NCBI RefSeq assembly: GCF_900100605.1
Contig: NZ_FNCN01000042.1
Location: 1 to 48,317, forward strand
Direction: 5' to 3'
Length of the DNA: 48,317 nucleotides
From: Sinosporangium album
GTDB taxonomy: Bacteria > Actinomycetota > Actinomycetes > Streptosporangiales > Streptosporangiaceae
Part shown: piece after piece, positions 1 to 48,317 of the stretch
How the letters are laid out: each line of letters opens with the position of its first letter
How positions within the stretch are numbered: the first letter of the stretch is position 1
The notes under the pieces: generated by a model
What the model saw: the letters and a program-made list of their open reading frames with translations, nothing else
Told to the model about the DNA's origin: nothing
Databases searched by the model: none
Made by a program: the position numbers and the translations under genes

Positions 1-549
1 CTCTCACCCGCCCAGGTGGCGGCTGCGTCCGGGAGCGAGGTCGTCACGGTCTACCCGCACCGCTGGGCCGTACCGCAGGACGCCTGGGGACGGCTGTTCG
101 CCTCCGCGAGGCGGGAGATCGGGGTGCTGGTCTACAGCGGCCTGTTCGTCGCCGAAGACCGCAACCTGGTACGGCTGTTCGCCGACAAGGCCGACGCCGG
201 AGTACGCGTCCGGATCCTGCTCGGCGACCCCGACAGCGCCGAAGTCGCCCAGCGCGGCGCGGATGAGGGCGTGGATGAGGCCATGGCGGCGCGGATCAGG
301 GCCGCTCTCGTGCTGTACCGGTCGCTCCGCGCACGTGGGACGGTCGAGATGCGGCTGCATCAGACGATCCTGTACAACTCCATCTACTTCGCCGACGACG
401 AACTCCTGGTCAACACGCATGTGTGGGGACGGCACGCCACCGACGCGCCGGTCATGCACCTGCGCAAGGCACCGGCCGGGGACATGGCCGCGCTCTACCT
501 GGAAAGCTTCGAAAAGGTCTGGGATCGGGCCGTCCCGCTAGACTCCTGA
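1..549 (+). CDS. C-terminal part of a DUF5919 (phospholipase-D-like) protein, probably an HTH regulator; 5' end outside the window
   Basis: The frame is open from the first base, so the gene starts upstream of the window; an internal GTG at 16 is not a convincing start. The visible part reads as a PLD-like sensor fold: a stretch on surface-exposed arrays (VYSGLFVAEDRNLVRLF), then 'RVRILLGDPDSAEV', and a late segment with 'MRLHQTILYNSIYFADDELLVNTHVWG'-like content. This resembles the DUF5919 domain that in actinomycetes is usually fused behind an N-terminal XRE helix-turn-helix. The HTH itself is not visible here, so the regulator role is inference from the family. It is followed after 3 bases by the NUDIX gene on the same strand, suggesting co-transcription. 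Confidence 0.75.
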   Translation, partial: LSPAQVAAASGSEVVTVYPHRWAVPQDAWGRLFASARREIGVLVYSGLFVAEDRNLVRLFADKADAGVRVRILLGDPDSAEVAQRGADEGVDEAMAARIRAALVLYRSLRARGTVEMRLHQTILYNSIYFADDELLVNTHVWGRHATDAPVMHLRKAPAGDMAALYLESFEKVWDRAVPLDS

Positions 550-552
550 CCC

Positions 553-1026
553 ATGGCGCGGCGCATCGACTTCCACGACGACCCGGACGCACCGGCCGCC
601 AACAGCATGGTCCCCTCGGTGAACGTCGTGGTCGTCAACGACGCCGGAGACCTGCTGATGATCCACCGCACTGACAACGACAACTGGGCGGTCCCCGGCG
701 GCGCGATCGATTTGGGCGAGTCGCTGACGGACGCCGCGGTCCGGGAGACCCGCGAGGAGACCGGGATCGACTGCGAGATCACCGGCCTGGTCGGCATCTA
801 CACCGACCCCCGGCACGTGATCTACTACACCAGCGACGGCGAGGCCCGCCAGGAGTTCTCCATCATGCTCACCGCCCGCCCTGTCGGCGGGCAGCCCACG
901 ACGAGTACCGAGTCGCGCGAGGTCCGATGGGTGCCCCGCGACCTGGTCGAGGCGCTGCGGATGGACCGGTCGATGCGGCTGAGGATCGGGCACTACCTAG
1001 CCGGAGGCGGGCCGCACCTCCGATAG
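553..1026 (+). CDS. NUDIX hydrolase
   Basis: 157 aa. A complete NUDIX box lies at residues 50-72 (G50, E56, R64, E65, E68, E69, G71), the signature of Mg-dependent hydrolases of nucleoside diphosphates linked to another group. The preceding VPGG and the strand VVVVNDAGDLLMI match the NUDIX fold, and the length is normal. The substrate cannot be read from sequence. The ATG at 553 lies 3 bases after the stop of the upstream gene, so translation is probably coupled. Its last 30 bases overlap the convergent HD-domain gene. Confidence 0.9.
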   Translation: MARRIDFHDDPDAPAANSMVPSVNVVVVNDAGDLLMIHRTDNDNWAVPGGAIDLGESLTDAAVRETREETGIDCEITGLVGIYTDPRHVIYYTSDGEARQEFSIMLTARPVGGQPTTSTESREVRWVPRDLVEALRMDRSMRLRIGHYLAGGGPHLR

Positions 1027-1617
1027 CTCCCGCTCGATGCTCCGCACCGCCGAGGTGATGCACCCGGTCGCCTCCCGGATCGAACGGCTCACCACATGGT
1101 CTGCCCCGTAGCGGGCGTAGATCTCCGCCAGCCGGCCATCGACGTCGACCGGCTCACCCACGGGGCTGGTCGTCATGTCGCAATAGGTCATCGCCCGCAC
1201 CATGCGCGGAGTGTCCTGCGGGAACTCCGCATGCAGCACATCCAGCAGCCCCCGCTGATCAGCTTCGAACACCGCGCACGAATGGTGCGCGACCAGACTG
1301 CACAATCGCTCATCGGCCCCGCACACATCCCGCAGATACCGCGCCCCGTCAAGCTGATGCGCCCCGGTGTCCACCAGTTCGGGCGCATACCCGATGTCGT
1401 GCAGCCACGCGGCGGCGGTCAGCAGTACGGCATCCGCCCCCAAAAGCGGGGACAGCGTCTCGGCCCGGCCCGCCACCCCACGCGAATGGTCGAAGCGGCG
1501 GGGAAGCGGGCGTTCGAGCAGCTTGCGCGCCAGATCGCGAGCCCATGCGATGTCTCCCATGGCCTTCACGATAGGCGCGAGGTCAACAGGGATCTGGTGT
1601 GGTGGGCGGACTGTCAT
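997..1617 (-). CDS. HD-domain protein (putative metal-dependent phosphohydrolase)
   Basis: 206 aa. Metal-ligand residues of the HD superfamily are all present: H44, the H73-D74 doublet (WLHDIGY), H87, H111-H112 and D147 (TYCDM). HD proteins of this size hydrolyse phosphomonoesters of nucleotides or second messengers, but the substrate here is unknown. The gene starts 35 bases inside the end of the GntR gene on the same strand, so the two probably form an operon. A decayed copy of its C-terminal part lies at about 9206-9312. Confidence 0.85.
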   Translation of the reverse strand: MTVRPPHQIPVDLAPIVKAMGDIAWARDLARKLLERPLPRRFDHSRGVAGRAETLSPLLGADAVLLTAAAWLHDIGYAPELVDTGAHQLDGARYLRDVCGADERLCSLVAHHSCAVFEADQRGLLDVLHAEFPQDTPRMVRAMTYCDMTTSPVGEPVDVDGRLAEIYARYGADHVVSRSIREATGCITSAVRSIERELSEVRPASG

Positions 1618-2011
1618 GGGTCGTTTCTCGTTGCCCGGTGTAGACGACCCTGCGGCCGATGCCCTTCACGCAGGTGATGCGGCCCTGCTCCTGCAGGAGC
1701 CGCAGTGCCTTGCGCATGGTGGCCCGGCTGCACTGATACACCTGGGCGAGTTCCAGTTCAGTGGGAAGGAGCGAGCCAAGGGCGTACCGGCCGGCGGCGA
1801 TCCGCCGGGACAGGTCCTCGGCGATCTCCTGGTAGCGGTGGAGCAGGCCCGGCCCCCGGTCGTCGAGGCGGCGCACCATCCAGCCCTTCGAATGGACTGC
1901 GACCACGATCTCAAGATCGGCCATCGTCTTCAGCGCCCGCCGCACCGTGCAGCGCGACCTCCCGAACCGGGCGATCAGCACCGTCTCGGAGGGCAGGTAG
2001 GAGCCCGGCAC
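1583..2011 (-). CDS. GntR-type regulator with two winged-helix domains, N-terminus probably lost
   Basis: Two GntR-like winged helices follow each other: 'SYLPSETVLIARFGRSRCTVRRAL' type sequence, then 'LLPTELELAQVYQCSRATMRKAL', each ending in a wing. The first domain lacks its usual first helix (about 25 residues). The frame stays open up to 2224, but the upstream residues do not look like any GntR N-terminus, so I give the GTG at 2011 as a conservative start without a good ribosome site. The missing part faces the lower-GC cassette, so the gene may have been truncated when that cassette or its relic arrived. It could alternatively be an intact short gene with an unusual start. It overlaps the HD gene and probably regulates it. 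Confidence 0.6.
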   Translation of the reverse strand: MPGSYLPSETVLIARFGRSRCTVRRALKTMADLEIVVAVHSKGWMVRRLDDRGPGLLHRYQEIAEDLSRRIAAGRYALGSLLPTELELAQVYQCSRATMRKALRLLQEQGRITCVKGIGRRVVYTGQRETTHDSPPTTPDPC

Positions 2012-2174
2012 TCCCGGAGGACACCATGGCCAAGCACGTCCCCCATGCACTTGAAGCTGGGGAACGGGGTTGAGTTCCTGATGGCCGGTGCCTACGCCTG
2101 GAACATCTCCCACCGCGACTTCCTGATGCACCCCAAGCCATCTTCCGCTACCGGGGAAACAAAACCAATCAATA

Positions 2175-2208
2175 CGAGAGACCCGGATACCTTCATTCGG
2201 GTCTCTCG
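2175..2208 (-). terminator. Rho-independent terminator of the ImmA cassette
   Basis: Perfect 11-bp stem (2175-2185 with 2198-2208) and a 12-nt loop. On the minus strand it is followed by a T-rich run (plus-strand 2160-2174 is A-rich). It lies 13 bases after the stop of the XRE-ImmA gene at 2221. Confidence 0.85.
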
Positions 2209-2220
2209 CGAGGAGGGTGA

Positions 2221-3384
2221 TCAAACAATCCTGAGAACTGGCCGAGTGTCGTCGATTCCCAGAAGTTGTCGAACGCGATTGGGCTTCCAGGCCAACTCGG
2301 CGGCTAGGCGATTGACAGTAAGATCAGCATGTTTTTCTGCTAGTTCAAATGCCTTCCATATTATGGTGGGCTGTTCGCCAGGATAGCCGTTTACCGGTTC
2401 TGGTGAAAATCCGGGAAGATGCTTCAGGGTATTCAGTCGCTGATAGGCGCGACTTATGGTTGCGTCAGAGACTAGACCGAACTCTCTATAGCGATAGATC
2501 AATGAATGAACTGAGACGCCCCAAGTCCTCTGCAAGGCAACTAGCTGGGAGAAATCAATTCGTGGAGATAGGAGGGGGTGAAGGCTTGTGCGAGGAGTCA
2601 GAAACTCGGCGGCGAACATATCTGCCTCCCGCTCCTGTTGAGCCTCGCCTGTAGCGACAGCATGAAGTACTAGATGACCCAATTCGTGGGCTGCGCTGAA
2701 CCTGTGGCGATAAACATCATCGCTCCGGTTCGGTGTAAGCACAGCCAGGGGTCTCGGTAGGCCGCTACTTGAGAATGCATCCGTTTTGGTAGCCGTTTCA
2801 TCAGGGCCTGGTGTCACTACAACTATTCCGTGTGCCTCTATTTGTCGAACTAGATGTCTAACTGGGCCCTCGCCTAGATTCCAGTACTCGCGCAGTTGCC
2901 TCGCAGCCTCTACGGGGTCTCGCGATAGCTCTATTCCCGGATGTATCTCCCCGCCCGCGAAGCCGGGTAGATTCACCGGAGGGAGCTGCACTCTTTTCTC
3001 AAGCGCGTATGTTAATTCCCAAACCTGCTCAGCGAAGCTCAACGCCTTATTTCGTTGTGTTCCGGATGTTGAGCGAAGGGTGCGGAAGTGGGCCATCGAA
3101 GAATCTAGCTTTCCGTGTGGCCGTCCAGCTAGAAAGAATGTGATTGGCACATCGAGCACTTCCGCCAATCGGGGAATGAGGTCAGGGCGCGGGCGGGTGC
3201 TTCCGGTTTCGTACTGGCCTACTGCGGCGGGTGATACGCCAATCCCCGCCGCAATATCTTTTTTTGTCATCCCTGCGAGATATCGTGCCTGAGTCAGGCG
3301 GGCAGGATCAAATCCTTCCCAGACCGCCTTGGGAGTGATAGGACCCTGAGGGACTCCGGGAAGGGAGAGTTGATTATCCTTCAT
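2221..3384 (-). CDS. XRE helix-turn-helix protein with ImmA/IrrE metallopeptidase domain
   Basis: 387 aa from the ATG at 3384; the frame is open further upstream, but that part lies inside the preceding gene. An XRE helix-turn-helix spans about residues 28-80 (MTKKDIAAGIGVSPAAVGQYETG). An ImmA/IrrE peptidase domain follows, with zinc motif HELGH at 233-237 and the downstream EREAD at 251-255. Family knowledge: such proteins cleave a partner repressor or antitoxin and so derepress a mobile element, toxin or stress regulon; the target here is unknown. The start overlaps the end of the upstream 270-aa gene by 11 bases, so the two are translationally coupled. Base composition is clearly lower in GC than the surroundings, which points to horizontal arrival. 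Confidence 0.88.
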   Translation of the reverse strand: MKDNQLSLPGVPQGPITPKAVWEGFDPARLTQARYLAGMTKKDIAAGIGVSPAAVGQYETGSTRPRPDLIPRLAEVLDVPITFFLAGRPHGKLDSSMAHFRTLRSTSGTQRNKALSFAEQVWELTYALEKRVQLPPVNLPGFAGGEIHPGIELSRDPVEAARQLREYWNLGEGPVRHLVRQIEAHGIVVVTPGPDETATKTDAFSSSGLPRPLAVLTPNRSDDVYRHRFSAAHELGHLVLHAVATGEAQQEREADMFAAEFLTPRTSLHPLLSPRIDFSQLVALQRTWGVSVHSLIYRYREFGLVSDATISRAYQRLNTLKHLPGFSPEPVNGYPGEQPTIIWKAFELAEKHADLTVNRLAAELAWKPNRVRQLLGIDDTRPVLRIV

Positions 3385-4186
3385 TGTTTTCGGTGGTATC
3401 TGCTTCTGCGGATTCTCGTTCGGTGATTGGCGGAACATTCCGCTTCCGGTCAGCCTCTGGCCTAAGCCTAATTTCGGCCTCGGGCAAGTCTCCGGTGTCG
3501 AAGTTGGCGCTCTGATTAGAGGCGTCAGTTGACTTGGCCTTACCTGCTGGGAGAAGTGACGCGGGTTCGCCAACCCATTCGAGTTCGCCGCTATCGGTGA
3601 GTAAGGCAGCCTGTCCCCACCAAGCTTGTTGAACTCCTGAAAGGTTCATGACATAGGGGATTAGGACAAGCTGAGGGGTAGGTGCTAGCCTTGCTAAGGC
3701 TTCTCGCACTTCAATTTTCTCGTTGTCCTCCATTCCATCGAGGGTGGGAGCTTCCCAGGAGGAGGCAGGCGAGAAGGTGAAAAGCTCTTTCACGATATGC
3801 GTCACCTTCTTGGGCCACCTGGCGCCGGGTTTTGCTCGTTCCTTAGTGTCATCCCTGTAGGGAAAAAGCAGCACGTTGTGGACAACGACGAGCTTGTACC
3901 AGACGCGCAGACGTTCCACGATATGCGTGTTCGGGATCTCCAGAGCGTTTACGTGCTTGACCAGCTGATCGAACTGATTGGTCATTCGAGCGCCAGCGGC
4001 AGCGAACTGGAGGGTAGATTCCGCCTGCGCGTGAGTGTTAAGCATCGCGTTCTCGGTGGCGAGCAGGCTCATGATGACAGCCTCGGCAATCCGGTCGGCG
4101 TCTTCCTCGCCGAACAGGCTGACAGCCCATGGGGGTGCGACCTTCTCCATCTTGACCCTGCTCTCTCTGGCTAGACTTCCGAACAA
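3374..4186 (-). CDS. Uncharacterised protein coupled to the XRE-ImmA gene
   Basis: 270 aa; an internal ATG at 4150 (MEKVAPPW) is an alternative start. No family is recognised. It has no signal peptide or membrane segment. The middle is mostly helical (residues about 25-110), and the last 60 residues are polar, rich in Glu, Asp and Ser, and probably disordered (ending TERESAEADTTENNEG). It is first in a two-gene unit with the ImmA-type peptidase and shares its lower GC. Its role is therefore probably linked: substrate, antitoxin-like partner or effector. That is inference from position only. Confidence 0.75.
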   Translation of the reverse strand: MFGSLARESRVKMEKVAPPWAVSLFGEEDADRIAEAVIMSLLATENAMLNTHAQAESTLQFAAAGARMTNQFDQLVKHVNALEIPNTHIVERLRVWYKLVVVHNVLLFPYRDDTKERAKPGARWPKKVTHIVKELFTFSPASSWEAPTLDGMEDNEKIEVREALARLAPTPQLVLIPYVMNLSGVQQAWWGQAALLTDSGELEWVGEPASLLPAGKAKSTDASNQSANFDTGDLPEAEIRLRPEADRKRNVPPITERESAEADTTENNEG

Positions 4187-4462
4187 TCTATAACTCTATC
4201 ACTCAGGCTTCAGTTGATCTAGTAAAAATTGCACTGGGGCTATCGAGTTGCGGAGCGCAGCATCACCTTGGTCTGTCGAACTCCACTGATGCCCTCCAGG
4301 TGTCACCAGTCAACCCCCATAGCTCCCATGACGCTGAAGTGCTCAGAGCTTGATCGTGCTACGCGTGCTGAGATCCACGCCCTTGGTGAGCTGAGCCATA
4401 TGTTTTCGCTGATCAACGGCGATAATGGGTGTGGTGAGGCTGCCGTTACGGATCAGACGGTT
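4187..4462. other. Intergenic spacer, no gene seen
   Basis: About 275 bases of moderate GC. Short open frames exist on the plus strand, but they have no ribosome site or codon bias. The promoter of the minus-strand ImmA cassette should lie at the left side, near 4190-4230, where the sequence is AT-richer; no clear -35/-10 pair was assigned. Confidence 0.4.
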
Positions 4463-4490
4463 TGGGGTCCGAGTCCTCTCGGCCGCGCCA
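4463..4490 (+). other. tRNA 3'-end-like sequence, candidate attachment-site remnant
   Basis: The segment has a T-arm-like stem and a loop of the form TCCGAGT, a 7-nt acceptor-like strand, one discriminator base and a final CCA. The 5' part of a tRNA is absent: no sequence upstream pairs with the acceptor strand. Integrative elements of actinomycetes commonly insert into tRNA 3' ends and duplicate them. The recombinase fragment about 100 bases to the right supports reading this as an att remnant. One pair of the T-stem is mismatched, so the call is tentative. Confidence 0.45.
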
Positions 4491-4502
4491 CATCAGAAGG
4501 CC

Positions 4503-4528
4503 CGTGAACAGGCGAAACGCTGTTCACG
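4503..4528. terminator. Small perfect hairpin downstream of the integrase remnant
   Basis: 9-bp perfect stem (4503-4511 with 4520-4528) and an 8-nt loop. It lies between the tRNA-like sequence and the stop of the integrase fragment at 4594. It may be the terminator of the former integrase gene or part of the attachment region. Confidence 0.4.
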
Positions 4529-4593
4529 AGCCCTCGTGTTTGGCGGCTGGATCGCGTGATCTTGCCGCCGGCCCTGCTGACAGGGCGGCTCGG

Positions 4594-4809
4594 CTAGTCG
4601 CCGATCGTTTTCGCGAAGACATTCGCCGCTGAGGCTTCGGCTGCCCGCACCACGCAGGCGTAGACTCGGAGCGTGATCGCGGGATCGGCGTGGCCGAGGC
4701 GGCCACGACCACGTGCACGGGGACGGGGCTCTGGGGAGGAGACGGCCTCGATGCGTAGCGCAGCCAGTGCCGCAGCAGCCTTACGTAGGGTTCGGGGCAA
4801 CTTGATCAT
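4594..4809 (-). pseudogene. Tyrosine recombinase (integrase) remnant
   Basis: The end of this 71-codon frame reads LGHADPAITLRVYACVVR followed by a short helical tail ending KTIGD. This is the characteristic C-terminus of actinomycete tyrosine recombinases, which includes the LGH motif and the catalytic tyrosine (VYAC). The first half (LPRTLRKAAAALAAL) may be a piece from upstream of the catalytic core. The region with the catalytic arginines is missing, so the enzyme is dead. Position next to a tRNA-3'-end-like sequence fits an integrative element relic. Confidence 0.6.
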
Positions 4810-5557
4810 TGACGTGACGCACCAGTCGTTCGAGGCACATGGCTACGTCCTCCCAGTGCCGATCCAGCCATGTGCCGGCACCTTCAGCGGCTCGGTGGCG
4901 CACGTTCTTCCGTAGGTCCTTGAGGCCCATGAGCAGGTCGGTGGGTCTCGTGGCATGGTCGCGTGAGTCACCGAAGAGACCAGCGTCTTCTGCGGCAGCG
5001 ATGAGTTGGGCGAAGCTCAGCCTCTTCGCGCGCTTATTCACCAACTCCTCTAGGACCAACTCGCAGGCTGTGTGGAGTTCTTCGAGAAGCACTTCAGGCG
5101 CAATCTCCTCGAAATTCCAGGCAACGATCAGGTTTTCTGTGATGGAAAGCCTGGCGTGGAGACGCGGCACGGACGGGCATTCGTAATCGTATGGCGGGTA
5201 GTAGTAACTAGTCCTAGTAACCCCCCTTAGGGGGATAGGGCCACCTTGCTCCACGTGTCGGCCCCGCAGCATCAGGTCAGCGAAGCCCCGACCTATGCGA
5301 GCACGCTGTTCTGGGGAAAGCCCCTCAACCATGCATCCTTCGGCAACGAGGGGAAGATCGCGCTCAAGCCGGTAGCCGAGAAGGTCTATCCTGCGTGAGT
5401 TGCCGTCGATGGTCAGGACACAGTGACCGCGCTCGGCGTGACGCCATCGCCACGTGACATGGAGCTTGCGGGCCCTAGCCCGTCCGGCAGCCAGGCAGAC
5501 GCGGACGACCGCTTCCTGCACTTCCGTATATGTGAACTTGAAGTCGAAGCCAGCCAT
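4781..5557 (-). CDS. Uncharacterised 258-aa protein
   Basis: No family recognised. The N-terminal half is beta-rich and basic (LHVTWRWRHAERGHCVLTIDG) and carries an aromatic Tyr/Pro patch (SYYYPPYDYECP) around residues 118-129. The C-terminal half is helical with a repeated Glu/Leu pattern (VLLEELHTACELVLEELV). No signal peptide or membrane helix. It follows a shared relic zone and its 3' end overlaps the integrase remnant by about 29 bases. It may be a cargo gene of the former mobile element. The ATG at 5557 is the only good start. Confidence 0.6.
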   Translation of the reverse strand: MAGFDFKFTYTEVQEAVVRVCLAAGRARARKLHVTWRWRHAERGHCVLTIDGNSRRIDLLGYRLERDLPLVAEGCMVEGLSPEQRARIGRGFADLMLRGRHVEQGGPIPLRGVTRTSYYYPPYDYECPSVPRLHARLSITENLIVAWNFEEIAPEVLLEELHTACELVLEELVNKRAKRLSFAQLIAAAEDAGLFGDSRDHATRPTDLLMGLKDLRKNVRHRAAEGAGTWLDRHWEDVAMCLERLVRHVNDQVAPNPT

Positions 5558-5990
5558 ACTGCACGTTCTAGCCGATCAGCATGGCCGGAGTGGAATGGCC
5601 GTGCGATAAGGAGGGCGATGAGGTCCTCGTGTGCGTGCACTGCCTGCACCGGATCCGTATCGCCCGCGGCAGCATGATCCCGGCTCCTGCGCCGCCGAGG
5701 GAGTCTGCCGCCCGGCACCAGTCAACCGTTCTTGCACGGGAAGATCGAACCTTTGTTGTCGGCAGAACCGTCATCGCATACGGAAGGTAGCTTCATGCCT
5801 TCAATCCGTGATGGCCGAGTCGGCGTGTAGCTGGTCTGCTGCAAGACAAGATCGCTAAACCGCCTTGCATGGCATGTTACGGGGCAGTTGATAGCTCTTG
5901 CTCTACGGATCTTGCCAACGCTTCGCTAACAACAGTGCCGCTCGTTCACGGCGAGGTTCAAGGCCGAGGCCATCGACGTCTACGCCCTCT
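5558..5990. other. Debris region; possible 69-codon frame
   Basis: Between the 258-aa gene and the HAD fragment no convincing complete gene is seen. A plus-strand frame from 5581 to 5790 encodes 69 residues with a CVHCLHRI motif and acceptable codon use in its first half. It lacks a ribosome site and a recognisable family, so I do not call it as a gene. Confidence 0.3.
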
Positions 5991-6161
5991 CAGGAGCCCC
6001 GCAAGCCCGACATCGGATTGTTCGAGATCGCCGCCAAGCGGTGCGGCATGCCTCTCGCCGACGGGGGATGGAGGGGCGGTGACCATCCGGTTGCCGACAT
6101 CGACGGAGGTGGACAGGCGGCTGGCTTCCGTACGGCAGCGCCGTACAGCAACGAAAGGTGA
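5991..6161 (+). pseudogene. HAD-superfamily hydrolase, C-terminal fragment
   Basis: The frame reads RKPDIGLFEIAAKRCG, then a stretch ending GGDHPVADIDGGGQAAGFRT. This matches motif III and motif IV of HAD phosphatases (K in RKPD; the GD..xxD acidic pair, usually GDNPVADIxG). Motifs I and II are missing and no start precedes, so this is the C-terminal third of a lost gene. The frame ends with TGA at 6159. Confidence 0.6.
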
Positions 6162-6181
6162 TCGACGCATCTGTCTGCAGG

Positions 6182-6910
6182 TTACCGAGGCCGGTAGCCT
6201 TTCTTTTTACGGCTGGCTGGCGCGGCCCGGCGACGGGAGCCATTCTGTGCGGGTTTTTTTGCCTGCCGCTGTGCTGGTTTCTCCGCAGGGGAGGTGGGGG
6301 TACGGCCCCGCGAGCTGTTCACGGTCCGGCCGCGGACGATGCCGATGAAATCTTCCACCAGGTCAGTGGTCGCGTCGGTGGGCCAGGTCAGCGCAACCTG
6401 AGACTGCGGCGCGTCCGGCACCGGCCGGTAAGTGAGATCTTTGCGGTGGTGGAGGCGTGCCAGTGACAGCGGAACTAGGAGAATTCCAGCGTCGGCCGCT
6501 ACCAGCTCGACCGCAGCCGCTGTTGTGGCGGGGTGGGTGAAGGCGGGCAGCCCGGGCCGGACCGTCCACTCGATGGTGTCGTCCAGAGGATGGAACACCT
6601 CGTCGTCGATGAGGTCGGCGATGGCCACTTCGTCGGCGGCGGCTATCGCGTGGTCCTTAGGCACCACGACCACTGTGGTCTCCACGTAGAGAGGAATCAC
6701 GCTGAGTCCGTCCCGGTCGACCGGGAGCCTGGCGAAGCCGGCGTCGGCGCCGCCGTTACGCAGCAATCCCACTACCTCGGCGGCGGGGACCGCGACCAGG
6801 GTAATCGGCACGTCGGGCATTCTCTCGGTCCAGATGTTGACCCATTTCGCGGGTGTCACCCCGGGCACGTACGCCAGCCGAAACGTCCTGCCGGTCTCTC
6901 CATCAGTCAC
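6182..6910 (-). CDS. LysR-type substrate-binding-domain protein without a DNA-binding domain
   Basis: 242 aa, GTG start at 6910. The protein is only the LysR effector domain (LAYVPGVTPAKW at the start, then two alpha/beta subdomains including VVVVPKDH and GILLVPLSLARLHHRKDLTYRPV). The usual N-terminal winged helix is absent. The last ~45 residues are a Lys/Arg/Pro/Ala tail (KKPAQ, SRKKKGYRPR) that could bind nucleic acid. This HTH-less form recurs in actinomycetes divergent from a DUF5997 gene, which is the arrangement here. It probably senses a ligand and acts with that partner; this is inference. Confidence 0.85.
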   Translation of the reverse strand: MTDGETGRTFRLAYVPGVTPAKWVNIWTERMPDVPITLVAVPAAEVVGLLRNGGADAGFARLPVDRDGLSVIPLYVETTVVVVPKDHAIAAADEVAIADLIDDEVFHPLDDTIEWTVRPGLPAFTHPATTAAAVELVAADAGILLVPLSLARLHHRKDLTYRPVPDAPQSQVALTWPTDATTDLVEDFIGIVRGRTVNSSRGRTPTSPAEKPAQRQAKKPAQNGSRRRAAPASRKKKGYRPR

Positions 6911-6952
6911 TTCCTCAGGGTACCGATGTCATAGGAACCTGTTCCGGCTGAC

Positions 6953-6965
6953 TACTCTTGAGCCA
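6953..6965 (+). promoter_or_regulatory. Candidate leaderless promoter of the DUF5997 gene
   Basis: A -10 hexamer of TANNNT form (TACTCT, 6953-6958) ends six bases before the ATG at 6965. Transcription would then start at or next to the start codon. There is no Shine-Dalgarno sequence before the ATG, which agrees with leaderless translation. Confidence 0.5.
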
Positions 6966-7336
6966 TGACCTCGCCCAAGCCAAAGACCATCCAGACAATG
7001 AAGCCCGCGACCGCGGCCAAGAAGCTGGGTGTCCTCCTCTCGGCCACTCCCGCCGAGTTCCAGGCGGGGGTCGTGTCCAGGGACGAGCTGAACGAGCTGC
7101 AGTCGACGCCACCCACCTGGCTCGTTGACCTGCGCCGCAACGGCCCGCACCCTAAGCAGGTCATCGCTGCGAAGCTCAGGGTCTCCATTGCCGGCCTGAT
7201 CAGAGGTGGGATCACCGGTCCGCTCACCACCGCTGAGATCGATGCACTGAAAGCGGAGAACCCGGCGTGGCTGGAGCGCGAGCGGTCCCTCCAGACTGAG
7301 GTCCGCAAAGAAGCACTCCGCCTCAAGCAAGGCTAG
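6965..7336 (+). CDS. DUF5997 family protein
   Basis: 123 aa, basic, without signal or membrane segments. The sequence (MKPATAAKKLGVLLSATPAEFQ, then 'LVDLRRNGPHPKQVIAAKLRVSIAGLIRGG') matches the actinobacterial DUF5997 family over its whole length. The middle looks like a helix-turn-helix (PKQVIAAKLRVSIAGLIRGG). It is divergent from the LysR-domain gene with 54 bases between, the usual family arrangement. A small DNA-binding partner to an HTH-less LysR effector domain is an attractive but unproven reading. Confidence 0.85.
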   Translation: MTSPKPKTIQTMKPATAAKKLGVLLSATPAEFQAGVVSRDELNELQSTPPTWLVDLRRNGPHPKQVIAAKLRVSIAGLIRGGITGPLTTAEIDALKAENPAWLERERSLQTEVRKEALRLKQG

Positions 7337-7721
7337 ACAGCTGAGATTTTGCACGTTCCCCAGACCCGTCTCCAGGTTGCCGCCACCGCCTCGCTGAGTG
7401 ACTGTCTGGTGACAACGCCCGTGGACGAGGTCCACTCCCGTTGCGTGCACGGGCGTGGTATGTGAGTTGTCGCTGACAAGCCGAGCCCTGCCGCCGTACT
7501 CCACGCTTCTGCCCCTTCCAGGCGGATCAGGCGGTCAGGTGTCGTATGAGCCGCCCAGGGTTCGTAAAAGCCGATGGTGTCCTGCCAATGTTCAAGCCCT
7601 TCGGGCGCGATGCCGAACACTGCGGACGGCAAGGCATGTCAGCCGGTGCCCGGTAGGCCGCCTGGGGAGATCAGTCCGTCCCGCCCCGGCGCGGATCCAC
7701 CCGCCGCCTGCGGACACATTC
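7337..7721. pseudogene. Intergenic stretch with a decayed fragment resembling the gene at 22768-23223
   Basis: On the minus strand at about 7535-7630 the frame reads FGIAPEGLEHWQDTIGFYEPW. The intact protein at 22768-23223 ends FGLVIETFEGVRHAELYPDNLGFYEPW. The shared GFYEPW ending and the preceding EG.xH pattern suggest a C-terminal remnant of the same family. The rest of the interval shows nothing recognisable. Confidence 0.35.
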
Positions 7722-9032
7722 ATGGGTCATGTGACAGAGCCGGTGGACGCGGGCAGGCCGTACGGCGGCGCTGGTGCGTCGGCGTACACCGTCCGGTGGG
7801 GCACCTCCCAGAGCACAAGGGGCCGGATCCTGCGCGGCGGCGTGGTCGCCGCCGGGCTGCTTGCCTTCATGGCGACCACGTCGGCCGCGTCCGCGCAGTC
7901 CGTGCCTGCCTTGTCCGCGTCCGTGCCTGCCTCGGCTGGCCTTTCGCAGACATTGAGCAGCACGCTCTACCTGCCCAAGCCGACCGGTTCGCATCCGGTC
8001 GGCACCACATCCCTGTACCTGAAAGACACCTCCCGCTCAGACCCCTGGGTTCCTTCGGTGAAAGCCCGGGAGCTCATGGCCTCCCTGTGGTATCCGGCCA
8101 AGTCGCCGGGCCGTAAGCGGGCTCCGTACATGACACCCAAGGAGTCCGAGCTCCTTCTGAAGAGCGGGGGGATCACCAGCGTGCCGGCCGACACGCTGAG
8201 CAAGACGCGGACCAACGCCTTCACCGACGCCCACCCGGCAGGCCGCAGGCACGGTCTACCTTTCATCGTGCTCTCTCCCGGTCACACCAAGCCCCGGACC
8301 GAACTCACGGCGCTGGCCGAGGATCTGGCGAGCCGAGGCTACGTGGTGGTCGCGATCGACCACACCTACGAGAATGTCGCCGCCACCTTCCCCGACGGAC
8401 GGGTCACCACCTGTGTCACGTGCGAGATCAACAAGAACCCGGCGTGGTGGGAGAAGCTGGCGAAAAGCCGGGCGGCCGACGTCTCCTTCGTGCTCGACCA
8501 GTTGATCGGGTCGCACTCGAAATGGAAGCACGCCCGGCTGATCGACCCGTCTCGTATCGCGATGGCCGGCCACTCCGCCGGAGGAGCGAGCACCATCGCG
8601 ACCATGCTCAAGGACTCCCGGGTACGCGCTGGCATCAACATGGACGGCACCACAGACCTCCGGATCCCGGACAGTGGGCTGTCGCGGCCGTTCCTGTTCC
8701 TGGGCAAGCCGGCCACCTACACCCCGGGTAAGGGAGAGGCAGCCGCTACATGGGAGCGGGACTGGAAGCAGCTGAACGGCTGGAAGCGCTGGCTCCTGGT
8801 GACCGGGGCGGAGCACACGTCCTTCACCGACCTCGGCGTGCTGGCCGACCAGATCGGCATCGACGTCGGTGCCGACATACCCGGTGTCCGCGCCATGGAC
8901 ATCACCCGCAAGTACGTCGCGGCCTTCTTCGACCTGCACCTGCGTAAGCAGCCCCAACCCTTGCTGGACAAGCCATCGACCCGCTACCCCGAGGTCAAGC
9001 ACTGCTCGGTCGAGACGAAAACCTGCCAGTAG
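7722..9032 (+). CDS. Secreted alpha/beta hydrolase, platelet-activating-factor acetylhydrolase-like
   Basis: 436 aa from the ATG at 7722 (the frame is open to 7455, but codons before 7722 look random). Arg-rich start and hydrophobic segment at about residues 33-60 (RGRILRGGVVAAGLLAFMATTSAASAQ) form a long signal peptide. The hydrolase core has LPFIVLSPGH, the nucleophile elbow GHSAGG, an acidic residue in NMDGTTD and the histidine in TGAEHTSF, in the order of the PAF-acetylhydrolase/dienelactone-hydrolase-like fold. Likely exported esterase or lipase; substrate unknown. Confidence 0.85.
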   Translation: MGHVTEPVDAGRPYGGAGASAYTVRWGTSQSTRGRILRGGVVAAGLLAFMATTSAASAQSVPALSASVPASAGLSQTLSSTLYLPKPTGSHPVGTTSLYLKDTSRSDPWVPSVKARELMASLWYPAKSPGRKRAPYMTPKESELLLKSGGITSVPADTLSKTRTNAFTDAHPAGRRHGLPFIVLSPGHTKPRTELTALAEDLASRGYVVVAIDHTYENVAATFPDGRVTTCVTCEINKNPAWWEKLAKSRAADVSFVLDQLIGSHSKWKHARLIDPSRIAMAGHSAGGASTIATMLKDSRVRAGINMDGTTDLRIPDSGLSRPFLFLGKPATYTPGKGEAAATWERDWKQLNGWKRWLLVTGAEHTSFTDLGVLADQIGIDVGADIPGVRAMDITRKYVAAFFDLHLRKQPQPLLDKPSTRYPEVKHCSVETKTCQ

Positions 9033-9501
9033 GATGCTGCCCGGTGCGGGCCCGGGCCGAAGAGAGGGCGGATCATCCGCCGCGTCGCGCCTGCTTAATA
9101 CGCATGTAGCAACGGCATAAGGATGCCTTCTTGCGCCGCTTCTTCGGCGGCTTAGTCAACCCTTTGAGGATGCCGTCCATGCTGTCGGCCGCACCGCGCT
9201 CCACCTCATCCGGAGCGTGAGATGAGGTGATCGGGTCCATGGCGTGAGTGAATCTCGGCCAGGCGCTCGGTCACGTTGAGATGGGTGCCGTCGGACCGGT
9301 GGTCGTGTCGCAGCCTTCAGGCGCCGGTGGGATGAGAGCCGACTGATCGAAAGCCCCAGCTCAGGGGGTCTCAGCCGGGGCGCGGTCGAGTTCGTTTAGG
9401 GAATCATCGCACGCCAGGCGCTTGACGGGACAGAACACATCCATAAGGATTTATCGTCTTAATCCGTTTCTATTGCAACGTTCCGAAAGGGTGGAATTCC
9501 C
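9033..9501. other. Intergenic debris region upstream of the pathogen-related-like gene
   Basis: About 470 bases with no intact gene. It contains the HD-domain remnant listed separately. On the minus strand at about 9075-9200 a basic frame reads RGAADSMDGILKGLTKPPKKRRKK, which could be an integrase C-terminal tail, but the match is weak. Confidence 0.4.
9206..9312 (-). pseudogene. Decayed fragment of an HD-domain protein
   Basis: On the minus strand the residues CDTTTGP, then after a frameshift VTERLAEIHSRHGPDHLISRS, line up with CDMTTSP and VDGRLAEIYARYGADHVVSRS of the intact HD protein at 997-1617. A stop follows at 9206. It is a C-terminal third with a frameshift, hence non-functional. Confidence 0.6.
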
Positions 9502-10152
9502 TTGTCCGAAATCCCGCTATGGCTCCAGGGGCGTTCCGCGGTGGTTGCCGCCGCGGATTCGAGCGAATGGCGCGGCGGTCTGCCCGACTACGATCTGTCA
9601 CACGAAGTCATGCCGCAGCAGCGGACGCATCACTTCGAGCCCGACTCGCTGGAGGCCGTGGTCGAGCGGATCGTGCAGGTCTTCGAGATGGAGGTCTCGC
9701 ACAAGAAGGATCCGGCGACCTGGGTCTCGATGGTCACCGAGCGTTTCAGAACCAACGTCAACGGCGGTCCGTGGGCCACCGCGGCGGATATCGCGGAGAT
9801 CGGCAGCTACAACATCCTGATCGGGGACAGCGTCTTCTACCGGAGCCGGCAGGAGACCTTCGATTCCTCACACCGCGTCTTCCACAGGGCATTCCCCGGA
9901 GGATTCTTCTGGGAGGTTCTCGAAGTGCTCAGCCCGCCACCCGTTGTCACGTTCAAGTGGCGTCACTGGGGCGCGTTTGAGGGTGAGTACCAGGGTTTCC
10001 CACCCAACGGGCAGACGGTTGAAATGTACGGCATCAGCGTGGCAAAGCTCTCCGATGACCTGAGGCTGGTGGAGGTCGAGCACTACTACGACCCCAACGA
10101 TTTCCTCGGCAAGTTGACCGGCGGCTGCCCGGTGGCGCACGGGGAGTCGTGA
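9502..10152 (+). CDS. Homologue of plant/fungal 'pathogen-related protein', SnoaL/NTF2-like fold
   Basis: 216 aa with a TTG start at 9502 and an AAAGGG ribosome site 10 bases upstream. The order of conserved blocks is that of the plant pathogen-related family: FEMEVSHKKDP, RFRTNVNGG, GSYNILIG, ETFDSSHRVFHRAFPGGFFWEV, FKWRHWGAFEGEYQG, and VEHYYDPNDFLG near the end. Members have an NTF2/SnoaL-like barrel; no catalytic activity is established for the family. No signal peptide. The neighbours are hydrolases (PAF-AH-like and epoxide hydrolase), hinting at a lipid or xenobiotic context, by inference. Confidence 0.75.
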   Translation: MSEIPLWLQGRSAVVAAADSSEWRGGLPDYDLSHEVMPQQRTHHFEPDSLEAVVERIVQVFEMEVSHKKDPATWVSMVTERFRTNVNGGPWATAADIAEIGSYNILIGDSVFYRSRQETFDSSHRVFHRAFPGGFFWEVLEVLSPPPVVTFKWRHWGAFEGEYQGFPPNGQTVEMYGISVAKLSDDLRLVEVEHYYDPNDFLGKLTGGCPVAHGES

Positions 10153-10383
10153 TCGCTCGGGCCTCGGTCATTCGCTGACTCCACGGCCGGACTGTCGTCG
10201 GTGGGGCTGTTCCCTTGCCCCCGGTCGACGTCCGGCCCTTCATCTCCTCGGGTAGCGTGACCGTGCCGTGGGGAGAGCGGTCGCCGAGGGTCCTGGGCGT
10301 CTGCAGAACCGCTGGGCGGCCATCGCTGGCCTCGTACGGACGTGTGCTCGACCGGTGACGGCCGGGCCTGGAATCATGCCCGC

Positions 10384-11571
10384 ATGATCGACATGAACCA
10401 CCCCAGCTCCGCCGAGCGCGTCGAGCCGTTCCGCCTGGACGTCGCGGAAGCCGATCTGGCCGATCTGGGCGAGCGCCTGGACCGCACCCGCTGGCCCGAC
10501 GAACTGCCCGGCGCGGACTGGGATTACGGGGTGCCACTCGCGCACCTCCAAGAGCTCGCCCGGTACTGGCGGCACGACTACGACTGGCGTGCCGCTGAGG
10601 CCCGGCTCAACGAATGGCCGCAGTACACCACCCGGATCGACGGCGCCCGTGTCCACTTCGCTCACATCCGCTCACCCGAACCCGGTGCCACGCCCCTGCT
10701 GATGACCCATGGCTGGCCCGGCTCCCTGGTCGAGTTCACCCACGTCGCCGGCCCCCTCACCGACCCGGCGCGGTACGGCGGGGACCCCGCAGACGCCTTC
10801 CACCTGGTGCTGCCGAGCATCCCGGGCTTCGGCCTCTCGGGTCCCACGCGCGAGCGCGGCTGGGAACCGCGCAGGGTGACCGCGGCCTTCGCCGAACTCA
10901 TGCGCCGGCTCGGCTACGAGCGTTACGGGGTGCAGGGCGGTGACTGGGGCGCCGCGATCTCCCGCGAACTGGGCCGTACGCGCCCCGAGGTGATCGGTGT
11001 CCATCTGAACCTGCTGCCCAACGGCTACATGGCGCGCGAACCCGGAGAGCTTTCCGGACTCTCACCGCAGGAGGCCGCGAACACCCGCCGGTCCTGGCTC
11101 CGCTTCCAGGCCTGGGTACGCGACCAGCAGGGCTACGCGGACATTCAGTCGACCCGGCCACAGACCCTGGCGTACGGCCTGACCGACTCGCCGGTCGGCC
11201 AACTCGCCTGGATCGCGGAGAAGTTCCACGAGTGGGCCGAACACCCCGTGGACCGTGACCTCCTGCTCACCAACGTCATGCTGTACTGGCTGACCGCCAC
11301 GGCAGGCTCCTCGGCACGCATCTACTACGAGCGCGCGCACGCGGACTACTGGGGCGCACCGCCCGAACCCTCCACAGCACCGACGGCCGTCGCCCACTTC
11401 CCCCACGACAATTTCGTCCTGCTGAAGCACATCGCGCAGGAGACGAACAACATCGTCCAGTGGACCGACCACGACCGCGGCGGCCATTTTCCCGCGCTGG
11501 AGGAACCGGACCTACTCGTCGACGACATCCGGAGGTTCTTCCGCCTCCTGGGCCTAGGGGTTCATAACTGA
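10384..11571 (+). CDS. Epoxide hydrolase (alpha/beta hydrolase)
   Basis: 395 aa from the ATG at 10384; an ATG at 10393 is an alternative. The N-terminal epoxide-hydrolase domain (VEPFRLDVAEADLADLGERLDRTRWP) precedes the core with oxyanion-hole motif HGWPGS, nucleophile aspartate in GGDWGA, and the catalytic histidine in GGHFPALEEPD. It should open epoxides to diols by the two-step aspartyl-ester mechanism. Length and motif order are normal for bacterial microsomal-type epoxide hydrolases. No ribosome site precedes the start; an AATCAT hexamer 7 bases before the ATG allows a leaderless transcript. Confidence 0.92.
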   Translation: MIDMNHPSSAERVEPFRLDVAEADLADLGERLDRTRWPDELPGADWDYGVPLAHLQELARYWRHDYDWRAAEARLNEWPQYTTRIDGARVHFAHIRSPEPGATPLLMTHGWPGSLVEFTHVAGPLTDPARYGGDPADAFHLVLPSIPGFGLSGPTRERGWEPRRVTAAFAELMRRLGYERYGVQGGDWGAAISRELGRTRPEVIGVHLNLLPNGYMAREPGELSGLSPQEAANTRRSWLRFQAWVRDQQGYADIQSTRPQTLAYGLTDSPVGQLAWIAEKFHEWAEHPVDRDLLLTNVMLYWLTATAGSSARIYYERAHADYWGAPPEPSTAPTAVAHFPHDNFVLLKHIAQETNNIVQWTDHDRGGHFPALEEPDLLVDDIRRFFRLLGLGVHN

Positions 11572-12259
11572 ACGGTAGTACGAATTGCTGCGTGCGCCTC
11601 GCTGCGCGCGATTGGGGTATGTCGGTCCAGCACACCCCATTCACGGAAGGTGAGAGTGAAGAGCAGTGCCGAGATGCGGCATCAACTGCGCTTCCAACTC
11701 CTGGACACCGGCCGCGTTCTCCGAGCCGGTCCAGGAGCCGGTTGGGGATGATCTGTTCTGGACGCTGGTGCATCAGTCCAGAGGGGTGAGCAACCACCCG
11801 CGTGATCAACTTACAGGGCCGAGATACAGGCCCACAAGCCCGTGCGATGAGGTGCCGGGTGTGGTCGCGGAGGCCGAGGGCGGTCAGGTCTTCCAGGGGT
11901 GGATGCGGCTGTCGAGTGTTCCGGTGGATTCGGCGGCTTTGGTGGCGTGTTTTGGCGACGTTAGGAGGCGACTGCCGTACCGGTCAACTCCCCTTCGGTG
12001 GTGATGGGGCGCAGGTCGAAGCGGGCTGGTCAAGGGTCCACTGGGGTCGTCGGCCGGGAGTCGGGTGGCGACGGCGTCTGGACAGAACTGGCGATGTTGG
12101 AGTCGTCCCCCACAGAAGCTGGTATCTGGATGCACGGTCAAAGAGGGAACGTGAGGTTCACCGACGAACCCCATACACGCCCGCCCACCCGTCACACGTG
12201 ACTTTCATCCCCGTGAGCCACAGAGTGACCGCGCCGGGCCCCTGAGCAGGAGGGCCCGC
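11572..12259. other. Intergenic region, no identifiable gene
   Basis: About 690 bases. Open frames on both strands are short and mutually exclusive. One minus-strand frame (about 11800-11910) has a natural-looking stretch, LEDLTALGLRDHTRHLIARACGP, but no family was recognised. It may be another decayed gene. Confidence 0.35.
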
Positions 12260-12290
12260 TTGACCTTGACACCGTGACAAGGCTTTCACT
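12260..12290 (+). promoter_or_regulatory. MerR-type operator-promoter
   Basis: A -35 TTGACC (12260-12265) and a -10-like TTCACT (12285-12290) are separated by 19 bases, the overlong spacer typical of MerR-controlled promoters. An inverted repeat fills the spacer region: CCTTGACAC (12264-12272), one central base, GTGACAAGG (12274-12282), with one mismatch between arms. It lies 21 bases before the HEAT-protein start, in front of the two-gene unit whose second gene is a MerR regulator. Confidence 0.85.
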
Positions 12291-12310
12291 GCGGCCAGGA
12301 GGTGGTCTCG

Positions 12311-12976
12311 GTGACTATGCCGAAAGAGGACACGGACATGATGCGGGCTCTCCAAGGGATGGAGGGCAACTCATCGGTACGGCTGCAGGCGGTGCTGGCG
12401 ATCGGCACGACCCCAGATCCGCGGTTCGTCGACAAGCTCATTGAACGAAGCGCGATCGAGCCCGATTTTTACGTGCGGGACATGCTCACGTGGGCACTGA
12501 CCCGCCATCCGGCATCGATTACGGTCCCGAAGCTCATCGATGAACTCCGCTCGGAGCGTGCGCAGGCACGCAGCCAGGCGTTGCACACGCTGTCCAAGAT
12601 CGGGGATCAGCAGGCGTGGCCGGCGATCACACGGGCGCTTCTGACCGACGCCGACGACGAGGTGGCGCGGAGCGCCTGGCGAGCAGCGGTCGTGCTCGTG
12701 CCGGAAGGTGAAGACCCCGAGTTGGCCGAAGTGTTGGCGACACAGCTCGGGCGTGGCGAGCGTGAGACGCAGTTGAGCCTCAGCCGGGCGCTGATCGCGC
12801 TCGGGGAGGCGAGCATGCCGACTCTGCGCGCCGCGATGACGGATCGCGACCCTCGGGTGCGTCAGCACGCGATCGCCACGGAAAGGCTGTTGCGCAATCC
12901 GGACGCCGGGTTCGAGTTTGCGATCGAGGAGGCGAAGCGCATCGTAGTCCTGGGCACGAATAGCCAGGAGGGGTGA
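12311..12976 (+). CDS. HEAT-repeat protein
   Basis: 221 aa from the GTG at 12311, chosen because AGGAGG at 12297-12302 is 8 bases upstream; an ATG at 12317 is the alternative. The protein is made almost wholly of HEAT-like helical pairs, each with a conserved pattern such as SVRLQAVLAIG, DDEVARSAWRAAVVL, DPRVRQHAIA. No signal peptide or enzymatic motif. It is the first gene behind a MerR-type operator, directly followed by a MerR regulator that itself ends in HEAT repeats. It may bind or modulate that regulator, or a shared partner; this is inference. Confidence 0.85.
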   Translation: MTMPKEDTDMMRALQGMEGNSSVRLQAVLAIGTTPDPRFVDKLIERSAIEPDFYVRDMLTWALTRHPASITVPKLIDELRSERAQARSQALHTLSKIGDQQAWPAITRALLTDADDEVARSAWRAAVVLVPEGEDPELAEVLATQLGRGERETQLSLSRALIALGEASMPTLRAAMTDRDPRVRQHAIATERLLRNPDAGFEFAIEEAKRIVVLGTNSQEG

Positions 12977-12982
12977 TGGGCA

Positions 12983-14008
12983 GTGTTGATCGGTGACGTG
13001 GCGCGGCGGTCCGGGGTCAGCGCCCGCATGCTCAGGCATTACGAGTCGCTCGGCCTGGTGCGGCCAACGGGCCGTACCGAGGGCGGCTATCGGGAGTACT
13101 CCAGTGAGGACATCCGGCGGATCTTCCATATCGAGAGCCTGCGTTCATTGGGGCTGTCGCTGCGTGAGGTCGGGCGCGCGCTGGATGATCCCGGCTTCAA
13201 GCCCTCAGAGCTCGTCGACGAGCTCATCCGCCAGACGCGCGAACGCATTGCGTTTCAGACGGAGCTGCTGACGCGGCTCCGTCGGATCGGTGCCGCGGAA
13301 CCCACCGACTGGGCGGACGTTCTCCAGGTCGTCGCGCTTCTCCACGCATTGGGGTCGGAAAGCGCTGGGAAACGCCTGCGCGCGGCCTTGTCCTTGGTGG
13401 AAGAGGTTTCGGTGCCAGTGGAAGCTCTGGTCGAGGCGACGTTGAGTGAGACGGACCTGAACGTCGCCGGAGCCCTTCGGTGGGCTCTGGAGCAATCGGG
13501 CGGTGGCGGATTGGTGCTGCTGGCGGAGGGGCTCGGCTCGCCGGCAGCCGAGGTGCGGAGACGTGCCGCGCGGTCGATCGCCGAGATTCGGAATGATGAG
13601 GCGACCGTACTGCTGCGGAAAGCCCTCACGGACTCCGACATCGTGGTCCGCAGGAATGCGGCTCTGGAACTCGGAGCACGGGGAGTGGCCGATGCGGTCC
13701 CGACGCTCATCGAGATGATCGTCGAGGGAGTGAACGACGTCGCTGCAGCCGATGCGCTGAGCGCGCTGGCGAGTGATCCCGCGTTGGCGGATCAGATCGC
13801 CACTAGGCTCGTCGACCGCCTCGCCCGCGGTGCAGTCGGCCATGCCCACGATGCTGCTGAATCGTCTGTACGTGGACGGTTGACACAGGCGCTCGCGGAG
13901 ATCCCGGGGGACACGGTGTCACGTGCTCTCGAAGATCTGTCACATGACGAGGACCGTGTCGTTGCGCTTACCGCGACAGCCATTCTCAAGGTACGCAACA
14001 CGCGATAG
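12983..14008 (+). CDS. MerR-family regulator with HEAT-repeat sensor half
   Basis: 341 aa, GTG start at 12983, AGGAGGGG overlapping the previous stop gives a good ribosome site. Residues 1-70 are a MerR winged helix (MLIGDVARRSGVSARMLRHYESLGLV, then GYREYSSEDIRRI), followed by the dimerisation helix (LIRQTRERIAFQTELLTRL). The usual ligand pocket is replaced by about 220 residues of HEAT-like repeats (AGALRWALEQSG, AAEVRRRAARSIAEI, DIVVRRNAALELG). MerR proteins twist overlong-spacer promoters, and just such a promoter lies at 12260. Autoregulation of this unit is therefore very likely. The HEAT half suggests protein sensing rather than a small ligand. Confidence 0.9.
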   Translation: MLIGDVARRSGVSARMLRHYESLGLVRPTGRTEGGYREYSSEDIRRIFHIESLRSLGLSLREVGRALDDPGFKPSELVDELIRQTRERIAFQTELLTRLRRIGAAEPTDWADVLQVVALLHALGSESAGKRLRAALSLVEEVSVPVEALVEATLSETDLNVAGALRWALEQSGGGGLVLLAEGLGSPAAEVRRRAARSIAEIRNDEATVLLRKALTDSDIVVRRNAALELGARGVADAVPTLIEMIVEGVNDVAAADALSALASDPALADQIATRLVDRLARGAVGHAHDAAESSVRGRLTQALAEIPGDTVSRALEDLSHDEDRVVALTATAILKVRNTR

Positions 14009-14190
14009 CGGTGCACGGTAACGGTGCACGATAACGGTCCTCCCCGGGGTGCTGTGTGTGTGGGAGCGGGCACCACCATGAAATCCGGCATTTCATGTGA
14101 TAGCGGTTTTCGTGCGGGCGGATATATGCTGATCAAGATGAATACCTACTTCAGCAGATTGGGGGCCCCGTTCGAGCAAGGTGAGTGCTG

Positions 14191-15576
14191 ATGCGCTCCT
14201 GGACTGCGAACGAGGACTCCCGTCTTTCCTTCTGGCTGCACGTGCGCAAGTTCGCCGTACCGCCATCCATGATCGAGTCTGCGACTGCCCGCCGTACCGC
14301 CGGGGACTGGGCAGGAGCATGTGCCGCGGCACGCGTCGACGTTGATCTGAATCTGCGCTCCGCGGCTCAAGCCCACGGCCAGGAGTTCGCGGCCCTCCTC
14401 CGGGCCGACCTCCGCCATCTGGCTCCCGACCTGCTGCGCTGGCATATGCCGAGGATCGCCCCTGACGGCCTGCTGCGCCCCGGCCTGACCGTCTCTCTGG
14501 CCCGATACCATCCAGCGTCGCATGGCGGCAGCCGTACGGTGCACCTCGCGGCCCGGACTCCGCCGGCTTGGGCGGATGCCGGTCAGCGGATGAGCCTGGC
14601 TCTGTGGGACGGGCCCCGGTCGGGGATCGGTCCGCATCCGCATCCTCGTCCTCACCGCCGCTTCCGCCTTGACCTGCACCGCCACCTGTGGGACGCCCGC
14701 AGGCTCGGTGAGCTACGGGTCCGTTCCGGGGCGGACCGGCCGCCCGCCGATGGCCATCCCGCTTGGAACCTGGATGTGCCGCTGGAGCGCGGCTGGGCCG
14801 TGGACCGGTGGGCGGCCGAGGCGTGGATGCTGCTCCGCGAGGAAGGGCGTGCCGGTGGTGCGGTCGCCGTACGACTCGGGGGGCGGCGTCAGCTGGTGCT
14901 GGAGCCCGCAGTGGACAGGGCAGCCTCCGGGCTGCCGACGCTGCGGATTTCGGCGGCCCCTGCGAGGGGCGGCGGGTCGGCGCTGCCGGTGCTGCCCGAC
15001 GCGGCGACGTGGGTGCTGCCCGACCTGGCGTTGCTTCGCGCCGGGCTGATCGAGGCCGACCGGCTGCACCCGCTTGTCGCGTCCGCGCTTGTGCCGGGCC
15101 ATCCCCCGGACAGCGCTGCACGGATCCCGTACGGCGCAGCCCAGCGACGCGTGGTCGAGTGCCGTGGTGCCCAGCACCGGATCGCTCTCGTCGACGGTGT
15201 GCTCGTCCCGCTGGACCACGATCCGGCGGAGATCCGCCGCGAGAAGTTGCTGGCCGCGCTGACCGGCACCCCGCTGCCCTGCCTGCAGGTGATCGACGAG
15301 GCACACCGTGACCCGGAGTGTCTCAGCGACGTCCGCGCATGCCTGGACCACGGCGACACCACGGGTGCTCTGGCCGTCGTTGAAGATCTTCTCGGACCCG
15401 GTGCAGCGTTGCCCAGGGGCGCCCTACAGGACGAGTTGGAGACGGCGGCACTGCGGCGAATCGCTCATGGGCTGTTCCGGGCCGGGCTGACCGGGTTCGG
15501 ACAGGGCCCGGCTACCCGGCCTGACCGCCGTACCGGCGGCCACCGCGCACGTCCGCGCCACGCGATGCCCCGCTGA
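14191..15576 (+). CDS. Uncharacterised protein of the MoxR-VWA gene row
   Basis: 461 aa from the ATG at 14191, with AAGGTG 7 bases upstream; GTG at 14185 is the alternative. No known domain is recognised. Early residues include a helical block (ARRTAGDWAGACAAARVDVDLNL), then a His/Pro-rich patch around residue 152-165 (PHPHPRPHRRF). A beta-rich middle follows and the C-terminus is basic and disordered. No signal peptide or membrane helix. It is the first gene of a same-strand row with a MoxR ATPase and a metallopeptidase-VWA protein, so it is probably their target or adaptor. That is inference from position. Confidence 0.8.
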   Translation: MRSWTANEDSRLSFWLHVRKFAVPPSMIESATARRTAGDWAGACAAARVDVDLNLRSAAQAHGQEFAALLRADLRHLAPDLLRWHMPRIAPDGLLRPGLTVSLARYHPASHGGSRTVHLAARTPPAWADAGQRMSLALWDGPRSGIGPHPHPRPHRRFRLDLHRHLWDARRLGELRVRSGADRPPADGHPAWNLDVPLERGWAVDRWAAEAWMLLREEGRAGGAVAVRLGGRRQLVLEPAVDRAASGLPTLRISAAPARGGGSALPVLPDAATWVLPDLALLRAGLIEADRLHPLVASALVPGHPPDSAARIPYGAAQRRVVECRGAQHRIALVDGVLVPLDHDPAEIRREKLLAALTGTPLPCLQVIDEAHRDPECLSDVRACLDHGDTTGALAVVEDLLGPGAALPRGALQDELETAALRRIAHGLFRAGLTGFGQGPATRPDRRTGGHRARPRHAMPR

Positions 15577-15660
15577 TTCGCGGCCTCCCCCTCCTCGCAC
15601 TGTCTCACCGCGTTCCTGTCCCGCCTCCATTCGGCTCGACCAGACCTCAAAGGTGATCTC

Positions 15661-16911
15661 ATGCCCGCATCCGTCCTGCCCGCATCTCCGTCCACTGCCA
15701 CCGCGTCCAGGCTGGACGTCGCCGCCGATCTACTCGACCTGCTCCACGACACGGCCACAGAACTGCGCGTCGATACGCAGTTGGAGGCCCTGACCCTTGC
15801 CGTGGCAGCCGACCTGCCGGTGCTGCTGTGGGGAGAGCCGGGGATCGGCAAGACCGCGGCTCTGGAGCAGCTCGCCGTAGCCCTTGACCTACCGCTGACC
15901 ACGGTGATCGCCAGTGTGCACGAACCATCTGACTTCTCCGGCCTGCCCGTGGTGGGTGACGACCCCGCGGTCCAGGGCATCCCGATGGCCCCGCCGGACT
16001 GGGCCGTACGGCTGGCGCGGACGGGCCGAGGGCTGCTCTTCCTGGACGAACTGTCCACGGCGCCGCCGGCCGTACAGGCCGCTTTGCTCCGCCTCGTGCT
16101 GGAGCGGCGGGTCGGCGCCTTGCGGCTGCCCCCCGGAGTCCGGATCGTGGCAGCCGCCAATCCGAGGTCCTCCGCGGCCGACGGCTGGGAGCTGAGCGCA
16201 CCCCTGGCCAACCGGTTCGTTCATCTGCAGTGGGCTCATGACCACGAGGTCGTGGTACGTGGCCTTGGCGGGACCTGGCCGCGGGCGTCGCTGCCACGGC
16301 TCGACCCGGATCGGTTGTCAGAGGCGGTTACGTTCGCCCGACGTGCGGTATGCGGGCTCCTCGCCGCCCGTCCCGCACTCGTGCACCGGTTGCCGAGCAA
16401 CGAAACCCGCAGGGGCGGTCCATGGCCCTCACCCCGCAGTTGGGAGATGGCACTGCGTTTGATCGCCTTCGCCACCGCGGCGAACACATCCCGGGATGTG
16501 CTGTCCATGCTGGTCCGGGGCACGGTAGGGGACGGTCCCGGACTGGAACTGCTGGCCGGTATGGACCGGATGGACCTGCCCGACCCTGAGACGCTGCTGG
16601 CCGACCCGGCGGCGGCCGACCTGCCGGAGCGGGGCGACCTGCGCCAAGCCGTACTCGACGGCGTGGTGGAGGCCGTCCGGAAGCGGCCGGAGAAGTCCCG
16701 CTGGGACGCAGCGTGGGCACTGCTGGTCCGAGCGTTGGAGACCGGAGCCCCGGACCTGGTGGTCGTACCGGCGAGCACGCTCGCCGCGCTGCGTCGCGCG
16801 GATTGGGATGTCCCGGCGTCGATTGAGAAGCTCGCCGGGGTGGTGTCCTTGAGCAGGCAGGCGGACAAGGCCGCGGTTCGGACCGCAGCCGCCATGGGGC
16901 CGAACCGATGA
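15661..16911 (+). CDS. MoxR-type AAA+ ATPase
   Basis: 416 aa. Walker A GEPGIGKT at residues 58-65, Walker B GLLFLDE at 124-130, sensor-1 asparagine in AAANP at about 167, and an insert between them typical of the MoxR/AAA_5 clade (HEPSDFSGLPVVG). MoxR ATPases act as chaperones that load or remodel partners, usually encoded next to von Willebrand A proteins, as here. The C-terminal third is specific to this gene type. The stop overlaps the start of the downstream VWA gene (ATGA). Confidence 0.92.
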   Translation: MPASVLPASPSTATASRLDVAADLLDLLHDTATELRVDTQLEALTLAVAADLPVLLWGEPGIGKTAALEQLAVALDLPLTTVIASVHEPSDFSGLPVVGDDPAVQGIPMAPPDWAVRLARTGRGLLFLDELSTAPPAVQAALLRLVLERRVGALRLPPGVRIVAAANPRSSAADGWELSAPLANRFVHLQWAHDHEVVVRGLGGTWPRASLPRLDPDRLSEAVTFARRAVCGLLAARPALVHRLPSNETRRGGPWPSPRSWEMALRLIAFATAANTSRDVLSMLVRGTVGDGPGLELLAGMDRMDLPDPETLLADPAAADLPERGDLRQAVLDGVVEAVRKRPEKSRWDAAWALLVRALETGAPDLVVVPASTLAALRRADWDVPASIEKLAGVVSLSRQADKAAVRTAAAMGPNR

Positions 16912-18149
16912 CGCCCGGCGTGGCGGAGACCCTGGACCGCGAGAAGCTCTTCGCCGCACGGCTTCTCGCCGCCCGGGCTCGGCCCTATCTGGCGACGGCG
17001 CTGTTCGCGCTGCACACGGTGGAGTCACGACGTGTGCCGACGATGGCCGTGGACCGCGACTGGCGCTGCTACGTCTCGCCGGCGTTCGTTGATCGGACGC
17101 CCGTGGAAGAACTGGCAGGGGTGTGGGTGCACGAGGTCTCCCACCTGCTGCGCGACCATCACGGGCGTAGCGACCGGGTCGCCTTGGAACGAGGATTGAC
17201 CGGACCGGGGGACCGGCTGCGGATGAACATCGCCGCCGACTTCGAGATCAACGACGACGTGTTCGGGGACGGGTTGGCCCGGCCCGAGGGCGCCGTCGAA
17301 CCGGGGCTTCTCGGGTTGACCGAGGGGGAGCTCATGGAGGACTATCTGCGCCAGTTCCGGCTCGGGCCGTACACACAAGATCTGGTCTGGCTGGACTGCG
17401 GCAGCGGCGCCGACGGGCTGGAACGGGAGTGGGACCTCGGACCGGACGGTGCGAACAGGCTCAGCCCACAGGAACGAGACGCGGTTCGGTTCCGGGTAGC
17501 GGAAGGCATCACCGCCCGCCCCGGAAACGTCCCGAAAGGGTGGCAGCGGTGGGCGGAGGAGGCGTTTCACCCGCCACAGCCGTGGCGGGAACTGCTCGGC
17601 GCGGCGGTTCGCTCGGCGGCCTCCGGCGCGGGCGGGGGTGAGGACTACACGTACGGCCGGCCGTCGCGGCGGTCGGCCGGCCTGCCCGGCGTTGTCCTGC
17701 CGAGCCTGCGGCGCAGGCCGCCGCGGGTCTCCGTGGTCATCGACACATCCGGGTCGGTCAGCGACGCCGAACTGGGCAGCGCACTTCTCGAGGTCGCCGC
17801 GATCGTCCGCGTCGTGGGCGGTCGGCGCGACCTGGTCAGCGTACTGTCGTGTGACGCGGCGGCCCAGGTTGTGCACTCGATGTGCCGTGCCGAGGGAATA
17901 CCGCTGGTGGGCGGTGGCGGGACGGATCTGCGTGCGGGCTTCGCCACGGCGCTGCGAGCAAGGCCGCGGCCAGACGTCGTCGTGATTCTGACCGACGGTC
18001 AAACCCGCTGGCCGGATGCGCGGCCACCGTGCCGGACGGTGGTGGGACTGTTCCCTCGGGCAAGGCGGCAGTCCTCGTGGGACGAGGACGATCCCGATTA
18101 CATGCCGGACACACCGCCCGAATGGGCACGGGTGGTCGTCATCGGATAG
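16908..18149 (+). CDS. DUF2201-type protein: metallopeptidase-like domain plus VWA domain
   Basis: 413 aa, starting within the stop of the ATPase gene. The N-terminal half has a zincin-like HEVSH at residues 75-79 and a downstream acidic motif DFEINDD (111-117), as in the putative metallopeptidase domain of DUF2201 proteins. The C-terminal half is a VWA-like domain with MIDAS residues D279-T280-S281-G282-S283, T339 (GGGGTD) and D363 (LTDGQT). This is the standard partner of MoxR ATPases. Whether it is an active protease is unknown, but both the HExxH and the MIDAS residues are intact. Confidence 0.92.
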   Translation: MTPGVAETLDREKLFAARLLAARARPYLATALFALHTVESRRVPTMAVDRDWRCYVSPAFVDRTPVEELAGVWVHEVSHLLRDHHGRSDRVALERGLTGPGDRLRMNIAADFEINDDVFGDGLARPEGAVEPGLLGLTEGELMEDYLRQFRLGPYTQDLVWLDCGSGADGLEREWDLGPDGANRLSPQERDAVRFRVAEGITARPGNVPKGWQRWAEEAFHPPQPWRELLGAAVRSAASGAGGGEDYTYGRPSRRSAGLPGVVLPSLRRRPPRVSVVIDTSGSVSDAELGSALLEVAAIVRVVGGRRDLVSVLSCDAAAQVVHSMCRAEGIPLVGGGGTDLRAGFATALRARPRPDVVVILTDGQTRWPDARPPCRTVVGLFPRARRQSSWDEDDPDYMPDTPPEWARVVVIG

Positions 18150-18151
18150 CT

Positions 18152-18232
18152 GTTCCGGACCGCCTCGTGGATGGGAGTGTCGTCAATGAAGGCTTCGAGC
18201 ATGAACAGCGCGGAGTGCACGCGACGGTACGG
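18152..18232 (-). pseudogene. Fragment resembling the C-terminus of the NAD(P)-binding protein at 20830-21573
   Basis: On the minus strand the frame reads YRRVHSALFMLEAFIDDTPIHEA. The intact protein has RRVDFALFMVEALVNDELVGEA at the same place before its C-terminal end. The rest of the domain is absent, so this is a remnant of a related gene. It fills part of the 260-base gap before the MFS gene. Confidence 0.5.
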
Positions 18233-18412
18233 CCACGCCTCCGTAGGCCGGTCGGCGGGGTTCGTGGGCCGAGGATGCTGTCGGTGCGGGAAAAATCGGG
18301 TGACATTTTGTGTCACTTGCCGGAATGTTGAGCGCGGTCGACGGGTTTTGTCGGTGGCGTACGTCAGTCTGTACACGCCCACAACGTGAGACCCCGGGCT
18401 GGGACGCCAGCC

Positions 18413-19909
18413 ATGACCGAGTCACGTCCGACAACCCCCGATCGAGGTACCGTGCCCAGCCCGAAGCTCGACTCACCTGCCAAATCCGCGACCGTGGCAC
18501 CAGGTCGCACTCCGGCCGTGATCCGGCTGCTGGTGCTCGCCACGTTCGTGGTCATCCTCAACGAGACGATCCTCATCAACGCGATCCCGCGGTTGATGGA
18601 AGCGCTGCACATCACCGAGCAGACCGCCCAGTGGCTCTCGACGGCCTTCATGTTGACGATGGCCGCTGTGATTCCGGTCACGGGATGGTTCCTGCAGCGG
18701 GTCGTCACCCGCCGGGCGTACGCCGTGGCGATGGGTCTGTTCCTGGTCGGTACGGCGGTGGCCGCCGTGGCGCCGACCTTCGAGGTGCTGCTGGGCGCCC
18801 GCATCGTCCAGGCGGCCGGGACGGCCGTGATGATGCCGCTGCTGATGACCACGCTGATGCAGGTGGTGCCCGTCGGCGATCGGGGCCGGGTGATGGGCAA
18901 CGTGAGCCTGGCCATCTCGGTCGCACCCGCGATGGGCCCAACGGTCTCGGGGGTGATTCTCCAGTTCGGGTCGTGGCGCCTGCTGTTCGTCGTGGTGCTC
19001 CCCATCGCCGCCTTGATCACGTGGGGCGGTCTGAAGAAGCTTGAGAACGTCGGAGAGCCCCGGTTCAGCACGGTCGACTGGTTGAGCGTGGTGACGGCGG
19101 CCGCCGGTTTCGGCAGCCTGGTCTACGGCCTCAGCCAGTTCGAGGGCGGTGACGTCGGCGTCGCCGCCACGATCGTGGCGGTCGGCCTGCTTCTCATCGC
19201 GGTCTTCGTCGTCCGCCAGTTGTCGTTGCAGAAGCGCGGCGTGCCGCTGTTGGATCTGCGCGTCCTGCTTCACCGCACCTACACGGTCGGGCTGGTTCTG
19301 ATGTCGGTCGCGTTCCTGGCGATGCTCGGCTCGATGATTCTGGTGCCGCTGTATCTGCAGAACGTGCGCGAGCTCAGCGCCCTGGAGGCCGGGCTCCTCA
19401 TGATGCCGGGCGGTCTCGCGATGGGGTTGCTCGGTCCGACGGTCGGCCGTCTGTTCGACCGGTTCGGCGGCCGGGTCCTGGTCATCCCCGGCTCGATCGG
19501 GATCACGCTCTCGCTCGCCGGCTTCACCCAGGTCACGATGACCATGCCTTTCTGGCAGCTCCTGGGTCTGCACGCGCTGCTGATGGTGAGTCTGGCCGCG
19601 ATCTTCACCCCGGTGTTCACGCTCGGGCTCGGCGCGGTGCCACGTCACCTCTACTCCCACGCCAGCTCGATCCTGAGCACGCTGCAGCAGGTCTCCGCGG
19701 CCATCGGCACCGCGCTCGTGATCACCGTGATGAGCGCGCGGGCCGACGCCTTGAGAGCCACGGGGGTCGCGGAGGCGGTCGCCAGCCTCGACGGCATGCG
19801 GCTGGCCTTCATCATCAGCGCGGCGCTGTCCGTGATCGTGGTCGTCACGGCCTTGTTCCTGCCGACCCGGGCGGACAACGCCGGTGAGCTTGAGGGGCCT
19901 GTCCATTAG
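18413..19909 (+). CDS. MFS exporter, DHA2 (14-helix, EmrB/QacA) type
   Basis: 498 aa from the ATG at 18413; a GTG at 18386 in frame is an alternative, neither with a strong ribosome site. About 14 hydrophobic segments begin at residue ~36 (VIRLLVLATFVVILNETIL, the DHA2 motif with the acidic residue in helix 1). The motif C-like stretch SVAPAMGPTVSGVI lies in helix 5. Family role: proton-driven export of drugs or metabolites. It converges with a TetR gene, which suggests TetR-controlled efflux. Confidence 0.93.
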   Translation: MTESRPTTPDRGTVPSPKLDSPAKSATVAPGRTPAVIRLLVLATFVVILNETILINAIPRLMEALHITEQTAQWLSTAFMLTMAAVIPVTGWFLQRVVTRRAYAVAMGLFLVGTAVAAVAPTFEVLLGARIVQAAGTAVMMPLLMTTLMQVVPVGDRGRVMGNVSLAISVAPAMGPTVSGVILQFGSWRLLFVVVLPIAALITWGGLKKLENVGEPRFSTVDWLSVVTAAAGFGSLVYGLSQFEGGDVGVAATIVAVGLLLIAVFVVRQLSLQKRGVPLLDLRVLLHRTYTVGLVLMSVAFLAMLGSMILVPLYLQNVRELSALEAGLLMMPGGLAMGLLGPTVGRLFDRFGGRVLVIPGSIGITLSLAGFTQVTMTMPFWQLLGLHALLMVSLAAIFTPVFTLGLGAVPRHLYSHASSILSTLQQVSAAIGTALVITVMSARADALRATGVAEAVASLDGMRLAFIISAALSVIVVVTALFLPTRADNAGELEGPVH

Positions 19910-19946
19910 GGCTTGCCGCGACAGTGGATCTTGGCGTTCCGTGCCG

Positions 19947-20690
19947 CTATCCGGGAGGTGGTGGCGCTGATCTGTCGGCGCCCGTCTGACGAAAGGGCCC
20001 TCCTCGGGCCGGGGCACCCGGCCCGAGGAGGGCCCTTTCGAGGCCGTCGAGGATCAGGTCGAGCCCGAACGTGAACTCGTCCCCGTAGGCGTAGCCCGGC
20101 TGAAGGGCGTGGTCTGCGATCATCTCGGCGAGGTGAGGGTAAACACCTGCGGGCATCCGCTGGACGATTGTTTCCGCCATGTCCTCCAGCTCTTCCGTCG
20201 TGCGGAACGGCAGGTTCGACTCCTGCAGGACGAATCCGTAGATGTAGCTGTCGAGGGCGGAGAACGCGTGGGCGGCCATCCCGATGGAGAACCCGGCGGC
20301 CCGGAGGCTCCCGATGACGGAGTCGTGGTGCCGCAGCGTCGACGGGCCGGGATGGCGCCGCGACTCCATCAGCCCGAGTGCCCACGGGTGGCGCGCGAGC
20401 ACGTGGCGGGCGGAGACGGCGCGCCGACGCATGGTGGTCTTCCAGTCGAACTGGCCGACCGGTAGCTCGATCTCGCCGAAGACCACGTCGACGATCCCGT
20501 CGAGGATCTCGTCTTTGTTCGCCACGTGGTGGTACAGCGACATGGCCTCGACTCCGAGGTGCTCGGCCACCTTGCGCATGGTGACCGAGGCGATGCCCCT
20601 TTCGTCGGCCACCTGTACGGCGGCCGCCAGGATGCGTTCTCGGCTCAGCGAGGTCCGAGGCGTTCGTTGCCGACCGGGGCTCGATGGCAT
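19947..20690 (-). CDS. TetR-family regulator
   Basis: 247 aa from the ATG at 20690 (an upstream start at 20723 is less likely). N-terminal TetR helix-turn-helix at about residues 12-60 ([48 protein letters not shown]). The C-terminal ligand domain includes [13 protein letters not shown] and [17 protein letters not shown], as in TetR/TetR_C proteins. Two matching palindromes in the gap before the divergent gene are the probable operators. The last ~25 residues are encoded by a long hairpin, so the natural C-terminus may have been extended by loss of an earlier stop. Confidence 0.92.
19990..20040. terminator. Long perfect hairpin, bidirectional terminator-like, inside the TetR 3' end
   Basis: A perfect 23-bp stem (19990-20012 with 20018-20040) around a 5-nt loop. 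It lies 80 bases after the MFS stop and inside the last codons of the TetR gene. There is no clear T-run, as is common for high-GC actinomycete terminators. It can serve both converging genes. Confidence 0.75.
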
Positions 20691-20740
20691 GTGCGGTCTC
20701 CCGATGATCCCTGGCGTTCCCAACGCTCAGGGCTTGACTG

Positions 20741-20786
20741 CCTTACGTGCGTAAGGATAGCGTCCGCCGTATCTTACAAGTGTAAG
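20741..20786. promoter_or_regulatory. Paired TetR-type operators
   Basis: Two palindromes with the same design, CTTAC-N4-GTAAG, lie at 20742-20755 (extended to CCTTAC..GTAAGG at 20741-20756) and 20773-20786. They are 31 bases apart, three helical turns, between the divergent TetR gene and the NAD(P)-binding protein gene. The second one overlaps a TAAGGAT-like -10 of the plus-strand gene. Confidence 0.85.
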
Positions 20787-20829
20787 GATCAGCGGCCCTG
20801 CGGCCGGACCGGAACAGAGGGAGAAAGGC

Positions 20830-21573
<744 letters not shown>

Positions 21574-22199
21574 CCTCGGCACCGCTCGCCACGGCTGATC
21601 CCGCTCCGCGGCCGTCTTCCCCCGTGAACCCGGACAGCCCCGTGAACCCGGACAGCCCCGTGAACCCGGACAGCTCCGTGAACCCGGACCGTGAAGCCGG
21701 TCCCAGGCAGGACTTCGCCAAGAACAGTGAAACTCATGGCCTCATTTTCACGGGTGTCGAGAGCTTGTCCTTTCTGCATTCATTGGCGTGCAAGAGCGCA
21801 GGGTATCAGCGTAGATATTTCCGGTCAAGGATTTCGTGGTGATAATTCTTTTGCTGGAAACTCTGTGTTGATATAAATCGCATGGCTCTCTACCCCGGCC
21901 CGTGCCCTCCGGCCACGGCCGGAACGCTCAAATGTGCCGACTCTATTTTCGCGATCTCTTTTCAATGGACGTCGGCTGATGCCATCCGAGTCCGGACCTT
22001 TCAACGATGTCGGTCATAGTGCTTTAAGACGTTGGTCAAAAGCCTTCGTGATAGCCGACCTTCCGACGGTCCTGTGTTCTGCTGGAAGTGTGCGGCCTCT
22101 TTTCGAGAGCTCGCGCGTAACGGGTGGCCCGTGAACACGGGTGGCGCCAGGCAGCCCGCCCTAGGGTCCCCACCACCTCGATCTGAGGAGGTAGACACG
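21574..22199. other. Intergenic region with tandem repeat and lower-GC stretch
   Basis: About 625 bases. The first part holds a 18-bp tandem repeat. From about 21720 to 22130 GC falls and no coding pattern is seen. The promoter of the plus-strand gene at 22200 should lie in the right part. No RNA gene was recognised. Confidence 0.4.
21621..21691. repeat. 18-bp tandem repeat, about four copies
   Basis: Units CCCGTGAACCCGGACAGC start at 21621, 21639 and 21657; a fourth from 21675 carries changes. The unit length is a multiple of three, and one frame would read NPDSPV repeatedly, but no proper gene is found around it. Confidence 0.85.
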
Positions 22200-22685
22200 A
22201 TGGCACCGCCATTCAAGCCGCCGCCGCTGAAGTATCCGCCGCCTACCCAGACCCCGGCTGTCAGCCAATGGCAGCAGCAGCTGAGGGCGCGCGGCTGGCA
22301 CATCACCGTCGATGGTGACTACCAGAGCGAGAGCAAGCGCCTGTGTGCCAACTTCCAGATGGAGCACCGTTTGGACGAAGACGGCGTCGTCGGCCCGGAC
22401 ACCTGGGAGGCCACCTGGGAAGCTCCCAGCACCAAGCCTCAGCCGGCGCCCGACCACACCCTGCAGAAGGGCGATACGAACAACCAATACGTCCGCAAGT
22501 GGCAGCGGCAGGTGAACAACCGCGGCTGGCCGGATCTTGAGGTCGACGGTGACTTCGGCCCGCAAACCGAGAAGATCTGCAAGGAACTGCAGCAGTTCAA
22601 AGGCCTGCCGGTGACAGGCAAGATCGACCGTCACACGTGGGACGAGGCCTGGCTGGAGAAGGTTCCTGTGGGCGCGGCCATGTGA
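22200..22685 (+). CDS. Peptidoglycan-binding-like protein with two PG_binding repeats
   Basis: 161 aa; start fixed by GAGGAGGT ten bases before the ATG at 22200. After a Pro-rich start (PPFKPPPLKYPPPTQTP), two repeats of the peptidoglycan-binding domain 1 type follow: residues ~22-75 (WQQQLRARGWHITVDGDYQSES...DEDGVVGPDTWEATW) and ~88-155 (VRKWQRQVNNRGWPDLEVDGDFGPQTEKICKELQQFKGLPVTGKIDRHTWDEAW). No signal peptide or membrane segment is seen, unusual for a cell-wall binder. It may leave by a non-classical route or act inside a larger assembly. Confidence 0.85.
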   Translation: MAPPFKPPPLKYPPPTQTPAVSQWQQQLRARGWHITVDGDYQSESKRLCANFQMEHRLDEDGVVGPDTWEATWEAPSTKPQPAPDHTLQKGDTNNQYVRKWQRQVNNRGWPDLEVDGDFGPQTEKICKELQQFKGLPVTGKIDRHTWDEAWLEKVPVGAAM

Positions 22686-22767
22686 GCGCGCCGTCCGAAT
22701 CCCTGGCCGGCGTTCTGTTCAAGGGCGCCGGCCACCGCTCGGGTCCTCTCCCGGTGCACACGTGATC

Positions 22768-23223
22768 TCAGGTGTCGTAGGTGCCGTCCCAGGGCTCGTA
22801 GAAGCCGAGGTTGTCCGGATAGAGCTCGGCATGCCGCACGCCTTCGAAGGTCTCGATGACGAGGCCGAACAGCACGCCGTCGAGTTCGCGATGGAAGGGC
22901 CGGATGGCGATGTCTCCGAAGTGGTGGCCGGGAAGAGTGTCGAGCCACTCCTTCAACAGACCGTGGGCGGCGTCGACGGACGCCCGGTAGTCGGCGTCGG
23001 TTCCGGTGCGCTCGATGCGGGTGTCGAGGTGGCGGCCTTCGTCGTCGAAGGTGTGCAGGACGGCGTGCCAGTGTTTGTGCGAGCGCCAGTCGTCGGTGTG
23101 GGCGTAGCCGTCGGGGAAGACGGCCACGACGGAGCCGAGGAACTGCCCGCCGTCCCAGTGGCCGACCGTGTCGGTGTGAAAATCGGGCTCATAGGCGATG
23201 GGGATGACTTCCGGGATCGTCAT
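22768..23223 (-). CDS. Conserved protein of unknown function (GFYEPW family)
   Basis: 151 aa from the ATG at 23223. Its pattern is His-, Asp- and Trp-rich (HTDTVGHWDGGQFLG, HTDDWRSHKHWHAVLHTFD, ELYPDNLGFYEPWDGTYDT) with a beta-rich layout. No family name is known to me. No signal peptide. A C-terminal fragment of a relative lies at about 7535-7630. The many His/Trp/Asp residues would suit metal or nucleotide binding, but this is a guess. Confidence 0.7.
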   Translation of the reverse strand: MTIPEVIPIAYEPDFHTDTVGHWDGGQFLGSVVAVFPDGYAHTDDWRSHKHWHAVLHTFDDEGRHLDTRIERTGTDADYRASVDAAHGLLKEWLDTLPGHHFGDIAIRPFHRELDGVLFGLVIETFEGVRHAELYPDNLGFYEPWDGTYDT

Positions 23224-23265
23224 GCGCGGGATGGTAGTCGGCGGCCACGACAGAAGAGTGGCGGC

Positions 23266-23315
23266 ATGATCGGTGCCCTGCGGGTAATGGTGGTGGACGA
23301 CCACCCCATGTGGCC
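23266..23315 (+). pseudogene. Response-regulator receiver fragment
   Basis: The plus-strand frame from the ATG at 23266 begins MIGALRVMVVDDHPMW, the start of a NarL/FixJ receiver domain with the acidic pair DD. After W the match stops and the frame degenerates into random Ser/Arg/Pro residues. A truncated remnant. Confidence 0.5.
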
Positions 23316-23411
23316 TCCGGCGAGCCGGCCCAGTTCGGCGGCCTCGCCGCCGATTTCAAGCCGGCGGCGTCGCACCAAGGAGAGTAGGGTGCTCGTTCAG
23401 CCGCGACTCGT

Positions 23412-24110
23412 TCAGCCGAGATACGCCTCGTGCACGCGGGGGTCGGCGAGCAGTTGGTCTCCGGGGCCGGACAGGGTGGTGCGGCCGAGGTCGATGACGT
23501 AGCCCTGGTCGGCCAGGGTGAGCGCGGCCAGAGCGTTCTGCTCGACCATGAGGACCGTCGCGCCCTGCGATCGGAGCACGGCGATGGTCTGCATGATCTG
23601 CTGGATCATGATCGGGGACAGGCCCATGGTGGGCTCGTCGAACATGATCAGTTTCGGCCTGGCCATCATGGCTCTGCCGATCGCCAGCATCTGCTGCTCG
23701 CCACCGGAGAACAGTCCCGCCCGCTGGGTGCGGCGTTGCCCGAGGACGGGGAAGAGTTCGTAGACACGCGCCATGTCCGCGGCGATGTCGCGATCTTTTC
23801 GCAGGTGGGCGCCTAAGAGCAGGTTCTCCTCGACGCTCATGTCGGTGAACAGTCTGCGGCCTTCGGGGCAGTGCGCGATGCCCGCGGCGAGTACGGCGTG
23901 CGCCGGCAGGCGGTGGATCGGCCTGCCCCAGAGGAGGATCTCGCCCCGGCGTGGCCGGAGCAGACCGGACACCGTTTTGAGGGTGGTGCTCTTACCTGCG
24001 CCGTTGGCGCCGATCAGGCAGACGATCTGCCCCTCCGCGACGGTGAAACTCACCTCCTTGACCGCCTCGATGGCTCCGTACGCGACCGCGAGTCCGTTCA
24101 CTTCGAGCAT
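23412..24110 (-). CDS. livF: Branched-chain amino-acid type ABC transporter ATPase LivF
   Basis: 232 aa. Walker A GANGAGKS, signature FSGGEQQ, Walker B LIMFDEP and switch histidine region VEQN are all present, with the LivF-typical ending GYVIDLGRTTLSGPGDQLLADPRVHEAYLG. It pairs with LivG to drive import through LivH/LivM. Its start overlaps the end of livG by 13 bases. Last gene of the operon. Confidence 0.95.
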   Translation of the reverse strand: MLEVNGLAVAYGAIEAVKEVSFTVAEGQIVCLIGANGAGKSTTLKTVSGLLRPRRGEILLWGRPIHRLPAHAVLAAGIAHCPEGRRLFTDMSVEENLLLGAHLRKDRDIAADMARVYELFPVLGQRRTQRAGLFSGGEQQMLAIGRAMMARPKLIMFDEPTMGLSPIMIQQIMQTIAVLRSQGATVLMVEQNALAALTLADQGYVIDLGRTTLSGPGDQLLADPRVHEAYLG

Positions 24111-24862
24111 TCCGTCGCTCCCAGGTATGCCTCGATGACCCGGGGGTCGGTGCGTACTGTCGCCGGGGGGCCGTCGACCAGCATCCGTCCACGGACCAGC
24201 ACGTAGACGTGGTCACAGAGGGAGAAGATGAACTTGGTGTCGTGTTCGATCACCACCACGGCGATTCCGCGGTCGCGGATGGCGGTGATGAGGGCGCTGA
24301 TGTCGGCGGTCTCCGTGCCGTTCATGCCCGCCGTCGGTTCGTCGAGCATGAGCACCGCAGGGTCGCCGGCCAGCGCTCTGGCGATCTCCAGGCGGCGTTG
24401 GTCGCCGTACGCGAGGCTGCGCGCCGGCATGTGACCCTCGGGGCCGAGCCCCACGAACTCCAACTCGGCTCGGGCCCGCTCGGTTGCCGCCGCCTCGCTC
24501 TTGCGGAAGCCCGGGCCGTGCAGAAGCGCGGCCAGCAGGCCCTGCTTGATCCGGGTGTGCCGGCCGACCAGGACGTTGTCGAGGGCGGACATTCCCGGGA
24601 AGAGCCGGATGTTCTGGAAGGTTCTGGCCACCCCGCCGCGCATGGCCTGCGCGGGGTCGGCCGCCAGGGGGCGTCCGTCGAGCAGGATGCGTCCGGAGGT
24701 CGGGGCGTACAGGCCGGTGAGGCAGTTGAACAAGGTGGTCTTGCCGGCCCCGTTGGGGCCGATCAGGCCGGTGATGCGGTTGCCGGGTACGGCGAGCGTC
24801 ACGTCGTCCAGCGCCACGAGACCGCCGAAGGTCATCGAGACGCGCTCGGCCGTCAACGTCAT
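24098..24862 (-). CDS. livG: Branched-chain amino-acid type ABC transporter ATPase LivG
   Basis: 254 aa from the ATG at 24862, which overlaps the stop of livM (ATGA). Walker A GPNGAGKTT, the LivG-typical ARTFQNIRLFPGMSALDNVLVGRH, signature LAYGDQRRLEIARAL (a degenerate LSGGQ, normal for LivG) and Walker B LMLDEPTAG are present. The frame stays open far upstream, but that part runs antiparallel in meaning to livM and is not coding. Confidence 0.95.
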   Translation of the reverse strand: MTLTAERVSMTFGGLVALDDVTLAVPGNRITGLIGPNGAGKTTLFNCLTGLYAPTSGRILLDGRPLAADPAQAMRGGVARTFQNIRLFPGMSALDNVLVGRHTRIKQGLLAALLHGPGFRKSEAAATERARAELEFVGLGPEGHMPARSLAYGDQRRLEIARALAGDPAVLMLDEPTAGMNGTETADISALITAIRDRGIAVVVIEHDTKFIFSLCDHVYVLVRGRMLVDGPPATVRTDPRVIEAYLGATECSK

Positions 24863-26313
24863 GAGGACACCAACCCCCGGGGTCGGAAGCGCATGATCAG
24901 GATGAGTGCGAGGCCGAAGAGCATGAGCCGGTAGTCGCTGAACTCGCGCAGCTTCTCCGGCAGCACGAACAGCAGCGACGCGCCCACGACGGCGCCGGGA
25001 ACCGTGCCCATCCCGCCGAGGACCACCGCGGCCAGCAAGGTGACGGACTCGCTGAAGTCGAAACTCTCGTATCCGACCGTCCCCAGCTTGTGCGCGAAGA
25101 CCGCACCGGCCAGACCCGCCATCATGGAGCCCACCAGGAAGGCCAGGATCTTGGCCCGCCCGGTGCGCACCCCCATGGCCCTGGCGACGTCCTCGTCCTC
25201 CCTGATCGCCGCCCAGGCCCGGCCGGTACGGCTGTGCCGGAGGTTCACCAGCATGACCATGGCCACGGCCACCATCACCACGGTGACCGCGTAGTAGAGG
25301 GAACCCGCGGGGAGAACGCCGAGCGGCTTGTCGAAGGCGTGGCCGAACATGCTGATCGGGGGGATGCCGGGAATGGAGTTGGCGCCGCCGGTGAGCCCGC
25401 CGATGTTGTTCTGCGCCGCTCTGAAGAAGATCTCTCCGAACGCGAGGGTCACGATGGCCAGGTAGTCGCCCCGCACGCGCAGGGTGGGCGCGCCGACCAC
25501 GATGCCGAGGATGCCCGCGGTCGCGGTGCCCGCGAGGGCGGCCACCGGGAAGGGCACCACGTGGGCCAGGTTCGCCGCGGTGAAGGCGCCGATGCCGAGG
25601 AAGGCCACATAGCCCAGGTCGAGCAGCCCGGCGAGGCCGACGACGATGTTGAGCCCGATCGCCGTGGCCGCGTAGACGCCGATGGTGGAGGCCACGGTCA
25701 TCCAGTAGCCCGTGCCCGCGTCGGTGAAGGGCAGCGCCAACGCGCACACCAGCATGACCGAGAAGGCGAAGAACCGGTGTCTGTCGGTCAGGGCGGCGAG
25801 CCAGGCCAGGACGCCGTACGCGGACAGCGCGCAGGCCAGGGCCAGGACGAGGCCGCAGAAGGCCAGGAACTCGGCTCCGCCGTACGGGTTGGTGGCTCGG
25901 CTCTGGCCGCCCGCGGTCAGTGTCTCCGACACCAGCCACACCAGGGCCGCGAAGGCGACGAGCAGCACCAGCCGGGCCACTGCCGGCCCGGGTGGTTTGA
26001 GTTCGGGAGCCGGTGCGGTGAGGCCCGGCCACATCAGCAGCAGGCCGCCGGCCAGGGCGACCGGCCCGCCGATCGACGGCGCTCCGAGGCCGATGAGGAA
26101 CCCCATGTGGACCAGCGCGATGACGGCCACGCCGATGCCCGCGGGTTTGCGGGCGCGCGAGAGGAGCGCCGCCAGGACGCCCAGCAGCACGAGGTGCAGG
26201 CGGAAACCGCTGACCAGGTGCGGAGCGTCGAAGAACTGCAAGGTCGCCCGGTCGGGGTAGGCCCCTCCGGGCAGGACGGTGGAGGCCCAGGGGAGCAGGG
26301 CGCCGACCAGCAC
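24859..26313 (-). CDS. livM: Branched-chain amino-acid type ABC transporter permease LivM
   Basis: 484 aa from the GTG at 26313. The C-terminal two-thirds is a LivM permease: YAATAIGLNIVVGLAGLLDLGYVAFLGIGAF, the GAPTLRVRGDYLAIVTLAFGEI segment, and the EAA-like cytoplasmic loop RTGRAWAAIREDEDVARAMG. The N-terminal ~180 residues add several further membrane segments, longer than the core family. No ATG/GTG/TTG lies further upstream in this frame, yet the residues just before (RAAWIHAAGVAL) look like natural protein. The true start may be a rare codon or a small sequence error may lie there. Confidence 0.9.
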   Translation of the reverse strand: MLVGALLPWASTVLPGGAYPDRATLQFFDAPHLVSGFRLHLVLLGVLAALLSRARKPAGIGVAVIALVHMGFLIGLGAPSIGGPVALAGGLLLMWPGLTAPAPELKPPGPAVARLVLLVAFAALVWLVSETLTAGGQSRATNPYGGAEFLAFCGLVLALACALSAYGVLAWLAALTDRHRFFAFSVMLVCALALPFTDAGTGYWMTVASTIGVYAATAIGLNIVVGLAGLLDLGYVAFLGIGAFTAANLAHVVPFPVAALAGTATAGILGIVVGAPTLRVRGDYLAIVTLAFGEIFFRAAQNNIGGLTGGANSIPGIPPISMFGHAFDKPLGVLPAGSLYYAVTVVMVAVAMVMLVNLRHSRTGRAWAAIREDEDVARAMGVRTGRAKILAFLVGSMMAGLAGAVFAHKLGTVGYESFDFSESVTLLAAVVLGGMGTVPGAVVGASLLFVLPEKLREFSDYRLMLFGLALILIMRFRPRGLVSS

Positions 26314-26440
26314 GAGCGCGACGCCCGCCGCATGGATCCAGGCTGCCCGCCGTGACCGGCGGCTGTGGGCGTGGCGGTCGGCGGTGCCGTACGGCGAAGC
26401 GCCGCGTCGGCCGGGTCGTGGAGCCCGGTGTTGCCCGGTT

Positions 26441-27352
26441 TCACGCGCGCATCCCTTCCGGCCGGCCGAGGAACCCTTGGGGACGGAACATGAGCACCAG
26501 GATCAGCAGCACGAAGACCCAGACGTAGTCGTATTGGACCCCACCCCAGACGTATTGACCGGCCAGCGACTTCACCAGGCCGATGCAGAACGCGCCCAGC
26601 ATGGCGCCGCGGATGCTGCCGATGCCCCCGAGCACCGCGGCTGTGAAGGCGAAGATCCCGTTCTGGAAGCCGATCGCGGTGTCGATCTGCGTGTAGTGGA
26701 TGCCGTACAGCACGGCCCCCACTCCGGCGAGGCCGGCCCCGATCACGAACGTCGCCAGCGTCACCCGGTTCGGAGAAATGCCCATGAGCCGGGCGGTGTC
26801 GGGGTCCTGCGCCGTCGCCCGCATCGCACGGCCGAGCCGCGAGCGCTCCACATAGATGTGCAGCGCCGCGGCCAGCAGCGGTGCGACGGCCAGGGCCAGC
26901 ACCCCGGTCCACAAGATCGTCACAGGCCCGATGGCGAGGTGGCCCTCGACGAACATCCGCGGAAACGCCAGCGGGGCGGTCGCGCCCGGATAGAAGACCC
27001 GGACGACCTCCTGCAGCAGGATCGACACGCCGAGCGCGGTGATCAGGGGGGCCAGGCGGTGCGCGCCGATCAGCGGCCGGTAGGCCAGCCGCTCCATCGC
27101 GACGGCGACACCGATGGACACCGCCACCGCCGCGAGGCACATCGCCGGCAGGGCTACATACCAGCGCACATCCTCAGGAAGCACGTATCGGGCGAGGAAG
27201 TGGGCACCGAAGGCCCCCACCATGAACACCTCGCCGTGGGCGAAGTTGATCAGCTGGATGATGCCGTAGACCATGGTGTAGCCGAGCGCGATAAGTCCGA
27301 TCAGCGCGCCCAGCACCAGGCCGTTGACGATCTGTTGGGCCAGGACCGCCAC
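26441..27352 (-). CDS. livH: Branched-chain amino-acid type ABC transporter permease LivH
   Basis: 303 aa, GTG start at 27352, three bases after the binding-protein stop. About eight membrane segments. Typical LivH blocks: NGLVLGALIGLIALGYTMVYGIIQLINFAHGEVFMVGAF and the cytoplasmic loop RLGRAMRATAQDPDTARLMGI. The ending FRPQGFLGRP is the family's usual C-terminus. Forms the channel with LivM. Confidence 0.95.
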   Translation of the reverse strand: MAVLAQQIVNGLVLGALIGLIALGYTMVYGIIQLINFAHGEVFMVGAFGAHFLARYVLPEDVRWYVALPAMCLAAVAVSIGVAVAMERLAYRPLIGAHRLAPLITALGVSILLQEVVRVFYPGATAPLAFPRMFVEGHLAIGPVTILWTGVLALAVAPLLAAALHIYVERSRLGRAMRATAQDPDTARLMGISPNRVTLATFVIGAGLAGVGAVLYGIHYTQIDTAIGFQNGIFAFTAAVLGGIGSIRGAMLGAFCIGLVKSLAGQYVWGGVQYDYVWVFVLLILVLMFRPQGFLGRPEGMRA

Positions 27353-27355
27353 AGG

Positions 27356-28597
27356 TCACTTCGCCTCGGCCTGGTCGCTCAGCTCGTCCTTCCAAGCACC
27401 GGATGTGACCTTGTAGACGGTGAACACCTTGTTGAGGCTGTCGCCGTACTCGTCGAAGCCGACCAGGCCGTTGGCGCCGTCTTCGGCGCGGTATGCCTGG
27501 ACCTCTTTGATCATCTGGGTGCGCTGCTCCGGCGAGCCCGTCCAATCGGCGCTCACGGTCACCTTGCCAACCCCGGAAATGATCACTTTGGCCGCGTCGT
27601 AGGCGAACGAACCGAACCCTCCGTAACCATCGGAGAAGTTCTTCTTCGTGTACGCGTCCACAAACGCCTTGCCGGTCTCCACGCTTTCGATCGGAGCGCC
27701 GACCGAGGTGGCGACGTCGCCGTCCTTGCCGCCGAGGGCGATGAACTGCGGGTCGAACAGGCCGTCGGTGCCCGAGATCGGCACGTTGAGGCCGAGGTCC
27801 TTGGCCTGCTTGCTGAGCGGGCCCGCCACGTGGTACTCGGAGCCGACGAAGATCGCTTCAGGGCGGGTGGCCTTGACCTTGGTCAGGACGCTGGAGAAAT
27901 CGTTGTCGTTCTCGTTGATCTTCTCCCGGATGACGATCCGCGCGCCCAGCCGCTCGGCCTCCTTGGCGAACTGCGTCGCGGTGTTCTCACCCACGGCTTT
28001 GCCGTCGGTGATGATCGCGATCCGCTTCATACCCTCCTTCTCCACCAGGTAGCGGGCGTTGAACGGACCCTGGAGATCATCGGTGCCCACCACGCGGAAG
28101 TAGTTCTCGTAGGGCCGCTTCGGCGCGGTCGCGAACTCCGGCCCTCTCGACAACACCGGGTCGGTGTTACCCGGTGAGATCTCCACCAGCCTGGAAGACG
28201 CGATCTTCGGTTGGATCGCCCGCGCCACCCCGGAGTTGTACGGCCCCACCAGCCCCACGACGTTGGAGTCGTCCGCGAACCGCTGGGCCGCCGCCGCGCC
28301 CTTGTCCGGGTTCGCCTCGTCGTCCTGCGCGTCCATCTTGAGCTGGTATCCCTTGACCGCGCACTTCTCGTTCGCCTGCTCGACCGCGAGCTGCACCGAG
28401 TTGCGGATCCCCAGCCCGATCGCCGAGAGCTTGCCCGACATCGGCGCGATGACGCCGACGACCAGCGTGCCTTTGCTCGTGTCGCACCCTCCGGTGCCGC
28501 CCACGGCCTCGGTCTTGTCCGCGCCGCACCCACTGGCCCCCAAGACCACGCCCATGGCCAGCAGCCCGGACAGTGCAGCGGTGCTTTTCCTTCTCAA
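27356..28597 (-). CDS. Branched-chain amino-acid type substrate-binding lipoprotein
   Basis: 413 aa; TTG start at 28597 with AAAGGAG 7 bases before it. A lipobox GASGC places the lipidated cysteine at residue 24. The mature part is a periplasmic-binding-protein type 1 (LivJ-like) fold: GTLVVGVIAPMSGKLSAIG, VVGLVGPYNSGVARAIQPKIA, and EAIFVGSEYHVAGPLSKQAKDLGL. The ligand may be a branched-chain amino acid, but this family also binds amides, urea or other amino acids. First gene of the five-gene import operon. Confidence 0.93.
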   Translation of the reverse strand: MRRKSTAALSGLLAMGVVLGASGCGADKTEAVGGTGGCDTSKGTLVVGVIAPMSGKLSAIGLGIRNSVQLAVEQANEKCAVKGYQLKMDAQDDEANPDKGAAAAQRFADDSNVVGLVGPYNSGVARAIQPKIASSRLVEISPGNTDPVLSRGPEFATAPKRPYENYFRVVGTDDLQGPFNARYLVEKEGMKRIAIITDGKAVGENTATQFAKEAERLGARIVIREKINENDNDFSSVLTKVKATRPEAIFVGSEYHVAGPLSKQAKDLGLNVPISGTDGLFDPQFIALGGKDGDVATSVGAPIESVETGKAFVDAYTKKNFSDGYGGFGSFAYDAAKVIISGVGKVTVSADWTGSPEQRTQMIKEVQAYRAEDGANGLVGFDEYGDSLNKVFTVYKVTSGAWKDELSDQAEAK

Positions 28598-28677
28598 CGG
28601 AGAACTCCTTTGTCACCGATTAGTGACGTTTACTTCAGAACGGAGGCAGGCTAGGGCCCCGGATTATCCATCTGGAA

Positions 28678-28692
28678 GGTCAATCGCTGACC
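28678..28692. promoter_or_regulatory. Candidate operator before the ABC operon
   Basis: Small inverted repeat GGTCA-N5-TGACC, 81 bases before the binding-protein start, on the upstream side. Only 5-bp arms, so weak evidence. Confidence 0.25.
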
Positions 28693-28792
28693 AATCGTCT
28701 GTCATGGACCCGCCCATCGGCGGCGGACGAGTGAACAGTTTCTGGTCTCGGAAACGGGCACCGACCCCGCCTAACCTTCCAGCGTGAAGGGA

Positions 28793-29156
28793 ATGAAACG
28801 GGGTTCCATGCACACCATCGGTCTGATCGGCGGGTTGAGCCGGGAATCGACGATGATCTATTACCAGGTCATCAATCAGAAAGTGCGTGAGCGGCTCGGC
28901 GGCAGCCACTCCGCCAACAGCCTCATCTGGTCGGTCGACTATACGAGACCGTGGAAGACCTGATTTTCGCCGACCGCTGGGAGGAGATGAGCGAGTCCAG
29001 CTCATTAGCGATCTCGTCGATAAGGGCGCCGAAGGCGTCATTCTCGGCTGCACCGAGATCGAGCTCCTGGTCAGTGAGAAGGACACCCCCGTCCCGGTGC
29101 TGCCGAGCGCTCGGCTGCACGCCGAGGCGGCGGTCGACTTCGCCCTCGCGGGCTGA
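28793..29156 (+). pseudogene. Aspartate/glutamate racemase family pseudogene
   Basis: The frame from the ATG at 28793 reads HTIGLIGGLSRESTMIYYQVINQKVRERLGG, the N-terminus of the Asp/Glu racemase family, and stops soon after (SLIWSVDYT). In another frame, ending at 29156, the C-terminal part appears: LVDKGAEGVILGCTEIELL with the second catalytic cysteine, then VPVLPSARLHAEAAVDFAL. About half of the enzyme between, including the first catalytic cysteine, is deleted and the frame is shifted. Not functional. Confidence 0.82.
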
Positions 29157-29197
29157 CGGCCGCGTGCGGGTGCGCGCGTGTCGCGCGTGTCGGCGGG

Positions 29198-31276
29198 TCA
29201 CTCGCGGCGTGCGGGTTCGGGGGACCGGTCCGCCCCGGCGCCGGCGCCGTACAGCTCGTAGTGCCACAGATCCGCGCAGACGCGCTCGATGCCGGCTGTC
29301 AGGTGGCGGCGGTAGGTGGTGAAGGGCAGCCCGAGTTGTTCGGCGGCCAGTTGCTGGGTGGGTGTGCCGCTCAGGAAGGTGACCGACAGGGCTCGGTGGA
29401 ACTTGACCGAGCGGGGATCTTCGCGCAGGTCGCCGATGGCCTGGCGGAGCAGGTCGTGCAGTGCCGCGGCGGGGTCCCGCCCGTGCCGCCCGCCGCGTTC
29501 GGTGACCAGCCTGGTGCGCGTCAGCGGGGACGCGGCCAGCACGTCCATCCGCGAGATCTGGCGCAACGCCTGCCGGACCGCCTCGGTGAACTCCGTCCGC
29601 GACAGTACGGCCAGCTCCACGGACGCAGCGCCCGTGTCCGTGGCCTGCGACCGGTTCAGCCGGTTCAGCCGCTCCAGCCACACCTGCGCCGGCATCGCCC
29701 GCCAATCGTGGGCGAACAGGCTGTAGGTCGCATCCCCTAGCCGTGGCCTTTCGGCAATGCGGTCCATACCGTAATGACGGAAATGCTCATCTATGGATGG
29801 GGTTGAGTCGCGTATCGCTATATACGATCGGGCCATCCGCTCGGTCCGCAAACAATTGCCGACCGTCCGCCAATGAAGCAGCTCAATCGCCGACGCATCA
29901 CCCCGACAAGAGGGCGCCACCCAGACCCGGGCGACGGCCAGGTGCTCATCGGCGCGCAACGGCGCGGTAGCACGCGCATGGCTCCACACCCCGGCCACGA
30001 CCGGATCGGCCGCCGACTCCTCCTCACGCGGCTCCGGCAACCGCAACCACGCGCTGAAGGCCACCGGCTCACCGATCCCGTCCTGCCGGTACACGCGAAA
30101 CGCCTCCGGCTGACGTTCCACCCAGAAAGCAGCGCAGGCCGCCGACGCGTCACCCTCCGCCGCCGCGGCGATCCGCAGCAATGTGCCCACGTCCTCGGGC
30201 CGCAGCACGGCCTCCTGGACTTCGGAGATCTTGTACGCGTCGCGGAGACCGATCCCCGCCCCATTGCCGCGATGCAAATGAAGCAGGGCCCCCACCGCGC
30301 CGAGCACATCGGGATCCGGGACCGTGCGCACCTTCTCCGTGAGATGCGCGTGAATGCGGTCGCGCATTTCCGCGTGACCCTGCGGATCCCGCCAGCGGAA
30401 ATCCGCTTCCAGCCACTCCCGCACGACGTCGTGCGGGAACAATCCAAGGCTGTTCGACTCCACGAACGGCAGCCGGCGCAACCACCGGAACACCGTTCCG
30501 GCATCCTCCTGCAACACCGCCCGCAGCAGATCCTCCGTCGTCACGTAGGCATGCGCGCAGATCTCCAGGGCGCGCTGGTGCACCGGCGAAGGCACCTCGC
30601 CCACCATCCGATCCAGCAGCGTGGCCGTGATCTCCTGTTTCAGCGACGGCCCGTTCGACCTGTCGCACTTCGCGGCTGCCCCCAGCAGCAGCGCCAGGGG
30701 ATGCCCGCCCGCGAAAGCCTGCAACGGCTCGCGCAGGGCATCCGGCACATCGCAGCAGTCCAGCAATACCCGCGTTTCCTCGGGCGCCAAGGCGGGCAGC
30801 GGCATCACCTCCATCGCCCCCGCCCAGCCGGGGTCGGCCTGCCAGTGCATATCCGGCGGAAGGCGCCCCGCGATCACGACCAATGTGCCCAGCGGTATTC
30901 CGGGCAGGAAACTCTCCCGCAGCCATCCCTCCAGGCTCCGGATCTGCTCAAAGGCATCTATCAACAGAACCGCGTGCGCGTCACGCAGCGCCGGCTCCGC
31001 CTCTACCGCGAACGCAGCGGGCGACAACACCGACCTCGCCCCGTCGATCCTCGTCACCGATCGCCCGGCCGACGCGGCCTCCTGCGCGAACCGTCGCAAC
31101 AACGCCGACTTCCCGATGCCGCCGGGACCGTGCACGTACAAGACACTGCAGCCCGCGCCGTGCAATGCCGTACGAAAAACGGCCAGCTCCCTCTGGCGTC
31201 CGACAAACGCCAGCTCGCGCGCGACCTGCACCCGCCATCCCAGTAAGCCGAATTTGTAGTCGAGTTCCTGTGACAT
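29198..31276 (-). CDS. AAA/STAND-type ATPase regulator with C-terminal helix-turn-helix
   Basis: 692 aa from the ATG at 31276 (the frame is open up to 31411). After a short N-terminus, Walker A GPGGIGKS lies at residues 50-57, Walker B AVLLIDAFEQ around 102-111, and a GHPLALLLGAAA segment around 230, like the winged-helix edge of AAA_16/STAND ATPases. A long helical middle follows. The C-terminus has a helix-turn-helix-like stretch (TPTQQLAAEQLGLPFTTYRRHLTAGIERV). It is probably a signal-dependent transcription regulator. Downstream of the racemase pseudogene, it has no obvious same-strand partner. Confidence 0.8.
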   Translation of the reverse strand: MSQELDYKFGLLGWRVQVARELAFVGRQRELAVFRTALHGAGCSVLYVHGPGGIGKSALLRRFAQEAASAGRSVTRIDGARSVLSPAAFAVEAEPALRDAHAVLLIDAFEQIRSLEGWLRESFLPGIPLGTLVVIAGRLPPDMHWQADPGWAGAMEVMPLPALAPEETRVLLDCCDVPDALREPLQAFAGGHPLALLLGAAAKCDRSNGPSLKQEITATLLDRMVGEVPSPVHQRALEICAHAYVTTEDLLRAVLQEDAGTVFRWLRRLPFVESNSLGLFPHDVVREWLEADFRWRDPQGHAEMRDRIHAHLTEKVRTVPDPDVLGAVGALLHLHRGNGAGIGLRDAYKISEVQEAVLRPEDVGTLLRIAAAAEGDASAACAAFWVERQPEAFRVYRQDGIGEPVAFSAWLRLPEPREEESAADPVVAGVWSHARATAPLRADEHLAVARVWVAPSCRGDASAIELLHWRTVGNCLRTERMARSYIAIRDSTPSIDEHFRHYGMDRIAERPRLGDATYSLFAHDWRAMPAQVWLERLNRLNRSQATDTGAASVELAVLSRTEFTEAVRQALRQISRMDVLAASPLTRTRLVTERGGRHGRDPAAALHDLLRQAIGDLREDPRSVKFHRALSVTFLSGTPTQQLAAEQLGLPFTTYRRHLTAGIERVCADLWHYELYGAGAGADRSPEPARRE

Positions 31277-31499
31277 GCTCCTACCAGCCCTTCCGGCACG
31301 CTGATCGAGCCTTTTCCCGCGGAAACACCGCTCGTGCGCGTCAAAGCTATGAGACGACCGAAAGCCGTGACGATACCGCCCGCTACCCATTCCGGGTACA
31401 GCAGGCTGCACAATGCGAAAGCATTCGGAGTGACGGAATATGAGCAGGCGACAGTGAGTCCGGCGGATATCGGTGCCCCGCGGCCATGCCTATCGTTGA

Positions 31500-31787
31500 T
31501 CAGACCTCGGCCGGCTCGCGCGCGCAAACGCCCAGCCCGTACTCGCTGGACGCCCTGACGAGCACCACGTCCCCCAGTGCGAGAAGGTCGGCCGCCCGCC
31601 TGACCGCCCCGGCCACATCCTCCACCATGTGGACGGCGACAGCCGGGTTCGACGACTCCGCCTCCCTCGCCATCGCGACCGGATCCCCCGGCAGAGCGTC
31701 GAGTACCGTCTGAGCCGACTGCAGCGACACATCATGCTCGGCGGACGGCCCACCCGCCAGTACGGCCACGCGCAGGCGCTTGGTCAT
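31500..31787 (-). pseudogene. Chimeric fragment: Ddl-like N-terminus joined to MurF-like C-terminus
   Basis: 95 aa with an ATG at 31787. The first ~30 residues (LRVAVLAGGPSAEHDVSLQSAQTVLDAL) match the start of D-Ala-D-Ala ligases. The last ~50 (EDVAGAVRRAADLLALGDVVLVRASSEYGLG) match the C-terminus of MurF ligases. The two families are neighbours in some cell-wall or glycopeptide-resistance-type clusters. An in-frame deletion between such neighbours would make this chimera. No catalytic part of either enzyme remains. It could be a translated small protein, but no function can be claimed. Confidence 0.55.
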
Positions 31788-32018
31788 GATCGATCAGCCT
31801 CCTGTCAGGACACGCGGACATCGCCATAGCGGTACGGCGTTCCCAACCGCAGCCCCCCGGCGTGCCGAGTCTCGGCCCTGAGGCTGATCAATTCCCAGGC
31901 CGTTCCTTGTCCACTTCCTGATCAACACCGGAACACGCCAGGCTGAAGGGGGCTGAGAATGGCTGAAGGGGGCGCGCGGCGTGACCACGGCGCGACCACC
32001 GCCCCCTGGCTTGTGGCC
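31788..32018. other. Intergenic spacer, nothing recognised
   Basis: A short direct repeat (GGCTGAAGGGGG-like, at about 31940-31975) is the only visible structure; it lies near the end of the downstream minus-strand gene. Confidence 0.4.
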
Positions 32019-32900
32019 TTAGAAGTTGCCGGCGTCCGTCGGAATGGGCTCGTTCTGCTCGCGGATGTATTCAAGGAGGTCGGCTTCGTCGATGACCTCG
32101 TCGGCCGGCGGGGCGCTGACGACGAGACGGAAACCCCACGCGGTGTAGCGCGTGTCGGTCTGCTTGAGCAGCGGCTCTTTCCCCGCTCCCACGGCGTCGG
32201 AGGTGACCAGGCGCTTGAGCAGACCCTTACGGTCGGTCCAGAGCCGCCAAGAGATCTTCCCCGTGGTCTTCGCGGTGATGGGCCGACCCGAGGCCCAGTT
32301 GATGAAGGGGCCCTTGAAGACCTTGCTCAGCTCCTTGTAGCTCACGCTACCCCGGTATACGTAACCGCCGGAGACGGGCTTGCTCGTCGAGCGCTTCACC
32401 ATGGCCTTCACCGCGGACGGGTCGTACACGTCGATCGGCTGCAGACTGGCGTCGCGGGCCATGTCCCGGCCTGAACTCCCCTTGTGCTTGCCCGGGAACC
32501 GGACCCACTTCTTACCGTCCGGAACCGGCCCGGGATATCTGTCGGCGCTGTCGTAAAAGCCTTTACCGACGCGGATCACACGGTAGGGGGCTGACCGCTC
32601 GGACGGAGGCCGCTCCGCTTTCGGTCCGGAAAGGGTCCACCACGTGAAATCCGTGGCCACCGGCCCCGCCGGGGAGAGCTGGACCTTACCGCTGATCCGG
32701 GTTCCGTTTCCGGATGACTTCGACGCGGCGCCGAAGTAGGTACGGCTGGTCTCAGAAATCCGAACGCCGCGCTCGGGTTCGAGTCGCCGCTTCAGCGCGC
32801 TTGCCGGATCAGGAGTACCCGCCTGCGCCGCGGCGGGGGCCGCGGCGACCGGCACAGACGCGACCAGTACGGCGACCGCCAGGGCAGCCCGTCGTCTCAT
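32019..32900 (-). CDS. Secreted protein of unknown function
   Basis: 293 aa from the ATG at 32900, preceded by AAGGACGAG; an ATG at 32939 would add 13 polar residues before the signal. A clear signal peptide (MRRRAALAVAVLVASVPVAAAPAAAQA) is followed by a beta-rich soluble domain with repeated Lys/Arg and aromatic residues (TRISGKVQLSPAGPVATDFTWWTLSG, YVYRGSVSYKELSKVF, GKISWRLWTDRKGLLKRLV). The alternation fits a LolA/LppX-like half-barrel, but no family motif fixes this. Exported, role unknown. Confidence 0.75.
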   Translation of the reverse strand: MRRRAALAVAVLVASVPVAAAPAAAQAGTPDPASALKRRLEPERGVRISETSRTYFGAASKSSGNGTRISGKVQLSPAGPVATDFTWWTLSGPKAERPPSERSAPYRVIRVGKGFYDSADRYPGPVPDGKKWVRFPGKHKGSSGRDMARDASLQPIDVYDPSAVKAMVKRSTSKPVSGGYVYRGSVSYKELSKVFKGPFINWASGRPITAKTTGKISWRLWTDRKGLLKRLVTSDAVGAGKEPLLKQTDTRYTAWGFRLVVSAPPADEVIDEADLLEYIREQNEPIPTDAGNF

Positions 32901-33066
32901 GGACCACTCGTCCTTGTTCTTGAGCTTTAAGGCGCTCATGGGGTTGAGGGGAAGGCGAAGCTTAGATGAGATGGTAACGAGTGCATTCCGCCAGAGATAG
33001 GGCCGCGCGATTGCCGAGGCGGCCAGGTACGGCGGTGCGCAGCATGCTTGCGGGTGGTCTCCCTGG

Positions 33067-34209
33067 TCAGCACCCTCGGGCGGCGAAGGCGAGGAACTGG
33101 GTGGTCTCGCGCGCGTCGAAGTTGTCGTCGGAGCCGACGACGAGGGTGCATTCGCCGCTGAGAAGGCGGGGGCCGAAGGCGAGGCTTTCGAGATTCTGGG
33201 TAGGGGATTCCAGATCGCCGAAGTCGTACACGAGGCGCTTGGACACGGGCTGGTAGGCGTCACCGTTCGCCAGGCCGTCGCGATCCAGGATGTTGGTCGC
33301 GCCCCGAAGGTCGAGCTCATACAGCTTGACCTTGTAGCCCACGCCTTGGATGGAGAAGCGCTCCAAGGCAAGAAAACGGTTGTCGTCAATGGCCAGGATC
33401 TCTGAAACCCCGCCACCGCCGGAACCGGTCGCAGGGATGGGAGTAGCGGGGAGGGCATCGACGGGGTAGGCGTATTGCGCGCGGATTCGGCCGTTGCGGC
33501 CCCAGACGTTGATACGGACGGGAGCGCCGCTCCCGACGGTCGGCCGCGGGCCGTCTTCGAAGCGCGGGCCTTCGACGACGGCGGCGATGGTGGTGGGGGT
33601 GAAGGTCAGACCCTCGAAAGCGCCGTTGCGGCGCGGGCCGCGTTCGGTGTCGGTGTTCTTGAGGTTGGTGGGCAGGGGCAGGTCGCGGAGATGTCCGCCG
33701 TCGCGGTCGATCCAGCGGACAGCAGGCTGGGAGACCGGGACGGTGGGTTCGGCGGTGTTGGGACGGTCGCCTTCGTCTGCCCAGAGAAGCCGGCGGCTCC
33801 ATCTGTCGAAGCGGATCGCTTCGGGGTCGGCGCTGTCCGGCAGGCCGACTCCGGGATAGGGGGAGCCGTCGGGGCGCTGAAGCGTTTTGACACCGGTGAG
33901 CTGCACTCCGCCGAACGCCCCGGTCCGTCGGTTGATGTCGAGTGTGCCGGTGTAGAACCGGGCGGGGTTGAAGCGCGACCGGTCATCGGAGATGAAATAC
34001 CAGGTGCCGGTGATCGGGTCGCGGTCGAAGCCGGAGAGTCCACCGACCGTCGTGTCAGCGTACTGCAGTTTGTGGGCCAGACTCTGTTCGCCGAGAAAGC
34101 GGGTGACTTGGAAACTACTGGACGCTGCCGTGGCCGGTGTTGCGCCGAGGGTGCCGAAGCCGACTACGGCGGTGAGGGCGACTCTGGTTATTACCTGCCA
34201 GCGTGGCAT
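33067..34209 (-). CDS. Secreted esterase-like protein of the phytase-like family
   Basis: 380 aa with a signal peptide (VITRVALTAVVGFGTLGATPATAA). The mature part follows the esterase-like activity of phytase family (PF13449-like): GGLSGFDRDPITGTWYFISDD near the start, DPEAIRFDRWSRRLLWADEGDR, RNGAFEGLTFTP, GVSEILAIDDNRFLALERF, and NLESLAFGPRLLSG near the end. A beta-propeller-like secreted phosphatase or esterase is expected; the substrate is unknown. Two 20-bp tandem repeats lie about 70 bases upstream of the start. Confidence 0.85.
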   Translation of the reverse strand: MPRWQVITRVALTAVVGFGTLGATPATAASSSFQVTRFLGEQSLAHKLQYADTTVGGLSGFDRDPITGTWYFISDDRSRFNPARFYTGTLDINRRTGAFGGVQLTGVKTLQRPDGSPYPGVGLPDSADPEAIRFDRWSRRLLWADEGDRPNTAEPTVPVSQPAVRWIDRDGGHLRDLPLPTNLKNTDTERGPRRNGAFEGLTFTPTTIAAVVEGPRFEDGPRPTVGSGAPVRINVWGRNGRIRAQYAYPVDALPATPIPATGSGGGGVSEILAIDDNRFLALERFSIQGVGYKVKLYELDLRGATNILDRDGLANGDAYQPVSKRLVYDFGDLESPTQNLESLAFGPRLLSGECTLVVGSDDNFDARETTQFLAFAARGC

Positions 34210-34277
34210 GTATATCCCATCTGGTAAGCGGAGATGAAAGATCGTGGATCACATAAGATCGCGAATCCCACACCATG

Positions 34278-34317
34278 TCCACCTAAATCGGCGAGTATCC
34301 ACCTAGATCAGCGAGTA
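34278..34317. repeat. 20-bp direct repeat, two copies
   Basis: TCCACCTAAATCGGCGAGTA (34278-34297) is followed at once by a copy with two changes (34298-34317). It lies between the esterase-like gene (promoter side) and the small gene at 34379, so a regulatory binding site is possible. Confidence 0.8.
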
Positions 34318-34378
34318 AAGACTCCGCTTCGGCCACGCCGTTCGCTCCCGACGAGATCAGGGCTGTGTGCTCAGTGCT

Positions 34379-34519
34379 TCAGCGCTCAGGTCGGCCCCCG
34401 TCGACTTGGTGCACATGCGTCCATGTGGCGCCGCACTTGCACCGGAGTTCCTCGATCAGGTGTCCGTCGTCGGTGATGGCCAGAGCGTGGCGGAGGCGGA
34501 CGTGGACATGCATACTCAT
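34379..34519 (-). CDS. Small protein with a zinc-ribbon-like CxC motif
   Basis: 46 aa from the ATG at 34519; AGGAAGG lies four to six bases before the start, and codon use is GC-rich at third positions. The sequence begins MSMHVHVRLRHALAITDDG and holds LRCKCGATWTHVHQ, one CxC pair and two histidines that could bind a metal. It ends at TGA 34379. No family is recognised. Good ribosome site and coding bias favour a real gene; it could also be the end of a longer decayed zinc-ribbon protein. Confidence 0.55.
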   Translation of the reverse strand: MSMHVHVRLRHALAITDDGHLIEELRCKCGATWTHVHQVDGGRPER

Positions 34520-34683
34520 GGGACCTTCCTGTGGGGGATGGCGAGACCGCGCCGGGGCGTGCGCTGGGCGGGGTGCCCTTGATGGCCCTCACCGGGGTGA
34601 ACATGGGGGACCCAGATTGGATGATCTTGTTTGCTGGGGGTCATGCTCGCGTTTGTGCAGCTCATAGTACCCGGAGAGGTTTC

Positions 34684-34727
34684 AGGTCATATGCGGCCTC
34701 GACCTAGGTCATGTGCGGCCTCGACCT
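34684..34727. repeat. 22-bp tandem repeat with inverted ends, before the DUF72 gene
   Basis: Two adjacent 22-bp copies (34684-34705, 34706-34727) differ at one base. Each copy starts with AGGTC and ends with GACCT, so each is itself an inverted repeat. The pair ends 17 bases before the DUF72 start and overlaps where a -35 would lie, so it is a likely operator. Confidence 0.8.
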
Positions 34728-34732
34728 TTGGA

Positions 34733-34745
34733 TAGCGTCATGGCA
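34733..34745 (+). promoter_or_regulatory. Candidate leaderless promoter of the DUF72 gene
   Basis: A TANNNT hexamer (TAGCGT, 34733-34738) ends six bases before the ATG at 34745, and no ribosome site is present. The tandem repeat pair just upstream could regulate it. Confidence 0.45.
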
Positions 34746-35596
34746 TGCGGCTTCATGTGGGATGCGCGATGTGGACGCACACGCCGTGGCAGGGGCGGTT
34801 CCTGCCCCATCCGCTTGCTCCCGGAGAGAGATTGCGGGCCTATGCCACGTGGTGCAATGCGGTGGAAGGCAACACGACGTTCTATGCCACTCCGACCAGG
34901 GACACCGTGGAGTCATGGGCCCGGCAGACGGGGCCGGAATTTCGCTTCGTGGTCAAACTGCCTAAGACAATCACGCATGAGCGCCGTCTGAAGAACGCCG
35001 AGGAGGAGCTTCGGTCGTTCCTTGACGTGATGGAACCGCTCGGGCCGCGAATCCATGCGGTGTGGGTGCAGCTTCCGGGGTCGTTCACCCCGAATGACCT
35101 CGGCGCTCTGGCGGGCTTTCTCCGTCATGTTCCGCGCTCGTTGAGATGCGCTGTCGAGGTTCGCCACCGCGGGTTCTTCGAGGATGCGCGGTCCGAGGGA
35201 TTCCTGGAGAGGGTTCTGGGCGCCGTCGGCGCCGAATGGGTCCCGTTCGACACCACGGCGTTCTTCCAGACCCCGCCGACCACGGACGCCGAACGCGATG
35301 CGTGGGTGAAGAAGCCTCGGGTGCCGCTCAGGTCGGCGGCGCTCACCGATCGCCCGATCATTCGCTACCTGGGCCGGGATGATTCAGCGCTCACGGTCGA
35401 GGGATGGCGGAGGTGGATCGACACGGTCGCCGAATGGTTGCGTGAGGGCCGGTCACCGACCGTGTTCATCCACACCCCCGACAACGGTGACGCGCTACCG
35501 CTCGCCCGCCGCTTCCACGACGAGGTGCGGGCTCGGCTGCCCCAGGTCGAGCCGCTGCCCGAACCCATGCCGACCGAGCCGCCGACCTTGTTCTAG
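34745..35596 (+). CDS. DUF72 family protein (YecE-like)
   Basis: 283 aa. The family pattern is clear: a start of the form VGCAMWTHTPWQGRFLP, then YATWCNAVEGNTTFYATPTRDTVESWARQTGPEFRFVVKLPKTITHERRL, VWVQLPGSF, and VFIHTPDNGDALPLARRF. DUF72 proteins have a TIM-barrel fold of unknown biochemical role. The last codons lie in a 12-bp tandem repeat that includes the stop codon. Confidence 0.9.
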   Translation: MRLHVGCAMWTHTPWQGRFLPHPLAPGERLRAYATWCNAVEGNTTFYATPTRDTVESWARQTGPEFRFVVKLPKTITHERRLKNAEEELRSFLDVMEPLGPRIHAVWVQLPGSFTPNDLGALAGFLRHVPRSLRCAVEVRHRGFFEDARSEGFLERVLGAVGAEWVPFDTTAFFQTPPTTDAERDAWVKKPRVPLRSAALTDRPIIRYLGRDDSALTVEGWRRWIDTVAEWLREGRSPTVFIHTPDNGDALPLARRFHDEVRARLPQVEPLPEPMPTEPPTLF

Positions 35597-35637
35597 TCGA
35601 CGTTCTCGTCGATGTTCTAGTCGACGTTCTCGTCGAC
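35590..35637. repeat. 12-bp tandem repeat, four copies
   Basis: Units of the form GTTCT(A/C)GTCGA(C/T) start at 35590, 35602, 35614 and 35626. The first unit contains the TAG stop of the DUF72 gene. The repeat lies in its 3' end. Confidence 0.85.
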
Positions 35638-35661
35638 CTCGTTCCAGCGGGCCGGCGGGTG

Positions 35662-35985
35662 TCAGACGGGGCTGAGTTCGGCCATGCGGGACCAGCCTTC
35701 GCCGGGTGCCTCCACATGGATGATCTCGGGGGTTTCGGCGATGGCGGCGGGCATCCAGGCCATGGCGGTGCGGAAGTGTTCGGAGTTGACGTGGGTTTCG
35801 CCGTCCGAGGGGGACCTGAATGCTTCGAGCAGGACGAACTGGTTGGGCGTGTCGACGCTCTTGGACCATTCGAAGAAGACGTTGCCCGGCTCCTGGCGAG
35901 TGGCCTGGGTGAAGTCCTCGACGAGGGAGAGCCAGTCTGCGCTCCGCTCGGGCCGAACGGTGAATTTGACGGCGATGAAGATCAT
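35662..35985 (-). CDS. Antibiotic-biosynthesis-monooxygenase (ABM) domain protein
   Basis: 107 aa from the ATG at 35985 (the longer frame to 36306 is not family-like). A ferredoxin-like ABM fold: FIAVKFTVRPERSADWLSLVEDFTQATRQEPGNVFFEWSKS, then FVLLEAFRSPSDGETHVNSEHF with the conserved histidine, and a C-terminal helix. Members act as dimeric monooxygenases on quinone-like substrates or as stress proteins of unknown activity. Confidence 0.88.
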   Translation of the reverse strand: MIFIAVKFTVRPERSADWLSLVEDFTQATRQEPGNVFFEWSKSVDTPNQFVLLEAFRSPSDGETHVNSEHFRTAMAWMPAAIAETPEIIHVEAPGEGWSRMAELSPV

Positions 35986-36178
35986 GGGCCGGGTTCCTTC
36001 GTGTCGGGCGGGCACGCCAGACCACGATAGAGGAGAGCGGGCTTCGAGCGTCTGAACTGCGGCGATGGCCGCATTGTGTGGCGTGAGCAGGGGGAGGGCG
36101 TCGTTTCCGAGAATGGGGAACTCCCGGAGATTCCCGTTGTCCGTGGATCGGTCCGATGGTCTGTGACAGCATCCGGCT

Positions 36179-36808
36179 ATGGTGATCAGGGCCTTGCTGT
36201 TCGATGTCGACGGTGTTCTCTTGGACTCCAGTGCGACACATAGGCGGATCTGGGATGCGTGGTCTGACCTGCGTGGGCTGGATAGAGATGTCGTCTGGGA
36301 CCTCACTCATGGCCGCCGCCCGGAGGACACCGTGCGGGATGCGGCGCCGGCACTCGACGCGACGGCCGAGCGCAAGGTGCTCAACGCGTTGATGGAAGAC
36401 GAAGGCGATGCCTTTCCGGCGGCAGGTGGAGCCGCGGAGCTGCTCGGTGCGTTGAGGGAGCATCCGTGGGCGCTGGTGACGTCGGGCAGTTGCGGGCCGG
36501 TGCGCAGGCGCTTCGAATTGGCGGATCTGCCGCTGCCGTTGGTTCAGATCTATGGCGAGGACGTCGAGCAGTGTAAGCCGCATCCCGATGGATATCTGAA
36601 GGCGGCCCGGCTTCTCGGTATGCCTCCCTCGAACTGTGTGGTGGTCGAGGACGCCCCTCACGGTGTGACGGCGGGCAAGAGGGCGGGGTGCACCGTCGTG
36701 GCCCTGGCGACTACTCATTCGGCTGACGATCTGAGGGAGGCGGACCATTGTTTTCCCTCCTTGGAACAGGCTGCGCCGCATCTGCTCGCGATGAGCGGGA
36801 AGCTGTGA
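36179..36808 (+). CDS. HAD-superfamily phosphatase
   Basis: 209 aa. HAD motif I FDVDGVLLDS (residues 8-17) with nucleophile aspartate, motif II in LVTSGS, lysine of motif III in CKPHPDGY, and motif IV VVVEDAPHGVTAG. The alpha-helical cap between (ATHRRIWDAWSDLRGLDRDVVWDLTHGRRPEDTVRD) is of the beta-phosphoglucomutase/glycerol-phosphatase type. A small phosphosugar is a likely substrate. Confidence 0.9.
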   Translation: MVIRALLFDVDGVLLDSSATHRRIWDAWSDLRGLDRDVVWDLTHGRRPEDTVRDAAPALDATAERKVLNALMEDEGDAFPAAGGAAELLGALREHPWALVTSGSCGPVRRRFELADLPLPLVQIYGEDVEQCKPHPDGYLKAARLLGMPPSNCVVVEDAPHGVTAGKRAGCTVVALATTHSADDLREADHCFPSLEQAAPHLLAMSGKL

Positions 36809-37119
36809 ACGATGGCGACCGGGCGAGGGGAGTGCGAGGCCGTGGGGGGCGCGTTGCCGTACGCTCTGTTCGGGATACTTCGGGCATCTGGATGATATGA
36901 ACATCTGAACGTGGTTGATCGGCGGTCGGCGTGTCTTGAGCGGAGTCGTCCCCTGCGGGACGTACGAGGTGGGTTCAGGTTGCGTGTTGGGCTGTTTGTG
37001 TACCCCTGCCGCGGGTCGACGTGTTGAGATGAAGGTCCACAACAGGAGAAGGTCGTACCGCCAGGCGGAGTTCCGACGTTGGCGGCCGGCACAGGCAACC
37101 GGTGAGGGGACGTTTCGGA
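36809..37119. other. Intergenic region before clpX
   Basis: About 310 bases between the HAD gene and the clpX start, with no gene or hairpin recognised. It should carry the clpX promoter; no clear motif was assigned. Confidence 0.4.
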
Positions 37120-38400
37120 GTGGCACGCGTTGGCGATGGTGGGGACCTGCTGACATGCACGTTTTGCGGGAAGAGCCAGAAGCAGGTGAAGAAGCTCATT
37201 GCCGGCCCACGCCGCATCTGCATCTGCGACGAGTGCGTTGAGCTTTGCAACGAACTTATCGAGGAGGACCGCCAGGCCGCGGGCGGCGGCGGTCTGAGAG
37301 ATCTGCCTCGACCGCAGGAGATATTCGCATTCCTTGAGCAGTATGTGGTGGGCCAGGAGCGTGCGAAGAAGACTCTCGCCGTGGCGGTGTACAACCATTA
37401 CAAGCGTGTCCAGGCGGGATCCCGGGCCGGCGGGCGCCATGAGCCGGTGGAACTCGGCAAGTCGAACATCTTGATGATCGGGCCGACCGGAAGCGGAAAG
37501 ACCTACCTCGCGCAGACCATGGCCCGGATGCTCAACGTTCCGTTCGCCATCGCGGACGCGACGGCACTGACCGAGGCCGGCTACGTGGGGGAGGACGTCG
37601 AGAACATCCTGCTGAAGCTCATTCAGGCCGCCGACTACGACGTCAAGAGAGCTCAGACGGGCATCGTCTACATCGACGAGATCGACAAGGTCGCCCGCAA
37701 GAGTGAAAACCCCTCGATCACGCGGGATGTGTCCGGCGAGGGGGTTCAGCAGGCTCTCCTGAAGATCCTTGAGGGGACGACCGCGAGCGTTCCTCCCCAA
37801 GGGGGCCGCAAGCATCCGCACCAGGATCTGATCCAGATCGACACGAGCAACGTGCTGTTCATCGTGGGAGGAGCGTTCGCCGGTCTGGAGCAGATCATCG
37901 AGCAGCGGGCCAGCCGGCAGGGAGTGGGATTCGGCGCCCAACTCCGGAACGCCAAGGAGAGCGGTGACACCCTGGCCGAGGTCATGCCGGAGGACCTGCT
38001 GAAATTCGGACTGATCCCCGAGTTCATCGGCAGGCTTCCCGTTGTCTCGACGTTCGAACCGCTGGACCGTACGGCGTTGATGCGCATTCTGACGGAGCCG
38101 CGCAACGCATTGATCAAGCAGTATCGGCGGCTGTTCGAGATCGACGGCGTGGAGCTGGAGTTCACCGAGGAGGCGGTCGGGGCGGTTGCCGAACAGGCGT
38201 TGCTGCGCCGTACCGGGGCTCGGGCGACACGGGCGATCATGGAAGAGGTGCTGCTCAACGTGATGTACGAGGTGCCGAGTCGAAATGACGTCGCCCGTGT
38301 CGTCGTTGATCGCGATACCGTGCTCGGCAACGTCAATCCGACACTGGTGCCGCGGGACCAGCTCGATCTCGACCGTGAACGCCGTGAGAAGTCGGCGTGA
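37120..38400 (+). CDS. clpX: ClpX, ATP-dependent unfoldase subunit
   Basis: 426 aa from the GTG at 37120, chosen because ClpX proteins begin ARxGDGGDLLxCxFCGKSQ; upstream in-frame codons are not family-like. Zinc-binding cysteines C13, C16, C36, C39; Walker A GPTGSGKT at 121-128; pore loop GYVGE at 154-158; Walker B YIDE at 184-187; sensor region [10 protein letters not shown]. The ClpP-docking loop, usually IGF or LGF, is VGF at 269-271. It should unfold substrates for ClpP, but no clpP gene adjoins it here. It may be a second ClpX copy, or the main one in a rearranged locus. Confidence 0.95.
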
Positions 38401-38407
38401 TGCGCGT

Positions 38408-39160
38408 CTAACCGATGCCGAGCCGGTTGAGTTTCTCCTGGTGCTGGGGGCACAGGGCGACGACCGCGGCTCCGAAGATGAAACCTGAATCGACGACGGA
38501 GAATTCGTCGGTGCCGCTCAGCATGACCTCGCTGACCGGAGTGCCGGAGTCGAGCGCCGTGCACATGGTGCGGCCCATTTCCAGCACCCTGGCGGGTTCG
38601 ACGTCCTTCAGCGACTGCTGGGACTGAATGGCCATCAGGAAGATCTGCTCGTTTTCGGCGTCGGACCGGTTGCCGGGCACAGGAAGCCGGTCGAGCCCGG
38701 GAGCCTCCGCGGTGGGGAGGGGGCGGAGCGGGGTCGGGGTGGCCTGCACGACGGAGGCGGTGCCGACGGTGTTGACGAGGTAGTAGATGGCGCCGCCCAG
38801 GAGGAGCACGCCGGCGACGGCCGCGGCGATGATGACGGCCACTAAACCGGTTCTGCGGGCGGGCGGCGGGGGCGGCGGCCAGTAGTGGCCCTGAGGCTGC
38901 CATTGCGGGTGAGGCTGCTGCCACCCGGGCTGCGGCCCGTGGCCATACGGGGGCGGCGGGGCGTCACTGAGGGGGCTGCCATAGGCGCCTTGAGGGCTGC
39001 CATGGGGGTAGTTGTGGGGGCCGCCGTGGGGGTAGGGCGGTGGCGGGGTGGCGTTGCCGTACGGCGGGTGCGGAGAGTCGTACGGCGGGTGCGGAGGGTT
39101 CTGCCGTGCTTGAGCGTCATCGGGGTGCCCCGATGGCGGAGGTGGGTATCCGTCTGTCAC
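38408..39160 (-). CDS. Proline-rich membrane-anchored DUF732 protein
   Basis: 250 aa. The first ~100 residues are Pro/Gly/Tyr/His-rich (PPPYPHGGPHNYPHGSPQG type repeats), inside the cell. One membrane helix follows (LVAVIIAAAVAGVLLLGGAIYYLV, about residues 105-128). The C-terminal part is a DUF732 domain outside: EQIFLMAIQSQQSLKDVEPARVLEMGRTMCTALDSG, ending with the second cysteine in ALCPQHQ. DUF732 is a small secreted or anchored actinobacterial domain of unknown role. It converges with clpX. Confidence 0.9.
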   Translation of the reverse strand: MTDGYPPPPSGHPDDAQARQNPPHPPYDSPHPPYGNATPPPPYPHGGPHNYPHGSPQGAYGSPLSDAPPPPYGHGPQPGWQQPHPQWQPQGHYWPPPPPPARRTGLVAVIIAAAVAGVLLLGGAIYYLVNTVGTASVVQATPTPLRPLPTAEAPGLDRLPVPGNRSDAENEQIFLMAIQSQQSLKDVEPARVLEMGRTMCTALDSGTPVSEVMLSGTDEFSVVDSGFIFGAAVVALCPQHQEKLNRLGIG

Positions 39161-39348
39161 GAACTCGAAGATATGCCCCCAGTGCGATCCTTGTCATAAC
39201 GTGGGGGTGTGTATGTGGTTTTATGGGTGCTTTTTTCTTCGTCGTGTTCTCGTGAAGACCGGCACATCCCGCACCGGGCCCTTTCGTGGGCACAATGCTA
39301 TTACGTTTTTACGCCTCCGCGGTTTTTCAATCCACGGGGGCGCCCCCA

Positions 39349-39379
39349 GCCCCAGCTCCACCCTCGATGGAGCTGGGGC
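39349..39379 (-). terminator. Rho-independent terminator of the 33-aa small gene
   Basis: Perfect 12-bp stem (39349-39360 with 39368-39379), 7-nt loop. On the minus strand it starts seven bases after the small gene's TAA. It could equally serve plus-strand transcription, since a short T-run (GTCTTT) follows on that side. Confidence 0.8.
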
Positions 39380-39385
39380 CCGTCT

Positions 39386-39487
39386 TTAATCGGCGGCTAG
39401 CCGTTCTGCCTCTTCGTGCAGAGCCCACACCAGGATGAGTTCTAGGCGGAGCTCCGCATCGGTAAGGCCATCGAGGGTTTGCGTCAT
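39386..39487 (-). CDS. 33-aa small protein with strong ribosome site and own terminator
   Basis: From the ATG at 39487 the frame reads 33 residues: MTQTLDGLTDAELRLELILVW then ALHEEAERLAAD. AGGGAGG lies six bases before the start. Sequence is predicted to be one long amphipathic helix, acidic. A strong hairpin terminator begins seven bases after the TAA. Gene layout (ribosome site, short frame, terminator) is complete, so it looks like an independent small gene. No family is recognised; a regulatory peptide or RNA-associated small protein are possibilities. Confidence 0.55.
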   Translation of the reverse strand: MTQTLDGLTDAELRLELILVWALHEEAERLAAD

Positions 39488-39622
39488 CGTGGGCCTCCCT
39501 GTCTAGTGGGACGCCCCGGGCGCCACATTGGTTCACGCGATACCGGAAGAAATCCACCCCCCTCAGCATGGCCCCCAAAGATGGGCGAACTACTCTAGGT
39601 AGTCATTGCATCACAAGGGGGA
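39488..39622. promoter_or_regulatory. Divergent promoter region of the small gene and the TAP-like lipoprotein gene
   Basis: The 135 bases include a short palindrome ACTAC-TCTAG-GTAGT at about 39588-39602, just before the AAGGGGG ribosome site of the plus-strand gene. It may be an operator for either gene. Confidence 0.35.
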
Positions 39623-39625
39623 GTG

Positions 39626-41296
39626 ATGGCTCATAAATCCACGGCTTGGGTCGTGATGGGGGCAGCATTGCTGGTGCTCGCGATGGTGACGTCGGCGTGT
39701 GGGCAGCGGGCGGAAACCATTGAAAATACAAGAATGCGCTCGGACGTCACACCGTCCGCCACACCTCCGGCGGGGGGCGCCGAGTCGCTGTCGTCCGCGG
39801 TGCCGCCGATGGGGGACGTAGGCGGGAGATTGGGCGGCGGCTCGTCGTCCAGATTGAGGGGAAACGAGACGAAGACGTCCAAGCGGGCGTTGAAACGGCT
39901 CTACGGGCAGGCATTGAAATGGGCTCCGTGCCCGCCCCGACAATCCGGCGGGACGAAACCGGATGTGAAAGCGGAATGCACGTGGGTGGAGGTGCCGCTC
40001 GACTATGCGAAACCCGAGGGGCGCACGATCAAGCTGTGGGTGGCGCGGGCCAGGGCGACCGATCAGGCGCACCGGATAGGCACGATCTTCTTCAACCCCG
40101 GCGGCCCCGGGGCATCGGGCGTCGATTCATTGCTCAACGGACTTCCGGTTTCCGCGGAGGCGGCCAAACGCTATGACGTGGTGGGGTTCGACCCCCGGGG
40201 CGTTGGAAAGTCGGCCCCGGTGGCCTGCGGGACAGGGCCTTCGCTTCCGATCAACTCCTGGCCGCGCAACGAGCGTGAGGTTCAACTGCTGGTGCAGGAC
40301 GCCCGCGGCTTCGGCCGGGAGTGCGAGCGGAAGTCGGGGAAGCTGCTGCCGTACGTCGGGACGGTCAATGTCGCCAAAGACCTGGACGTGCTGCGGGAGG
40401 TGGTCGGCGACAAGAAGCTCACCTACCTCGGCCAGTCGTACGGCACGCGTATCGGCGCCTACTACCTTGAGCAGTTCGGAGGGAACACGGCACGGATGGT
40501 CCTCGACGGGGTCGACAACCCCGGTGAGAATCCGGTGGCGGGGCGGCTCGGACAGGTCAAGGGGTTCGAGAGCGTCTTCCGCAGCTACCTCGCCTGGTGC
40601 GCCAAGCAGTCCAACTGCGCGACGGGAACGGACGTGCAGGCGGGATACGACAAGGTCGTGAAAATGGTCGGCGACCTCCGGGACAACATGCTGCCGGCGC
40701 AGAACGAACGCAAGCTCGGCGTGTCGGACGCGATCACCGGCATCATCGCGACGCTCTACAGCCAGAATTCGTGGCCGATTCTCAATCGGGCCCTGGGCAA
40801 CATGATCCTGGGCGACGGCGTCGTCATGCTCCGGCTGGCCGATCTCTATGTCGGTCGCGACTTCGACACCGGCAGGCCGAAGAACAACTCGGCGGTGGCG
40901 GGCGCGGCGGTGGCCTGTGCGGATGACAAGGGGCCGACGAGCCTGACCGAGATCAGGGCCGTGGCGCGAGAGTTCAAGAAGGTTTCGCCGCTGTTCGGGG
41001 AGCAGACCGCGTGGAGCCTCCTCGGCTGTGCTGTGTGGCCCTACAAAACAGATCAACGCGCCGAGCCGGTGAGGGCGCCCAATGCGCCGCCGACCGTGAT
41101 CGTGACGTATTCCCAGGACCCGACGACGCCCATAGCCAACGCACGTATCGTGCACAACGAACTGCCGGGGGCCAGTTTGGTGACCCGTCAGGGCCAGGGG
41201 CATGTCGCGTACGGCACGGGCAGTCCATGTGTGGACCGCGCCGTCGACGGCTATCTGATCGGCGGACGGCTGCCCGTGGATCCCACGGTCTGCTAG
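39626..41296 (+). CDS. TAP-like alpha/beta hydrolase lipoprotein (tripeptidyl aminopeptidase type)
   Basis: 556 aa from the ATG at 39626 (GTG at 39623 also in frame), with AAGGGGG a few bases upstream. Signal with lipobox VTSAC, lipidated cysteine at residue 25. After a low-complexity Ser/Gly linker, the hydrolase has an oxyanion motif FFNPGGPGASG, nucleophile GQSYGT, catalytic aspartate in SQDPTTP and histidine in QGHVAYG. The C-terminal TAP-like domain is present. Likely an exported aminopeptidase or proline-iminopeptidase-like enzyme of the SlpD/SlpE type. Confidence 0.92.
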   Translation: MAHKSTAWVVMGAALLVLAMVTSACGQRAETIENTRMRSDVTPSATPPAGGAESLSSAVPPMGDVGGRLGGGSSSRLRGNETKTSKRALKRLYGQALKWAPCPPRQSGGTKPDVKAECTWVEVPLDYAKPEGRTIKLWVARARATDQAHRIGTIFFNPGGPGASGVDSLLNGLPVSAEAAKRYDVVGFDPRGVGKSAPVACGTGPSLPINSWPRNEREVQLLVQDARGFGRECERKSGKLLPYVGTVNVAKDLDVLREVVGDKKLTYLGQSYGTRIGAYYLEQFGGNTARMVLDGVDNPGENPVAGRLGQVKGFESVFRSYLAWCAKQSNCATGTDVQAGYDKVVKMVGDLRDNMLPAQNERKLGVSDAITGIIATLYSQNSWPILNRALGNMILGDGVVMLRLADLYVGRDFDTGRPKNNSAVAGAAVACADDKGPTSLTEIRAVAREFKKVSPLFGEQTAWSLLGCAVWPYKTDQRAEPVRAPNAPPTVIVTYSQDPTTPIANARIVHNELPGASLVTRQGQGHVAYGTGSPCVDRAVDGYLIGGRLPVDPTVC

Positions 41297-41802
41297 ATCG
41301 GGATGGAGACTCCGACTCCACCGCGGGTCTGCCCGCCGTATCTCGCCTTTTCGCGGGCCAGGTCGAGGGGGCGTATGCGGCTTCGGGCGGCGAGCATCTC
41401 TTCGGTGATCAGGTCGGCGGGCACGAGCCAGGAGACTTCGAACTCCAGGCCGTCGGGGTCTTTGCCGTACAGCGCTTTGGTGGTCGAGTGGTCGGAGGTT
41501 CCGGCGAGTGCGCCGAGTTCGCTGAGTCCGGCGGCGATGCGTTCGAGCTCGTCGAGGGTGTCGACCTCCCAGGCCAGGTGGTAGAGGCCGACGGTGGCGC
41601 GTCCGGCCTGGGAGGGGCCGGCCTGCGCGCCGATCTGGAAGAGGCCGAGGTCGTGGTCGTTGGTGGACCCGGACGCCTGGAGGAACGCCGCTCCCGGAAG
41701 GGACATCGTGGTGCGGAAACCCAGGGCTTCGCGGTAGAACGCGACGCTGCGGTCGAGGTCGCGGACATAGAGCACGGCGTGGTTGAGCCGCTGGACCGGC
41801 AT
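41293..41802 (-). CDS. VOC-family (glyoxalase/extradiol-dioxygenase-like) protein
   Basis: 169 aa. Two beta-alpha-beta-beta-beta modules: the first starts LNHAVLYVRDLDRSVAFYREALGFRT with the metal histidine H8; the second has GLYHLAWEVDTLDEL with its histidine, and GKDPDGLEFEVSW with the glutamate ligand. It resembles catechol-2,3-dioxygenase-type or resistance VOC proteins. It is divergent from the MarR gene and overlaps the end of the TAP gene by 4 bases. Its likely repressor is the MarR protein. Confidence 0.9.
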   Translation of the reverse strand: MPVQRLNHAVLYVRDLDRSVAFYREALGFRTTMSLPGAAFLQASGSTNDHDLGLFQIGAQAGPSQAGRATVGLYHLAWEVDTLDELERIAAGLSELGALAGTSDHSTTKALYGKDPDGLEFEVSWLVPADLITEEMLAARSRIRPLDLAREKARYGGQTRGGVGVSIPI

Positions 41803-41821
41803 GGGACCTCCCCGGAGTTTG

Positions 41822-41864
41822 CTTGAACGCTCAAATACTAAGGCAAAGTGATTGAGCGTTCAAG
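41822..41864. promoter_or_regulatory. Paired MarR operator
   Basis: CTTGAACGCTCAA (41822-41834) and its perfect inverse (41852-41864) are separated by 17 bases; centres are 30 bases apart, about three helical turns. Each arm is itself nearly palindromic (TTGA..TCAA). It lies between the VOC gene and the MarR gene and overlaps both promoters. Confidence 0.9.
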
Positions 41865-41878
41865 TACACTCGGCTGTG
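41865..41878 (+). promoter_or_regulatory. Candidate leaderless promoter of the MarR gene
   Basis: A -10 hexamer TACACT (41865-41870) ends seven bases before the GTG at 41878, with no ribosome site. It directly abuts the right operator arm, so repressor binding would block it. Confidence 0.5.
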
Positions 41879-42318
41879 TGACGAGATGGCTGGACCCGGA
41901 CGAACAGCAGGTGTGGCGTTCCTTCCTGGCCGCTACCCAGCGCGTGCAGGAAGAGCTGGACCGGCAGTTGCAGCGTGATTCGGGCATACCGCACGCCTAC
42001 TATGTGGTGCTCGCCATGCTGTCGGAGGCGGACGGGCGCACATTGCGCATGAGCGATCTCGCCTCCAAGGTCAACAGCTCGCAGAGCCGCCTGTCCCATG
42101 CCTGTGCCCGTCTGGAAGAGCGCGGCTGGGTACGGCGGACGCCGTGCTCGACGGACAAACGCGGCAGCCTCGCCACGCTCACCAATGAAGGATTCGCAGT
42201 GTTGGAGGCCGCGGCCCCCGGGCATGTGGAGGCGGTACGGCGGGCATTGTTCGATCCGCTCACCCCCGAGCAGATCCGGCGGCTCGGGGAGATCTGCCTG
42301 GCGGTGCGCGACTCATAG
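41878..42318 (+). CDS. MarR-family regulator
   Basis: 146 aa from the GTG at 41878. Winged helix with RMSDLASKVNSSQSRLSHACARLEERGWVRRTPCSTDKRGSLATLTNEGF in the family order, flanked by dimerisation helices. MarR dimers bind palindromes and let go on ligand binding. A perfect paired operator just upstream indicates that it represses itself and the divergent VOC gene. Confidence 0.93.
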   Translation: MTRWLDPDEQQVWRSFLAATQRVQEELDRQLQRDSGIPHAYYVVLAMLSEADGRTLRMSDLASKVNSSQSRLSHACARLEERGWVRRTPCSTDKRGSLATLTNEGFAVLEAAAPGHVEAVRRALFDPLTPEQIRRLGEICLAVRDS

Positions 42319-42400
42319 CGATGTCCGAGTCGGTGTCCGGGTCGGTCCGGCTCGGTTCGGGTCGATGTCCGGGTGGGTGTCCGGGCGAATGTCCGGCGCG
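42319..42400. repeat. Degenerate GTCCGGGTCGG-like tandem repeat
   Basis: The first 80 bases after the MarR gene are built of irregular copies of a 10-12 bp GTCCGGGT unit. No gene is seen here. Confidence 0.6.
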
Positions 42401-42496
42401 TGCCTCTGCGAAATTGTCGGTGCCGGGCCGTACGGTGTCCCCCGGGGTGAGCCCGCGGCGGGCTCGGGGGGTGCCGTTGTGAAGGGGGCGCGTGAC

Positions 42497-42730
42497 ATGA
42501 AGGCGTTCGAGGCGGTTCGGGCGGGTCGTCCGGTTGAGCTGGAGCGGGAGGCCAACCTGGCGCTGTTCCGGACGGTTCACGAGGTGGCGGTCCGGTTCGC
42601 GGGCCGGCCGGCCCCCGTGGTGTTCGAGGCGCTGTGGCACGCGCTTCCGCCCGCCCCCGGTCTGGAACGGGCGGAGATCCGCAAGATCGCGGAGGAGATC
42701 AGCGTGGGGCGCGACCCGTCCGGCCTCTGA
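42497..42730 (+). CDS. Small conserved-type helical protein, unknown function
   Basis: 77 aa from the ATG at 42497, with GAAGGGGG upstream. The codon bias (GC-rich third positions) is strong. Sequence (MKAFEAVRAGRPVELEREANLALFRTVHEVAVRF, then VVFEALWHALPP, AEIRKIAEEISVG) is all helical. No family is recognised. It has no clear partner; the next gene is on the other strand. Confidence 0.65.
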   Translation: MKAFEAVRAGRPVELEREANLALFRTVHEVAVRFAGRPAPVVFEALWHALPPAPGLERAEIRKIAEEISVGRDPSGL

Positions 42731-42873
42731 CCCGCGCGCCGCACCGCCCGACAGGGGTCCCGGCGGGAGGGGAGGACCGCACGGGCGGGCGTCCATGCGT
42801 GCCGGGCGGGCGTCACGGGCACTGCGGGCCTTCTCCACGAGGGGCTGACCGGCCGGGAGCGTCTGCTCGCGGG

Positions 42874-43530
42874 CTAGTCCTTCCCGATCTCGACGAGCCC
42901 CGCGTGGGTGGCGAACACCGCGGCCTCCACCCGGGTGCGCAGGCTCAGCTTGGTGAGCAGACTCTGCACGTGGGTCTTGACCGTGCTCTCCTCGACGTGC
43001 AGGGCCCGGGCGATCTGCGCGTTGCTGAGGGCGCGTCCGAGCAGCGCCAGGACCTCGCGTTCGCGCGGCGTCAGGCAGGGGGGCAGCTCGGCCCGCGGCG
43101 GGCTCGGGATGGCGGCGCGTGCGATGAGTCGCCGTGTCGGCCCGGGGGAGACGAAGCCGTCGCCGCGCGCCACGGCACGGATGCCTTCCAGCAGGGTGGC
43201 GGCGCTGTCGTCCTTCAACACGAAGCCCGACGCGCCTGCCTGCAAGACGCCGAAGAGGTATTCGTCATGGTCGAAGGTGGTGAGGGCGAGCACGGCGGGA
43301 GCGGGGCTGATCTCCTCGGTGATGCGCCGGGTCGTGGAGACGCCGTCCATGCGCGGCATGCGGATGTCCATGACGACGACCTGCGGGCACAGCCGCCCGG
43401 CCAGGTCCATGGCGGCGACCCCGTCGGCGGCCTCCCCGACGACGGTCAGGTCGGGTTCGACGTCCAGCATCATGCGCATGCTCGTGCGGATCAGGTCTTG
43501 ATCGTCAACGAGGAGGACCGTCACGGTCAC
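42874..43530 (-). CDS. NarL/FixJ-type response regulator
   Basis: 218 aa from the GTG at 43530, which overlaps the kinase stop (GTGA); GTG at 43524 is the alternative. Receiver domain with DD pair (LLVDDQDL), phosphoacceptor aspartate in VVVMDIRMP, threonine in LALTTFD and lysine in VLKDD. C-terminal LuxR helix-turn-helix: LTPREREVLALLGRALSNAQIARALHVEESTVKTHVQSLL. Partner of the adjoining sensor kinase. Confidence 0.95.
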   Translation of the reverse strand: MTVTVLLVDDQDLIRTSMRMMLDVEPDLTVVGEAADGVAAMDLAGRLCPQVVVMDIRMPRMDGVSTTRRITEEISPAPAVLALTTFDHDEYLFGVLQAGASGFVLKDDSAATLLEGIRAVARGDGFVSPGPTRRLIARAAIPSPPRAELPPCLTPREREVLALLGRALSNAQIARALHVEESTVKTHVQSLLTKLSLRTRVEAAVFATHAGLVEIGKD

Positions 43531-44738
43531 CGGGCGCCGCCCGAGATGGGGAGACTCGCCACGACCGTCCAGCCGCCGCCGGGCCGCGGACCCGCCAGGG
43601 CCGAGCCGCCGCACAGATTCGCCCGCTCCCGCATACCCGTGATCCCATACCCTCGCCTGGCCGCCCGCGGGCTCCTCGGCGCATCGCCGAAGTCGTCCAC
43701 CCGGACGCCCAGGCATTCGTCGCCGTAGTCCAGCCGCACGGTCGCTCGCGAGGGCCGGGCGTGCTTGGCCACGTTGGTGAGCGCCTCCCGCAGAATGCGG
43801 TAGGCGGCGAGGTCGACGCTCCTGGGAAGCGGACGGGGATGGCCGCTGACGACAACGGCGACCTCGGTGCCCTCACGACGCGCCTGATCGGCCAGGTCGT
43901 GGACGTCGCTGATCGACGGGGACGCCATGTCGTCGCTCCCGTCCTGCTCGGCCCGGATCACGCCGAGCATGCCGCGGAGCTCCTGGAGGGCCTCGCCGAT
44001 CTCCTTGCCCACCTCGGTGAGGGTTTCGGCGGCGTATGCCGTGCGTGAGCCTCCGTGTCCATGGACATGCTCTGCGGCGTTGATCCGCATCGCCGCCGCG
44101 CTGAGCCGGCTGGCCACCACGTCGTGCAGGTCGCGGGCGAGCCGCAGGCGTTCGTCGTCGGCCGCGGCCCTGGCGTCCAGCTCGCGCAGCCGTTCGGCCT
44201 GGTCGGCACGCTGCGCGTGGGCGGCAGCCAGCAGGTGGCGTTGCCGTACGGCGTCGCCCGCGGCCACGACCAAGGCGATGGTGACGCACAGCATCAGTGC
44301 CTGCGCGAGGAAGATCGTGGGTTCGGCCGGCAGCGCGTCGGTCTGCAGCATGACGACAGCCGACTCCAGCACGATGAATCCGATGATGAAGACGATCGCC
44401 GCGGCACGCAATCTGGCGCTGCCTTCGGCGATCACGCTGAAGGTGATGACGCAAACGCTCAAAACGCTGACGAACGGTGAGGGGTAATAGCCGAGCCGGG
44501 AAAGTCCGACCACCCCCAGATAACCGAGACCCACCACGGTGAGTGCCGCGGCCGGACACGAACGCCGCCAGGTTATGGGGGCGTTCATGGCCACCGCACA
44601 GGAGACCGCGACCACGGTCGACGCCGTGTCACCCTCCAGGAAGACCGCCTGCCCCAGTTCGAAGACCACGGCCGCCCCGGCTAAGCCGAAGGCCAAGGCC
44701 GCGTCGGAGCGCAGCGAATAGCACGGTTTTCGTGTCAT
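43527..44738 (-). CDS. Sensor histidine kinase, HisKA_3 type
   Basis: 403 aa from the ATG at 44738 (starts at 44747 or 44756 also possible; none has a good ribosome site). Five to six membrane helices in the first ~180 residues (AALAFGLAGAAVVFEL, ITFSVIAEG, AAIVFIIGFIVLESAVVML). Dimerisation domain LRLARDLHDVVASRLSAAAM with the phosphorylated histidine, and ATPase motifs YRILREALTNVAKHA (N-box) and GYGITGMRERA (G-box). It transfers phosphate to the downstream regulator. The signal is unknown. Confidence 0.93.
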   Translation of the reverse strand: MTRKPCYSLRSDAALAFGLAGAAVVFELGQAVFLEGDTASTVVAVSCAVAMNAPITWRRSCPAAALTVVGLGYLGVVGLSRLGYYPSPFVSVLSVCVITFSVIAEGSARLRAAAIVFIIGFIVLESAVVMLQTDALPAEPTIFLAQALMLCVTIALVVAAGDAVRQRHLLAAAHAQRADQAERLRELDARAAADDERLRLARDLHDVVASRLSAAAMRINAAEHVHGHGGSRTAYAAETLTEVGKEIGEALQELRGMLGVIRAEQDGSDDMASPSISDVHDLADQARREGTEVAVVVSGHPRPLPRSVDLAAYRILREALTNVAKHARPSRATVRLDYGDECLGVRVDDFGDAPRSPRAARRGYGITGMRERANLCGGSALAGPRPGGGWTVVASLPISGGAR

Positions 44739-44846
44739 GGAGGTCATTCTGATCATTTCGAATGACCATTGTGATGTGTTCGCGATGTGGCGGTGATTCC
44801 GTGCGCCGAACGGCATTGCTGAATCGGCGAAGTGGCGAGAACGGCA

Positions 44847-44879
44847 GGCGCCGCCCGCTGCGAAACAGCGGGCGGCGCC
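44847..44879 (-). terminator. Rho-independent-like terminator of the protease gene
   Basis: Perfect 14-bp GC stem (44847-44860 with 44866-44879) and a 5-nt loop, 19 bases after the protease stop at 44898 on the minus strand. No strong T-run follows, as often in actinomycetes. Confidence 0.8.
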
Positions 44880-44897
44880 CAGAAGGGAGACTGGCTA

Positions 44898-46280
44898 TCA
44901 GCCCGTCACGATGTTTCCTCCGTGAACCGCGAAGATCCGATCGAGGGGGATGTAGAGGCCGACGTTAGAACAGCGGCGCGAGGCCGTACCGGCGGTTTGA
45001 GCGCCGATGCAGCGGCGTACGAGGCGTTGGTCCCACACCGCCGCGGCGACCATGATGCCGTTGGCGACGGCGTAGTGGCCGTTTCCGATGGTGAGGACCG
45101 GACCGCCGCTGTCGCCTTCACCCCAGACGGCGGTGTTGCGGGTGCTGCTGACGCGCACGGCGTCTTCGATCCACCCCGTTCCCCTGACGTTTTCACGGAC
45201 GCCGACCGCGTCGATCCTGATGCCGCATATCCCGCCGGACAGACCGCCGGACGTGCACACCTGGTTGCCGACGTAGCTGCGCCCGTAGTCGCGTACGGGC
45301 CACGTGCTCCGCGTGTTCTCATCGCCTATGTAGACATGCCCTTGAAAGAACCGCGGATTTCCGCCGGACGACCTGAGCGTCGCGATGTCGCGGGCCGCGT
45401 CCCGGGAACCCAGAGAGGCGAACCATCCCCCTCTGGGGGAAAGGGCGGCGTCGGTGCTCTGGGGAAGGCAGTGCGCGCTCGTCAGGTTCCTGGCCTCGCC
45501 GTTCGCCGCCCACACCGCGAAGCCGGTCGAGCAGTAGCCGCCTGTCCGGGAATTGATGTAACGCGCGCCGGCGAACGCCTGCTCGGTGATTCTGCTGTCC
45601 GCTGACACCTCGGGAACCGGGTTCTCCGGAACGGAGTCGCCGGCGGCCTTCTGGTCGACCACGGTGACGGCCACTCCGCCCGCCAGCGACTCGACCGTGC
45701 CCTGCACGGCCGCGGCGGCGACCGTGCCCGCCCCCGCCTCCCGGTCGACGCCGACGGTGATGCCGGCGCCGTCGGGGTCGGGGCTGACCGACACCACGGA
45801 AGCCCCGTCGAGCTGCGGTTTGTCCGCGACCGCGTCGCGGGCCGTCAGGAGGCGGCGCACGGTGTACGGCGCCTGCTTCGTCGTCACGGTGACACCGGCG
45901 TCCTGCGACGCCGCCGTGTGGACGGAGGCGGGGACGTCTCCGTGCCAGTAGAGCGTGATGCCCGCCTTCTCCGGGTCGGTGATGAGCCCGGCATACCCGG
46001 AATCTCCGGTGATCTTGTCACGGGCGGCGATGATGGCGTCCGCGACACCGGTCACGCGGTTCTGCTTGGCCCAGAAATCGGCGCTGGGATTGTGCTGACC
46101 GGCGATCTGCGGCGCGGGTCCGGCGGTGGGTTCGGCCGGGGTCGGGGCAGCCGGGGTCGGGGCAGCCGGTGTCGGGGCGCCCGGGGTCGGGGTGGCCGTG
46201 GCGCCCGCGGAGGGACCGGCGAGCACGGCGGACGCGGCGACGGCCAGAATGGCCGCACCGGTGGTGAGAGCACGTCGCAT
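44898..46280 (-). CDS. Secreted S1 (streptogrisin/alpha-lytic-type) serine protease with propeptide
   Basis: 460 aa. Signal peptide (MRRALTTGAAILAVAASAVLAGPSAGA), then a PT/PA repeat linker (residues ~28-55), an alpha-lytic-type propeptide (residues ~60-230, VTTKQAPYTVRRLLTARD...), and a chymotrypsin-fold domain from about residue 232. Catalytic triad H270 (TSAHC), D298 (DIATL) and S391 (GDSGGP) are intact. Cysteines at 250/271 and 342/352 would form the usual disulfides. An exported protease that matures by self-cleavage. Its substrate is unknown; possible extracellular scavenging. Confidence 0.93.
   Translation of the reverse strand: MRRALTTGAAILAVAASAVLAGPSAGATATPTPGAPTPAAPTPAAPTPAEPTAGPAPQIAGQHNPSADFWAKQNRVTGVADAIIAARDKITGDSGYAGLITDPEKAGITLYWHGDVPASVHTAASQDAGVTVTTKQAPYTVRRLLTARDAVADKPQLDGASVVSVSPDPDGAGITVGVDREAGAGTVAAAAVQGTVESLAGGVAVTVVDQKAAGDSVPENPVPEVSADSRITEQAFAGARYINSRTGGYCSTGFAVWAANGEARNLTSAHCLPQSTDAALSPRGGWFASLGSRDAARDIATLRSSGGNPRFFQGHVYIGDENTRSTWPVRDYGRSYVGNQVCTSGGLSGGICGIRIDAVGVRENVRGTGWIEDAVRVSSTRNTAVWGEGDSGGPVLTIGNGHYAVANGIMVAAAVWDQRLVRRCIGAQTAGTASRRCSNVGLYIPLDRIFAVHGGNIVTG
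46133..46193. repeat. 15-bp-period repeat coding the PTPAA linker
   Basis: The protease linker is coded by four to five degenerate copies of a 15-bp unit (GGGGTCGGGGCAGCC on the plus strand). Number of copies may vary between strains. Confidence 0.7.
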
Positions 46281-46448
46281 CTGGTGTTGCGCCTCTCTGT
46301 GCGTGGCGTCCGCGCACCCTTCGACGGCGCACCTTGTGAGGGGCCGTTTCCGAGGGCGCGCCTTTCGCGGGGGCGCGCGGACGCGATATCGCGAGGAATT
46401 GAGGGGGTCAACGCGACCGGCACGTGCGGCCGGCGGCTTTCTGAACGG

Positions 46449-46880
46449 TCACTCGCCCTTGTGGGTGGAAACAATGCGGTACTGGCCCGACGGGTAGTCA
46501 TAGGTCCAGTAGGCGGTCCAGTACTCACCCTGTGCGGGGATGCCGGTGTCGTAGGACTGTCCGTACGACGCCCACTGCCACGTCTTGTAAGCCCACTTGT
46601 CGTGCTTGAGGGGGTCGTGCGTGTAGAGAGCGACCCAGTCCCACTTGTTGATGAGGTCGCTTGACCAGTTGATGACGACGGTATTGCCGTTGTAGCTGAT
46701 CCAGCTGCGCGGTACGGCTGCCGCCTGCTGCGCGTCCGGCTGCACGGCCTGCTCGGAGGCCGGCGGAAGCGGCGGCGGAGCCGGGACGGTGGACGCGCCG
46801 GCGGACGTGGGGAACGCGAATGCTCCGGCGACGAGGCAGCCGAGCACGGCTGTCTTGCCGAGGCGGGAGAGCAGTGACAT
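46449..46880 (-). CDS. Small secreted beta-rich protein with a SKICH-like pattern
   Basis: 143 aa. Signal peptide (LGKTAVLGCLVAGAFAFPTSAGA), a Pro/Ala linker, then ~85 residues rich in Trp and Tyr: YNGNTVVINWSSDLINKWDWVALYTHDP, WQWASYGQSYDTG, and YWTAYWTYDYPSGQYRIVSTHKG. The DWVALY step and the YDYxxGxYR ending resemble the SKICH/immunoglobulin-like fold of some bacterial secreted proteins. No catalytic residues are evident; a carbohydrate or lipid binder is possible. Confidence 0.75.
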   Translation of the reverse strand: MSLLSRLGKTAVLGCLVAGAFAFPTSAGASTVPAPPPLPPASEQAVQPDAQQAAAVPRSWISYNGNTVVINWSSDLINKWDWVALYTHDPLKHDKWAYKTWQWASYGQSYDTGIPAQGEYWTAYWTYDYPSGQYRIVSTHKGE

Positions 46881-47232
46881 GAGGATCCACCTTCCGTGGT
46901 GCCGCGTGAACGTCGTGGCGTGCGGCGATGGGCATTGGGATCCGGTCGACGAAACCGGTCGTGCTTCGCGTGCCGCTGGACGGGCGACCGGGGCCGCCCG
47001 TCCGGCGGGCCGGTGAGTGTCCCCCGGCGGGAACTGAGATTAGGTTTCGCCGACCGTCGGCCACCTCGGCAGAGTGGGGGATCTTTCCCTCCCCAATTCG
47101 GGGGAGGCCGGGCGGTGTCCGGTCGGGGTGGCCGAGGTCGCGGACGAAGCCCTGCCGGGGCCGAGCCGTAGGAGCCGAGCGACGAGTGCCGCCTGGCGCA
47201 GGCCGGGACGAGGTGCCCGTCCACCTGGACAG
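46881..47232. other. Intergenic region upstream of the IS30 element
   Basis: About 350 bases with no convincing gene. A short GGGGGATC/GAGGGAAAG-like hairpin region at about 47075-47105 is the only visible structure. The promoter of the small secreted protein should lie in the left part. Confidence 0.4.
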
Positions 47233-47257
47233 CCTGCCCTCAACCGGTCGTAGCAAT
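47233..47257 (+). repeat. Left inverted repeat of the IS30 element
   Basis: 25 bases, 22 identical to the inverse of 48293-48317; the first 12 outer bases match exactly. Confidence 0.85.
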
Positions 47258-47311
47258 CGAGGTTCTCCTGGTGTAGCCCTATTCGGCGTGTGATCGTCGG
47301 GGGGAGATTCC

Positions 47312-48310
47312 GTGGGGGCGGTGCGCCAGATGCTGACAATGCAGGATCGGGAGGAGATATCACGTGGTATCGCCGAGAACCTGACCGGGAAGGAGATAGC
47401 GGCACGGATCGGGCGATGCCCGAGCGTGATCTCACGGGAGATCTCCCGTCACGGCGGCAGGCGGAGATACCGCGCCACCCGTGCGGAACAGGCGGCCGGC
47501 CGGGCCAGGCGACGCCCGAAACCCCGCAGGCTCGACGCCGATCCGGTGCTGCGGCTCATCGTCACCGGCCTGCTCGAACGGGGCTGGTCTCCGGAGGCCA
47601 TCGCGTACCGCTTGCCGATCGACCACCCCTGCCGCCAGGCTGTACGCGTGTCGCACGAGGCCGTCTACTCCTGGATCTACGCGCTGCCGGTCGGCGTCAT
47701 GCGGGCCGAGGGCATCGCCCTGCGCTCCGGCCGCACCCGCCGCAGGCCCGCCCGCGGCCGGGTTCCCCGCGCGCCGCGGATCACCGGGATGCGGTTCATC
47801 GACGAGCGGCCCGCCGACGCCGCCGGCCGGGCCGTCCCCGGGCATTGGGAAGGGGATCTCGTGGTCGGCCGCAACTGCGCCTCGGCCGTGTCCACGCTGG
47901 TCGAGCGCACTTCCCGGTATCTGATCCTCGTGCCGTTGGCATCCCGGGACTCGGCGACGGTCACCGCGTCGGTGGCCGAGCGGATCAAGGGGCTGCCCGC
48001 GGCGTTGCGCCGGACCCTGACCTGGGACTGCGGGGCGGAGATGGCCCGTCACGCCGCTCTTTCGGTCGCCGCGGATATCGAGGTGTACTTCGCCCATCCG
48101 CATTCCCCTTGGGAGCGCGGGACGAACGAGAACACGAACCGGTGGCTTCGTGAGTATTTCCCCAAAGGGACCACGATCACCAGCGACCCGGGGTATCTCC
48201 AGGCCGTCGCCGACGAGCTCAACGACCGTCCGCGGCGTATCCTGGGATGGCGTAAGCCGAATGAAGTGTTCGCCGAGCTACTGACCAGCGGAATTGCTTC
48301 CACCAGTTGA
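47312..48310 (+). CDS. IS30-family transposase
   Basis: 332 aa, GTG start at 47312 with GGGGGAG five bases upstream (later GTG/ATG at 47321 and 47330 also possible). N-terminal helix-turn-helix (LTGKEIAARIGRCPSVISREISRHGG), then the DDE catalytic domain: first aspartate in HWEGDLVVG, second in TWDCGAEMARH, and glutamate in RGTNENTNRWLREYFPKGT, with the IS30-typical ending LNDRPRRILGWRKPNEVF. The second motif has cysteine where glutamine is usual (TWDQG), which may still be functional. Confidence 0.94.
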   Translation: MGAVRQMLTMQDREEISRGIAENLTGKEIAARIGRCPSVISREISRHGGRRRYRATRAEQAAGRARRRPKPRRLDADPVLRLIVTGLLERGWSPEAIAYRLPIDHPCRQAVRVSHEAVYSWIYALPVGVMRAEGIALRSGRTRRRPARGRVPRAPRITGMRFIDERPADAAGRAVPGHWEGDLVVGRNCASAVSTLVERTSRYLILVPLASRDSATVTASVAERIKGLPAALRRTLTWDCGAEMARHAALSVAADIEVYFAHPHSPWERGTNENTNRWLREYFPKGTTITSDPGYLQAVADELNDRPRRILGWRKPNEVFAELLTSGIASTS

Positions 48311-48317
48311 GGGCAGG
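48293..48317 (-). repeat. Right inverted repeat of the IS30 element
   Basis: 25 bases ending at the window edge; inverse of the left repeat with three mismatches. It begins inside the last transposase codons. Confidence 0.85.

Follow-up and report, generated by a model that had tools for sequence, protein, structure and literature searches.

The window, i.e., the whole 48,317-nucleotide stretch of DNA analyzed here, carries a real three-gene cassette on its (+) strand, in which the genes for a MoxR-type AAA+ ATPase (P2) and for a DUF2201 protein joining a zincin-like to a VWA domain (P3) are preceded by the gene for a protein of a new family (P1). With a probability of about one half, this cassette is read as a self-contained unit of machine and partner, in which P2 and P3 would constitute an ATP-driven remodelling machine and P1 its dedicated partner, docked by a small CHHC domain. 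This reading builds on the gene order, the co-occurrence of the components, the shared CHHC domain and the intact motifs, each of which was observed. The features referred to are the following:

14191..15576, (+) strand: P1, 461-aa partner protein of a new family (ORF 14185-15576; family and PDB searches)
14191..14880, (+) strand: N-terminal region of P1, about residues 1-230, with the AVPxxMIExATxRRxAGDWxGAC motif (alignment; common to short and long P1)
15136..15315, (+) strand: CHHC domain of P1, residues 316-375 (about 60 aa), with C324, H329, H343 and C364 (alignment and pattern; predicted metal-binding)
15661..16911, (+) strand: P2, MoxR-type AAA+ ATPase, 416 aa (Pfam AAA_5)
16908..18149, (+) strand: P3, DUF2201 protein, zincin-like plus VWA, 413 aa (PF13203 and PF09967 above cut-off)
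16944..17711, (+) strand: zincin-like domain of P3 (Pfam), HEVSH at 17130-17144, i.e., residues 75-79
17727..18065, (+) strand: VWA domain of P3 (Pfam), MIDAS motif DTSGS at 17742-17756, i.e., residues 279-283, with GGGGTD and LTDG downstream

Organization and conservation of the cassette

The start of P1 was assigned to the ATG at 14191, which is preceded by AAGGTGAG (14178-14185) and yields a protein of 461 aa. The P2 and P3 genes overlap by 4 bases, the gene of the VWA protein thus adjoining that of the MoxR ATPase, and all three genes were also called by a simple codon-position gene caller. Colinear P1-P2-P3 genes were found in 78 of the best 80 named-genome matches, the other 2 stopping at a contig end, and hence the cassette is not a product of chance. 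P2 reached 38.1 bits with Pfam AAA_5 (cut-off 22) and 26.1 bits, just under the cut-off of 27, with AAA_3, which we take to be the MoxR-type model; in two plasmid records its relatives are annotated as MoxR family ATPase. Its Walker A (GEPGIGKT, near 15832) and Walker B (LLFLDEL, near 16033) motifs are widely kept, with Walker B present in 79/79 loci and the strict Walker A pattern in 76/79. For P3, 90.5 bits were obtained with DUF2201_N (cut-off 23.2) and 59.4 bits with DUF2201 (cut-off 26.4), and its VWA motifs recur throughout (DxSxS 78/78, GGGGTD 76/78 and LTDG 78/78 loci). The earlier note, which had described a row of three genes formed by a protein of no known family, a MoxR AAA+ ATPase and, overlapping the latter by four bases, a DUF2201 protein with intact HEVSH and MIDAS motifs, was thereby borne out.

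P1 is the least conserved component (mean identity 0.685, as compared to 0.842 for P2 and 0.806 for P3). Across 78 cassettes the distances of the three proteins show no more than moderate correlation (r 0.64-0.73), and two components agree in their nearest relative in just 38-46% of the cassettes. A conserved fourth gene was not found, as any neighbour family stands beside at most 9 of the 80 cassette loci, and the neighbours of these loci include no recurrent enzyme of known function. The epoxide-hydrolase-like, HEAT, MerR-HEAT, MFS, TetR and NmrA-like genes next to the cassette were rejected as a fourth component, since they do not recur beside other cassettes; the MFS and TetR neighbours gave weak, generic matches there.

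The probable partner protein P1

Profile and structure searches alike left P1 without a relative of known family, as the earlier note had supposed. No match was obtained in Pfam, NCBIfam and PADLOC or among PDB sequences (each at E<=1), nor in PHROGs (E<=0.01), and the AF2 model (pLDDT 70.6, pTM 0.72) yielded no fold match in the PDB at E<=0.001. Within this model, pLDDT values of 69-94 were reached in blocks across residues 11-140, beyond which they are lower and uneven. P1 is the third member for which no description was found, and in the openly licensed literature (titles and abstract openings, among the matches listed) no account of a P1-P2-P3 cassette was met. The N-terminal motif is well kept (AVPxxMI in 77/80 and GDWxxAC in 79/80 P1 loci). 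Two P1 subfamilies were distinguished, the long form being 33-40% identical to the P1 of the window and carrying ankyrin repeats in 4/4 proteins scanned; in two loci (L042, L297) an LRR gene overlaps the P1 gene.

The neighbourhood test ties P1 closely to the ATPase-VWA pair. Among 150 genomes of the order, 37 carry P1 and the same 37 carry the cassette-type P3, with one P1 being a remnant (G063); each of the 38 cassette-type P3 genes is preceded by P1 on its own strand at a distance of up to 9 kb (the remnant counted), and no P1 was found in a genome lacking the cassette. The observation that would have spoken against the earlier note, a P1 family lying mostly apart from MoxR-VWA genes, was therefore not made. 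Tandem P1 genes (2-3 copies) occur in 4 of these 38 cassettes, and 6 solo P1 genes are spread over 5 genomes, every one of which also has a cassette. P1 is probably a physical partner of P2/P3.

Distribution of the CHHC domain

Within P1, the Cys, His, His and Cys residues of the CHHC domain are invariant, both in 21/21 aligned sequences and, by pattern, in 80/80, one solo P1 (L296) lacking the domain. The domain recurs on proteins otherwise unlike P1, and C-x4-H ... H ... C is present in all 27 rows of the wider alignment, 25 of which were extracted by a pattern requiring those residues. The structure model of the CHHC family (pLDDT 88.9, pTM 0.83) found no fold match in the PDB; its sole hint, to a SEC-C protein (47-column overlap, E 0.096, prob 0.96), was not used.

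Within one phylum the CHHC domain was found in 14/396 genomes, each of them belonging to the 21 that have P3-like genes; the 375 genomes lacking a P3 hit yielded no CHHC domain, with only part of the candidates having been scored. As the genome searches scored 3, 4 or 15 candidates per genome, depending on the search, absences are less sure than presences. At genus level (237 genera), CHHC occurs in 6 and P3 hits in 11. The P1 profile hit 29 genomes, of which 11 hold P1, 3 the CHHC domain only and 15 the ankyrin part only, and these last hits (model positions 411 and up) were left out of the P1 counts. Two of the 14 genomes encode multiple CHHC proteins (7 and 10-11). In three genomes with CHHC partners other than P1 (G155, G170 and G295) a CHHC gene follows P3 immediately, with three in a row in G155, and further CHHC genes lie on other contigs. 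Solitary CHHC genes in these genomes stand amid apparent housekeeping genes, the neighbours having been identified by reading their sequences.

Among viral loci, CHHC was detected near P3-like genes in 8/33. For P1 itself, 131 stretches of viral contigs matched a pattern, and tblastn confirmed none of them. The domain was not seen in 7/21 P3-bearing genomes and 25/33 viral P3 loci, therefore either the pair also works without CHHC, or the domain escaped detection or is located beyond the sequence retrieved.

These observations bear on the idea that P1 is merely co-transcribed and has an unrelated activity of its own, so that the association would be one of gene order only. An enzymatic role of this kind would fit a protein without fold or family match, but the association holds across two P1 subfamilies and on plasmids as well as chromosomes, and the CHHC link outlasts changes in architecture and in the order of the genes and extends to viral contigs, which makes this explanation highly improbable. 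The role of client or adaptor, which the earlier note had assigned to P1, appears reasonable and is strengthened by the CHHC domain being common to the partners. CHHC is slightly more likely than not to be the docking element.

The earlier note further drew a parallel to conflict systems, and an anti-phage function would mean that P1 senses an invader via its variable repeats while P2/P3 serve as effector. The patchy presence of the cassette (37/150 genomes of the order, 101/199 genomes within one genus), its scattered positions without shared neighbours, sometimes on plasmids, and the ankyrin and LRR repeats, tandem copies and fast evolution of P1 are in line with this. However, P1 and P3 have no PADLOC family (for P3, at E<=1) and P2 has only weak matches to AAA-type models (best 1.1e-5). 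Of 150 listed immediate neighbours, 101 were scanned with PADLOC (those of L052-L106 minus one long protein); matches were few and generic, no family exceeding 4, in a scan having no background set. The housekeeping surroundings of the solitary CHHC genes likewise speak against such a role. Despite the patchy presence, the parallel thus lacks support, and a conflict function is considered quite improbable.

The HExxH motif and the possible output of the proposed machine

The HExxH motif of P3 is intact in 78/78 loci of the window's clade. In G155, G170 and G295, i.e., the three bacterial genomes with non-P1 CHHC partners, it is changed to HHxGH (Glu to His), with the two motif His residues and an AADAE[IL]NDD stretch being retained, and in one further locus (L242) the catalytic Glu is replaced by Gln. 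All 8 viral CHHC loci keep the Glu, as HExxH in 6 and as HEVAGH in two identical loci. The proteolytic output suggested in the earlier note is hence favoured by the intact clade motif and by the viral loci and opposed by the Glu to His change, and is not assured. Limited cleavage was considered the likeliest output in the window's clade because HExxH is invariant there, and as such it is proposed tentatively.

A different function would be that of a metal-loading chaperone, comparable to NorQD with its insertion of iron into nitric oxide reductase. Here P2/P3 would supply the CHHC site of P1 with metal, and the zincin-like domain would hold or deliver the metal without cutting peptides. MoxR-VWA pairs have been tied to metal insertion (PMC13036017). 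P1 offers four invariant potential metal ligands, and of the three genomes with HHxGH, in which both His residues and AADAE[IL]NDD are kept, two have 7 and 10-11 CHHC proteins. Against this stand the invariance of the Glu in the window's clade and its retention in the viral CHHC loci; the latter means that loss of the Glu is no rule of CHHC partnership and slightly lowered the standing of this explanation. Furthermore, the cassette is not regularly accompanied by any enzyme of known function, and the C/H/H/C residues may be no more than a structural zinc site capable of loading by itself. Metal loading was therefore judged unlikely.

Relation to described systems

The pair of ATPase and metallopeptidase-VWA protein is itself already known: group 2.2 jumbo phages encode a MoxR ATPase and a vWA protein with an N-terminal metallopeptidase domain, for which the authors proposed a part in virion assembly that includes the processing of structural proteins (PMC7824862). 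P2/P3 are a pair of this type, a MoxR AAA+ ATPase together with a VWA protein that also bears a metallopeptidase domain, but the cassette of the window is bacterial and has P1 as third gene, and a role in virion assembly would not explain it. In PHROGs, P2 and P3 have matches in phrog_1297 and phrog_1314. The P3 of the window stays below 60% identity even at its best-matching position in all 62 phage records found. The expectation of an undescribed system thus stands for the third member, which was found nowhere described, and does not stand for the pair.

In the NorQ-NorD type, which provides a precedent for the reading proposed here, the VWA partner reaches into the pore of MoxR with an extension (PMC13036017). 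The likeness to the cassette consists in a MoxR AAA+ ATPase with a VWA protein and a third protein as presumed target; unlike in that type, P3 has a zincin-like domain and P1 is no known metalloenzyme. No client metalloenzyme was found beside the cassette, no family occurring in >9/80 loci and P1 being no known enzyme.

The VMAP or vWA-MoxR ternary conflict systems share with the cassette the combination of MoxR, vWA and a variable third component as well as the occurrence in multicellular actinobacteria, and the term DUF2201 does not appear in the main text of their description (PMC7159879). P2 differs from them in reaching only 17.2 bits with bpMoxR (cut-off 27). Nor is P1 a described third component, as it matched 0 Pfam families at E<=1, judged against what we take to be Pfam's set of VMAP models.

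A plasmid variant in Rhodococcus, Mycobacterium and Xylanimonas likewise has a MoxR-type ATPase followed by a DUF2201 protein, which is 36-41% identical to P3 among the matches listed. It has extra genes of its own, namely for a second P-loop ATPase and for two proteins of 59-65 aa and of about 388-412 aa, and owing to these other partner genes, and to no CHHC having been found there, the plasmid systems of Rhodococcus and relatives were ruled out as the same system. The 59-65-aa protein is unannotated in the Mycobacterium record.

Proposed mechanism and implications

The suggested mechanism assumes that P2, as a MoxR hexamer, and P3, with its VWA and zincin-like domains, would form a complex acting as ATP-driven remodelling machine, to which P1 would be held by its small, predicted metal-binding CHHC domain. 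The remainder of P1, i.e., the N-terminal region and, in the long form, the ankyrin repeats, may sense or bind something else. ATP use by P2 would then act via P3 on the docked P1 and alter its state, whereby in the window's clade limited cleavage by P3 may follow. In our reading, the P2/P3 pair acts on, or through, CHHC-tagged partners. More speculatively, CHHC may be a portable metal-binding tag that marks the partners of the MoxR/DUF2201 machine in actinobacteria and viruses, with usually one machine per genome serving one to about eleven partners, which would carry recognition modules that can be exchanged (ankyrin repeats, an LRR mate or other regions). As the catalytic Glu can be lost while the partners are kept, the relation of tag and machine rather than proteolysis would be the conserved core.

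To our knowledge, the client of most MoxR-VWA machines is unknown, and few clues exist to the proteins they serve. The CHHC domain, which turned up solely in the company of such a machine (396 genomes of the phylum and viral loci) and which in some genomes sits on several proteins, gives a sequence-based starting point for studying how clients are recognized. The HHxGH variants amount to a natural experiment on whether the zincin-like domain acts as a peptidase or just holds metal, and the cassette, being small and present in many Streptomyces strains, is open to direct deletion and expression.

Linkage and Co-Occurrence of the Cassette Genes

The cassette consists of three genes in one row:

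14191-15576, + strand: P1, a 461-aa protein
15661-16911, + strand: P2, a MoxR-type AAA+ ATPase
16908-18149, + strand: P3, a zincin-like/VWA protein, both DUF2201 domains above cut-off

The view of the earlier note that P1 has no known family was upheld, as no match was obtained in four family libraries or among PDB sequences. P3 is a single-copy gene in its 7.06-Mb genome (search at E up to 0.01). Just upstream of P1 (window 12302-14008), a gene for a HEAT-repeat protein was found, followed by one for a regulator of MerR type that also carries HEAT repeats as a fusion; the two were not seen beside the other cassettes examined.

The earlier note had proposed to test whether P1 always goes with the ATPase-VWA pair, and neighbourhood analysis of 150 genomes of the order supports the association: P1 is present in 38 of 38 cassettes, including one (G063) where a C-terminal remnant is all that is left. 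P1 was found in 37 of the 150 genomes (G063 by the remnant), and these are also the 37 with cassette-type P3, defined as a match with an E of about 1e-120 at most. Some P3 match occurs in 59, more distant DUF2201 genes being found also in genomes without P1. Not counting second pieces of one gene, 44 of 50 P1 places lie upstream of P3 on the same strand within 9 kb; the other six are solo and spread over five genomes, each with a cassette elsewhere. Two or three tandem P1 copies were identified in 4/38 cassettes. All three genes were seen in 18 of 20 fetched regions, the remaining two being a solo P1 (L048) and the G063 locus (L050), where P1 remnants and a broken P2 stand beside an intact P3. 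Decayed or interrupted copies, with a stop within the P1 match, were noted in G310, G342, G553, G667 and G731.

Among the best 80 of at least 523 relatives in named genomes, 78 loci show colinear P1-P2-P3 and the other two (L062, L073) stop at their contig ends; Streptomyces, Kitasatospora, Nonomuraea, Micromonospora, Salinispora, Nocardia, Amycolatopsis and Saccharothrix are represented. P1 was moreover found on nine plasmid records; in the two examined, P1 is annotated as hypothetical protein, P2 as MoxR family ATPase and P3 as VWA-like domain-containing protein. Presence is patchy, with 101 of 199 genomes positive in one genus (that of G277).

Clustering of 3406 flanking ORFs from 80 loci revealed a cassette without a conserved fourth gene, the most widespread family reaching at most nine loci. 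When 101 of 150 listed immediate neighbours were scanned, each Pfam family occurred in at most three; PADLOC at 1e-10 gave mad2-like in four of these 101, the most frequent among the families shown, and one neighbour for each other family among the 25 of 36 shown. As to the conflict-system role suggested earlier, our impression, which rests on low neighbour counts taken without a background set, is that a defence link is absent.

P1 exists in a short form (403-543 aa across 80 loci), to which the window's P1 belongs, and a long form of 540-593 aa, 33-40% identical to it, which carried C-terminal ankyrin repeats in four of four cases scanned. The long-form gene shares 4 bases with an LRR-protein gene both in a cassette (L042:9173-12051) and at a solo P1 (L297:3677-6552); another solo P1 (L296) has the N-terminal region without the CHHC domain. 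Over 78 complete cassettes, mean identity is lowest for P1 (0.685 versus 0.842 for P2 and 0.806 for P3), pairwise distances correlate with r 0.64-0.73, and two components share the nearest relative in 38-46% of cases, so that these distances would match co-inheritance of the three genes only loosely.

The CHHC Domain

One part of P1 was identified as a predicted metal-binding domain:

P1 residues 316-375: CHHC domain, with C324, H329, H343 and C364

The four residues are invariant in 21/21 aligned P1 and, by pattern, in 80/80. P1 sequences were obtained by other means than the four-residue pattern which yielded 25 of the 27 rows of the domain alignment, and because of that pattern invariance within the alignment is partly built in. 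Structure prediction, which the earlier note had proposed for P1, gave an AF2 model that has three strands and then one helix in this part of P1 (320-324, 327-334, 337-340, 345-358), and the same arrangement was predicted for a CHHC protein of G170 (10-16, 19-26, 29-32, 37-45). The first Cys and His are placed on either side of the first turn, and the second His precedes the helix; the last Cys marks where the following helix begins. In these models such a layout would suit a metal site. Neither model matched a PDB fold at E up to 0.001, and Pfam gave no convincing match for ten CHHC proteins.

The CHHC profile matches proteins otherwise unlike P1, both on viral contigs and next to the MoxR-DUF2201 pairs of G155, G170 and G295. 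A search of 396 phylum genomes, with 4 P3 and 15 CHHC candidates scored per genome and members possibly missed, found the domain in 14, every one among the 21 with P3 matches; P3 without CHHC was found in seven (G257, G343, G402, G471, G475, G493, G519). CHHC proteins number seven in G155, ten in G170 (11 with all candidates scored) and two in G295; the order of G170 includes a third genome, G185, which lacks both P3 and CHHC. In G155, P3 is followed by three consecutive CHHC genes with small overlaps. In these three genomes, solitary CHHC genes (about 250-310 aa) also occur away from the pair (L276-L283, L195-L198), amid genes which, as read from their sequences, are of housekeeping type. Apart from P1, the window's own genome gave a single partial match (E 0.002) and no convincing CHHC protein. 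With a profile built without viral rows, 8 of 33 viral P3 loci still show the domain, L210 and L211 among these eight having identical P3; none of six plasmid or phage loci (L238-L243) shows it.

The HExxH Motif of P3

HExxH is intact in 78/78 cassette P3 and in 20/20 of the P3 alignment, two sets overlapping by at least two genomes; the invariant Glu argues that catalysis matters in the window's own clade. The sample's three bacterial genomes with CHHC partners other than P1 have HHVGH (G155, G170) or HHTGH (G295) at the same position, with the flanking LLRDH and AADAE[IL]NDD preserved. The HHxGH variants weaken the step from HExxH, in which the earlier note had seen a sign of proteolytic output, to proteolysis as defining function and leave room for a non-peptidase role, namely metal loading of P1 by P2 and P3, the chief rival. 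The motif is kept in 30 of 33 viral P3 loci (L210 and L211 have HEVAGH, L235 has lost it), and all eight viral loci with a CHHC domain retain the Glu. Since they do, Glu loss with CHHC partners follows no simple rule, and metal loading, against which the Glu invariance of the window's clade also speaks, became slightly less probable and is regarded as rather unlikely. L242, a locus without CHHC, has HQVTH. So the tie between CHHC partner and machine does not in all cases depend on a classical Glu-dependent peptidase, yet is often accompanied by one.

Relation to Known Systems and Proposed Mechanism

The type of pair formed by P2 and P3, a MoxR ATPase with a metallopeptidase-VWA protein, was already described in jumbo phages (PMC7824862), and MoxR-VWA machines that insert metal are also known (PMC13036017). 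Further partner sets were observed. Plasmids of Rhodococcus jostii, R. erythropolis, Mycobacterium paragordonae and Xylanimonas (L238, L239, L240, L241) carry a second DUF2201 system with conserved order: a MoxR-type ATPase and a DUF2201 protein, then in most cases a protein of 59-65 aa, one of 388-412 aa with the annotation hypothetical, and another P-loop ATPase. Synechococcus phage MinM2 (L243:644-5101) has yet another set, in which the MoxR and DUF2201-like genes enclose the gene of a DUF3150 protein as well as several small genes. DUF2201-like phage proteins matching P3 (H17, H19-H21, H23, H27-H39), as well as phrog_1314, bear an HNH or homing endonuclease label despite this match to a zincin-VWA protein, probably a propagated misannotation.

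No account of P1, its CHHC domain or its tie to the pair was found among the papers listed by searches of one open-licence library; with respect to those papers these are the new elements, the pair itself being known. Starting from the gene linkage, co-occurrence, common domain and motif conservation observed here, we infer that P1 would be a dedicated partner docked via its CHHC domain, that P2 would remodel docked P1 through P3, and that limited cleavage may be the likeliest output in the window's clade.
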